Source: Thermoclostridium caenicola (GTDB taxonomy: Bacteria > Bacillota > Clostridia > DSM-8532). Taken from it: a stretch of 39,480 nt of DNA. This document shows, piece by piece, positions 1 to 39,480 of this stretch. The DNA lies in the NCBI RefSeq assembly GCF_900142095.1, contig NZ_FQZP01000020.1, positions 1-39,480 on the forward strand. The letters are read 5' to 3'. Below the pieces are notes generated by a model. The model searched no databases and had not been told where the DNA came from. It worked only from the letters and a program-made list of their open reading frames with translations. A program made the position numbers and the translations under genes. How positions within the stretch are numbered: position 1 is the stretch's first letter; each line of letters starts with the position of its first letter.

Positions 1-35
1 CATCCTCCTCGGTTTGGTATTTGTTTAGCAACTAT

Positions 36-64
36 ATTTTACCGAGGTATGAGCTTTGGCTCAA
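36..64 (-). promoter_or_regulatory. SigA-like promoter for a divergent gene lying left of the window
   Basis: On the minus strand a TTGAGC box (64 to 59) and a TAAAAT box (41 to 36) are separated by 17 bases. A GAGGAGG ribosome binding site follows on the same strand at 10 to 4, so a leftward gene should start just outside the window. The -10 box matches consensus at 5 of 6 positions and the -35 box at 4 of 6. This is inference from motif and spacing only. Confidence 0.4.
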
Positions 65-188
65 CTCCTTTTTACACCATTATATAGACTTAATCCACAT
101 TCTGTTTTCTGTTGCATGAAAATAGGGTAATAATAATTGAACATATGATAAAAGATGGTTCTTCCATCGCGAAAAGGGGATGATTCCT

Positions 189-569
189 GTGCTGCACAAT
201 ATCCTGTTTCCCAAGAATAATCTCCAGCATGCGCTGGATGCTTCCTGGCTGAGAAACGAGGTCATTGTCAACAACATCGCCAACGTTGATACGCCCGGAT
301 ATAAGCGGAAAACTGTCAAATTCGAGGAATTCCTTAACAGTGAAATGAAAACAGGAAAAATCAGCAAGGGACAGACAAAACTTCAGTCATCTCCCATTAT
401 GGTAACACGGGATTACAGCACCCTGAGCTACCGGTCTGACGGCAATAATGTGGATATCGAAAACGAAATGGCCGAGCTGGCCACCAATTCAATCCGTTAC
501 AATACCCTCATCCAAAAAATGAACGGCGATTTCCAGAACCTTCGTAAAGTGATCAGGGGAGGTGCTTGA
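189..569 (+). CDS. flgB: Flagellar basal-body rod protein FlgB
   Basis: FlgB forms part of the proximal rod of the flagellum and is exported by the flagellar type III system. The protein has the N-terminal rod/hook signature with an ALDASWLRNEV segment followed by NNIANVDTPGYKRK, which is diagnostic of the family. At about 126 residues the length is normal. An ATG at 180 is in frame, but the only ribosome binding site, AAAAGGGG at 172 to 179, abuts that ATG. The GTG at 189 has correct spacing and is preferred. It is the first gene of the fla/che cluster, and flgC follows after 3 bases. Confidence 0.93.
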   Translation: MLHNILFPKNNLQHALDASWLRNEVIVNNIANVDTPGYKRKTVKFEEFLNSEMKTGKISKGQTKLQSSPIMVTRDYSTLSYRSDGNNVDIENEMAELATNSIRYNTLIQKMNGDFQNLRKVIRGGA

Positions 570-572
570 TAA

Positions 573-1016
573 ATGGCTGTTTTCAATGCGTTCAGCATCA
601 GTTCTTCAGCGCTGACGGCCCAAAGGTTGCGCATGGATATCATCTCACAGAATATCGCCAATGTGAACACCACCAGGACAGCGGACGGCACGCCATACCG
701 CAGAAAAACCGTGGTGTTTGCCGAGCGTGAGGGCACCTCGTTCTCGCAATACCTTTCGGAGGCAAGCAAGGGACGCTATCTTGCAGGCGGGGGTGTGAGG
801 GTATCCGCCATTGTCGAAGATCCGTCTCCGTTCAGGGAGGTTTATGATCCAAGCCATCCCGATGCGGATGAAAACGGAATTGTGCGGATGCCCAATGTGG
901 AAATCGTTACCGAGATGGTCAACATGATCTCGGCCACAAGAGCTTATGAGGCTAACATCACAGCCCTTAACGCATCCAAATCCATGGCCAGCAAGGCCCT
1001 TGAAATCGGAAGATAA
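573..1016 (+). CDS. flgC: Flagellar basal-body rod protein FlgC
   Basis: FlgC is the second proximal rod subunit. The N-terminus shows the rod signature (ALTAQRLRMDIISQNIANVNTT) and the C-terminus the conserved helix with MVNMISATRAYEANITALNA, both shared by axial flagellar proteins that pack as coiled coils in the rod. The length of 147 residues is typical. GGGGAGGTG at 557 to 565 gives a well-placed ribosome binding site for ATG 573. The start lies 3 bases after flgB, so translation is probably coupled. Confidence 0.95.
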   Translation: MAVFNAFSISSSALTAQRLRMDIISQNIANVNTTRTADGTPYRRKTVVFAEREGTSFSQYLSEASKGRYLAGGGVRVSAIVEDPSPFREVYDPSHPDADENGIVRMPNVEIVTEMVNMISATRAYEANITALNASKSMASKALEIGR

Positions 1017-1056
1017 AGCCTTAAAGGCGTAAATACTGCCAGAAAGGAATGAGAGT

Positions 1057-1359
1057 ATGGCGCTTGAAGCAATTGGCTCTGTCAATACGGTTCTGCCGGG
1101 TATCAGGCCGTTGAAGGTTTCGGATACCGGCGATAATGAAGTGAGTTTCAAAGACATGCTTTTGGATGCCATCAACAGCGTGAATCAGTTGCAGCATGAA
1201 TCCGACGCCATCACGGAGGATTTCATAGCCGGCAGGACGGACAGCATCCATGACGTGATGATTGCAGGAACCAAGGCCAGCCTGGCACTGGATTTCATGA
1301 TTGAGATCCGGAACAAGATTGTGGAAGCCTATCAGGAAATCATGAGAATGCAGGTATAA
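1057..1359 (+). CDS. fliE: Flagellar hook-basal body protein FliE
   Basis: FliE joins the MS ring to the rod and is needed early for export of rod subunits. The 100-residue product has the family layout: a variable N-terminus, a central SFKDMLLDAINSVNQLQ segment, and a conserved C-terminal helix with ASLALDFMIEIRNKIVEAYQ. The ribosome binding site is AAGGA upstream of ATG 1057. It follows flgC by 40 bases and precedes fliF, the standard Firmicutes order. Confidence 0.94.
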   Translation: MALEAIGSVNTVLPGIRPLKVSDTGDNEVSFKDMLLDAINSVNQLQHESDAITEDFIAGRTDSIHDVMIAGTKASLALDFMIEIRNKIVEAYQEIMRMQV

Positions 1360-1436
1360 TCCTGATATGCTGCATGCAGAAGAGAATGTGTCGATGATAC
1401 AAATGAAGGAACCTTCGCCGGAAGGAAGATGATGAA

Positions 1437-2993
1437 ATGCCAGAGGGAATCAAGAAAATCAAGGAAAAGGCTCAGACATACTGGAAGGAACTAGAGAAGA
1501 GTCAGAAGATCAGAATTTACGTAATGGTTTCCATTGTTCTTTTGGCAGTTATCGCCACACTGGTGATGACACTGCGCGTGGAATACGTTCCTTTGTTTGA
1601 TTCAACCGAGTACATAAACCTTAAGCCCGTCGTTGAATATCTCGATGAGAACAATATCAAGTATCAGAAAGGCAGCAACCAGATTTATGTAGACAGCAGG
1701 AAAAAGAAGGACATCGAATTTGATCTGACCACCCAGGGTATTGTGTCTCCCGAAGTATCCTTTGCAGATACCTGGTCAAAGCTATCCCTCACGGCAACCG
1801 AAGCAGACAAGGAAAATCTCTGGAAGAACTATCTCGTCAACGATCTGGTATACAAACTCAAGAAGTTTGATAATGTTGAAAACGCCACCGTTCAGTACAC
1901 CAGGCCCGAAAAAACCTATTGGGCAAGGGACAACGGCGAAGATCAGGGCAGTGCCTATGTCATGCTGAAGACAACCAGTGCCCTGACGCCTGATCAGGTG
2001 GATGCGGCGGCCAAAGTTGTGGCAGCTTCCCTTGGTGTTCCCGCCGACAGGGTAACCATCGTCGATCACAATCTTAATCCCCTGACACGCCAGGGTGCCA
2101 ACGATTTGGTTCGGGCATCCACCCAGGACGAGATGAGGCGGCAACGGCAGCTGGAGCTGGAGCAAAAGGTTTATGAAACCTTCAAAATCGGGGTGGTCCA
2201 GAATGCCAATTTCGATACCATGAGCGTTTCTGCCAACCCCACTCTGGATTTTGACACACATAAGAGTGTTTCCAGGGAGTATTCGGCTCCCGATCCCGAT
2301 GGCCAGGGCTTCAGGAACAACTACGAGATGCTGGAGGAAAACCTGACCAATGGCAATGCCGGAAGCATCCCGGGAACCGATACCAACCCCCAGACGGCGC
2401 CCACTTACCAGTTCGGTGAGAATGAGCGGTCCGATTACAGGAAAGTCCAGTCCTACGAGGAAAGGCTTTTCAACGAGACCAATTCGGAAACCGAGAAGGC
2501 GCTGGGCAAGCTGATACCCAACGAATCCACCATGTCCATTGTGCTCTGGTATGGGAAAGTGGTAGAGACCGCGGAGGGGCTTACCCCCGAATATCTGAAC
2601 GAGGTGAGGAAACTGGCGGCTGATGCCACAGGGATTCCTGCCCAGAACATCACGGTCAGCATACAAAAGCTGATGCCCGAGCCCATGCCGGTTGAAACAC
2701 TGTCTGATACGTTCAGGGAACTGTTTGACCAGTATGGCTTATACGTACTGATGCTGATTCTCCTGGTGATCATGGTGGTTACAGCCCTGCCCAGGAAAAA
2801 ATCGGATATGGAAGAACTGGAGCTTGCGGCTGCAGAAGTTGCGGCAGGAGCGGGTGCCATTGAGGAAACTATTCCGGATATCAGTGTTGAAGAGCAATCC
2901 GAACTGAAGAAGCAGATTGACAAATTTGTACAGCAGAATCCTGATGCCGTAGCCCAGCTATTAAGGAACTGGATTGCCGAGGATTGGGAATAA
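1437..2993 (+). CDS. fliF: Flagellar MS-ring protein FliF
   Basis: FliF assembles the MS ring in the cytoplasmic membrane, the platform for rod, switch and export gate. A membrane segment lies at about residues 27 to 46 (IYVMVSIVLLAVIATLVMTL) and a second at about 431 to 448 (LYVLMLILLVIMVVTALP). The large extracytoplasmic ring-building region lies between them. The cytoplasmic C-terminus ends with a FliG-binding helix containing NPDAVAQLLRNWIAEDWE. The length of 518 residues is normal. GGAAGGA upstream of ATG 1437 serves as the ribosome binding site. fliG follows after 20 bases, fitting the direct FliF-FliG contact. Confidence 0.97.
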   Translation: MPEGIKKIKEKAQTYWKELEKSQKIRIYVMVSIVLLAVIATLVMTLRVEYVPLFDSTEYINLKPVVEYLDENNIKYQKGSNQIYVDSRKKKDIEFDLTTQGIVSPEVSFADTWSKLSLTATEADKENLWKNYLVNDLVYKLKKFDNVENATVQYTRPEKTYWARDNGEDQGSAYVMLKTTSALTPDQVDAAAKVVAASLGVPADRVTIVDHNLNPLTRQGANDLVRASTQDEMRRQRQLELEQKVYETFKIGVVQNANFDTMSVSANPTLDFDTHKSVSREYSAPDPDGQGFRNNYEMLEENLTNGNAGSIPGTDTNPQTAPTYQFGENERSDYRKVQSYEERLFNETNSETEKALGKLIPNESTMSIVLWYGKVVETAEGLTPEYLNEVRKLAADATGIPAQNITVSIQKLMPEPMPVETLSDTFRELFDQYGLYVLMLILLVIMVVTALPRKKSDMEELELAAAEVAAGAGAIEETIPDISVEEQSELKKQIDKFVQQNPDAVAQLLRNWIAEDWE

Positions 2994-3013
2994 ATCCGGA
3001 GGTATGAACGAAT

Positions 3014-4036
3014 ATGCCCGTTAAAAACGAACAAATTCGAAATCTGACCGGCCGGGAAAAGGCTGCCATGTTGCTGATCACCCTGGGGCCAGAACGTTCT
3101 GCACAGATTTTCAAGCATCTCAAGGAGGAGGAAATTGAGCAGCTGACATTGGAAATAGCCAATATCAGAGCGGTTTCCCCGGCAGAGCGTGAGAAGGTTT
3201 TGAATGAATTCTACCAGTTGTGCCTGGCACAGCAGTACATATCGGAAGGTGGTATCGGCTATGCCAAGGAGATTCTGGAGAAAGCCCTGGGAACCGAGAA
3301 AACCATGGAGATCATCAACAAGCTGACCGTTTCCCTCCAGGTACGGCCATTCGATTTTGTCAGGAAAGCGGATCCATCCCAGGTCCTCAACTTTATTCAG
3401 AGTGAACATCCACAGACCATTGCGCTTATTCTCGCTTACATGAAGCCTCAGCAGGCTGCCCAGGTGCTGTCTGCACTGCCTCAGGACAAACAGGCAGATG
3501 TAGCCAAGAGAATAGCCACCATGGACAGAACCTCGCCGGAAATCATCAAGGAAGTGGAACGGGTTCTCGAAAAGAAACTCTCCAACCTCGTCACCGAAGA
3601 TTTCACGGCCGTTGGCGGCATTCAGGCCATTGTCGATGTACTCAATTCGGTTGACCGCGGAACAGAAAAATATATCATGGACACCCTTGAGATTGAGGAT
3701 GCGGATCTGGCTGAGGATATCCGCAAGAGAATGTTCGTCTTTGAGGATATCCTGCAGCTTGATAACCGGGCCATTCAGCGATTCCTGCGCGAAGTGGACA
3801 ACAGTCTGCTTGCCCTGGCGCTCAAGGGAGCTACCGAAGAGGTCCAGAACGTCATATACAGCAATATGTCCAAGCGTTTGGCGGATATGATCAGGGAAGA
3901 TATCGAATACATGGGTCCTGTACGCCTCAAGGATGTGGAGGAAGCCCAGCAGAAGATCGTCAACGTGATCAGGAAGCTGGAGGACGCAGGAGAAATTATC
4001 ATTTCACGTGGCGGAGGCGACGAAATCGTTGTATAG
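3014..4036 (+). CDS. fliG: Flagellar motor switch protein FliG
   Basis: FliG is the rotor protein that meets the stator and transmits torque and direction switching. The 340-residue product carries the N-terminal FliF-binding domain (LTGREKAAMLLITLGPE), the middle domain with the EHPQTIALILAYM motif that contacts FliM, and the C-terminal domain with LALKGATEEVQNVIYSNMSKR holding the charged torque residues. The end of the gene (GGCGGAGGCGAC) also provides the ribosome binding site of fliH, and the two genes overlap. Confidence 0.97.
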   Translation: MPVKNEQIRNLTGREKAAMLLITLGPERSAQIFKHLKEEEIEQLTLEIANIRAVSPAEREKVLNEFYQLCLAQQYISEGGIGYAKEILEKALGTEKTMEIINKLTVSLQVRPFDFVRKADPSQVLNFIQSEHPQTIALILAYMKPQQAAQVLSALPQDKQADVAKRIATMDRTSPEIIKEVERVLEKKLSNLVTEDFTAVGGIQAIVDVLNSVDRGTEKYIMDTLEIEDADLAEDIRKRMFVFEDILQLDNRAIQRFLREVDNSLLALALKGATEEVQNVIYSNMSKRLADMIREDIEYMGPVRLKDVEEAQQKIVNVIRKLEDAGEIIISRGGGDEIVV

Positions 4037-4796
4037 CAGTGCATACGGATACGGCGTATATAAAAGAAACCAGATCAGTATGGGGAAGCCATACCAGATC
4101 AAGAACAGCAGCCCGGTCAGGGTCGCCGTTGAAGATCCCGGCGTAACGCAGAGCGAGGATCCCGGGCAAAAAGCCGAGGAGATTCTTGCCAGGGCCAGGG
4201 AGGAGGCAAGGCTCATCATCCAGGAAGCCGAGCTGGAAGCCCAGCGCCTGCTGGAACAGGCCCAGGCTCAGGCCGAGGCACTTGCCGCAGAAGCTGAGCA
4301 GCAGGCCAAGGAAGAGGGATACCGGAACGGTGAAAGCCTGGCACAGCAACATTATCAGGAGTTGCTGGCCGAAGCCGAAGCGTTCAGGGATCGGGCGAAG
4401 ACGGAATATGAGGAAACCATACGCTCCCTGGAACACGATATCGTGGAACTGTCGCTGAGCATCGCCAGAAAGGTCCTGGGAGCCGAGCTTGAAACCAGCA
4501 GGGACGTGATCCTCACCATTGCCGCTGAAGCCATTGAGGCCTGCATGAACCGGGATCGCATCGTGCTGAAGGTTTCAGGCGATGATTATGATTATGTGAC
4601 GGATCATATTGAGGATCTCCGAAGCGGCACGAGCAATATCGGTCAGATAGAAGTCCGGAAGGACCAGACCCTTTCCAGGGGAGCCTGCATCGTGGATACC
4701 GGCTACGGTATGGTGGACGGCAGTCTGGAGACCAAAATGGAAATGGTGGAGCAGGCTTTCCGGGAAGTGCTGGGTGAGTTAGACAGGAATGAGTAA
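4029..4796 (+). CDS. fliH: Flagellar export ATPase regulator FliH
   Basis: FliH is the peripheral stalk and negative regulator of the FliI ATPase in flagellar protein export. The product has a long Ala, Glu and Gln rich helix (roughly residues 40 to 120) with repeated AEAEAQ-type heptads, then the conserved C-terminal domain with [14 protein letters not shown]. The TTG at 4029 is chosen because GGAGG at 4012 to 4016 lies 12 bases before it. The in-frame GTG at 4008 has no ribosome binding site. The start overlaps fliG by 8 bases and the end overlaps fliI by 8 bases, pointing to coupled translation. About 255 residues. The start is uncertain. Confidence 0.9.
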
Positions 4797-6117
4797 CCAA
4801 ACCCTCTTGAGCAAATATCATAGGCTGTTGGATGAAAGAAGCTTTGTCCGCTATATGGGCAAAGTGACCAAGGTCGTCGGTCTGACGATAGAATCGGAAG
4901 GTCCTGAAACGCATGTCGGAGCGCTCTGCTCCATCCGATCCCGCAGGCACAGGGATGTCCTGGCAGAGGTTGTCGGTTTCAGGGATAAAAATGTTCTTCT
5001 GATGCCGATTGGAGATATGTCGGGCATCGGTCCGGGCAGTACGGTTACGGTCTATCACAGGGATTTGGAAGTAGCGGTCGGAGAATCGCTGCTTGGCCGT
5101 GTTCTTAACGGATTGGGCCATCCCATGGACGGTAAGGGACCGATTATCCCGGAATGCTATTACCCGGTGTCAAACAGCCCGCCGAATCCCATGACCCGGC
5201 CCAGGATCAAACAGGTGCTTCCACTCGGTGTTAAGTGTATCGACGGCCTTCTGACTGTTGGCAAAGGTCAGCGTATGGGCATCTTTGCCGGCAGCGGCGT
5301 GGGTAAAAGTACCCTCCTGGGTATGATTGCCCGGAATACAAAGGCCGATATCAATGTTATCGCGCTGATCGGCGAGCGTGGAAGAGAGGTGCGGGACTTC
5401 CTGGAAAGGGATCTCCAGGAAGAAGGACTTAAAAGGTCCGTCGTTGTTATCGCCACTTCCGATCAGCCTGCCCTCATCCGACTGAAAGGCGCCATGGTGG
5501 CTACCGCCATCGCGGAGTATTTCAGGGATAAGGGAAAGGACGTTCTGCTCCTCATGGATTCCCTCACGCGCTTTTCCATGGCCCAGCGGGAGATCGGGCT
5601 GGCCATAGGAGAACCCCCCGTATCCAGGGGATATACGCCTTCGGTGTTTGCCGTGCTGCCCAAGCTCCTGGAGCGGGCCGGCACGTCGGAAAAGGGATCC
5701 ATTACGGGTCTTTATTCGGTGCTGGTGGACGGCGATGACATGAATGAACCCATTACCGATACCGCCCGCGGTATACTGGACGGCCACATAGCCCTCTCGA
5801 GGCAGTTGGCCCACCGGAACCATTATCCGGCCATTGATGTACTGGGAAGCGTCAGCCGTGTCATGAACGATATCGTTGATGACGAGCACAAGGAATATGC
5901 CAAGGAGCTGAGGCGTGCTCTGGCGGTTTATCGGGACGCGGAGGATCTGATCAATGTGGGTGCCTATGTGAAAGGCAGCAATCCCGACATTGACAGGGCC
6001 ATCAGCCTGAACGCGGGTATCAACCGTTTCCTTACCCAGGAAGTATCGGAACGCTATTCCTTCCGGGAGACCATTGAACTGCTGAAAGAAGCGATCACCC
6101 TGAAGGAATCCAGATAA
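4789..6117 (+). CDS. fliI: Flagellum-specific ATP synthase-like ATPase FliI
   Basis: FliI is the hexameric ATPase that helps unfold and deliver flagellar export substrates, related to the F1 beta subunit. The protein of 442 residues has an N-terminal beta-barrel domain, the Walker A loop GSGVGKST at residues 168 to 175, the Walker B strand [11 protein letters not shown] near 251, and the family sequence [20 protein letters not shown]. The C-terminal helical domain ends with [16 protein letters not shown]. It overlaps fliH, its regulator, by 8 bases. Confidence 0.97.
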
Positions 6118-6118
6118 A

Positions 6119-6161
6119 ACGGGGATGACGGGGAAACGCTCCCGGTTTCCAATCATCCCGT
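6119..6161 (+). repeat. Intercistronic hairpin between fliI and fliJ
   Basis: ACGGGGATGA (6119 to 6128) pairs with TCATCCCGT (6153 to 6161) apart from one bulged G. Inside it GGAAAC (6132 to 6137) pairs with GTTTCC (6145 to 6150). The nested stem fills nearly all of the 62-base gap. There is no T-run, so it is not a standard terminator. An RNA processing or stability element is possible. Confidence 0.5.
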
Positions 6162-6179
6162 GCTGCAACGGAGTGAGAT

Positions 6180-6647
6180 ATGGCAGGGTTCAGGTTTAGG
6201 TTGCAGAAGCTGCTCAATCTGAAACAGCAATTGGAGGATAAAGCCAAAAACGAACTTGGGCTTGCCATGAAGGCTCATGAACTGGAAAAACGCAAGCTCG
6301 CGCTGCTTGATGCCGGGATTGTGCGTATCTCCGACGACTTCAGACAGGCCTGTTCCGGAACCATACGGCCTGAAAGGATCCAGGCCATCCGAACCTGGCT
6401 CGAGGTCCAGAAAACAGCCCGGGAACAGCAATTGGATGCTGTAAAGAAAAGCGGCGAAAATGTCGATAAAGTAAGAGTAAAGCTCGTTGCAGCCATGCAG
6501 GAAAAAAAGATCCTCGCGAATCTGAGAGACAAGGAATTTGAAAAATTCCTGAAACAGGAAGCCCATAACGAGCAGAAGCTTACGGATGAGCTTGTCAGTT
6601 ACAGGGAGAGTGTAAAAATAACAGCAGTGGGAATGGAAGGGCAATAA
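6180..6647 (+). CDS. fliJ: Flagellar export chaperone and stalk protein FliJ
   Basis: FliJ is a small coiled-coil protein that sits in the centre of the FliI ring and helps couple it to the FlhA gate. The 155-residue product starts with FRFRLQKLLNLKQQLEDKAK, the family N-terminus. It is predicted to be almost entirely helical, with charged heptads and no membrane segment. The position directly after fliI supports the call. The sequence is divergent, as is usual for FliJ. Confidence 0.9.
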   Translation: MAGFRFRLQKLLNLKQQLEDKAKNELGLAMKAHELEKRKLALLDAGIVRISDDFRQACSGTIRPERIQAIRTWLEVQKTAREQQLDAVKKSGENVDKVRVKLVAAMQEKKILANLRDKEFEKFLKQEAHNEQKLTDELVSYRESVKITAVGMEGQ

Positions 6648-6689
6648 CGCGGCATGTGACGCCGGCTTCCGCCCTTAGGGGAGATTGTA

Positions 6690-7508
6690 ATGGCTGTAAA
6701 AACAAAAGATAATTCGAAAAATCCCAAACCGACTGTGCAGAATCCGGAAAGAAAAATGCCACAAATACTGCAGGGAATCTTGGCGGTTGTGCTTGCGCTG
6801 GTCATTGTCGCCTTGGTTTTCTGCGGTGTTTTTTATATTATCCTGAAGAACAATGTCTATGGCCTGGGAGAGTTTTTCAGGCCCGCGTTCCAGGACAGCC
6901 CCATTCTCAGGCTGGCCCTTCCGACATCTCCCGGGGAACATGACCCGGATGCGCCCGAGAATCTTACCGACGCGGAGATTCGCAGGAAATACGTGGAATA
7001 CAGGCAAAGGGTTTCCGACCTCACTGCTGAGCTGGAAGAGCTGAAAGGGGTTCTCGCCCAGTATGAGAGCGATCTGCAGGTGCTGGAAGAAAACAAGGCT
7101 GTGCTCGAGGCCAACAAGCAAGTGCTGACCACCATCCAGAATGAGCAGGTGAAGCTGGAACAGCAGAAAGCCGAGGTCGCGAAGCTGATAGCCGAGGGCA
7201 ACAAGGAAGGGTTCAAGGAATACTATTCGCAAATCGATGCAGAGACCGCGTCGGCTATCTATAAAGAGCTGGTTAAGGAAGATGTCAACAAGCAGATCAA
7301 GGCCGAACTGGCCAAGCCCTATGCGGCTATGGATCCTGCCAGCGCCGCAGGCGTTCTGACCGAACTGTGGAGCAAGGATCAGGAAACGGCCATTGGCATA
7401 TTTGAAGGCCTGAATGCCAACGCACAGGCGCAGATCCTACAAAACATGGAGGCCCCGGTGGCCGCCGATATCACCAAAACGCTTATGGACAGAAAGCTTG
7501 TCCGGTAA
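6690..7508 (+). CDS. MotE/YlxF-like protein with MgtE N-terminal domain
   Basis: The product of 272 residues has a cytoplasmic N-terminus of about 25 residues and a membrane segment at about 27 to 52 (LQGILAVVLALVIVALVFCG). A long coiled coil follows at about 105 to 170. The C-terminal alpha-helical domain resembles the MgtE intracellular N domain, with AMDPASAAGVLTELWSKDQE and IFEGLNANAQAQILQNM. This matches the gene found between fliJ and fliK in Firmicutes (ylxF in Bacillus) and the MotE family, which are linked to stator or motility function. The exact role here is not known. AGGGGAG precedes ATG 6690. Confidence 0.75.
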   Translation: MAVKTKDNSKNPKPTVQNPERKMPQILQGILAVVLALVIVALVFCGVFYIILKNNVYGLGEFFRPAFQDSPILRLALPTSPGEHDPDAPENLTDAEIRRKYVEYRQRVSDLTAELEELKGVLAQYESDLQVLEENKAVLEANKQVLTTIQNEQVKLEQQKAEVAKLIAEGNKEGFKEYYSQIDAETASAIYKELVKEDVNKQIKAELAKPYAAMDPASAAGVLTELWSKDQETAIGIFEGLNANAQAQILQNMEAPVAADITKTLMDRKLVR

Positions 7509-7588
7509 GCAGCTTTGAACACGGGCATATGCCATCCGCAAGGATGATAGCATAGCAGAAAACTTTGGCGGAAGGAGGTGAACAGCAA

Positions 7589-9124
7589 ATGGGCAACAGT
7601 ATTCTGACCAGCCTGATGGTTTCCGGTATTGGGACGTCCGGCAGGGTCGGCACGGTGAGGAAGCAGGATAACGGCGATTCCTTTCTCGGCATTTTCTCGG
7701 AAAAGCTGCAGGAATCCATGAATTCCGGAAATAAGGCGCAAAGGACCGCCAGGGGCGCCGGCCAGGAAGCCGCCGGAACAGCAGCCCGGAAGGTCCAGGG
7801 ACGTGATCGCCAGGCTTTGGCGGAGAAAACCCTCTCGGGTGAAAAGGCGGATGGCCTGTCCGACAGGCGCGCCGTATCCAGGGCATCCTCTTCCGCTGAC
7901 GAGCCGGAGAAATTCGACAGGCCGGAAAAGAAGACCTTAACCGATGAGCTGGCTTCGCTGCTTGAATCCCTGCTCATGGATCTGGAGAGACTCCTGGCCG
8001 CATGGCGTTCTTCAGAAGAAACGACTGCGGAAGGTTCCGCATCCCTGGAAACCGCCAATGCGCTTGAGGCTCTGCAGGCCATCATGGACGGCAATCTGGA
8101 AAAGCTCCGGGAACTCATGGAAAGAATTCAGGCCATGTCAAAGGGTTCCGGACAGGATGGACTCCTCGCCCTGATGGATGACATTGAAACCTTGATTTCA
8201 AAGCTCCAACAGGTTGAAACCATCCGTAGTACGGCAGATGCCGGTCTGACTGCTGCGGAGACTGGCGGAGAAAACCTTGAAGCCCTGATAGCCCAGCTCC
8301 AGAGCCAATGCCGCCAGATGGCTGAAAGGCTGAGGAACGGGCAAACCTGTGAGGCAAGCCAGGAGCTGGCATTGGAAGCTGCGGCAGGCCAGGAATCGGT
8401 ATCAATCCAGGGCGCCGGAACAACCGATGCAGGCCGGATGGAGAACCAGACGCCGGAAAAATCCGAGAGGTCGGACAAGGCTGACAAGGCCGGTGCGGAT
8501 GCGTCGGGCAGGACCAATGGCGCAGGCATGGAGACAGGAACTGCAGAAAATGTACAGGCTCCGGAAAGCTCCGATTATCTGCCCCAGAACCAGCAGGCTG
8601 TTCCTGCAGCACAGTTCCAGGCTGAACGGAGCAATTCCGTAACCGAAAAGTCCGTCTTCTACCTGTCGGACAAGCAGATGGGTCAGACCATCATCAACCA
8701 GGTCGCCATGAAAGTCAGGTTGATGGCCGGCGAAAACAGGCAGGAACTGGAAATGCAGCTGAAGCCGGAGAGTCTGGGCAAGCTGACCCTCAAAATCATC
8801 CATGAGCGGGGAGAGATCCTGGCAAAGATCACTGCAGAAAACGAGCAGGTCAAGTCCATCCTTGAAAGCAACATGCAGCTTTTGAAGGACGCTCTGGAGA
8901 AAAACGGGTATTCGGTTCAGAGCCTGGATGTTTCGGTAGGCAACCGGAACGGCGAGAACCAGGCGGCGCAGGCCCAATCCCATCAGAAGGGATCCGCCAG
9001 GCGCAAAGGGGTGAAGACATCCGGCACCAGATCTATAACCGGCGCTGTAAGGCCGACACCGGAAAGCACCCTTTATGATTTGGGTATGCCGGGTATCTCG
9101 CAGCAAATTGATCTCACGGCATGA
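7589..9124 (+). CDS. fliK: Flagellar hook-length control protein FliK
   Basis: FliK is the secreted ruler that measures hook length and switches FlhB from hook to filament export. The first 350 residues are low-complexity and rich in Ala, Glu, Gln and Ser. The C-terminal Flg_hook domain (about residues 370 to 460) has LEMQLKPESLGKLTLKII, GEILAKITAENEQVK and LEKNGYSVQSLDVSVG, the conserved FlhB-contacting core. The ATG at 7589 follows the strong site AAGGAGGTG at 7572 to 7580, so an in-frame upstream TTG at 7565, which precedes that site, is rejected. About 511 residues. It is followed by flgD, the hook cap gene. Confidence 0.92.
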   Translation: MGNSILTSLMVSGIGTSGRVGTVRKQDNGDSFLGIFSEKLQESMNSGNKAQRTARGAGQEAAGTAARKVQGRDRQALAEKTLSGEKADGLSDRRAVSRASSSADEPEKFDRPEKKTLTDELASLLESLLMDLERLLAAWRSSEETTAEGSASLETANALEALQAIMDGNLEKLRELMERIQAMSKGSGQDGLLALMDDIETLISKLQQVETIRSTADAGLTAAETGGENLEALIAQLQSQCRQMAERLRNGQTCEASQELALEAAAGQESVSIQGAGTTDAGRMENQTPEKSERSDKADKAGADASGRTNGAGMETGTAENVQAPESSDYLPQNQQAVPAAQFQAERSNSVTEKSVFYLSDKQMGQTIINQVAMKVRLMAGENRQELEMQLKPESLGKLTLKIIHERGEILAKITAENEQVKSILESNMQLLKDALEKNGYSVQSLDVSVGNRNGENQAAQAQSHQKGSARRKGVKTSGTRSITGAVRPTPESTLYDLGMPGISQQIDLTA

Positions 9125-9141
9125 GAAGGGGGTGAAAACAG

Positions 9142-10110
9142 ATGGCAAATGTTACTTCCGCAACAAGCTCCCAGAAAACCATTGAACAAGTTCTGGCAGA
9201 ACAGGCCAACAAGGTAGTCAATACAAGAAATACCGGGGAACTGGGAAAGAACGACTTTTTGCAGCTCCTCATCACCCAGGTGCAGCATCAGGACCCGCTG
9301 GAGCCGTTGTCCGACACCGACTTTATCGCCCAAATGGCCCAGTTCAGTGCCCTTGAACAGATGCAGAACCTGAACAATTCCTTTGCCATGACCAAGGCCT
9401 TTGGCATGATCGGCAAATACGTTTCGGGGCAGATGACCGATACGGAGACGGGCAAGACCTCCTACATCGAGGGGATTGTTGAGTCCGTCCGCATAAAGGG
9501 AAGCAAGGTTTATGCGCTGGTTAACGGGCAGGAAATCGAGATCGACAAGATCACCGATGTGGCCGATATCTCCCTGGGCAACAACTTCAAAAGGATCTCC
9601 GATTACAGCGGGCTGGTGGGCATGCTCGGCAGCGCGTATCTGTACAACGACAATGGCGACAAGGCCACCATCCAGGGTATCATCTCCTCCCTTGAGCAGC
9701 GGCTGGACGGCATCTATGCCCGTCTGGATGAGGTGGATGTCAGGCCCAAGGATCTGGATCTTTCGGACTATGAGAGCCCTGAGGCGTTTGTGGTGGCGAA
9801 TGCAGGCAAGGAGATCACCGTCAAGGTTGCTGATCCGACAACGGGTACCGTGGTGCGTGTCACCGGTATCCTGAGGGACGGCTATCTGGACAAGAACGGC
9901 AATCTGCGACTGCTCATCGATGGCGTAACCCTGCCGGTAGATGATATTTATGCCACTGAGATTGCGGATCTCTATTCAAGCCAGCACATGCTGCTCCAGC
10001 AGATCCTCCAGGTGCTCAGGGAAAAGCTGGGTTCAGACCAGCCGAAGGATGACTCGGGAGAGGATGAAGGAGCCGAAAACGATACTGGAACGACAGGAGG
10101 GGTAGAATGA
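9142..10110 (+). CDS. flgD: Flagellar hook capping protein FlgD
   Basis: FlgD forms the scaffold cap on which hook subunits polymerise. The N-terminal export and cap region contains LGKNDFLQLLITQVQHQDPLEP followed by TDFIAQMAQFSALEQMQNL, the family signature. The remaining part (to residue 322) is longer than the minimal FlgD. It includes a segment with SSLEQRLDGIYARLDEVDVRPKD and an acidic C-terminus (DDSGEDEGAENDTG). The ribosome binding site AAGGGGGTGA precedes ATG 9142. The stop overlaps the next start by 4 bases. Confidence 0.93.
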   Translation: MANVTSATSSQKTIEQVLAEQANKVVNTRNTGELGKNDFLQLLITQVQHQDPLEPLSDTDFIAQMAQFSALEQMQNLNNSFAMTKAFGMIGKYVSGQMTDTETGKTSYIEGIVESVRIKGSKVYALVNGQEIEIDKITDVADISLGNNFKRISDYSGLVGMLGSAYLYNDNGDKATIQGIISSLEQRLDGIYARLDEVDVRPKDLDLSDYESPEAFVVANAGKEITVKVADPTTGTVVRVTGILRDGYLDKNGNLRLLIDGVTLPVDDIYATEIADLYSSQHMLLQQILQVLREKLGSDQPKDDSGEDEGAENDTGTTGGVE

Positions 10111-10493
10111 ATATCAACAACAGACCCGTCCAAAGCATCAACCAGTATCTGCAAACCGTTCAGAGACCGGCAAACGAGCGGGTGAAGACCCAATCCGAAT
10201 CCTTCTCCGCAATCCTTGACCAGAAGCTCCAGGAGAGCAGGGAAGTCAAAATCTCAAAGCATGCGGCGCTGAGGCTGGAGGCCAGGAACATCCGGCTGGA
10301 CGGCGAGAAGCTGGAACGGCTGAAATCAGCGGTCGACCGGGCCCAGGCCAAAGGCGTGAGGGATTCCCTGGTGGTGATGGAGGACGTGGCCTTCCTGGTA
10401 AATGTGCCCAACAGAACCGTCATCACGGCGGTCAAGCAGAGCGAACTGAAGGAAAACGTCTTCACCAACATCGACGGAGCGGTATTTACCTGA
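10107..10493 (+). CDS. TIGR02530-family flagellar operon protein
   Basis: This 128-residue protein matches the small family that sits between flgD and flgE in many Clostridia and Bacilli. It has SFSAILDQKLQ near residue 33, then SKHAALRLEARNIRLDGEKL, and the end region VVMEDVAFLVNVPNRTVITAV. It has no signal peptide or membrane segment. Family members are described only as flagellar operon proteins, and a link to hook assembly is inferred from position. The start overlaps flgD in an ATGA arrangement, and GGAGGGG serves as ribosome binding site. Confidence 0.82.
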   Translation: MNINNRPVQSINQYLQTVQRPANERVKTQSESFSAILDQKLQESREVKISKHAALRLEARNIRLDGEKLERLKSAVDRAQAKGVRDSLVVMEDVAFLVNVPNRTVITAVKQSELKENVFTNIDGAVFT

Positions 10494-10517
10494 ACTTCAA
10501 ACCGTAAACCAACAATT

Positions 10518-10541
10518 CAGCCGGACCCTTCCGGGAGGCTG
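10518..10541 (+). repeat. Intercistronic hairpin before flgE
   Basis: CAGCC (10518 to 10522) pairs with GGCTG (10537 to 10541), and the alternative stem CCGGA (10521 to 10525) pairs with TCCGG (10530 to 10534). It lies in the 96-base gap before flgE and has no T-run. A second short inverted repeat, CGTTTC and GAAACG, follows in the same gap. Confidence 0.35.
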
Positions 10542-10589
10542 ATCGTTTCCGACTGACAGACGAAACGAACACGGGAGGTTGATTAATTT

Positions 10590-12032
10590 ATGATGGTGTC
10601 AATGTTTGCAAGCGTTTCAGGCTTGAAATCGCACCAGACCAAGATGGACGTCATCGGCAACAACGTTGCCAACGTCAACACCGTCGGATTTAAGGCGGCA
10701 AGAACCACTTTCCAGGAAATTTTCGCCCAGACCCTGTCATCCGGATCGGCTCCGGACAGCGCAACGGGCAGGGGCGGTACCAATCCCATGCAGATCGGCC
10801 TTGGCATGACGGTGGATTCCATCAGCACCGACATGGGCCGGGGCAGCGTACAGCGCACCGAGAGCCCATCCGATCTTTCCATCGAGGGTGAGGGCTTCTT
10901 CATCGTCAGAAGCGGCAATTCGGGAGAATTCCTCTTTACGCGCGCAGGGAACTTCACCTTCGACGTGGCGGGCAACCTGGTCACATCCAGCGGAAAGAAC
11001 GTATACGGATGGATGGATTATGAAATAACGGATGACGGCTATGTGTTCAAGACCCAGGATCCGATCCAGCCCATCAATCTCTACGAATTCAATGGTGAGA
11101 GCAGACGGATCATGGCGGCCAGAGCCACCACGGAGGCCGTGCTGGCAGGAAACCTGGATGCCACCAGTAAACCTGTATATGGCAGCGATAATGATGCAGA
11201 TGTCAGGGAAATCGACGACTCAGTGCCGGCTACTGATGGTGATGGCATCCCGGATATCCCGGATAAAGACGGTAAGGACGGTAAGAACGTAGAACCCCAT
11301 TATATCGTTCCCATCCATGTATATGACGTGCTGGGCAACGAGTACAAGCTCAACATTAACTTCTGGAAGACATATGTGTATGCGGATGGGGATCAACGCC
11401 ATACGCAGTGGTATTACCTTGTAACGCCGGAAGGCAGCAGCGCTAGCGCTGTGTCAGGTGGTAATCCTGCAGCAGGCTACCTTTGCTTTGACGCAACAGG
11501 TAAACTGGTTACCAATGATCAAACCAACTTTCCTACATCCATAAAAGTTGAGGTAACACCGCCGGGCGACTCAGGAGCAGGCATTTTTGAGTTCACTCTG
11601 GATCTTAGCCGACTGACCCAGTATGCCGATGACAACTCCGTTTCGCCCTCAAGGGTGGACGGTTATCCGCCAGGAAAGCTCATCAACTATACCATCGGCG
11701 ATGACGGCGTCATTACCGGTATTTACGATAATGGCCGTCGCCAGCCCCTGGCCATGATCGCGCTGGCTGTCTTTGAGAACCCGGCCGGTCTGGAAAAAGT
11801 GGGATCCAACGAGTTCAGGGAAACCGCAAACTCCGGTGCTTTCAGCGTTGCTGCAAAGCCGGGGACCAACGGCGCCGGCAAGCTCGTGCCCGGAACCCTT
11901 GAAATGTCCAACGTGGACCTGGCAGCCCAGTTCACCGAAATGATCATCACCCAGAGAGGTTTCCAGGCCAACAGCCGTGTGCTGACCACTGCGGATGAGA
12001 TCCTTCAGGAACTTGCCAACCTGAAACGTTAA
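10590..12032 (+). CDS. flgE: Flagellar hook protein FlgE
   Basis: FlgE polymerises into the hook, the universal joint between rod and filament. The N-terminus has the axial signature (SGLKSHQTKMDVIGNNVANV) and the C-terminus the matching helix with VDLAAQFTEMIITQRGFQANS. The central part includes SDLSIEGEGFFIV, shared with FlgF and FlgG. Residues 208 to 233 hold an acidic insert, DGDGIPDIPDKDGKDGKN at 216 to 233, that resembles thrombospondin type 3 or EF-hand calcium loops and is not part of the core fold. GGGAGG at 10573 to 10578 precedes ATG 10590. ATG 10593 is an alternative. 480 residues. Confidence 0.94.
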   Translation: MMVSMFASVSGLKSHQTKMDVIGNNVANVNTVGFKAARTTFQEIFAQTLSSGSAPDSATGRGGTNPMQIGLGMTVDSISTDMGRGSVQRTESPSDLSIEGEGFFIVRSGNSGEFLFTRAGNFTFDVAGNLVTSSGKNVYGWMDYEITDDGYVFKTQDPIQPINLYEFNGESRRIMAARATTEAVLAGNLDATSKPVYGSDNDADVREIDDSVPATDGDGIPDIPDKDGKDGKNVEPHYIVPIHVYDVLGNEYKLNINFWKTYVYADGDQRHTQWYYLVTPEGSSASAVSGGNPAAGYLCFDATGKLVTNDQTNFPTSIKVEVTPPGDSGAGIFEFTLDLSRLTQYADDNSVSPSRVDGYPPGKLINYTIGDDGVITGIYDNGRRQPLAMIALAVFENPAGLEKVGSNEFRETANSGAFSVAAKPGTNGAGKLVPGTLEMSNVDLAAQFTEMIITQRGFQANSRVLTTADEILQELANLKR

Positions 12033-12041
12033 GGCGTGCCT

Positions 12042-12070
12042 GATGGGCCGGCACTGCCTGCCGGCCCATC
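12042..12070 (+). repeat. Perfect intercistronic hairpin between flgE and flbD
   Basis: GATGGGCCGG (12042 to 12051) and CCGGCCCATC (12061 to 12070) form a perfect 10-base-pair, GC-rich stem with a 9-base loop. No T-run follows, so it is not an ordinary intrinsic terminator. It may protect the abundant hook transcript or reduce read-through. A second small stem, GTCCC with GGGAC, lies immediately before the ribosome binding site of the next gene. Confidence 0.6.
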
Positions 12071-12133
12071 CCGCCTGACTTTGTAAGCGGCACCCGCGGG
12101 GCATGTCCCCTGTTGGGACGGGAGGTGCGAAAA

Positions 12134-12358
12134 ATGATTAAGGTTTCCAGGTTCAACGGCACCAGCTTTGTGATCAACTGCGAATGGATCGAAACGGTGG
12201 AAGCCACACCGGATACCGTTATTACGCTTGTCAACGGCAAAAAGTATGTGGTCAACGAAAGTGTTGATGACATCATCGCCGCGGTAGTAGAATATAAGCA
12301 AAAAGCGGGATTTATCAACAGATTGATTAACACGCAACCAGAAAATGACGATAAATGA
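12134..12358 (+). CDS. swrD: Flagellar protein FlbD/SwrD
   Basis: This is a 74-residue protein of the FlbD family, named SwrD in Bacillus subtilis, where it increases flagellar motor power for swarming. It begins MIKVSRFNGTSFVINCEWIE and continues with TVITLVNGKKYVVNESVDDI, the whole of the conserved family domain. The ATG at 12134 is chosen because GGGAGGTG at 12120 to 12127 lies just before it. An in-frame TTG at 12113 would place that site inside the gene. It sits between flgE and fliL as in other Firmicutes. Confidence 0.88.
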   Translation: MIKVSRFNGTSFVINCEWIETVEATPDTVITLVNGKKYVVNESVDDIIAAVVEYKQKAGFINRLINTQPENDDK

Positions 12359-12389
12359 CATAGAATAGAAATTAAAGGGGTGTCCCACT

Positions 12390-12926
12390 TTGCAGGGTAA
12401 ATCATTGTACGCCATATTGCTTTCCATCATAGCAGTTCTTACGCTCGCGCTGGCTGTTCTTGTGATATTCCTGTTTACGACATACAACGGAATAAATCCT
12501 GACAAGCAGGCCAATGCGACTGAACCGCCCCAACAGGTCAGGGACGTACCGCCTGAGGAACAGGCAAAGCTTAACATCTATGCCACCGAAGACGGAATTG
12601 GCGGGGATGCCATCTTCAACCTGAAGCCTTCCCCGGCCCATGAAAATAGCTTTCTGAAGGCTTCCGTGACCATCGTATACGATACGGGCAAAAAGAGGAA
12701 GAACCTGGAGGAACGCACGGCGATTCTGAAGGAATGCCTCGGAGAATTCAAGGAAGCCTGCATTGAATATTTCAGAAGCCAGACCTATGAGCAGCTCAGC
12801 GAAGACAATGCCATGGAAAAAGCCAGGGATACCCTGAGGGACAAGTTCAACAGCATTCTTGAAGGCAGAACCGATGAGCGAATCGTTCTCCGGGTTGTCT
12901 TTGAAGGCTGGATAATTCAACCGTAG
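12390..12926 (+). CDS. fliL: Flagellar basal body-associated protein FliL
   Basis: FliL is a single-pass membrane protein that surrounds stator units and supports their activity. An N-terminal membrane segment at about residues 6 to 29 (AILLSIIAVLTLALAVLVIF) is followed by a linker rich in Pro and Gln. The extracytoplasmic domain comes next, with LKASVTIVYDTGKK and a C-terminal ILEGRTDERIVLRVVFEGWIIQ. The TTG start at 12390 is supported by AAAGGGGTG 7 bases upstream. It is divergent, like most FliL proteins, but the topology and position are right. Confidence 0.87.
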   Translation: MQGKSLYAILLSIIAVLTLALAVLVIFLFTTYNGINPDKQANATEPPQQVRDVPPEEQAKLNIYATEDGIGGDAIFNLKPSPAHENSFLKASVTIVYDTGKKRKNLEERTAILKECLGEFKEACIEYFRSQTYEQLSEDNAMEKARDTLRDKFNSILEGRTDERIVLRVVFEGWIIQP

Positions 12927-12945
12927 AGGGAGGCGAATTGCACCC

Positions 12946-13932
12946 GTGGGCGACATACTTTCCCAAAATGAAATAGACAGGCTGCTGCAGCAGCTGAATA
13001 CGGGAGAGCTTGATGTCAAGGAGTTCAGTAAGGACACGACCGAGAAAAAGATTCGGAACCATGATTTCAGGCGCCCCAGCAAATTTGCCAAGGACCACAT
13101 CCGGACCCTCAGCATCATCAACGAGAACTATGCCAGGCTTTTGACCAACTTCCTGTCCGGTTATCTGAGAACACTGGTGCAGGTGGATGTGCAAACCGTT
13201 CAGCCCCTTCAATACTCGGAGTTCACGAACTCCATTGCCAACCCGGCTGTTCTTGGAATCGTCAATTTTGACCCGCTGCCTGGTTCCATTGTCTTCGAGA
13301 TCAACCCGACCATTGCCTATTGCCTCATCGACAGGATCCTCGGCGGCAAGGGTGCGGGGGTGGACAGGGTTCGAGGTTTTACCGAAATAGAGCTTGCCAT
13401 CCTCATGCGGCTTATGACTCAGATGTTGAGCCTCATGCGGGAGCCCTGGGAGAACGTGACCGAGATCAGGCCTGTGCTGGACCGGATCGAAACCAACGCG
13501 CAATTTGCCCAGCTCATGTCTCCCAACGAGATGGTGGCTCTGGTAACCTTTACTGCAAAAATCGGCGAGGTGGAAGGGCTCTTTAACATCTGTATTCCCC
13601 ATATGGTAGTGGAGCCGGTCATGCCCAAGCTTTCCACCAAGCTGTGGTTCTCCCTCATCGAAAAGGGGTCAACCAAGGAAACAAGGGAGTCCATTGAGAA
13701 CAGGGTCAGGGATACATCCATTCCTGTCATCGCGGTTCTTGGCAGAACCCAGTTGTCGGTCCAGGAATTCCTGATGCTTCAGGAAGGGGATGTGCTTCCG
13801 CTCAATAGCAACATAGACGGCAAACTGGAAGTCTATACCGGGGATATCCTGAAGTTCTATGGCAAACCCGGTGTACGGAACAAGAAGACGGCCATAAAGA
13901 TCACGGATATTGTCAGAACGGAGGAAGATTAA
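12946..13932 (+). CDS. fliM: Flagellar motor switch protein FliM
   Basis: FliM forms the C ring and receives phosphorylated CheY. The N-terminal CheY-binding peptide LSQNEIDRLLQQL is at residues 5 to 17. The middle CheC-like domain contains the FliG-contacting DRILGGKGAG. The C-terminal SpoA (FliN-like) domain spans about residues 250 to 328. The GTG start at 12946 follows GGGAGG at 12928 to 12933. The stop codon directly abuts the fliY start, so the two switch proteins are translated together. Confidence 0.96.
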   Translation: MGDILSQNEIDRLLQQLNTGELDVKEFSKDTTEKKIRNHDFRRPSKFAKDHIRTLSIINENYARLLTNFLSGYLRTLVQVDVQTVQPLQYSEFTNSIANPAVLGIVNFDPLPGSIVFEINPTIAYCLIDRILGGKGAGVDRVRGFTEIELAILMRLMTQMLSLMREPWENVTEIRPVLDRIETNAQFAQLMSPNEMVALVTFTAKIGEVEGLFNICIPHMVVEPVMPKLSTKLWFSLIEKGSTKETRESIENRVRDTSIPVIAVLGRTQLSVQEFLMLQEGDVLPLNSNIDGKLEVYTGDILKFYGKPGVRNKKTAIKITDIVRTEED

Positions 13933-15132
13933 ATGGGTGACATGTTGTCTCAGGAAGAAATTGATGCCCTTCTGCACGGCGTAAGTTCCGAGGATGAAAG
14001 CATGACGGAAGATGTGGCAAATTTGGCCGAACCGGAGACTGAGGCCCTGACGCCTGAAGAAGTAGACGCTTTGGGTGAAATAGGGAATATCAGCATGGGC
14101 ACCTCGGCAACAACCCTGTATGCCCTGCTTGGCCAGAAGGTCACCATTACAACGCCCCGCGTTGAGGTAACGACCTGGGATAAGATTGCCAAACTTTTCG
14201 TCAAGCCATTTGTGGCGGTCAAGGTGCAGTATACCGAAGGACTGAAAGGCCTGAACCTCCTGTTCGTGAAAGAGGAAGATGTCAAGATCATCACCGATCT
14301 CATGATGGGAGGCGACGGGTTCGGCAATATCAACGGCGAGCTCAACGAATTGCACCTGAGCGCAATTTCGGAAGCGATGAACCAAATGGTGGGTTCGGCA
14401 TCCACATCCCTTTCGTCCATGTTTGACAAGAGGGTTGATATATCTCCTCCTGAATCCACTCTGGTCGACAGCGCCGGCAATATCGACAGGATCAAGATCG
14501 GAGCCGAATCGTCCATTGTCATGATCATGTTCAAACTCCAGATTGGCGAGCTGATAGACAGTGAGATCATGCAATTGCTTCCAATTCCATTTGCGAAGGA
14601 AATGGTGAAGAATCTCATGAACAAGAACAAACTGTCCCACTCCGTCAATGATAACGGTATGGCACAGCAGCCGCCTGTTCAGAACCAGGCCCCGCAGATG
14701 CAGCAAGCACCGCTGCAGCAGCCGCAGGCGCCCCAGATGCCGCCCCAGTACGCTTATCAGCCTGAACCGCAGGCACCGGGATTCGGCATGCAGATGCCCA
14801 GGCGGCCGCAGCCGTCGCCGCAGCCCATCAATGTTCAGCCGGCACAGTTCCAGAGCTTTGAAGAAGATGCGTTTGCCTTTGACGGCAATAACATCGGCCT
14901 CCTGATGGATGTGCCTCTGCAGATTTCTGTGGAGTTGGGCCGCACAACCAAGAAGATCAGGGAAATCCTCGAATTCGGCCAGGGCTCCATCATTGAACTG
15001 GACAAGCTGGCCGGAGATCCTGTGGATATCCTTGTAAACGGCAAGGTTATCGCCAAGGGAGAAGTGGTCGTGATCGACGAAAGCTTCGGTGTGCGCATAA
15101 CCGATATCCTGCATCCTTCAAAAAGGCTTTAA
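13933..15132 (+). CDS. fliY: Flagellar motor switch phosphatase FliY
   Basis: FliY is the Gram-positive switch subunit that also dephosphorylates CheY-P. The N-terminus repeats the FliM-type CheY-binding peptide (LSQEEIDALL, residues 5 to 14). A CheC-like domain follows with two intact phosphatase centres, E49 and N52 in EIGNISMG and E147 and N150 in SEAMNQMVG. Residues 241 to 306 are a flexible linker very rich in Gln, Pro and Met. The C-terminal SpoA/FliN domain (about 315 to 399) ends with VVVIDESFGVRITDI. 399 residues. Confidence 0.94.
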   Translation: MGDMLSQEEIDALLHGVSSEDESMTEDVANLAEPETEALTPEEVDALGEIGNISMGTSATTLYALLGQKVTITTPRVEVTTWDKIAKLFVKPFVAVKVQYTEGLKGLNLLFVKEEDVKIITDLMMGGDGFGNINGELNELHLSAISEAMNQMVGSASTSLSSMFDKRVDISPPESTLVDSAGNIDRIKIGAESSIVMIMFKLQIGELIDSEIMQLLPIPFAKEMVKNLMNKNKLSHSVNDNGMAQQPPVQNQAPQMQQAPLQQPQAPQMPPQYAYQPEPQAPGFGMQMPRRPQPSPQPINVQPAQFQSFEEDAFAFDGNNIGLLMDVPLQISVELGRTTKKIREILEFGQGSIIELDKLAGDPVDILVNGKVIAKGEVVVIDESFGVRITDILHPSKRL

Positions 15133-15156
15133 AATTGGCGATTTTTCGGGTATAAT
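15128..15156 (+). promoter_or_regulatory. Possible internal SigA-type promoter ahead of cheY
   Basis: TTTAAA (15128 to 15133) and a consensus TATAAT (15151 to 15156) are exactly 17 bases apart, within a 102-base AT-rich gap. Most gaps in the cluster are far shorter, so extra transcription of cheY and the export genes from here is plausible. The -35 box matches at only 4 of 6 positions. Confidence 0.4.
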
Positions 15157-15234
15157 CGATATAAATTGAAAATGCATGTCATATCGTGTATAGTTTTATA
15201 TGTACAGCAGTATGTGAAGGAGAGGATATGACCT

Positions 15235-15594
15235 ATGGCTAGTATTCTGATCGTTGACGACGCTGCTTTCATGCGCATGATGATCAAGGACATCCTTACA
15301 AAAAACGGTTATACCGTGATCGGAGAAGCCGAGAATGGTCTCAAGGCCGTGGAGAAATACAAGGAACTGAATCCCGATTTGGTTATAATGGATATTACCA
15401 TGCCTGAAATGGATGGTATTCAGGCTGTCAAGCAAATCAAATCGCTTAATTCTGCTGCAAAGATTATTATGTGTTCCGCTATGGGTCAGCAAGCCATGGT
15501 CATTGAATCCATACAGGCCGGAGCGCGTGACTTCATTGTTAAGCCTTTCCGGGCCGAGCGCGTCATTGAAGCGGTCAAGAAGGTTGTCGGATAA
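15235..15594 (+). CDS. cheY: Chemotaxis response regulator CheY
   Basis: CheY carries the phosphate from CheA to the flagellar switch. The single receiver domain of 119 residues has the acidic pocket D8 and D9 in LIVDDAAFM, the phosphoacceptor D53 in LVIMDITMPEMDG, the switch Ser in MCSAMGQQ, and the conserved Lys in IVKPF. There is no output domain. AAGGAGAGG at 15218 to 15226 precedes ATG 15235. It stands between fliY and fliO, the same place as in Bacillus. Confidence 0.95.
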   Translation: MASILIVDDAAFMRMMIKDILTKNGYTVIGEAENGLKAVEKYKELNPDLVIMDITMPEMDGIQAVKQIKSLNSAAKIIMCSAMGQQAMVIESIQAGARDFIVKPFRAERVIEAVKKVVG

Positions 15595-15612
15595 AGATCC
15601 GGAAGGAATTGT

Positions 15613-16104
15613 GTGCTGATGGAGTTTGGTGACATCTTTCTAGTGCTGGGCATGTTGATTATCTTCTCGGCAGTTTTGTTCATTGCCTGGCTTACTGCCA
15701 GACTGCTGGGAAGAAAAGTGGCCGGAGCATCGAAGAACAAGCTCATGAGCATTGTGGAGACTTTGCCGTTGGGCTTGGATCGTTGTCTCTATCTGATAAA
15801 AGCAGGTGAGCATTTCTTTCTTTTCTATGCGACCCGAAAGGATTTGAAACTGGTTTCCGAGATTAAACTTGACGAGGATGCGCTGGCTGTCCGCAATGAG
15901 GCTGAAGAAAGCAACACGGGGTTTGATTTTAAGCGGATCTTTGACTTTTATTCCGGTTTTGGGAAAAAAGGCAAGCAAACCGACAAGGAAGATGCCGATT
16001 CAATCTGGCAACTGGACAGCCATGAGCACCAGCCCGGCGGCCTTTCCGAAAATGTCCAGAAACTTCGAAGGCTCAACCGGAACGAAGAGCATTACAATGG
16101 TTGA
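15613..16104 (+). CDS. fliO: Flagellar biosynthetic protein FliO
   Basis: FliO (FliZ in Bacillus) is a membrane-anchored factor that helps assemble the FliP core of the export gate. One membrane segment lies at about residues 9 to 31 (FLVLGMLIIFSAVLFIAWLT). The conserved cytoplasmic part reads SKNKLMSIVETLPLGLDRCL and LIKAGEHFFLFYATRKDLKL. The C-terminal third is charged and unconserved. The GTG at 15613 follows GGAAGGA closely, and ATG 15619 two codons later is equally possible. 163 residues. Confidence 0.85.
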   Translation: MLMEFGDIFLVLGMLIIFSAVLFIAWLTARLLGRKVAGASKNKLMSIVETLPLGLDRCLYLIKAGEHFFLFYATRKDLKLVSEIKLDEDALAVRNEAEESNTGFDFKRIFDFYSGFGKKGKQTDKEDADSIWQLDSHEHQPGGLSENVQKLRRLNRNEEHYNG

Positions 16105-16122
16105 ATTCAGGCGGTGAAAGCC

Positions 16123-16890
16123 ATGCAAAAGAAAAAGCTGTGGATTATCTTGATTCTTGCCATTCTGTTCCTGAACCTTTTCAGCTCGGAAACCTATGCC
16201 GCTCCGGGCATTTCTATATCTGACAATGGTATTACCATCCAGTCAACCGATGATCCCCAGGAGATTTCCAACAGCATCAAGCTGCTTTTGCTTTTGACGG
16301 TATTGACGCTGCTGCCGTCCATTCTCATCATGATGACTTCCTTTACAAGGATTGTCATCGTGTTTTCTTTTCTGAGAAACTCCATGGGAACGCAGCAGAT
16401 TCCCCCGAACCAGGTGATTATCGGCCTGGCGCTTTTTCTGACCTTTTTCATTATGACCCCGGTTTTTGCAGATATCAACCAGAATGCTCTTGAGCCTTTT
16501 TCCAGGAACGAGATAACGCTGGAGGAGGCCATTGACAGAACTTCCTATGCCGTAAAGGACTTTATGCTGGATTTCACCAGGGAGAAGGACCTGGCCCTCT
16601 TTGCCGGGATTGCAAGGATAGAGCCGGCGGGAAACCTGATGGATCTGCCACTGACAGTCGTCGTGCCGGCGTTCATGATCAGCGAGCTGAACACCGCTTT
16701 CCGCATAGGCTTCATGCTGTACATACCCTTTCTGGTCATCGATATGGTGGTGGCCAGCACCCTGATGGCCATGGGTATGATGATGCTTCCACCGTCCATG
16801 ATTTCCATGCCGTTTAAAATACTCCTGTTCCTGCTGGTGGACGGATGGAACCTCCTGACAGAGACCATTATCAAATCCTTCGCGCGCTAA
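16123..16890 (+). CDS. fliP: Flagellar export gate protein FliP
   Basis: FliP pentamers form the core channel of the flagellar export gate. A cleavable signal peptide (MQKKKLWIILILAILFLNLF, then SSETYAA) is followed by four membrane segments. The family sequences LPSILIMMTSFTRIVIVFSF, TQQIPPNQVIIGLALFLTFF (with one variation) and PAFMISELNTAFRIGF are present. ATG 16123 is preferred because AGGCGGTGA at 16109 to 16117 is a near-perfect ribosome binding site. An in-frame GTG at 16114 lies inside that site. About 255 residues. Confidence 0.95.
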   Translation: MQKKKLWIILILAILFLNLFSSETYAAPGISISDNGITIQSTDDPQEISNSIKLLLLLTVLTLLPSILIMMTSFTRIVIVFSFLRNSMGTQQIPPNQVIIGLALFLTFFIMTPVFADINQNALEPFSRNEITLEEAIDRTSYAVKDFMLDFTREKDLALFAGIARIEPAGNLMDLPLTVVVPAFMISELNTAFRIGFMLYIPFLVIDMVVASTLMAMGMMMLPPSMISMPFKILLFLLVDGWNLLTETIIKSFAR

Positions 16891-16942
16891 AGCGGATGAT
16901 TTGTGATATAAGACCGTGTGAAATGCCCGGAAAGGAGCGCAT

Positions 16943-17212
16943 ATGGAGCAATTCTTACTGGATATGTCGCGGGATGCCATGATGACCATCCTGAAGATAT
17001 CGGTGCCCGTACTGCTTATCGGGTTGATTGTCGGGCTTGCGGTGAGCATTTTTCAGGCCACCACGCAAATCCAGGAGCAATCCCTTCACTTTGTTCCCAA
17101 GATCATTGCCATGCTTGTGGCCCTGCTGGTATTGGGAGCCTGGATACTGACCCAGATGAAGGAATTTGCCCTGCGTATGTTTGACGGCATGCTGAAGTTC
17201 ATCGGCATGTAG
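16943..17212 (+). CDS. fliQ: Flagellar export gate protein FliQ
   Basis: FliQ is the small subunit that packs around FliP in the gate, four copies per gate in known structures. The 89-residue product has two membrane helices with the family features ILKISVPVLLIGLIVGLAVS, FQATTQIQEQSLHFVPKI and LALRMFDGMLKFI (approximate). GGAAAGGAG precedes ATG 16943. fliP, fliQ and fliR lie in their usual order. Confidence 0.95.
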   Translation: MEQFLLDMSRDAMMTILKISVPVLLIGLIVGLAVSIFQATTQIQEQSLHFVPKIIAMLVALLVLGAWILTQMKEFALRMFDGMLKFIGM

Positions 17213-17231
17213 CTATTGGATGTGATTGGGA

Positions 17232-18020
17232 ATGACCATACCCCTGGATGGGATTTTCAACCTGTGGAATGTCTTTCTTCTCGTGCTTGTCCGCGTTTCG
17301 GGCATGTTTTTCTTATCGCCCATTTTTGGCAGAAGGAATATCCCGAATTATTTCAAGGCGGGGTTCTGCCTTATCATGACCATCGTTATCGCCAACTCGG
17401 TCAGGATTCCTGATCTGACGCCCTATACGTCCCTGGCGTCCTATGTGTTTTTAATCGGAAAAGAGTTCCTGGTGGGCGTAACCATGGGTTTTATTTCATA
17501 CATGTTTTTCGCTGCCATCTATGTGGCCGGGCACATGATCGACACCCAGATAGGCTTTGGCATGGTCAATGTTTTCGACCCGCTGACCAATGTCCAGATT
17601 CCCATCACGGCCGATTTTTATGCCATATTGGCCACGCTCTTCATGCTTGTCACCGACTCTCACCATTTGCTCATCAAGGCGGTCGCCGACAGCTATGATG
17701 TTTTGCCCCCGGGAGGCGCCCAGTTCAGCGGGGGCGTGGTTCGCCAGCTGGTGGAAATGTTCTACCAGACGCTGATCATAGGCTTTAAAATTGCGGCGCC
17801 CATCACAGCCGCCATTCTGATTGCCGATGTGGCCCTTGGCATCATCGCAAAGGCCATGCCACAGATGAACGTCTTCATGCTGGGAATGCCGCTGAAGATC
17901 ATCATCGGTTTTATCGTTATCCTGATCACTCTGGCGGCGTTTAAGGGCATGGTGAATGTCATCCTGGAAGGCACTTACCGGAACATTTACGATTTCCTGC
18001 GGAACGCAGGCGGCACCTGA
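17232..18020 (+). CDS. fliR: Flagellar export gate protein FliR
   Basis: FliR is the single-copy subunit that completes the FliPQR gate. About six membrane helices are visible. Conserved stretches include RVSGMFFLSPIFGRRNIPNY, VAGHMIDTQIGFGMVNVFDP and ADVALGIIAKAMPQMNVFML. ATG 17232 is preferred because TGGATGTGA at 17217 to 17225 resembles the ribosome binding site. An in-frame TTG at 17226 has no site at a workable distance. About 262 residues. Confidence 0.94.
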   Translation: MTIPLDGIFNLWNVFLLVLVRVSGMFFLSPIFGRRNIPNYFKAGFCLIMTIVIANSVRIPDLTPYTSLASYVFLIGKEFLVGVTMGFISYMFFAAIYVAGHMIDTQIGFGMVNVFDPLTNVQIPITADFYAILATLFMLVTDSHHLLIKAVADSYDVLPPGGAQFSGGVVRQLVEMFYQTLIIGFKIAAPITAAILIADVALGIIAKAMPQMNVFMLGMPLKIIIGFIVILITLAAFKGMVNVILEGTYRNIYDFLRNAGGT

Positions 18021-18035
18021 AAGGGAGGGAAAGCC

Positions 18036-19184
18036 TTGGACCTGAGACCTTTTCCGGTCTGCAAGCGAACTGAACACAGGGGGCTTACCGCAATCAACCT
18101 TCAGCTTTTTGCTGATAGCAGCGGAAAGACCGAGAAGGCGACTCCTAAAAAAAGACAGGACCTGCGCAAAAAGGGCCAGGTTATGCAAAGCCGGGAGGTT
18201 ACCGCCAACTTCATCCTCCTCATCGTCTTCCTTTCATTCAGGGTGCTTGGAAATTATCTCTACAGGGAAATGAAAATCGTATTCAATTTTTTCATGTCCG
18301 AGTCGGCGGCCTATAACCTGTCCGATCCCAATGAGATCATGCGGGTTTTGACCTTTGCCGCCATAGAGATTGCCAAGATGGCCGCGCCGTTCTTCATCAT
18401 TGCCGTTGTGGTGGGTATACTGGGTTCCTATGTCCAGATAGGCTTTTTGTTTACCCTGGAACCCATCAAGCCCAAGTTCTCCAATATCAGTCCGCTCAAG
18501 GGCCTGAAAAGGCTTTTTTCTGCCCGTTCGCTGTTTGAGCTTGTGAAATCCATCGCCAAGGTGATCATCATCGCATGGGTGGCATGGTCATCCATAAAGG
18601 CTGAATTCCTGAACTTCACCAAGCTGATGGCCCTGGAAATGGGGCCGATCGTCATGTATATCCTGGATTCCGCTGTGGGTATCGGGATAAAGATATGCCT
18701 GGCGCTGATGGCGATATCGGCGGTGGATTATTTCTTCCAGTGGCGCAGATACGAAAAGGATATCCGAATGACCAAACAGGAAGTCAAGGAAGAGTACAAA
18801 CAGCTTGAAGGAAATCCCGAGGTCCGCTCCAAGATCAAGCAGAAACAGCGCGAGATTTCCATGAGGCGGATGCTGAAGGATGTTCCAAAGGCAGACGTGG
18901 TGATCACCAACCCGACCCATTTTGCCGTGGCCATCAAGTATGAACCCCAGAAGAAGCCCGCACCTTATGTGATCGCCAAGGGGGCTGATTTCATGGCGCA
19001 GCGGATCAAGGAGATCGCCCGGGAGAGCAAGGTGGAAATTGTTGAAAACAAGCCGCTTGCCCAGGCGCTTTACCACACGGTGGATATCGGGGAAGTCATA
19101 CCGCCCGAGCTGTACAAGGCGGTTGCCGAGGTCCTGGCCTTTGTTTACAACCTGCAGGGGAAAAATCCGCAGACGGCCCATTGA
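18036..19184 (+). CDS. flhB: Flagellar export switch protein FlhB
   Basis: FlhB is the export-gate protein that cleaves itself to change substrate class from hook to filament. Four membrane helices precede the cytoplasmic domain. The self-cleavage motif NPTH is intact at residues 292 to 295, within VVITNPTHFAVAIKY. The N-terminus carries a 24-residue leader, then INLQLFA and GKTEKATPKKRQDLRKKGQ, typical of clostridial FlhB. The TTG start at 18036 has GGGAGGG upstream. A later start is possible. 382 residues. Confidence 0.95.
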   Translation: MDLRPFPVCKRTEHRGLTAINLQLFADSSGKTEKATPKKRQDLRKKGQVMQSREVTANFILLIVFLSFRVLGNYLYREMKIVFNFFMSESAAYNLSDPNEIMRVLTFAAIEIAKMAAPFFIIAVVVGILGSYVQIGFLFTLEPIKPKFSNISPLKGLKRLFSARSLFELVKSIAKVIIIAWVAWSSIKAEFLNFTKLMALEMGPIVMYILDSAVGIGIKICLALMAISAVDYFFQWRRYEKDIRMTKQEVKEEYKQLEGNPEVRSKIKQKQREISMRRMLKDVPKADVVITNPTHFAVAIKYEPQKKPAPYVIAKGADFMAQRIKEIARESKVEIVENKPLAQALYHTVDIGEVIPPELYKAVAEVLAFVYNLQGKNPQTAH

Positions 19185-19200
19185 CCGCGGGGGCAAAGTA

Positions 19201-19229
19201 TTGTATTGGACCCCCAATTCAGATAAAAT
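19201..19229 (+). promoter_or_regulatory. Weak promoter-like sequence between flhB and flhA
   Basis: TTGTAT (19201 to 19206) and TAAAAT (19224 to 19229) are 17 bases apart in the 149-base AT-rich gap before flhA. The -10 box matches at 5 of 6 positions and the -35 box at only 3 of 6. The unusually long gap is the main reason to list it. Confidence 0.25.
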
Positions 19230-19333
19230 ACAAATATAAGATATAAGAATACCTGTTTCGACAGAAAGGATTTTCGCAGCTTCGACATGGGGCAGAACTA
19301 CAAAAGATTCGGAGATACTGGAGGGAAAGCAGG

Positions 19334-21358
19334 ATGAAGAATAAAAGTATGCTTGTTGCGGTATTTGTAGTCTTCATAGTGCTTTTTATCATTGTTCCCA
19401 TTCCCCCGGTTCTTCTGGACGTCCTGCTCGTCGTCAACATCACCCTTTCCCTGTTGATTCTGATCAACGCCATCTATGCCCCGGATGCACTGTCCATGTC
19501 TGCTTTCCCGACCATGCTGCTGTTCACGACACTGTATCGCCTGTCCCTCAACATCATCTCCACGCGCCTGATTGTGGGTAAGGGTGAGGCCGGCGAGGTT
19601 ATCCGCAGCTTTGGCCGCTTTGTGGGTGGAAATGACCTGATTGTGGGATTCATCATATTCCTGATCATCATGATCGTCCAGTTCCTGGTCATCACAAAGG
19701 GTGCGGAAAGAGTCTCCGAAGTAGCTGCAAGATTTACCCTGGATGCCATGCCGGGTAAGCAGATGGCCATCGACGCTGATCTGAACTCGGGCCTTATCAA
19801 TGAACAGGAGGCCAAGGAAAGAAGAAAACGGGTACAGCGTGAGGCCGACTTCTACGGCGCCATGGATGGTGCCACCAAGTTTGTCAAGAACGACGCTATC
19901 TTCGGCATTATTGCAACGGCCATCAACATCCTGGGCGGTATCATCATGGGTATGGTCAGACAGGGGAAAAGCTTCGAGGAAGTCCTTGAGACCTATACCA
20001 TCCTCACCATCGGTGATGGCCTTGTCAATCAGATTCCATCCCTGCTGATTTCTATCGCCACGGGTATTATCGTTACCAGGGCAGCCGCCGACAGCAACCT
20101 TGGCGAAGATCTGATCAGGCAGATCTTCAACAGTTCCAGGGTGATGTACATAGCAGCAGCTGCCTGCGTTGTTCTTATGCCCATCCTCTGGCAGTGGTCC
20201 CTGTTGCTTGTGGCAGGCCTTTTGGTTTACCTGGGCGTGCAGCTGGAAAAGCGCAAGAGGGTGGAGTCCAAGCAGGAAGAGCAGAAGATAGAGGAGCAGG
20301 AGGTAGAAGAGATCCGAAAACCCGAGAATGTGGTCTCCCTGCTCCAGGTTGACCCCATAGAGCTGGAGTTCGGTTATGCCATCATCCCCCTGGCGGACAA
20401 GAATCAGGGCGGCGACCTTCTGGACCGCGTGGTCATGATCAGGCGCCAGTTGGCCCTGGAGCTGGGCGTTATCGTCCCCATCATCCACCTGCGTGATAAT
20501 ATCCAGTTGAGCCCCAACCAGTACGTTATCAAGATTAAAGGGGTTGAAGTGGCTTCGGGTGAACTCATGCTGGATCACCTGATGGCCATGAATCCGGGCA
20601 CCGCCGAGGAGGAAATCGAGGGCATACCCACCCATGAACCGGCTTTCGGCCTTGCGGCCGTATGGATTCATGAGAGCCAGCGAGACCGTGCGGAAATGCT
20701 GGGCTATACGGTGGTGGATCCGCCGTCCATTGTGGCAACGCATATGACCGAAGTCATCAAGCGCCATATCCATGAGCTCCTGAGCCGCCAGGATGTCCAG
20801 ACTCTGGTGGACAATGTCAAGGCCACATATCCTGCGGTGGTGGACGAACTGATACCCAAGGTCATGTCTCTTGGAGAGATCCAGAAGGTACTCAGCAATC
20901 TGCTGCGGGAAGGCGTCTCCATACGCGATATGGTTACCATCCTGGAAACCCTGGCCGATTATGCACCCATCACAAGGGATACCGACATGCTCACCGAGTA
21001 TGTGCGGCAGGCCCTCGGGCGTGCCATATCCCGAACCTATATCCAGCAGAACAATGCTGAGGTCATCACACTTGATCCCAAACTGGAACAGCTTATCATG
21101 GATTCTGTTCAGAAAACGGAGGCAGGTTCCTATATTGCCATGGATCCTGCCCTGAGCAATAGAATTGTCAACCAGGCGGCAGCAATGACCGAGAAACTCG
21201 TGCAGGCCGGAAAGCTTCCCATTATACTGGCATCGCCGGTGGTGCGTTTCTATTTCAAACGACTGACCGAGCACAGCCTGCCCGGATTGGTGGTATTATC
21301 CTACAATGAACTGGATCCGACTCTGGAAATCAGCTCAGTGGGCATGGTAAGCGTATAA
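19334..21358 (+). CDS. flhA: Flagellar export gate protein FlhA
   Basis: FlhA is the large gate subunit that uses the proton motive force and docks export chaperones. The N-terminal half has about eight membrane helices and the FHIPEP-family cytoplasmic loop with LDAMPGKQMAIDADLNSGLI. The C-terminal cytoplasmic ring domain (about residues 320 to 674) includes LLSRQDVQTLVDNVK and LLREGVSIRDMVTILETLAD. The length of 674 residues is normal. GGAGGG precedes ATG 19334. Confidence 0.97.
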   Translation: MKNKSMLVAVFVVFIVLFIIVPIPPVLLDVLLVVNITLSLLILINAIYAPDALSMSAFPTMLLFTTLYRLSLNIISTRLIVGKGEAGEVIRSFGRFVGGNDLIVGFIIFLIIMIVQFLVITKGAERVSEVAARFTLDAMPGKQMAIDADLNSGLINEQEAKERRKRVQREADFYGAMDGATKFVKNDAIFGIIATAINILGGIIMGMVRQGKSFEEVLETYTILTIGDGLVNQIPSLLISIATGIIVTRAAADSNLGEDLIRQIFNSSRVMYIAAAACVVLMPILWQWSLLLVAGLLVYLGVQLEKRKRVESKQEEQKIEEQEVEEIRKPENVVSLLQVDPIELEFGYAIIPLADKNQGGDLLDRVVMIRRQLALELGVIVPIIHLRDNIQLSPNQYVIKIKGVEVASGELMLDHLMAMNPGTAEEEIEGIPTHEPAFGLAAVWIHESQRDRAEMLGYTVVDPPSIVATHMTEVIKRHIHELLSRQDVQTLVDNVKATYPAVVDELIPKVMSLGEIQKVLSNLLREGVSIRDMVTILETLADYAPITRDTDMLTEYVRQALGRAISRTYIQQNNAEVITLDPKLEQLIMDSVQKTEAGSYIAMDPALSNRIVNQAAAMTEKLVQAGKLPIILASPVVRFYFKRLTEHSLPGLVVLSYNELDPTLEISSVGMVSV

Positions 21359-21390
21359 ACAGGCAGTTATGACAGGTACCGGAGGAAGAT

Positions 21391-23013
21391 ATGAAGATTC
21401 GCAGATATACCTGTAAAAACATGCAGGAAGCTTTGCTGAAGGTCAAAATGGACCTGGGAAATGAAGCGGTGATCATGAACAGCCGCAAGGTAAGAAGAAA
21501 GGGGCTTATTGGACTGTTTACGAAGCCCCTGATCGAAGTCGTGGCGGCTATCGATGATGATTATGCCAAGCCCAGAGCGCCGGCATGGAATGCATCGGCA
21601 ACGGGTGTCAATGGCAGCCGCTATTATGAGAACACTTATCAGCCTGAGCGTGCGGCCGGCGCATTCTCCCAGGCTCCTGCCTATGGGAGGGAACAGGCGC
21701 CTTATCAGCCGCAGGATAATTATCAGGCAGTGCCAAAACCCCAGGCTATGGTACAGCCCCAGCCGCAACCCCAGTATCCGTATCCTTCACAGCAGGAACC
21801 GCAGAAGCATTATACCCAGACCAATCCTTACCAAACCCATCACCAGACGCAGTCCCATATGCCGTCCCAGATGCAGCACCAGCCACAGCCTCAATCTCAG
21901 TCTCAGTCTCAGCCTCACGCACAAACCCAACCACAGCTCCAGGCTCAGGTTCAGGCCCAGCTTCACTCTCAGGCTCAGCCGCAGGCTCATCCTCAACCCC
22001 AGGCACAGTTCCAGCCGTTCCAGCCTGTTAACGTAACACCTGCCGGGGCCGGGCTTTCCGGTATCCATCCGGCCGAGAATACGAGGCTTTCTGAACTGGA
22101 GACCAAGGTAAAGAGCATGGAAACTCTGCTGGAGCAGATTTACCATACTGTTCGGGAAAAGAGCCAGCCAGTCCGTGCGGGATTTGGCGGCGAAACAACG
22201 GTAACGTCAGCATCTTCTGCCCATGACAGCCTTGCCGCTGTCAGAAAAACCCTTACCGAAATGGAACTGGACAGCAAACTGATCGACAAGATCATGGACA
22301 AGCTCAGGGAGCGCGGCGGTCATGCCGATAATCCCGAGATGGCGCTGGCCCATGCGGCAAACATCATGACGTTCCTTCTGGGCGAGCCCGAAACCATCCA
22401 GCTGCGATCCGACGGTCGCCCCCAGGTTGTCATCTTCGTGGGTCCCACAGGGGTCGGCAAGACCACAACCCTTGCCAAGATCGCAGCCGATTTCACGCTG
22501 AACAAGCAGAAAAAGGTTGGGCTCATCACGGCCGATACCTATCGTATCGCTGCAGTGGAGCAGCTCAAGACCTATTCGGAGATCCTGAACATTCCCTTTT
22601 TGGTCGTCTATTCCCCCAGCGAGGTCAAAGAGGCGATCAAAATGTTTGCGGACAAGGATCTGATCCTGATTGACACGGCCGGCAGAAGCCACCGGAACAA
22701 GAGTCATTTTGACGAACTGAAAGCGCTGGTCAATTCTGCGGAAGCGGATGAAGCCTATCTGGTGGTCAGCGCCAACACCAGCAAGCATGCCATGAACGAG
22801 ATTCTTAAATACTACTCTTTCATCAAGGATTATAAACTGCTGTTTACAAAACTGGATGAAGCTCCGGCTCCAGGGGTGATTGTCAATGCCCGTTACCTGA
22901 CCGGCAGGCCTCTGTCCTATACCACTGCAGGTCAGAGTGTTCCTGATGATTTGAATGTGGCGAATCCCCGGGCTATTGTCGCCAACCTTCTGGGCTCCGG
23001 AAAAATCCAATGA
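21391..23013 (+). CDS. flhF: Flagellar placement GTPase FlhF
   Basis: FlhF is an SRP-type GTPase that sets the position or number of flagella. The N-terminal B-like domain begins MKIRRYTCKNMQEALLKVK. Residues from about 67 to 213 are a disordered linker extremely rich in Gln, Pro and His. The NG domain follows with the P-loop GPTGVGKTTT at residues 351 to 360, ITADTYRIAAVEQLKTY, the DTAGRSHRN motif beginning at D428, and FTKLDEAPAPG for guanine recognition. 540 residues, longer than usual because of the linker. Confidence 0.95.
   Translation: MKIRRYTCKNMQEALLKVKMDLGNEAVIMNSRKVRRKGLIGLFTKPLIEVVAAIDDDYAKPRAPAWNASATGVNGSRYYENTYQPERAAGAFSQAPAYGREQAPYQPQDNYQAVPKPQAMVQPQPQPQYPYPSQQEPQKHYTQTNPYQTHHQTQSHMPSQMQHQPQPQSQSQSQPHAQTQPQLQAQVQAQLHSQAQPQAHPQPQAQFQPFQPVNVTPAGAGLSGIHPAENTRLSELETKVKSMETLLEQIYHTVREKSQPVRAGFGGETTVTSASSAHDSLAAVRKTLTEMELDSKLIDKIMDKLRERGGHADNPEMALAHAANIMTFLLGEPETIQLRSDGRPQVVIFVGPTGVGKTTTLAKIAADFTLNKQKKVGLITADTYRIAAVEQLKTYSEILNIPFLVVYSPSEVKEAIKMFADKDLILIDTAGRSHRNKSHFDELKALVNSAEADEAYLVVSANTSKHAMNEILKYYSFIKDYKLLFTKLDEAPAPGVIVNARYLTGRPLSYTTAGQSVPDDLNVANPRAIVANLLGSGKIQ
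21870..22020 (+). repeat. Low-complexity CAG/CAY-rich coding tract in flhF
   Basis: The part of flhF encoding the linker consists largely of repeated short units reading Gln-Pro, Gln-Ser, Gln-Ala and Gln-His, with runs such as CAGTCTCAGTCTCAGTCTCAG. The units are irregular and remain in frame. Such tracts commonly vary in length between strains through slipped replication. Confidence 0.7.
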
Positions 23014-23043
23014 GGGAGCCAAACCTCGTAGGTGGAGGTAGTC

Positions 23044-23937
23044 ATGAGCGATCAGGCGGAAAAGCTGCGGAAATTGGTAGTTGACTTAAACGGCGGGCCA
23101 TATGCAACAGGGAGCCTGAAACCGGAGAAAAGAGCCCGTGTGATAACAGTGACCAGCGGTAAGGGAGGCGTGGGAAAGACCAACATCACGGTCAATCTTG
23201 CCATTGCCCTGAGCAGGCTGGGATTGAGGGTGGTCATTCTGGACGTGGATTTCGGCCTGGCCAATATTGATCTGCTGTTCGGAATCACGCCCAAGTATAC
23301 CCTGCTGGATCTCATTCGCGAAGAAAAGAGCATCTTTGAAGTTCTTACCGACGGACCCAACAACATCAAATTCCTTTCCGGCGGTTCAGGCGTCGAGGAA
23401 CTGATTAGCCTGGACAGGAGGAAACTTCGCAAGTTCGTGAGCAATATCTCCCTTCTGGACAAGCTTTACGATGTTATTCTCATCGATACGGGGGCCGGGT
23501 TGTCGCAGAATGTCATGAGTTTTATCATGGCCGCCGATGAGATCATCCTGGTAACTACCCCGGAGCCCACTTCCATCACCGATGCCTATGCCCTTGTCAA
23601 AATGGTATCCAGACGGGACCGGAGGAAGGTTATCCGGGTTTTGGTGAATAAGGCCGAAACCGTTCGCGAAGCGGAGGAAGTTGCGAAAAAGCTGACCGTC
23701 GTTTCTGAGAAATTTTTGTCATTAAAGCTCAATAAACTTGGGTATATATTATATGATGAAATCATCATCAAATCAGTGAAGCAGCAGAAACCTTTCTGTC
23801 TCAGCTACCCGAGGAGCCAGGCCGCAAGGAATGTGTTTGCGCTGGCAGAGGCGCTGATGTATGACAGCAAGGGCGCGGAAGTGGAGCTGGGAGCCAAGGG
23901 CTTCATCCAAAGGGTTTTATCGTTCTTCGGCGCATAG
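23044..23937 (+). CDS. flhG: Flagellar number regulator FlhG (MinD/ParA-type ATPase)
   Basis: FlhG (YlxH) is a MinD-like ATPase that acts with FlhF, stimulates its GTPase and limits flagellar number. The deviant Walker A motif SGKGGVGKT is at residues 38 to 46. The protein continues with VVILDVDFGLANIDLLFGI, and DVILIDTGAGLS forms Walker B. The N-terminal basic segment (DQAEKLRKLVVDLN) matches the FlhF-activating region. ATG 23044 follows GGAGG at 23034 to 23038. An in-frame GTG at 23032 overlaps that site and is rejected. About 297 residues. Confidence 0.93.
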   Translation: MSDQAEKLRKLVVDLNGGPYATGSLKPEKRARVITVTSGKGGVGKTNITVNLAIALSRLGLRVVILDVDFGLANIDLLFGITPKYTLLDLIREEKSIFEVLTDGPNNIKFLSGGSGVEELISLDRRKLRKFVSNISLLDKLYDVILIDTGAGLSQNVMSFIMAADEIILVTTPEPTSITDAYALVKMVSRRDRRKVIRVLVNKAETVREAEEVAKKLTVVSEKFLSLKLNKLGYILYDEIIIKSVKQQKPFCLSYPRSQAARNVFALAEALMYDSKGAEVELGAKGFIQRVLSFFGA

Positions 23938-24014
23938 CGCTGCAGGAAAGGCGGGAAATAAAAGCGGAAGGACGCATTGTCGAAAAACGGCTGATAAGGC
24001 CGAAAACAGCAGAA

Positions 24015-24051
24015 TTTAGTTTGAAGCATCAGGATATTATGCTAAACTAAA
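24015..24051 (+). repeat. Hairpin between flhG and the PilZ gene
   Basis: TTTAGTTT-GA-AGCAT (24015 to 24029) pairs with ATGCT-AAACTAAA (24039 to 24051). The stem has 13 base pairs with a 2-base bulge and a 9-base loop. It sits in a 131-base gap immediately upstream of the PilZ gene's ribosome binding site. There is no T-run. It could be an operator or an RNA element. Confidence 0.5.
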
Positions 24052-24068
24052 GGTAACGAGGTAGGACG

Positions 24069-24746
24069 ATGTTGAAAACAAAGCTAACTCTGGGCACCAA
24101 GCTGGAACTGGAGTTATACGATGCAAATGGCAACAAGATGGTACCCACTCTCATCAGCCAATTTGAGGCCGTTCTGCCTGATGACAGCATGGAGATACTG
24201 TCACCCCTTCTGGAAGGAAGGATCTTCCCGGTGCGCAGAGGCACGCGCATGGTAGTGATTTACCAAAAGGATGGCGAAGTGTACAAATTTGCATCGGAGG
24301 CGATTGAGCGAAAGCTGGAAGGGAATATACATTATCTGAGAATACGGCCGCTGACAGAGGAAGAAAAAATACAGAGGCGTTACTTCTTCCGCTTCAGCTG
24401 CGTAAGAGATGTAGAATACAGGCTGTTTGCCGACGGGGATACTCAGGAAGAGGAACGCGGCGTCTTCAGGAAAGGCGTAACGAAGGACATCAGCGGCGGC
24501 GGAATTTGCTTCTGGGCAGATGTAAAACCTGAGATCGGCTGGCAAGTGGAGGGGATTCTCCGCCTGAACCGTGATATACCGTTTATTGGCCGGGTTGTCC
24601 GCGTGATCGATATTCGTGAAGGAGGCCGATATAACTATGAGATCGGCGTTGAGTACACGGATATCACCAATATGAACAGGGAACGCGTTATCAGCTTCAT
24701 TTATGAGGAGCAGCGTAAATTACTGAAAAGGGGCTGGACCAAATGA
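24069..24746 (+). CDS. PilZ-domain flagellar brake protein (YcgR/MotI-like)
   Basis: Proteins of this type bind cyclic di-GMP and slow the motor by contacting the stator. The N-terminal YcgR-type domain covers about residues 1 to 95. The C-terminal PilZ domain has both ligand motifs: R104 and R108 of RxxxR in QRRYFFRF, and DISGGG beginning at D140, the D/NxSxxG motif. The length of 225 residues and position between flhG and cheB fit the Firmicutes homologues. The end overlaps cheB in an ATGA arrangement. I call the family with confidence. The brake role is inferred. Confidence 0.87.
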   Translation: MLKTKLTLGTKLELELYDANGNKMVPTLISQFEAVLPDDSMEILSPLLEGRIFPVRRGTRMVVIYQKDGEVYKFASEAIERKLEGNIHYLRIRPLTEEEKIQRRYFFRFSCVRDVEYRLFADGDTQEEERGVFRKGVTKDISGGGICFWADVKPEIGWQVEGILRLNRDIPFIGRVVRVIDIREGGRYNYEIGVEYTDITNMNRERVISFIYEEQRKLLKRGWTK

Positions 24747-25810
24747 CAGATGACAGAATCAGGGTGCTGATAGTGGATGATTCTGCATTCATGAGACGTG
24801 TCATTCACAACATGATTGAAACGAACCCGGAAATGGATGTGGTTGGCTCGGCGAGAGATGGGCTTGATGCCTTGAAAAAAGCCAGGGAACTCAATCCTGA
24901 CGTGATAACGCTGGATATTGAGATGCCGGTCATGGACGGCCTTACGGCCCTGGAAAATCTCCAGAAGCAGGATGACTATGCCGTTATCGTAGTCAGCAGC
25001 CATACCAGGGAAGGGGCATCCGCCACTATCAGGGCGCTTGAGCTTGGTGCATTTGATTTTGTAACAAAGCCTGACAATATATTCAGCATGCCGTCGGAAG
25101 AGATCCGTGCCGAACTGGCGGAAAAGATACGGATGGCCTACCAGAGCAGGAAAAAGGGAAGGAAGGAAGCCAAAACCCTGGGGAAAGTGGTTTCGGGAAT
25201 CGGAGAGCAGGACGGAAAGGCCAATGATCTGAAATACCTGATTGCCATAGGGATCTCAACCGGCGGGCCCAGGGCATTGAGCAGTATTATGCCCATGTTC
25301 CCGGCAGACATACCTGCTGCCGTCATCGTGGTGCAGCACATGCCCGAGGGATTTACCAAATCCCTTGCCAACAGGCTTAATGAGATCAGCAGCCTGACGG
25401 TTAAGGAAGCCGCTGATAATGAACTGCTTAAGGCAGGCAATGTATATATCGCTCCCGGAAGCCATCATCTCACGCTGAAATCGGAGGGAGGAAAGACAAG
25501 GATCGTGCTCTCCGACCAGCCTCCCCTGGGAGGTTTCAGGCCGAGCGTGGATGTGATGATGCGTTCGGTTGCGGATTCGGACATAGAAAATGTTATTGCG
25601 GTCATTATGACCGGCATGGGCAGCGACGGAACCAAAGGCCTGATTGAACTGAGAAAAAAGAAGAAACCGTATGTCATTGCCCAGGATGAGAGTACAAGCA
25701 TTGTTTTTGGCATGCCTAAGGTCGCTATTGAGTCGGGGGTTGTAGATGATATAGCGCCGTTGATGGAGATACCCAACAGAATTTTGAAATACATGGGGGT
25801 GCGCCAGTAA
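24743..25810 (+). CDS. cheB: Chemotaxis protein-glutamate methylesterase CheB
   Basis: CheB removes methyl groups from chemoreceptors and deamidates Gln, resetting sensitivity. The N-terminal receiver domain has D12 and D13 in LIVDDSAFM and the phosphoacceptor D58 in VITLDIEMPVMDG. The C-terminal esterase domain shows the catalytic triad in GISTGGPRAL (Ser), VVQHMPEGFT (His) and MTGMGSDGTKG (Asp). 355 residues. The stop overlaps the start of cheA by one base. No cheR is present in this window. Confidence 0.96.
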   Translation: MTDDRIRVLIVDDSAFMRRVIHNMIETNPEMDVVGSARDGLDALKKARELNPDVITLDIEMPVMDGLTALENLQKQDDYAVIVVSSHTREGASATIRALELGAFDFVTKPDNIFSMPSEEIRAELAEKIRMAYQSRKKGRKEAKTLGKVVSGIGEQDGKANDLKYLIAIGISTGGPRALSSIMPMFPADIPAAVIVVQHMPEGFTKSLANRLNEISSLTVKEAADNELLKAGNVYIAPGSHHLTLKSEGGKTRIVLSDQPPLGGFRPSVDVMMRSVADSDIENVIAVIMTGMGSDGTKGLIELRKKKKPYVIAQDESTSIVFGMPKVAIESGVVDDIAPLMEIPNRILKYMGVRQ

Positions 25811-27918
25811 TGGACATGAATCAGTATCTTGACATATTCGTTGAAGAGTCGCGGGAGCATCTGCAAAGCCTGAACTCCTCCCTGTTGGAACTTGAAAAGG
25901 ATCCGGCGGACAAAGGGGTTCTCAATGAGATATTCCGCGTAGCCCACACCCTGAAGGGCATGTCGGGAACCATGGGATTTACCCGCATGCAAAGGCTCAC
26001 CCATCACATGGAAGATGTTCTGGATGCGTTGCGGAATGACCGGATATCCGCAAACTCCGATATGGTTGATATCCTCTTTAAATGCCTGGACGCTCTTGAG
26101 AACTATGTCAATACAATCGTCTCAACAGGCGACGAGGGCAATGAGGAGAATAAAGGGATTGTTGATGCCCTTGCGGACATTCTGAAGAAGGGCGGCCTCC
26201 CGACGAAATCGGCCAAGAGTTCAGGCAGGAAAGCCAAAAGCAAACCTTCCGACGAGAAGGAGAGCAAAGAGGTGGAAGTCGCACAGGCTGAAGCGGAGGC
26301 TGCGGCAGGCTCCGAGATAGGCCTGGTTGAGCTGAATCAATATGATATCAACGTCATCAGGAAGGCTCTGGAAGCCGGAATGAACGTGTTCCAGATCCAC
26401 GTGGAGTTCGACAAGGGATGCTTGCTGAAGTCGGCAAGGGCTTTCATTGTATTCCAGATTCTTGAGAAGAATTCCGAAATTATCAAATCGGTTCCCAAGG
26501 TAGAGGACATAGAAGACGAAAAGTTTGATTTTGAGTTTACGGTAGTGGTTGTCACATCCAATGACCAGGAGCTCTTCGAGCGCGAGATCAATTCCGTGGC
26601 AGAGATAGCCGGTGTCCATATTCTGCCCGTTACCGCCGAGATGATTGGGGTGAGTGCGGAGGAAATCCAGGAAACCGCAGAGAAGACCGGCGGCGCGTCC
26701 AGGCCTGAAGCGGAAGGCGTTGCTGCCCAGACCGCGCAAGAAACCATCAAAAAGGCGCAAAAAGCCGGAAAGACCGTCAGGGTGGATATCGACAGGCTGG
26801 ATGTGCTGATGAACCTGGTCAGCGAGCTGATCATCATCAAGAATGGTCTGGATAATCAGATCAATGCCAAGGACAGCAACGCCTGGAGCGAGTCCATCGA
26901 GTATCTGGAGAGAGTGACCACCAACCTTCATGATGCGGTGATGAAGGTCAGAATGGTACCCGTTGAAGCAGTTTTCAACCGATTCCCCAGGATGATTCGG
27001 GATATCGCCAGGGAGCTGGACAAGGATATCGAACTGAAGATGTCCGGTGAGGAAACCGAGCTTGACAGGACCGTCATTGATGAAATCGGCGATCCGCTCA
27101 TACATATCCTCAGGAATTCTGCCGATCACGGCATAGAAACGCGTGAAGAAAGAAAAAGGCTCAACAAACCTCCGGTCGGGAGCATTTATCTCCGGGCCTA
27201 TCAGGATGGCAACAACGTTGTCATCGAAGTGGAGGATGACGGCAGGGGTATTGATGTTGGCAAGGTCAGGAAGAAGATCCTCGAGAAAGGCCTGGAAACC
27301 CCTGATATTGTCGAGACCCTCTCCGAAAAAGAGGTTATCGATTACCTGTTCAAACCTAACTTCAGCACAGCGGACAAGATCACCGATCTTTCCGGCAGGG
27401 GTGTCGGACTGGATGTGGTAAAAACCAAGATTGAAGCCCTGGGCGGAACGGTTGAGGTCGAAACGCGCATGGGCTACGGCAGCAAATTCATCATCAGGCT
27501 GCCTCTGACGCTGGCCATCATCCAGGCCCTCCTGGTGAAGATAGGTTCAGAAAAATATGCTCTGCCCCTCAGCTCCATCAGGGAGATTGACAATATCAAA
27601 TTCAGCGACGTAAAGATGGTGCGCAACCGCGAAGTGATCATGCTGAGGGACATGGTTATCCCGCTGGTCAGGCTGAATGAGGTGCTTGAGGTCAAGGACG
27701 CCATTCCTGACGAGAAGAAGAAGTATCTGACGGTTGTTATCGTCAAGAAGGGGGACAAGCTTTCAGCCTTCAGTGTGGACAGCCTTATTGGTCAGCAGGA
27801 AATCGTCATCAAGTCGCTTGGGAAGATCATGCAGGGCATTAAGTGCATCGCCGGGGCAACCATTCTTGGAGACGGCAATGTGGCCCTCATTGTGGACAGC
27901 AATTCCATTGCCGTATGA
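25810..27918 (+). CDS. cheA: Chemotaxis histidine kinase CheA
   Basis: CheA is the kinase of the chemoreceptor array and phosphorylates CheY and CheB. The HPt domain (residues 1 to 105) holds H46 in VAHTLKGMSGTMGF. A P2 response-regulator docking domain follows (about 160 to 270). The dimerisation domain is near 312 to 375. The ATPase domain has H432 and N436 of the N-box in HILRNSADHGIE, then DDGRGIDV and GRGVGLDVV. The CheW-like P5 domain ends the protein. 702 residues, a complete class II CheA. Confidence 0.97.
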   Translation: MDMNQYLDIFVEESREHLQSLNSSLLELEKDPADKGVLNEIFRVAHTLKGMSGTMGFTRMQRLTHHMEDVLDALRNDRISANSDMVDILFKCLDALENYVNTIVSTGDEGNEENKGIVDALADILKKGGLPTKSAKSSGRKAKSKPSDEKESKEVEVAQAEAEAAAGSEIGLVELNQYDINVIRKALEAGMNVFQIHVEFDKGCLLKSARAFIVFQILEKNSEIIKSVPKVEDIEDEKFDFEFTVVVVTSNDQELFEREINSVAEIAGVHILPVTAEMIGVSAEEIQETAEKTGGASRPEAEGVAAQTAQETIKKAQKAGKTVRVDIDRLDVLMNLVSELIIIKNGLDNQINAKDSNAWSESIEYLERVTTNLHDAVMKVRMVPVEAVFNRFPRMIRDIARELDKDIELKMSGEETELDRTVIDEIGDPLIHILRNSADHGIETREERKRLNKPPVGSIYLRAYQDGNNVVIEVEDDGRGIDVGKVRKKILEKGLETPDIVETLSEKEVIDYLFKPNFSTADKITDLSGRGVGLDVVKTKIEALGGTVEVETRMGYGSKFIIRLPLTLAIIQALLVKIGSEKYALPLSSIREIDNIKFSDVKMVRNREVIMLRDMVIPLVRLNEVLEVKDAIPDEKKKYLTVVIVKKGDKLSAFSVDSLIGQQEIVIKSLGKIMQGIKCIAGATILGDGNVALIVDSNSIAV

Positions 27919-27921
27919 GTG

Positions 27922-27943
27922 GTCTGGTTCGGTTGGAACAGAC
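27922..27943 (+). repeat. Intercistronic hairpin between cheA and cheW
   Basis: GTCTGGTTC (27922 to 27930) pairs with GAACAGAC (27936 to 27943), leaving one bulged G and a 5-base loop. It follows the cheA stop closely and has no T-run. Confidence 0.4.
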
Positions 27944-27986
27944 AGACCGCGTGCCATATTCCATGTGATTAAGGGGGCTTGATTCT

Positions 27987-28442
27987 GTGGCAAAGGCTTT
28001 AGGCAAAGAACGCAGGCAGTATGTGGTATTCCAGATAGACCAGCAGGAATTCGGTGTGGACATCCACAAGGTCTCGATTATTGAAAAATACATGAATATT
28101 ACAAGGGTTCCCACCACGCCGGCCTATATCAAGGGAGTGGTCAACCTCAGAGGCGAGATCATCCCGGTGATGGATCTGCGGATCAAGTTCGGGCTGCCAT
28201 CCAAGGAGCCGGATGATGATACCCGGATCATCATGCTGAAGTTCAACGATATCACGCTGGGCGTCATCGTCGATTCGGTGGCTGAGGTTGTGGACTTTAC
28301 CGAAGAGGAACTGGAAAGCGTTACCAGCATCACCAATGACCGCACCCTGGACTATGTGGTGGGGATTGGCAGGATCGGACAACGTCTGATTACCGTGCTC
28401 AATATTGAAAAGCTTATCACCGAATTAACCGAGAGGGAGTAA
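27987..28442 (+). CDS. cheW: Chemotaxis coupling protein CheW
   Basis: CheW links CheA to the chemoreceptors. The 151-residue single-domain protein has QYVVFQIDQQEFGVDIHKV near the start, then TTPAYIKGVVNLRGEIIPVM and DLRIKFGL, the core of the CheW fold. The GTG start at 27987 lies after AAGGGGG. It is separated from cheA by 68 bases that hold a hairpin, and cheC follows after 13 bases. Confidence 0.95.
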   Translation: MAKALGKERRQYVVFQIDQQEFGVDIHKVSIIEKYMNITRVPTTPAYIKGVVNLRGEIIPVMDLRIKFGLPSKEPDDDTRIIMLKFNDITLGVIVDSVAEVVDFTEEELESVTSITNDRTLDYVVGIGRIGQRLITVLNIEKLITELTERE

Positions 28443-28455
28443 GGAGTATTAGTGA

Positions 28456-29073
28456 ATGGCGGATGCTATTAGTGAACTCAATAGCTTTCACCTCGACGTA
28501 TTGAGGGAGATAGGAAACATTGGAGCCGGTAATGCGGCTACTGCTCTGGCCAAGCTGCTTGACAAGAAGATCGACATGAGGGTGCCGCAGATACGGATTA
28601 TGAAGTTCAGTGAAGTCAGCGATGTGCTGGGTGGCGCTGAGACCCCCGTCGAGGGAATACTCCTGCAGATCCACGGGGATATCAGCGGCAGCATGATGTT
28701 TATTCTGGACTATCCTTCCTCCCGGTTGCTTGTCAATATCCTGATGGGCAAGCCGGTGGAGTCCGACTTGGACTATGATGAACTGACCTGTTCGGCATTG
28801 AAAGAGATTGGGAATATTCTTGCAGGATCCTATTTGTCGGCCTTATCCAATATGACCAACCTGAAACTGATGCCCGATGTTCCGGCACTGGCCATCGATA
28901 TGGCAGGAGCGATACTGAGCGTCCCTGCCATTGAATTTGGGAAAAACTCGGACACCGTACTGTATATTGAGAATGTATTCACAGATGGCCGGGACAGTGT
29001 CATTGGAGACCTGTTCCTGATTCCGGACGATTTATCTTACGGAAAGCTATTAGAGGCGTTAGGAGTCGGTTGA
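28456..29073 (+). CDS. cheC: CheY-P phosphatase CheC
   Basis: CheC dephosphorylates CheY-P and binds CheD. Both active centres are intact: E18 and N21 in REIGNIGAGNAAT, and E117 and N120 in KEIGNILAGSYLSAL. There is no N-terminal CheY-binding peptide and no FliN domain, which separates it from FliY. The length of 205 residues is normal. AAGGAG upstream of ATG 28456 is the ribosome binding site. It overlaps cheD in a TGATG junction, and the pair act as a complex in known systems. Confidence 0.95.
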   Translation: MADAISELNSFHLDVLREIGNIGAGNAATALAKLLDKKIDMRVPQIRIMKFSEVSDVLGGAETPVEGILLQIHGDISGSMMFILDYPSSRLLVNILMGKPVESDLDYDELTCSALKEIGNILAGSYLSALSNMTNLKLMPDVPALAIDMAGAILSVPAIEFGKNSDTVLYIENVFTDGRDSVIGDLFLIPDDLSYGKLLEALGVG

Positions 29074-29558
29074 TGGCAGAATTAATCAAGGTGGGCATGG
29101 CCGAACTGAAAGTGGCGCGACATCCTGCAATATTGACAACGCTTGGATTGGGTTCCTGCATTGGTATTGCTTTATATGACAGCAGAACAAAAAATATCGG
29201 ACTGGTCCATATCATGCTGCCCAGTTCATCCATCGCTACGGCCGGAATGAACCGTGCCAAGTTTGCGGATACCGGGATCCAGGATTTGGTGCAGGAGATG
29301 GTCAGGATCGGATCCGATATCCGGAATATCGTGGCCAAGATAGCTGGTGGTGCCCAGATGTTTGCCTTTGCCACCCAGAATGAGACCATGAAGATTGGGC
29401 AAAGGAACGCGGAGGCATCCAGAGCCGTCCTCGCCAGTCTGAACATACCGCTGGTCGCCGAGGACACGGGGGGGAATTATGGAAGAACCATCGAGCTTTC
29501 ATCCGAGGATGGAACGCTGAAGGTGAAGACCATTGGTTTTGGAATCAAATATTTGTAG
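29073..29558 (+). CDS. cheD: Chemoreceptor glutamine deamidase CheD
   Basis: CheD deamidates receptor glutamines and boosts CheC activity. The catalytic residues align with the family: T23, C29 in TTLGLGSCIGIALYD, and H46 in GLVHIMLPSS. The C-terminal part has VAKIAGGAQMF and VAEDTGGNYGRTIEL. The ATG at 29073 shares bases with the cheC stop (TGATG). An in-frame TTG at 29070 is an unlikely alternative. 161 residues. Confidence 0.95.
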   Translation: MAELIKVGMAELKVARHPAILTTLGLGSCIGIALYDSRTKNIGLVHIMLPSSSIATAGMNRAKFADTGIQDLVQEMVRIGSDIRNIVAKIAGGAQMFAFATQNETMKIGQRNAEASRAVLASLNIPLVAEDTGGNYGRTIELSSEDGTLKVKTIGFGIKYL

Positions 29559-29570
29559 GTGAATCCGGGT

Positions 29571-29948
29571 ATGGAATATGTGCGGAAGATACCGTTGCTC
29601 CTGGGAACCGGCGCCGGCTTGCTCATCGGTCTGATCGGCCTGACAACAGGAGTTCCCAATAAGGATAATGTGCTGAATATGTGCGTGGGAATGGTCATCT
29701 TTTACCTGGTGGGCATCCTGGTACGGTCCACAGTAAAGGATACCATTGACAAAGTAAAAGCGGTCATGAGGAAAAAGGAAGAGGAAAAGAAGCTTGCAGA
29801 GGAATTGGAGAGAATGAAGGAACAGATTAAAAAGGAGGATTCTCCCGGTTCCCGGATAGACCTGGCTATCGGGGACGACAGTATACTGGAGGACGACGAC
29901 TTTGAGGCGCTGCCCATCGCAGAGTTCATCAAGCGGGAGTTGCAATAG
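29571..29948 (+). CDS. Small two-helix membrane protein between cheD and sigD
   Basis: I do not recognise a named family. The 125-residue product has two membrane segments at about residues 8 to 23 (LLLGTGAGLLIGLIGL) and 35 to 52 (VLNMCVGMVIFYLVGILV). A charged coiled coil follows (about 60 to 90, with RKKEEEKKLAEELERMKEQ) and then an acidic tail (DDSILEDDDFEALP). ATG 29571 is chosen because TAGGTGA lies 9 bases upstream. A GTG at 29559 is in frame but lies inside that site. Genes of this type are common at this place in clostridial fla/che clusters. Function unknown. Confidence 0.75.
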   Translation: MEYVRKIPLLLGTGAGLLIGLIGLTTGVPNKDNVLNMCVGMVIFYLVGILVRSTVKDTIDKVKAVMRKKEEEKKLAEELERMKEQIKKEDSPGSRIDLAIGDDSILEDDDFEALPIAEFIKRELQ

Positions 29949-29984
29949 GGATAGAATCACCCTGGAAAACAAAAGATAGGTTAA

Positions 29985-29999
29985 CGGACATAGTCCGTG
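29985..29999 (+). repeat. Small perfect hairpin upstream of sigD
   Basis: ACGGAC (29985 to 29990) and GTCCGT (29994 to 29999) form a perfect 6-base-pair stem with an ATA loop, about 10 bases before the sigD ribosome binding site GGAGGT. It may affect translation or RNA stability of sigD. Confidence 0.35.
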
Positions 30000-30018
30000 C
30001 CGAAGATGGAGGTAATCA

Positions 30019-30795
30019 ATGTCCACATCTGGTTCCCAAAGACAACAGGAACTCTGGAGAAAATATAAGGAAACGAGAGACCCGGCCCTGAAGGAACAGC
30101 TCATTCTCGAATATGCAGACTTGATCAAATATGTGGCCGGTCGCCTGAGCATCAACTTCGGATCCAATGTGGATTACGAAGATTTGGTGGGGTATGGCGT
30201 TTTTGGTCTAATCGATGCGATAGAAAAGTTCGATATAGATAAAAAAGTGAAGTTTGAGACCTATGCGTCGCTGCGCATACGAGGAGCCATAATTGACAGC
30301 ATCCGTGATCTGGACTGGGCTCCCAGGTCCCTGCGCAAAAAGGGCAAGGAACTGGAAAAAGCGTATTTTGAGGTTGAAAACCGCCTGGGACATTCGGCGA
30401 ACGATCAGGAAATCGCAAAATATATGGGCATTACAACCGAAGAACTCAACAAGCTGCTTCAGGAAGTCAACATGTCCCAGATGATCTCGCTTGAGGATTA
30501 CCTTGACCAGAACCATGAGGCCGGAATTGACGGGCTGACCATGGACTGGGAAGCTACTAGACCGGAACAGAGAATGGAGGTTGTGGAGCTCAGAGAAATA
30601 CTGGCAGAAGCAATTGAGAAACTGCCTGAAAAAGAGAGAATGGTAGTAACCTTATACTATTATGAGGAGCTAACATTGAAGGAAATTAGCTGCATCATGA
30701 AGGTTTCCGAATCCAGAATCTCACAGTTACACACCAAGGCGATTATGCGCATGCGGAGCAGGCTTGAGCGATTGAAAAGCGCAATTCTGGAGTAG
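30019..30795 (+). CDS. sigD: Flagellar RNA polymerase sigma factor SigD/FliA
   Basis: SigD directs transcription of late flagellar, chemotaxis and autolysin genes. The 258-residue protein belongs to the FliA/WhiG group. Region 2 includes YEDLVGYGVFGLIDAIEKFD and KVKFETYASLRIRGAIIDSI, region 3 DLDWAPRSLRKKGKELEKAY, and region 4 LTLKEISCIMKVSESRISQL. GGAGGT precedes ATG 30019. It lies near the end of the operon, where read-through strength could set motile cell frequency as known in Bacillus. flgM is not in this window. Confidence 0.96.
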   Translation: MSTSGSQRQQELWRKYKETRDPALKEQLILEYADLIKYVAGRLSINFGSNVDYEDLVGYGVFGLIDAIEKFDIDKKVKFETYASLRIRGAIIDSIRDLDWAPRSLRKKGKELEKAYFEVENRLGHSANDQEIAKYMGITTEELNKLLQEVNMSQMISLEDYLDQNHEAGIDGLTMDWEATRPEQRMEVVELREILAEAIEKLPEKERMVVTLYYYEELTLKEISCIMKVSESRISQLHTKAIMRMRSRLERLKSAILE

Positions 30796-30809
30796 AGGAG
30801 AATCATGAA

Positions 30810-32423
30810 ATGATGGATGGAGGTATTCACCAGAACAAGAGCTATGAGATAACCTATCGTGAAGATGGTGTCTATCTTACGGTCTATCCTCCTGTTGGCT
30901 TACTCAGTAAGATCGATGAGAACGATGTCCTGAACCATGTTGCAAGAAAAGGGATCAAGGGATATCGTGCGAATGTCATTACAGATGCAGTCAAGCGCCG
31001 CGACGGTACACCTGTGAAAATTGCCGAAGCCCAGGAAGAAGCCCGCATGGATGCATTTGTTGATGCCTATACTTCCGATGATAAAATGCAGGCCTTTATC
31101 CAGGTGTCCCCGCCGGAGGGAGGCGGCAATGCACCTACCTTCGAAATGATTGTCAGGGCACTGCAAGACAAGGGTATTGTCGCATGCATCAATGAGAAAA
31201 AAATCAGGGAGTTTGTCAGCAATCCCGTATATAATGTGCCGGTCCTTGTTGCGGAAGGGATTCCTCCCGAGAATGGGAAGAATGGTTCGCTCCGTTATCT
31301 GTTTGATATGGAGAAGGATCGGAAGCCCATCATCCTGGAGGACGGCACCGTCAACTATAAAGATCTGAATCTGATAGAGAACATCACCAAGGACCAGAAA
31401 CTGGTGGAAATCATACCGCCCACGCCCGGAAAAAGCGGCATGACCGTGACAGGAGCCGAAGTGAAGGCTTTGGACGGAAAGCCGGCCGTGGTTCCCAGGG
31501 GCCGGGGTGTCTATCTTAATCCCGAAGGTACTGCATTATTCGCAGAAATAGACGGCCAGCTCAAGATAGTGGACGGCAAGATTAACGTCTTTTCCGTCTA
31601 TGAGGTTCCCGCAGATGTGGACAACTCAACAGGAAATATCCGGTTTATCGGTAATGTTGTGGTGCGCGGCAATGTCCTTTCCGGATTCGAGATTGAAGCC
31701 GGCGGCGACATTGAGGTGAACGGCGTCGTGGAAGGCGCCAGGTTGCGTGCTGCCGGGAACATTATCCTCAAACGGGGCATGGTTGGCGGCGGAAAAGGAG
31801 AATTGCTGGCCGGAGGGGACATTATCGCCAAGTTTGTTGAAAACTGCAAGATAGAGGTAGGCGGAGACCTGAAGGCCGAGGCCGTCATGCACTGTGATGT
31901 CAAATGCGGCAACAGCATTATCCTCGGCGGCAGAAAGGGACTCCTGGTAGGCGGAACGGCCAGGGTGGGCAAGTATGTGGAAGTAAAGTTCCTGGGTAAC
32001 CAGATGTTTACCCAGACCGTTGTGGAGGTCGGGTTTGACCCGCACCTGAGGGAGCGGCTGAAGTTCCTGAAGGCCGAAATCGTCAAGATGGAGGAAGGGC
32101 TCTCAAAGGCTAATCAGGCCATTGCGGTATTAAACAAGATCAAGGCCGCCACGGGAGATCTAACCCCGGAAAAGCGCGAACTCCTGGCAAAGAGCACCAG
32201 GTCCAGGTTCTACCACGAGAACAAGCTGATGGAGTATAAAAAAGAAATGGCCGAAATCGAGGAGAGGCTTCAGCAGGGAGCCACCGGCAAGATTAAGGTC
32301 TATGGCAGCGTATATCCCGGCGTCAGGGTTGTCATTGGCAATGCGATGTTATATATTAAAGAAGAGGCAAAATACTGCACTTTATACAGTGATGGTGCGG
32401 ATATACGTTTTGGCGCGCTGTAA
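30810..32423 (+). CDS. FapA-domain (DUF342) protein
   Basis: The 537-residue protein has the FapA layout: an N-terminal domain (residues 1 to about 150), then SLRYLFDMEKDRKPIILEDG and PGKSGMTVTGAEV. A right-handed beta-helix region with repeated Gly-rich turns (GNVVVRGNVLSG, EIEAGGDIEVNGVVEGA, GGGKGELLAGGDIIAKF) follows. The end is a coiled coil and a small beta domain with KVYGSVYPGVRVVIGNAMLY. Family members are called flagellar assembly protein A, but the biochemical role is unknown. GAGGAG is the ribosome binding site, 14 bases after sigD. Confidence 0.88.
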   Translation: MMDGGIHQNKSYEITYREDGVYLTVYPPVGLLSKIDENDVLNHVARKGIKGYRANVITDAVKRRDGTPVKIAEAQEEARMDAFVDAYTSDDKMQAFIQVSPPEGGGNAPTFEMIVRALQDKGIVACINEKKIREFVSNPVYNVPVLVAEGIPPENGKNGSLRYLFDMEKDRKPIILEDGTVNYKDLNLIENITKDQKLVEIIPPTPGKSGMTVTGAEVKALDGKPAVVPRGRGVYLNPEGTALFAEIDGQLKIVDGKINVFSVYEVPADVDNSTGNIRFIGNVVVRGNVLSGFEIEAGGDIEVNGVVEGARLRAAGNIILKRGMVGGGKGELLAGGDIIAKFVENCKIEVGGDLKAEAVMHCDVKCGNSIILGGRKGLLVGGTARVGKYVEVKFLGNQMFTQTVVEVGFDPHLRERLKFLKAEIVKMEEGLSKANQAIAVLNKIKAATGDLTPEKRELLAKSTRSRFYHENKLMEYKKEMAEIEERLQQGATGKIKVYGSVYPGVRVVIGNAMLYIKEEAKYCTLYSDGADIRFGAL

Positions 32424-32441
32424 GGGCCAAGGAGGGATCGC

Positions 32442-32786
32442 ATGGCCATTGGACCGGTTGACTTTCAGCCCATTATGTCAAGGGTAAATGAGGTTGCCCG
32501 CATCCAGAACGGGCAGCAGCAAAAGATCATAGGCAATGAAGTGCAACAGGCTGAGGCAGCTGTCAGGCAGGCGGAACAAAACACCAAGTCGGTTCATGCG
32601 CAGGATCAGGCCAATAAGGTAGTCATCACAGACAAGGAAAAAGAACGAAACAGCGGCGGAAAAAAGCAGAACCAGAGCAAGGATAACGAAGAACGCGAGG
32701 AAAAGAAGGAGCGCCTGAAGGGCACTTACCGGATCAATAAGAAGCTTGCCGTGCCCGAGGAAAGACATATTGACATCCGCTTGTAA
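32442..32786 (+). CDS. Small hydrophilic protein of unknown function
   Basis: This 114-residue protein starts MAIGPVDFQPIMSRVNEVAR and then becomes very rich in Gln, Lys and Glu, with a probable coiled coil. Its C-terminal end (RLKGTYRINKKLAVPEERHI) looks more ordered. No membrane segment or cysteine is seen. GGAGGG precedes ATG 32442, and the gene starts 18 bases after the FapA gene. I recall similar short genes after FapA in Clostridia but cannot name the family. Confidence 0.72.
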   Translation: MAIGPVDFQPIMSRVNEVARIQNGQQQKIIGNEVQQAEAAVRQAEQNTKSVHAQDQANKVVITDKEKERNSGGKKQNQSKDNEEREEKKERLKGTYRINKKLAVPEERHIDIRL

Positions 32787-32866
32787 TTTGGACATGCTTA
32801 GCCGGTTTGGCAGGATGCGTCAGATAAAGCAAACGTTTAATCCACAGACGATAAGAGGGTGAAAGT

Positions 32867-33394
32867 ATGACAGTATTCTTTGGATGCATTACCTTGGCAG
32901 GGTGCGGCATTGTATTGTTCGCCATCATCCTTTTGCTGGCTGAGAAGAAGCGCATACACGATTATCGTCAGGATGCGGCAGAAATGGAGAACAGCCTGAT
33001 TGAAGTCATAAAGGATGCAGAGGTTCTCATCAAGGAGATGAACAAGTTTTCGGATTATGCAGTCTCCAGGCTGGAGGAAAGGAACAGCCTGCTGACAAAG
33101 CTTCTCGAGGAAGCGGATCGCCGGATAGAAACCTTGAGAAGCTTAAGCGGAGCAGAGTCTGAAACCCTCTCTGAAAAGTTTGAAGAGACATCCCCGCAAG
33201 AGTCAAAGGATGAAGCGTATACCGAATCCAGTCTCCGTTCCCGTTTGTTCAGCAAGAAAAAGGTTATACCGCTGGATGACAAGCGCCATGAGATTGTCAA
33301 GCTTTCAAGAAGCGGCATGGACAGCGGTGAAATTGCCAGACTTCTCAATATGGGCAAGGGCGAAATCGAATTGATTGCCAAAATAGGCAAGTAA
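32867..33394 (+). CDS. SwrB-like membrane-anchored coiled-coil protein (DUF6115-like)
   Basis: The 175-residue product has an N-terminal membrane segment at about residues 4 to 24 (FFGCITLAGCGIVLFAIILL). A cytoplasmic coiled coil with EMENSLIEVIKDAEVLIKEM follows, then a polar linker. A C-terminal helix-turn-helix-like segment has HEIVKLSRSGMDSGEIARLL and GEIELIAKIGK. This topology and the location downstream of sigD match SwrB of Bacillus, which activates export through FliP. The similarity is in layout, so orthology is inferred. AGAGGGTGA is the ribosome binding site. Confidence 0.65.
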   Translation: MTVFFGCITLAGCGIVLFAIILLLAEKKRIHDYRQDAAEMENSLIEVIKDAEVLIKEMNKFSDYAVSRLEERNSLLTKLLEEADRRIETLRSLSGAESETLSEKFEETSPQESKDEAYTESSLRSRLFSKKKVIPLDDKRHEIVKLSRSGMDSGEIARLLNMGKGEIELIAKIGK

Positions 33395-33428
33395 ACATTA
33401 AGGAGCTCCCGGAAAAGGAAGAAACATC

Positions 33429-33827
33429 GTGAAGCTGATTGATGGCAAGAGTGTTCTGTTGGGAATGGGCATCGGCATTATTATTGCGTCCATTCTTGGC
33501 TATATTTTTTTCCTCGGATACCAGCCCCAGCTTTCGGACGGAGAAATTATCAGCCGGGCAAGGCAGTTGGGGATGGTGGATCGATTTGATGCTGCCGGTG
33601 GCATCATAAGGAATCAGGACGGCAGCGTTACCTTAACCATCAGCGAGGGCGAAAGCGCGTCGCAAATTGCCGAACGCCTCTACAACGCAGGCATCATCGG
33701 CAGTTCCATTGAGTTTGAGATCATGGTCAGGAAAGGCAATCTCCAGGATGCCATCAGGCCCGGGCAATACCGAATCGATTACAAGGAAGATACCAGCGCC
33801 ATCATTCAAAAAATAACCGGTCAGTAG
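33429..33827 (+). CDS. Short MltG-like protein lacking the catalytic domain
   Basis: The 132-residue product has a membrane segment at about residues 8 to 30 (LLGMGIGIIIASILGYIFFL). Its single extracytoplasmic domain has VTLTISEGESASQIAERLYN and IEFEIMVRKGNLQDAIRPGQ, then YRI. That region resembles the LysM-like N-terminal subdomain of the MltG/YceG endolytic transglycosylase. The catalytic part with its Glu is absent, so an enzyme role is unlikely. A scaffold or peptidoglycan-binding role is inferred. It is the last gene of the cluster. GTG start with AAAAGGAAG upstream. Confidence 0.68.
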   Translation: MKLIDGKSVLLGMGIGIIIASILGYIFFLGYQPQLSDGEIISRARQLGMVDRFDAAGGIIRNQDGSVTLTISEGESASQIAERLYNAGIIGSSIEFEIMVRKGNLQDAIRPGQYRIDYKEDTSAIIQKITGQ

Positions 33828-33884
33828 GAGTTCGGATTCGGTCGTTTGCTTTGCTCATTCCAGGGTGATGGAGACAACAGATTC

Positions 33885-33913
33885 TTGATTTAAAGCTCTG
33901 TTTGTGCTAATAT
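33885..33913 (+). promoter_or_regulatory. SigA-type promoter of tRNA-Leu
   Basis: TTGATT (33885 to 33890) and TAATAT (33908 to 33913) are 17 bases apart, and a TGC directly before the -10 box makes it an extended -10 promoter. The tRNA begins 18 bases downstream of the -10 box. Confidence 0.7.
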
Positions 33914-33931
33914 GATAAAGCGATATGCCGT

Positions 33932-34019
<88 letters not shown>

Positions 34020-34025
34020 AAATAC

Positions 34026-34058
34026 AGGCAGATGATCCTATTTGGTCATCTGCCTTTT
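34026..34058 (+). terminator. Rho-independent terminator after tRNA-Leu
   Basis: AGGCAGATGA (34026 to 34035) pairs with TCATCTGCCT (34046 to 34055), with further T-G and C-G pairing inside, and is followed by TTTT. It lies 7 bases after the encoded CCA. Confidence 0.8.
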
Positions 34059-34059
34059 G

Positions 34060-34665
34060 ATATTCACTTTCAAAACAAAGATGACGGTGCATCAAAGAGT
34101 TTTACTTTATCAACCGTTTTTCAAAGCATTCAATTGTCTTGTCCTTCCATTGCTTATAGGCGTAAAACTTAAATCCCAATGAAGTCCAAAAAGCTGATTA
34201 TATAATTCTCTTCCGGAAATTCCCGAAATATCAAATATGTTTGATAATCCTCTTCCTTTCAATGTTAAATAATGAGCTTTTGTTTCTAACCCCAAGGTTT
34301 CAATAAGATTTTGCATGTGTGGAGCTGGGGAAACTGATTTTATAGCCAAAGGTCCACATCATTAAAAAATACCACTAATCGTCTTATATATTTATAGTGG
34401 TGAGAATTTTGCGACAGCCTTCTTTTTCATGTCAAATGAGATGCTTATTCTTTCAGATTGTTCGTTTTTAGATTAAGGATGTACCGTCAAGATTGGTACT
34501 GTCAAGAATTATACGAAAATGCATAACCTGCTTAGTAGTCAGCAGTTAGCGGTAAATTATTGTGAATCATCGTTGTGGTGATACTGTCACTCAGCCTTCC
34601 GGGCTTATATGGGTTTGGCTTTATGCTGGCAGCTCTTGCGTTACTGAGCGGCTTTTTCATGGGAT
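34060..34665. other. AT-rich gene-poor stretch with probable remnants
   Basis: The stretch between the tRNA terminator and the PadR promoter is richer in A and T than its surroundings and holds no intact recognisable gene. It contains a short minus-strand frame (34110 to 34349), an 11-base direct repeat, TACYGTCAAGA at 34482 to 34492 and 34497 to 34507, and the apparent end of a membrane-protein gene (34578 to 34670). I see no transposase or clear inverted repeats. It looks like a decayed insertion or deletion scar beside the tRNA. Confidence 0.45.
34110..34349 (-). pseudogene. Possible gene fragment, unrecognised
   Basis: A minus-strand open frame of 79 codons reads as a plausible protein end, with LGLETKAHYLTLKGRGLSNI and GRELYNQLFGLHWDL. 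No good ribosome binding site is visible before the TTG at 34349 or the ATG eleven codons later. Its codons are much more AT-rich than those of the flagellar genes. I do not recognise the family. It may be the remains of a longer gene, or chance. Confidence 0.25.
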
Positions 34666-34670
34666 ATTGA
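34578..34670 (+). pseudogene. C-terminal remnant of a membrane protein
   Basis: The frame at 34578 to 34670 reads ILSLSLPGLYGFGFMLAALA then LLSGFFMGY and a stop. This looks like the last transmembrane helices of a multi-pass transporter. There is no start region or ribosome binding site, and the upstream sequence in this frame shows no continued homology. Its stop codon lies inside the -35 box of the next promoter. Confidence 0.3.
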
Positions 34671-34695
34671 CAATACTATCGGCTGCCGATATAAT
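34667..34695 (+). promoter_or_regulatory. Consensus SigA promoter of the padR operon
   Basis: TTGACA (34667 to 34672) and TATAAT (34690 to 34695) are exact consensus boxes at the ideal 17-base spacing. The -10 box is embedded in a palindromic operator, so such a strong promoter is probably held in check by repression. Confidence 0.85.
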
Positions 34696-34729
34696 ATATC
34701 GTGTAACGATATAACGTAAGATGATATAA
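34687..34729 (+). promoter_or_regulatory. Palindromic operator array, likely PadR binding sites
   Basis: CGATATA-A-TATATCG (34687 to 34701) is a perfect 7-1-7 palindrome covering the -10 box. TATATCG (34695 to 34701) also pairs with CGATATA (34707 to 34713) around TGTAA, and GATATAA recurs a third time at 34723 to 34729. The half-site GATATA is therefore present in four copies between promoter and gene. PadR proteins commonly repress their own operon through such sites. The assignment is inferred from position. Confidence 0.65.
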
Positions 34730-34745
34730 CGGAAGGCGGTACAAT

Positions 34746-35066
34746 GTGTCTGAGAACATCGCGTTGACAGAGGCCGTTTACTATATCCTGCTATCCCTGT
34801 ATGAGCCCATGCACGGATACGGCATCATGCAAAAGGTTGAGCAGATGAGCAAAGAAAGGGTCAGGCTGGCGGCGGGTACCCTGTATGGTGCCATCAGCAC
34901 GCTGCTCGAGAAGGGATGGATCAGGGCGCTTCCCGGTGAAAGCAACAGCAGGAAGAAAGAGTATCTTATCACGGAAAAGGGTAAAGAAGCTGTTGAGCGT
35001 GAAGTCATCCGGCTCAGGGAACTGGTAGAAAACGGTGAAAGGATCACGGGAGGTAAGGGAATATGA
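34746..35066 (+). CDS. PadR-family transcriptional regulator
   Basis: The 106-residue protein is a minimal PadR repressor: a winged helix followed by a short dimerisation helix. Diagnostic stretches are YYILLSLYEPMHGYGIMQKV, RVRLAAGTLYGAISTLLEKG and SRKKEYLITEKGKEAV. The GTG start at 34746 has AAGGCGGT just upstream. It is preceded by a consensus promoter with a palindromic operator and overlaps a DUF2812 gene by 4 bases. Regulators of this subtype usually pair with DUF2812 membrane proteins. The inducing signal is unknown. Confidence 0.92.
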   Translation: MSENIALTEAVYYILLSLYEPMHGYGIMQKVEQMSKERVRLAAGTLYGAISTLLEKGWIRALPGESNSRKKEYLITEKGKEAVEREVIRLRELVENGERITGGKGI

Positions 35067-35611
35067 GGTTGACGGCCCGCAGGCTATTTTTTGTATGGGA
35101 CTTCGAGAAAGAGGAACGATGGCTCAACGAGATGGCTTCCAAAGGCATGAACCTGCAAGGGGTTAGCATTTGCAGTTATGTTTTTGAAGAAGGTACACCG
35201 GGGGAATACCAGTATCACGTGGAATGGCTGAAGTACAGGCCAAGCCATCCCGAAAGCGTTGCTTACATCCGGTTTCTGGAGGAAACCGGCGTGGAACATA
35301 TCGGATCTTTGATGAACTGGGTTTACTTTCGGAAAAAAAGGGCAGACGGCGCTTTCGATCTTTCCTCCGATTTGGATGCGCGCATTGACCATTTCAAAAG
35401 GATTAGCTGGCTGCTTTGGGTGTTGCTTCCCTGTGTCCTGATATTCATTGCGTCGCAGATTTACCAATGTCTGACTCATAAAGGCGTTTTACCGGCCCTT
35501 ATGCCGTTGATTGTGCTGGATATCCTGATCCTGGCATGCATCACGATGGGGCTTGTAAAAACACGCCTGACCTATAGAAGGCTGAAAAAAGAACGCTTGC
35601 TGAGGGAATGA
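35063..35611 (+). CDS. DUF2812-domain membrane protein
   Basis: The 182-residue protein has the DUF2812 domain at its N-terminus: RRLFFVWDFEKEERWLNEMA, KGMNLQGV, then EYQYHVEWLK. Two membrane segments follow, at about residues 114 to 133 (SWLLWVLLPCVLIFIASQIY) and 145 to 166 (LMPLIVLDILILACITMGLV). The start overlaps the padR stop (ATGA), so the two are co-translated. Members of this family are often encoded with PadR and seem to respond to envelope stress or drugs, but the function is not established. Confidence 0.85.
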   Translation: MRLTARRLFFVWDFEKEERWLNEMASKGMNLQGVSICSYVFEEGTPGEYQYHVEWLKYRPSHPESVAYIRFLEETGVEHIGSLMNWVYFRKKRADGAFDLSSDLDARIDHFKRISWLLWVLLPCVLIFIASQIYQCLTHKGVLPALMPLIVLDILILACITMGLVKTRLTYRRLKKERLLRE

Positions 35612-35638
35612 GGAATGACATTTTTATAATAGAGAAAA

Positions 35639-35654
35639 GACCGGGCAACCGGTC
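35639..35654 (+). repeat. Perfect hairpin with GCAA tetraloop
   Basis: GACCGG (35639 to 35644) and CCGGTC (35649 to 35654) enclose a GCAA loop of the stable GNRA type. It lies between the DUF2812 gene and the terminator and may protect the 3' end of the transcript. Confidence 0.45.
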
Positions 35655-35674
35655 ATCATCGCAAAGAAGCCTGT

Positions 35675-35701
35675 AAAGCCTGTCAATCAGGCTTTCTTTT
35701 T
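35675..35701 (+). terminator. Rho-independent terminator of the padR operon
   Basis: AAAGCCTG (35675 to 35682) pairs perfectly with CAGGCTTT (35688 to 35695) around TCAAT and is followed by CTTTTT. An alternative stem starts at AAGCCTG (35667 to 35673). The terminator overlaps the last codons of the convergent minus-strand gene. Confidence 0.75.
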
Positions 35702-35979
35702 ACCAGGTGGATGTGCTGCCCGCGACCGATGGGGATGGCCGGCCCGGTTTTGATCTCTTCAAAGCGCCCCAAAGCATCGGAACGGATGCATATCTTGTGG
35801 ATGTGGCTGCCGTTGGGGAGCGGTATTGCTTCTCCCGTCACCTCAACGGGGCACTTGGTGTCTTTCGCTTCCTCATCCTTCTTTTCGTTATCCAGGATGG
35901 GAACCTTCCTGGACTTTTCCTTCCGGGGTGAAAACCTGACCCAATCCGGGCACACATCCCAGTTGTGGTTGTAAATCAT
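35683..35979 (-). CDS. YmaF-like small protein with HxH motifs
   Basis: The 98-residue product contains two His-x-His motifs in similar surroundings, TGEAIPLPNGSHIHKI and TGPAIPIGRGQHIHLV. This resembles proteins of the YmaF family. The N-terminal half is charged (VRFSPRKEKSRKVPIL). There is no signal peptide. On the minus strand, AAAGGAGAG lies just upstream of the ATG at 35979, so translation is well supported. The HxH pairs suggest metal binding, but no function is known. The family name is from memory of the pattern and is uncertain. Confidence 0.65.
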   Translation of the reverse strand: MIYNHNWDVCPDWVRFSPRKEKSRKVPILDNEKKDEEAKDTKCPVEVTGEAIPLPNGSHIHKICIRSDALGRFEEIKTGPAIPIGRGQHIHLVKRKPD

Positions 35980-36059
35980 AGCGCCCTCTCCTTTATGCCT
36001 TGATCTATTACATATTATGTCCCCGGGCTGAGGGCGTTCTTGAAAGCGTTTGTCCGATG

Positions 36060-36629
36060 CTAATACTTCTGGTTGATATAGCTGTCAGCCAGGGATTTGC
36101 GCTTGTCTTCCCTGAGCACGCCATTCTTCCGGAGATCCTCCGCAATCCCCGGGTTCTTGGTATGGAGGATCAGCAAATCCTGTTCATAGGTGCTGTCGGG
36201 AACATTGATCTCCATCAGTACATCCGGGTTGTGGATGACGATCTCGATGAGCTTTCCCTTGAGCACGGAAGATTTCACGCTGACATAATAGGCTTCCACG
36301 CCGTTGTAATCGATAAGACGGAGCAGCTGAAGGGTGGCCCTGTCTTTTTCCCTGTAATGGCTGTTGGATTTGGCGTAATAGGCCTGGCGTTCCTTCTCGG
36401 TGTTCCGGGGGTCATTGGCTATGCGCTGCCAGTATTTCGCATGGATATTATGGTAATGGTAGTTGTAGATCGCTTTCTTGACATTGTCGACCCGCGTGAA
36501 AGGCTGTATCCCGAGGCTTTCCACATAATAATAGTTTTCCTCGATGAATTCGTTTTTGGTCATGTCGCCCATCTTGTATTGCATTAAAAGGCTCTGCCTG
36601 TGCCTTAAGAACTTATCGAACTTGTTCAT
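36060..36629 (-). CDS. DUF6648-like protein of unknown function
   Basis: The product of about 189 residues is soluble and helical, with a Tyr-rich N-terminal half (MGDMTKNEFIEENYYYVESL, NYHYHNIHAKYWQ). The C-terminal part has VSVKSSVLKGKLIEIVIHNP and LLILHTKNPGIAEDLRKNGV. It resembles a family of uncharacterised clostridial proteins that I believe is DUF6648. The ATG at 36629 is preferred, since AGGCGGTG lies 9 bases before it. The ATG at 36641 is too close to that site. It is divergent from trpB2 and has its own promoter. Confidence 0.72.
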   Translation of the reverse strand: MNKFDKFLRHRQSLLMQYKMGDMTKNEFIEENYYYVESLGIQPFTRVDNVKKAIYNYHYHNIHAKYWQRIANDPRNTEKERQAYYAKSNSHYREKDRATLQLLRLIDYNGVEAYYVSVKSSVLKGKLIEIVIHNPDVLMEINVPDSTYEQDLLILHTKNPGIAEDLRKNGVLREDKRKSLADSYINQKY

Positions 36630-36655
36630 AGAGCATTCCACCGCCTGTATGTCAA

Positions 36656-36684
36656 ATCATAAATGAGTTTGGAGAAAAAGTAAA
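36656..36684 (-). promoter_or_regulatory. SigA-type promoter for the DUF6648-like gene
   Basis: On the minus strand TTTACT (36684 to 36679) and TATGAT (36661 to 36656) are 17 bases apart, 27 bases upstream of the preferred start codon. A perfect GC palindrome lies immediately upstream of the -35 box. Confidence 0.5.
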
Positions 36685-36687
36685 GGA

Positions 36688-36699
36688 CCCGCCGGCGGG
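36688..36699. repeat. Perfect 12-base palindrome CCCGCCGGCGGG
   Basis: The palindrome lies between the divergent promoters of the DUF6648-like gene and trpB2, in an otherwise mixed-composition gap. It could be a shared operator. A chance GC-rich palindrome is also possible. Confidence 0.3.
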
Positions 36700-36748
36700 G
36701 GATTATTGCCATATGGCTGAATTGTGGCCGGCATGCGCTTCGGGCGGT

Positions 36749-36778
36749 TTGACGCTGAAAGGAAGGCCATGTTAAAAT
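36749..36778 (+). promoter_or_regulatory. Extended -10 promoter of trpB2
   Basis: TTGACG (36749 to 36754) and TAAAAT (36773 to 36778) are 18 bases apart, and TGT precedes the -10 box. The gene starts 40 bases downstream. No tryptophan leader peptide, T-box or TRAP site is visible in the short leader. Confidence 0.6.
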
Positions 36779-36818
36779 ATTGATAATTCAGCCGAGTAAC
36801 GGATGAGAGGAGAAAAGG

Positions 36819-38186
36819 ATGATGAGTAAGAAACATGTGCCCTACAGGGTTTACCTGGAAGAGCGGGAACTTCCCGAATGCTGGTACAATTTCCGGGCGG
36901 ACATGCCCAACCTGAGCCCATATCTGAATCCGGCAACACAAAAGCCGGTCACGCCCGACGATATGCTGGCCATTTTCCCGATGGAACTCATCCAGCAGGA
37001 GATGTCGGACGAGCGCTACATACCCATCCCCGAAGAAGTCAGGGAGCTTTACCGTTCATTCCGTCCATCGCCCCTCTGCCGGGCCTATGGACTGGAAAAA
37101 CTCCTGGATACTCCGGCGCGCATTTATTACAAGTATGAAGGCAACAACCCGTCGGGAAGCCACAAGCTGAATACGGCCATACCTCAGGCCTATTACAACA
37201 AGAAGGCCGGCATCAAGCGCCTGGCTACCGAGACCGGAGCCGGACAATGGGGTACGGCTCTGTCGGTTGCATCCCAGATGTTCGGCCTGGAATGCACGGT
37301 TTACATGGTGAAGGTGAGTTACCAGCAAAAGCCGTACAGGAAGGCCATCATGCAGGCCTATGGCGCGACGGTCAATCCCAGCCCCAGCCCGCTGACACAG
37401 GCCGGCAGAAAGATCCTGGAACGGGATCCCAATTCCCTGGGAAGCTTGGGGATCGCCATCAGCGAAGCGGTTGAGGATGCGGCCACCCACGATGATACCA
37501 ACTATGCCCTGGGCAGCGTACTCAACCATGTTCTGCTGCACCAGACCATCATCGGTCTTGAGGCCAGGAAGCAGATGGAGAAGATCGACGAGTATCCCGA
37601 TGTGGTGGTGGCCTGCTGCGGCGGCGGCAGCAATTTCGGAGGTATCGCCTTCCCGTTCCTGCACGACAAGATCCGGGAAGGGAAGAAAATAGAGCTCATC
37701 GCAGCGGAACCGGCGGCCTGCCCCACCCTGACCAAGGGTAAGTTCGCCTATGACTTCGGCGATGTAGCCCAAATGACGCCCATCATGGAGATGTACACCC
37801 TCGGCCACGGCTTCATTCCGCCGGGAATCCATGCGGGTGGACTCCGCTACCACGGGGATTCAGTGCTGGTGAGCAAGGCCTATAAGGACGGGCTCATCGA
37901 TGCCCGCGCCGTGCATCAGACCGAAGTGTTCAAGGCCGCCATCCAGTTTGCCAGGACAGAACTGATCCTGCCGGCGCCCGAATCCGCCCATGCCATCAAG
38001 GTGGCCATCGATGAAGCGCTGAAATGCAAAGAGACCGGAGAATCCAAGTGCATCCTGTTCTGCCTCTCCGGGCATGGCAACTTCGATCTGACGGCCTATG
38101 AGGAATACATGGCCGGCAACCTGCAGGATTACGAATACCCGGATGAACTTCTGAACGAAGGGCTGAAGACCCTGCCGAAAATCTGA
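36819..38186 (+). CDS. trpB2: Tryptophan synthase beta chain, TrpB2 type
   Basis: TrpB joins indole and serine to make tryptophan with pyridoxal phosphate. The 455-residue protein has the long N-terminus of the TrpB2 group ([20 protein letters not shown]), longer than standard TrpB at about 400. The cofactor lysine is K116 in [12 protein letters not shown], and the phosphate-binding loop is [22 protein letters not shown] and [18 protein letters not shown] are also typical. It stands alone, with its own promoter and terminator and no trpA nearby. TrpB2 often acts without TrpA, as an indole-salvaging enzyme. GAGAGGAG precedes ATG 36819, and ATG 36822 is possible. Confidence 0.93.
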
Positions 38187-38203
38187 TTCCGGTAATATAC
38201 AAG

Positions 38204-38234
38204 ACCCCGGTACACAAGGTGCCGGGGTTATTTT
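38204..38234 (+). terminator. Rho-independent terminator of trpB2
   Basis: ACCCCGG (38204 to 38210) pairs with CCGGGGT (38222 to 38228), with three further pairs inside and an ACAAG loop, followed by TATTTTA. It lies 17 bases after the trpB2 stop. Confidence 0.8.
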
Positions 38235-38254
38235 ACTGTGCGCCATGGTATGGG

Positions 38255-38513
38255 GACTAAATTTCCATGTTCCGTCCTTTTCAAAATTGGCTATATTATC
38301 CAGGGCTGTGCCGACTTGATTTCCGTCTGCATCATAGAGATTGATGGTAACCTGGGCATACGAAAGGGTTCTGCCTTTGTTGTTTTTTATTGTTCCGGTT
38401 ATATAAAGCGCAAAACCATCATATTCAGCTGAAAGATCACCAATAATCTCAAAATCTGGTTTCCGCTCCTTTTGTGGTTCGGGTGTGGCAGCCGAACGGA
38501 TTACGGGTGAGTA
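38255..38513 (-). pseudogene. Remnant of an FxLYD-domain protein
   Basis: On the minus strand the sequence reads PDFEIIGDLSAEYDGFALYI, then TGTIKNNKGRTLSYAQVTIN, LYDADGNQVGTALDNIANF and EKDGTWKFSP. This is a nearly whole FxLYD domain, normally found at the C-terminus of secreted lipoproteins. Upstream, a stop codon (TAA at 38516 to 38514) cuts off any signal peptide or start. Downstream, recognisable homology ends at about 38255 and the frame runs on into the trpB2 terminator. The protein is therefore truncated at both ends. There is no start codon with a ribosome binding site. Confidence 0.65.
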
Positions 38514-38670
38514 TTACCGGATACGGTTCAGGTCTGCGCTTCCTCCATTGCAGTAATTCACCAGTACCTTTGGCTTGTTATGTGCGGCCCATAGCAGCCG
38601 CTTATGCTTATCACTGCTTCCATGCAAGAATAATCTGAGCAGCATCAATATAGACAAAAAACTTTCTACA

Positions 38671-38684
38671 AAAATCGCGATTTT
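38671..38684. promoter_or_regulatory. Perfect palindrome AAAATCGCGATTTT, possible operator
   Basis: A 14-base perfect palindrome lies 15 bases upstream of the -35 region of the oxidoreductase promoter. It is long enough to be a regulator site, but no cognate regulator is encoded next to it. Confidence 0.35.
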
Positions 38685-38699
38685 ATGACCTTTTGGCAG

Positions 38700-38727
38700 T
38701 GGTCAAAAACAACTTTTCTGATATAAT
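38700..38727 (+). promoter_or_regulatory. Extended -10 promoter of the oxidoreductase gene
   Basis: A consensus TATAAT (38722 to 38727) is preceded by TGA, giving an extended -10 element. A weak -35 box, TGGTCA (38700 to 38705), lies 16 bases upstream. The leader to the start codon is about 55 bases. Confidence 0.6.
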
Positions 38728-38788
38728 TGATAAAGTGTATGTTATTTTTTTGTCAATCGCTGAAAATACACGACAGAAGGAGTTTTCA

Positions 38789-39406
38789 ATGAAAGCCATC
38801 ACAAAGAACAAACGGATCAAAGTCATTGTAAATGGCCGCGAGATGGAGGTCTATGATAATCTGACCATCCTTCAGGCCCTGCTTCAGGAGGATGTACATA
38901 TTCCTCACCTGTGCTATGATATCCGTCTTGAGCGTTCAAACGGTAACTGCGGACTGTGCGTGGTTGAGGTAGGCGAGGGGGATGCCAAGAGAGATGTGAA
39001 GGCTTGCCAGACGCCTATCCAGGAGGGTATGGTTATCACCACCAACAGCCCCAAGCTGAAGAGCTACCGCAAAGTCCGCCTGGAGCAGATCCTGTCGGAT
39101 CACAATGCGGACTGTGTTGCACCCTGCGTCATGACCTGTCCGGCCAATATTGATATCCAGGCTTACCTGCGCCATGCCGCCAACGGAAATTTCAGCGCCG
39201 CTCTCCAGGTTATCAAGGATCGCAACCCCTTCCCGGTAACCTGCGGACGCGTATGCCCACATCCCTGCGAGGCGCAATGCCGCCGCAACCTGGTGGATTC
39301 TCCCGTGGCCATCAATCATGTCAAGCGTTTCATTGCCGACTGGGATATGGCCCAGGAGGAGCCCTGGCTGCCCAAAAAGAAGGATTATAATGATACCAGA
39401 AATTAA
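38789..39406 (+). CDS. Truncated iron-sulfur oxidoreductase (NuoG-like [2Fe-2S] plus GltD-like N-terminal domain)
   Basis: The N-terminus is a [2Fe-2S] ferredoxin-type domain with C42, C54, C57 and C73, spaced CX11CX2CX15C, in HIPHLCYDIR and NGNCGLCVVE. A Cys-rich helical domain as in the N-terminal part of glutamate synthase small subunit follows, with ADCVAPCVMTCPANIDIQAY, NPFPVTCGRVCPHPCEAQCR and AINHVKRFIADWDMAQEEPW. Relatives continue with an FAD and NAD(P)H domain (GxGxxG), which is missing: the frame stops after 205 residues. ATG 38789 with AGAAGGAG upstream is the real start. An in-frame start at 38693 lies upstream of the promoter. Confidence 0.85.
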   Translation: MKAITKNKRIKVIVNGREMEVYDNLTILQALLQEDVHIPHLCYDIRLERSNGNCGLCVVEVGEGDAKRDVKACQTPIQEGMVITTNSPKLKSYRKVRLEQILSDHNADCVAPCVMTCPANIDIQAYLRHAANGNFSAALQVIKDRNPFPVTCGRVCPHPCEAQCRRNLVDSPVAINHVKRFIADWDMAQEEPWLPKKKDYNDTRN

Positions 39407-39443
39407 GACAGACAAAACGGCCAAAATAAGTTAGAATGGAACT

Positions 39444-39480
39444 ATGGAAAAGAGAAGAAATTTTACACCGGAAGAAAAAG
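39444..39480 (+). CDS. Possible transposase N-terminus, cut by the window edge
   Basis: The last 37 bases read MEKRRNFTPEEK. This resembles the start of helix-turn-helix transposase subunits, such as the OrfA type of IS3-like elements. It begins 38 bases after the stop of the truncated oxidoreductase gene, so an insertion sequence probably interrupts that gene. The fragment is too short for a firm family call, and I cannot define its inverted repeat. Confidence 0.4.
   Translation, partial: MEKRRNFTPEEK

What the first reader, a model, noticed from the sequence alone, without database searches (positions are those of the whole stretch)
34667..34729. Perfect SigA promoter overlaid by a GATATA palindrome array
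Consensus -35 and -10 boxes at ideal spacing are combined with a 7-1-7 palindrome over the -10 box and more half-sites downstream. A promoter this strong implies tight repression, most likely by the PadR protein it drives.
Basis: partly seen in the sequence, partly recalled or inferred. Interest (0 to 1): 0.5.

Follow-up and report, generated by a model that had tools for sequence, protein, structure and literature searches.

The report
Self-repressing PadR–DUF2812 promoter with operator array
A strong bacterial promoter is overlaid by a row of near-identical docking sites, most likely for the repressor whose gene it drives, so that the repressor and a membrane protein of unknown role limit their own production; this is an ordinary kind of switch with an unusually well conserved site layout.

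Summary
TTGACA (34667-34672), 17 bp, TATAAT (34690-34695) is the only perfect promoter in the window; CGATATA-A-TATATCG (34687-34701) overlies the -10 and more half-sites follow. The operator unit was misread. In 88 homologous loci (87 distinct), facing half-sites lie exactly 5 bp apart (TATATCG-N5-CGATATA; 194 pairs), while back-to-back gaps vary, so the 7-1-7 palindrome is only the junction of two 7-5-7 dyads. The first dyad fills the -35/-10 spacer; others continue to 34743. Dyads lie upstream in 86 of 87 loci and in none of the gene bodies, and sit at the operon start when an extra gene precedes padR. No dispersed regulon was seen. The operon is padR (34746-35066) plus a DUF2812 gene (35063-35611), a predicted two-helix membrane protein almost absent from the papers searched. 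The motif differs from published PadR operators (ATGT/ACAT, TACT/AGTA). Verdict: a known kind of switch with a sharply defined operator grammar that I did not find described.

The parts
34667..34672 (+). -35 hexamer TTGACA
   Evidence: 12/12 promoter match; TTGACA sits exactly 2 nt before the first dyad in 64 of 82 homologous loci scored
34690..34695 (+). -10 hexamer TATAAT, made from the right arm of dyad 1 plus two bases
   Evidence: TATAAT at this place in 44 of 82, at least 5 of 6 bases in 77 of 82
34675..34693 (.). operator dyad 1 (ACTATCG-N5-CGATATA), filling the -35/-10 spacer
   Evidence: 2 mismatches to TATATCG-N5-CGATATA here; none in congeners G001, G003, G004
   Evidence: the gap between dyads varies among homologues, so this is not the conserved unit
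34695..34713 (.). operator dyad 2 (TATATCG-N5-CGATATA, no mismatch), over the expected start of transcription
34710..34728 (.). operator dyad 3 (TATAACG-N5-TGATATA), 15 bp from dyad 2
   Evidence: 2 mismatches; 1 mismatch in the three congeners
34725..34743 (.). weak operator dyad 4 (TATAACG-N5-CGGTACA), over the ribosome-binding region
   Evidence: 3 mismatches; 2 in the three congeners
34731..34736 (+). probable ribosome-binding site GGAAGG
   Evidence: read from sequence; inference
34746..35066 (+). padR: 106-aa PadR-like winged-helix regulator, GTG start
   Evidence: PF03551 E=1.1e-13; AlphaFold model pLDDT 91.0, top structural matches are PadR proteins, Z 12.4 to 1xma
35063..35611 (+). 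DUF2812 protein, 182 aa, alpha/beta domain plus two long hydrophobic helices; overlaps padR by 4 nt
   Evidence: PF11193 E=2.9e-30; model pLDDT 95.2; overlap from coordinates
35675..35695 (+). terminator-like hairpin after the operon
   Evidence: consensus match only
34026..34055 (+). terminator-like hairpin after tRNA-Leu, upstream of this unit
   Evidence: consensus match only

Best explanation
This is the self-repressed promoter of a two-gene operon, padR-DUF2812. Shown by sequence: a consensus promoter whose spacer, -10 box, start region and leader carry four copies, two to three of them clear, of the dyad TATATCG-N5-CGATATA at steps of 20, 15 and 15 bp. Inferred: PadR dimers bind the dyads side by side. 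The first dimer covers the space between -35 and -10, the second covers the start site, and together they keep RNA polymerase off a promoter that would otherwise be very active. When PadR leaves the DNA both genes are made, and new PadR closes the loop. Most likely, but only inferred, the release signal comes through the DUF2812 membrane protein or the condition it deals with, because the two genes are nearly always paired and this PadR lacks the drug-binding tryptophan of LmrR.
For: Gap of exactly 5 between facing half-sites in 194 pairs (at most 3 pairs at any other gap under 20), shuffle mean 0.08. Exact dyad upstream in 68 of 88 rows. At most 2 mismatches within 200 nt upstream in 83 of 87 distinct loci, and 0 such sites in 69,600 bases of gene body; three of the other four carry an exact dyad 298-383 nt upstream, before an extra gene. 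The remaining one, L116, lacks both operator and DUF2812. TTGACA exactly 2 nt before dyad 1 in 64 of 82 scored. Congeners G001, G003, G004 keep the whole array while the sequence upstream diverges; G002 lacks PadR orthologue, DUF2812 and array. In 148 genomes the exact dyad occurs at 11 places (12 sites), 7 of them beside a DUF2812 gene.
Against: No binding, footprint or expression data. The other 4 of the 11 places have no DUF2812 gene nearby, as many as the 4 sites of the reversed control. Conversely, 32 of the 148 genomes have a DUF2812 match and only 7 of these have the exact dyad; some others carry changed half-sites, and some relatives show no clear dyad in the stretch read. The canonical PadR motif ATGT-N8-ACAT is absent from the promoter; one copy lies across the start codon at 34744-34759 and is not kept in the congeners. 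Dyad 1 of this genome has 2 mismatches. The step from dyad 1 to dyad 2 peaks at 21, 24 and 31 bp, which does not fit one simple helical phase. The inducer is unknown.
Confidence: 0.86

Rival explanations
1. Another regulator, not the PadR encoded here, uses the array.
For: Binding was not tested; G000 has three other PadR-like matches.
Against: The array tracks this PadR subfamily in 86 of 87 loci and is missing where the gene is missing (G002). The paralogue subfamily has its own half-site (TATTACG/CGTAATA) in the same layout.
Confidence: 0.07
2. The repeats act as RNA: hairpins in the 5' leader (attenuator or RBS-masking) rather than DNA operators.
For: Dyads 2-4 lie in the expected leader, and inverted repeats can pair.
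Against: The first dyad lies upstream of the expected transcript yet is the more symmetric: 53 of 83 first dyads are perfectly symmetric, against 45 of 132 later ones.
Confidence: 0.03
3. The palindrome is a by-product of an AT-rich promoter and has no regulatory role.
For: A single 7-1-7 palindrome is not rare: 4 perfect ones in the window.
Against: Dyads in 86 of 87 loci with fixed 5-bp gap and near-fixed promoter geometry.
Confidence: 0.02
4. PadR binds the 7-1-7 palindrome itself as its dimer site.
For: It is a perfect palindrome over the -10, kept in congeners G001 and G004; G003 has one mismatch.
Against: The back-to-back gap is 1 in only 5 counted pairs and otherwise mostly -4, 2, 3, 5, 11, 12 and more, whereas facing half-sites of one dyad are 5 apart.
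Confidence: 0.06

Closest known systems
LmrR / LadR / PadR operators, ATGT-N8-10-ACAT (PMC3506622 and PMC4517056, passages read)
   Same: Small PadR winged-helix repressor acting on an inverted repeat in its own promoter; the model matches LmrR structures at Z about 12.
   Different: ATGT-N8-10-ACAT within 200 nt upstream in only 1 of 87 loci; half-sites and gap differ; the position of the second modified Trp (Trp96) of LmrR is not Trp here by the profile alignment.
cdPadR1 of Clostridioides difficile, TACT-N11-12-AGTA (PMC5050560, abstract and passages read)
   Same: PadR-s2 protein binding two inverted repeats in its own promoter, one overlapping -35/-10, with an AT-rich core.
   Different: TACT-N11-12-AGTA upstream in 0 of 87 loci; cdPadR1 is reported with 200 candidate genomic sites, whereas here only the own operon and one related site have at most 1 mismatch.
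bcPadR1-BC4207 of Bacillus cereus (PMC3506622, passages read)
   Same: Two-gene unit of a PadR repressor and a membrane protein of unknown function, proposed to be autoregulated; BC4207 raised resistance to the bacteriocin AS-48.
   Different: Putative operator there is ATGT/ACAT-like; whether BC4207 is a DUF2812 protein was not tested here.
HAAS-PadR dyads (DUF1700/DUF1129/DUF1048), including Listeria LltR and LftR operons (PMC11237479, PMC6624303, PMC4517056, passages read)
   Same: A stand-alone PadR coupled to a membrane-linked partner, proposed as an alternative to two-component systems; LltR and LftR are reported as autoregulatory.
   Different: DUF2812 is modelled as beta-alpha-beta-beta-beta-alpha-beta-beta plus two long helices, not the three-helix HAAS fold; the term DUF2812 does not occur in the main text of PMC11237479.

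Membership tests
PadR family (PF03551), small PadR-s2 type | PadR winged-helix domain over the Pfam cut-off | tested here: met
   51.4 bits against cut-off 27, E=1.1e-13
PadR family (PF03551), small PadR-s2 type | About 110 aa, one C-terminal helix for dimerisation | tested here: met
   106 aa; helices 9-17, 24-34, 43-56, strands 59-61 and 72-75, single C-terminal helix 77-101. Top structural matches are PadR (1xma, 5dym, 4ejo), with MarR-type proteins within 1 Z of them. Dimerisation itself not tested
PadR family (PF03551), small PadR-s2 type | Canonical operator ATGT-N8-10-ACAT | tested here: not met
   Absent from the promoter, one copy across the start codon; upstream in 1 of 87 loci. This marks the well-studied operators, not the protein family
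LmrR-like multidrug-sensing PadR | Trp96 equivalent in helix alpha4 for drug stacking | tested here: not met
   The window protein's only Trp is at 58, outside alpha4; Trp in the 26-residue stretch taken as alpha4 in 5 of 87 homologues
DUF2812 (PF11193) | Match over the Pfam cut-off | tested here: met
   105.2 bits against 27.8; 71 of 71 scanned proteins (window plus 70 downstream proteins) match at E <= 0.001
HAAS-PadR signalling dyad | Partner with three-helix HAAS domain (DUF1700/1129/1048) | tested here: not met
   Only DUF2812 matched in Pfam at E <= 0.001; model is alpha/beta plus a helical hairpin
Autoregulated PadR operon | The regulator binds and represses its own promoter | not testable with these tools
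   Conservation supports it; needs gel shift and mutant

The most novel reading that the evidence does not exclude
PadR-DUF2812 is a distinct membrane-coupled signalling pair, parallel to the proposed HAAS-PadR pairs. The cytoplasmic domain of the membrane protein DUF2812 takes PadR off an array of overlapping dyads, and each subfamily has shifted its half-site (CGATATA, CGTAATA, CTRTATA) while keeping the 7-5-7, 15-bp-step grammar, which gives insulated switches when several copies share one cell.
Probability: 0.3. Interest if true: 0.55.

Novelty: new variant of a known kind. Interest (0 to 1): 0.36.

Why it matters
PadR repressors are common small regulators, yet few of their operators are defined in the papers seen here. 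A dyad kept exactly in 68 of 88 rows from many genera gives a ready search pattern and a clean test set for how PadR proteins read DNA. It also ties DUF2812, a family found in only 2 papers of the library searched, to a self-repressed and presumably inducible operon, so its inducer can be sought with a simple reporter.

Tried and rejected
Regulon search: TATATCG-N5-CGATATA with up to 2 mismatches in G000-G004 gave counts near the reversed control (G000 14 against 11, G001 15/12, G002 7/10, G003 17/10, G004 17/14), the arrays themselves included, so distant matches are mostly chance. The only other site in G000 with at most 1 mismatch lies before a PadR gene of 28% identity on C9. One-mismatch sites outside the arrays in congeners lie inside open reading frames: G001 C38 in an 884-aa ORF, G004 C53 in a 100-aa ORF.

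Fold of DUF2812: Foldseek found no match at E <= 0.001 among solved structures. The VIA-align rows cover mainly the long helical hairpin, 101-182, which many unrelated proteins share. The alpha/beta part alone was not modelled, so no claim of a new fold is made.

RNA-hairpin reading: rejected on the position and symmetry of dyad 1. I first read the paralogue's operator (C48, TTACGTTTAGTGATATA) as unrelated; it fits the same layout with changed half-sites. Helical phasing of dyads was considered; steps of 21 and 31 fit it, 24 does not, so it is not claimed.

Literature: 0 papers held both DUF2812 and PadR. DUF2812 occurs in 2 papers, once in each. A search needing four of CGATATA, TATATCG, PadR, operator, Clostridi returned one paper, which does not hold 'PadR'. 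The search for TATATCGATATA was swamped by the other term and shows nothing either way. Most subscription journals are not held.

Full report
What is there. The window lies in a 2.89-Mb draft genome (G000, contig C20). At 34667 a perfect -35 box (TTGACA) is followed after 17 bp by a perfect -10 box (TATAAT, 34690-34695), 12 of 12 consensus bases. No other such promoter occurs in the window. The promoter drives padR (34746-35066; PF03551, E=1.1e-13), which overlaps by 4 nt a gene for a DUF2812 protein (35063-35611; PF11193, E=2.9e-30). Terminator-like hairpins after tRNA-Leu (34026-34055) and after DUF2812 (35675-35695) suggest a separate two-gene unit; these are consensus matches only, 6 found in the region against 3.2 expected.

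The repeats. Read as half-sites, the region is acTATCG-gctgc-CGATATA-a-TATATCG-tgtaa-CGATATAACG-taaga-TGATATAACG-gaagg-CGGTACA. That is four copies of a 19-bp dyad, TATATCG-N5-CGATATA, at 34675, 34695, 34710 and 34725, with 2, 0, 2 and 3 mismatches. Congeners G001, G003 and G004 carry the same array in cleaner form, while the sequence further upstream diverges. G002, of the same genus, has neither a PadR orthologue nor DUF2812, and its best sites have 2 mismatches, no more of them than the control.

Which unit is conserved. I took 80 homologues from named genomes (the best 80 of 581 kept by the tool) and 8 loci, the window's own included, from this genome and its relatives; one is a duplicate, leaving 87. 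Counted on all 88 rows, half-sites that face each other are 5 bp apart in 194 pairs, with at most 3 pairs at any other gap below 20; gaps of 20 and more (such as 20 and 21) recur because the dyads form arrays. Shuffles give 0.08 gap-5 pairs on average. Back-to-back gaps vary: -4 (a shared core, CGATATATCG) in 125 pairs, 1 in 5, 2 in 14, 3 in 8, 5 in 17, 11 in 42, 12 in 26. The 7-1-7 palindrome is therefore the place where two dyads meet, not the binding unit. Dyads with at most 2 mismatches occur within 200 nt upstream in 83 of 87 loci, and 0 times in 69,600 bases of gene body.

Exceptions. Of the four loci without a near site, L108, L114 and L126 carry exact dyads 349, 383 and 298 nt upstream, at the start of an operon in which a small extra gene precedes padR. 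The fourth, L116 (Floricoccus), lacks both the operator and DUF2812. So the array follows the promoter, not the coding sequence.

Promoter geometry. Of 82 loci where it could be scored, 64 have a perfect TTGACA exactly 2 nt before the first dyad, 44 have a perfect TATAAT starting at its 16th base, and 37 have both. The dyad thus fills the 17-bp spacer and supplies the first four bases of the -10 box. Later dyads follow mostly at 15-bp steps (88 of 91 later steps). The step from first to second dyad peaks at 21, 24 and 31 bp; this genus has 20. The 82 include weak picks that count against the rule (L116, a 3-mismatch match; L007, an outlying first site). The 5 loci left out are L108, L114, L126 and L080, whose operator lies farther upstream, and L059, which holds too little sequence.

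Is there a regulon? In G000 the only sites with at most 1 mismatch are this one and a related inverted repeat before a PadR gene of 28% identity on C9. An exact-dyad search of 148 genomes of the class found 12 sites at 11 places. Seven places lie beside a DUF2812 gene. The other four do not: three fall inside long open reading frames, one between genes, and I saw no PadR-like frame within the 1.5 kb read on either side (by eye). The reversed control pattern also has 4 sites. So no dispersed regulon is seen. In the other direction, 32 of the 148 genomes have a DUF2812 match and only 7 of them have the exact dyad, so most DUF2812 operons of the class must use changed half-sites or other control.

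Subfamilies. G000 has a second padR-DUF2812 pair on C48 (54% identical PadR). Its promoter and those of relatives such as L028, L139, L140 and L142-L144 carry TATTACG and CGTAATA arms in the same layout; two further relatives (L012, L013) use TATACAG-N5-CTATATA. Not every locus in that set shows a clear dyad: L145, L148, L157 and L162, for example, show none of these in the 190 nt read.

The proteins. PadR is modelled with confidence (pLDDT 91.0) and its top structural matches are PadR proteins: 1xma (Z 12.4, rmsd 2.2, 95 aligned), 5dym (Z 12.3, rmsd 2.4, 92 aligned), with LmrR at Z about 12 and MarR-type proteins close behind. The sequence search of solved structures also gives LmrR entries as best hits. 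In that profile alignment the position of LmrR Trp96 is not Trp, and Trp is present in the stretch taken as alpha4 in only 5 of 87 homologues. A drug-stacking sensor like LmrR is therefore unlikely. DUF2812 is modelled at pLDDT 95.2 as an alpha/beta domain followed by two long helices; from their sequence these look membrane-spanning (inference). Of 71 proteins scanned (window plus 70), 71 match DUF2812. Of the ten loci left out of that set, L066 and L116 show no DUF2812, L102 shows only a remnant, and the other seven show the motif by eye.

How it likely works. PadR dimers occupy the dyads, block the polymerase, and so limit both genes; this is the usual logic of PadR operons such as LmrR, cdPadR1, bcPadR1-BC4207 and Listeria LltR/LftR (PMC3506622, PMC5050560, PMC6624303, PMC4517056: passages read). 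The HAAS-PadR pairs proposed as substitutes for two-component systems (PMC11237479, passages read) suggest that the membrane partner passes the signal. For DUF2812 this is a proposal only.

Novelty. PadR autoregulation is known. The dyad TATATCG-N5-CGATATA is not the published ATGT-N8-10-ACAT (1 of 87 loci upstream) or TACT-N11-12-AGTA (0 of 87). I found no description of it, or of PadR-DUF2812, in the papers searched, a library that lacks most subscription journals.

Noticed in passing
window 34056-34660: About 650 bp separate tRNA-Leu(CAA) from the padR promoter here, against roughly 130-160 bp in G001 and G003 and about 270 in G004; the extra DNA seems to hold gene remnants, among them a short frame at about 34560-34664 that reads like the hydrophobic end of a transporter (impression only, not searched). 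tRNA-Leu is upstream of padR in all four carriers.
   Followed up: partly
L049 1230-1300 (G000:C9:47735-47776): A PadR gene of 28% identity has its own inverted repeats, TATATAGAT/ATCTATATA, over a TTGACA promoter; perhaps the same kind of operator for another PadR subfamily.
   Followed up: partly
window 34744-34759: A canonical PadR motif ATGT-N8-ACAT lies across the padR start codon; it is not kept in the three congeners, so probably chance.
   Followed up: yes
L107: A padR-DUF2812 pair with the array sits in a contig labelled as an archaeal MAG (Methanocalculaceae), and others in Sphaerochaeta and Coriobacteriia MAGs: gene transfer or misbinned contigs.
   Followed up: no
L108, L114, L126 upstream of padR: Extra small first genes between the operator and padR: two short membrane-type proteins (L108, L126) and one CxxC-bearing protein (L114); candidates for further partners.
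   Followed up: no
L007, L009, L095 upstream of padR: Hybrid arrays in which CGATATATCG is flanked by attacgtt/aacgtaat-like arms (clearest in L007), intermediate between the two half-site types.
   Followed up: no
window 33429-33827: A 132-aa protein matches only the first 62 positions of the YceG (MltG) profile, just over the cut-off: a short transglycosylase-like protein or fragment.
   Followed up: no
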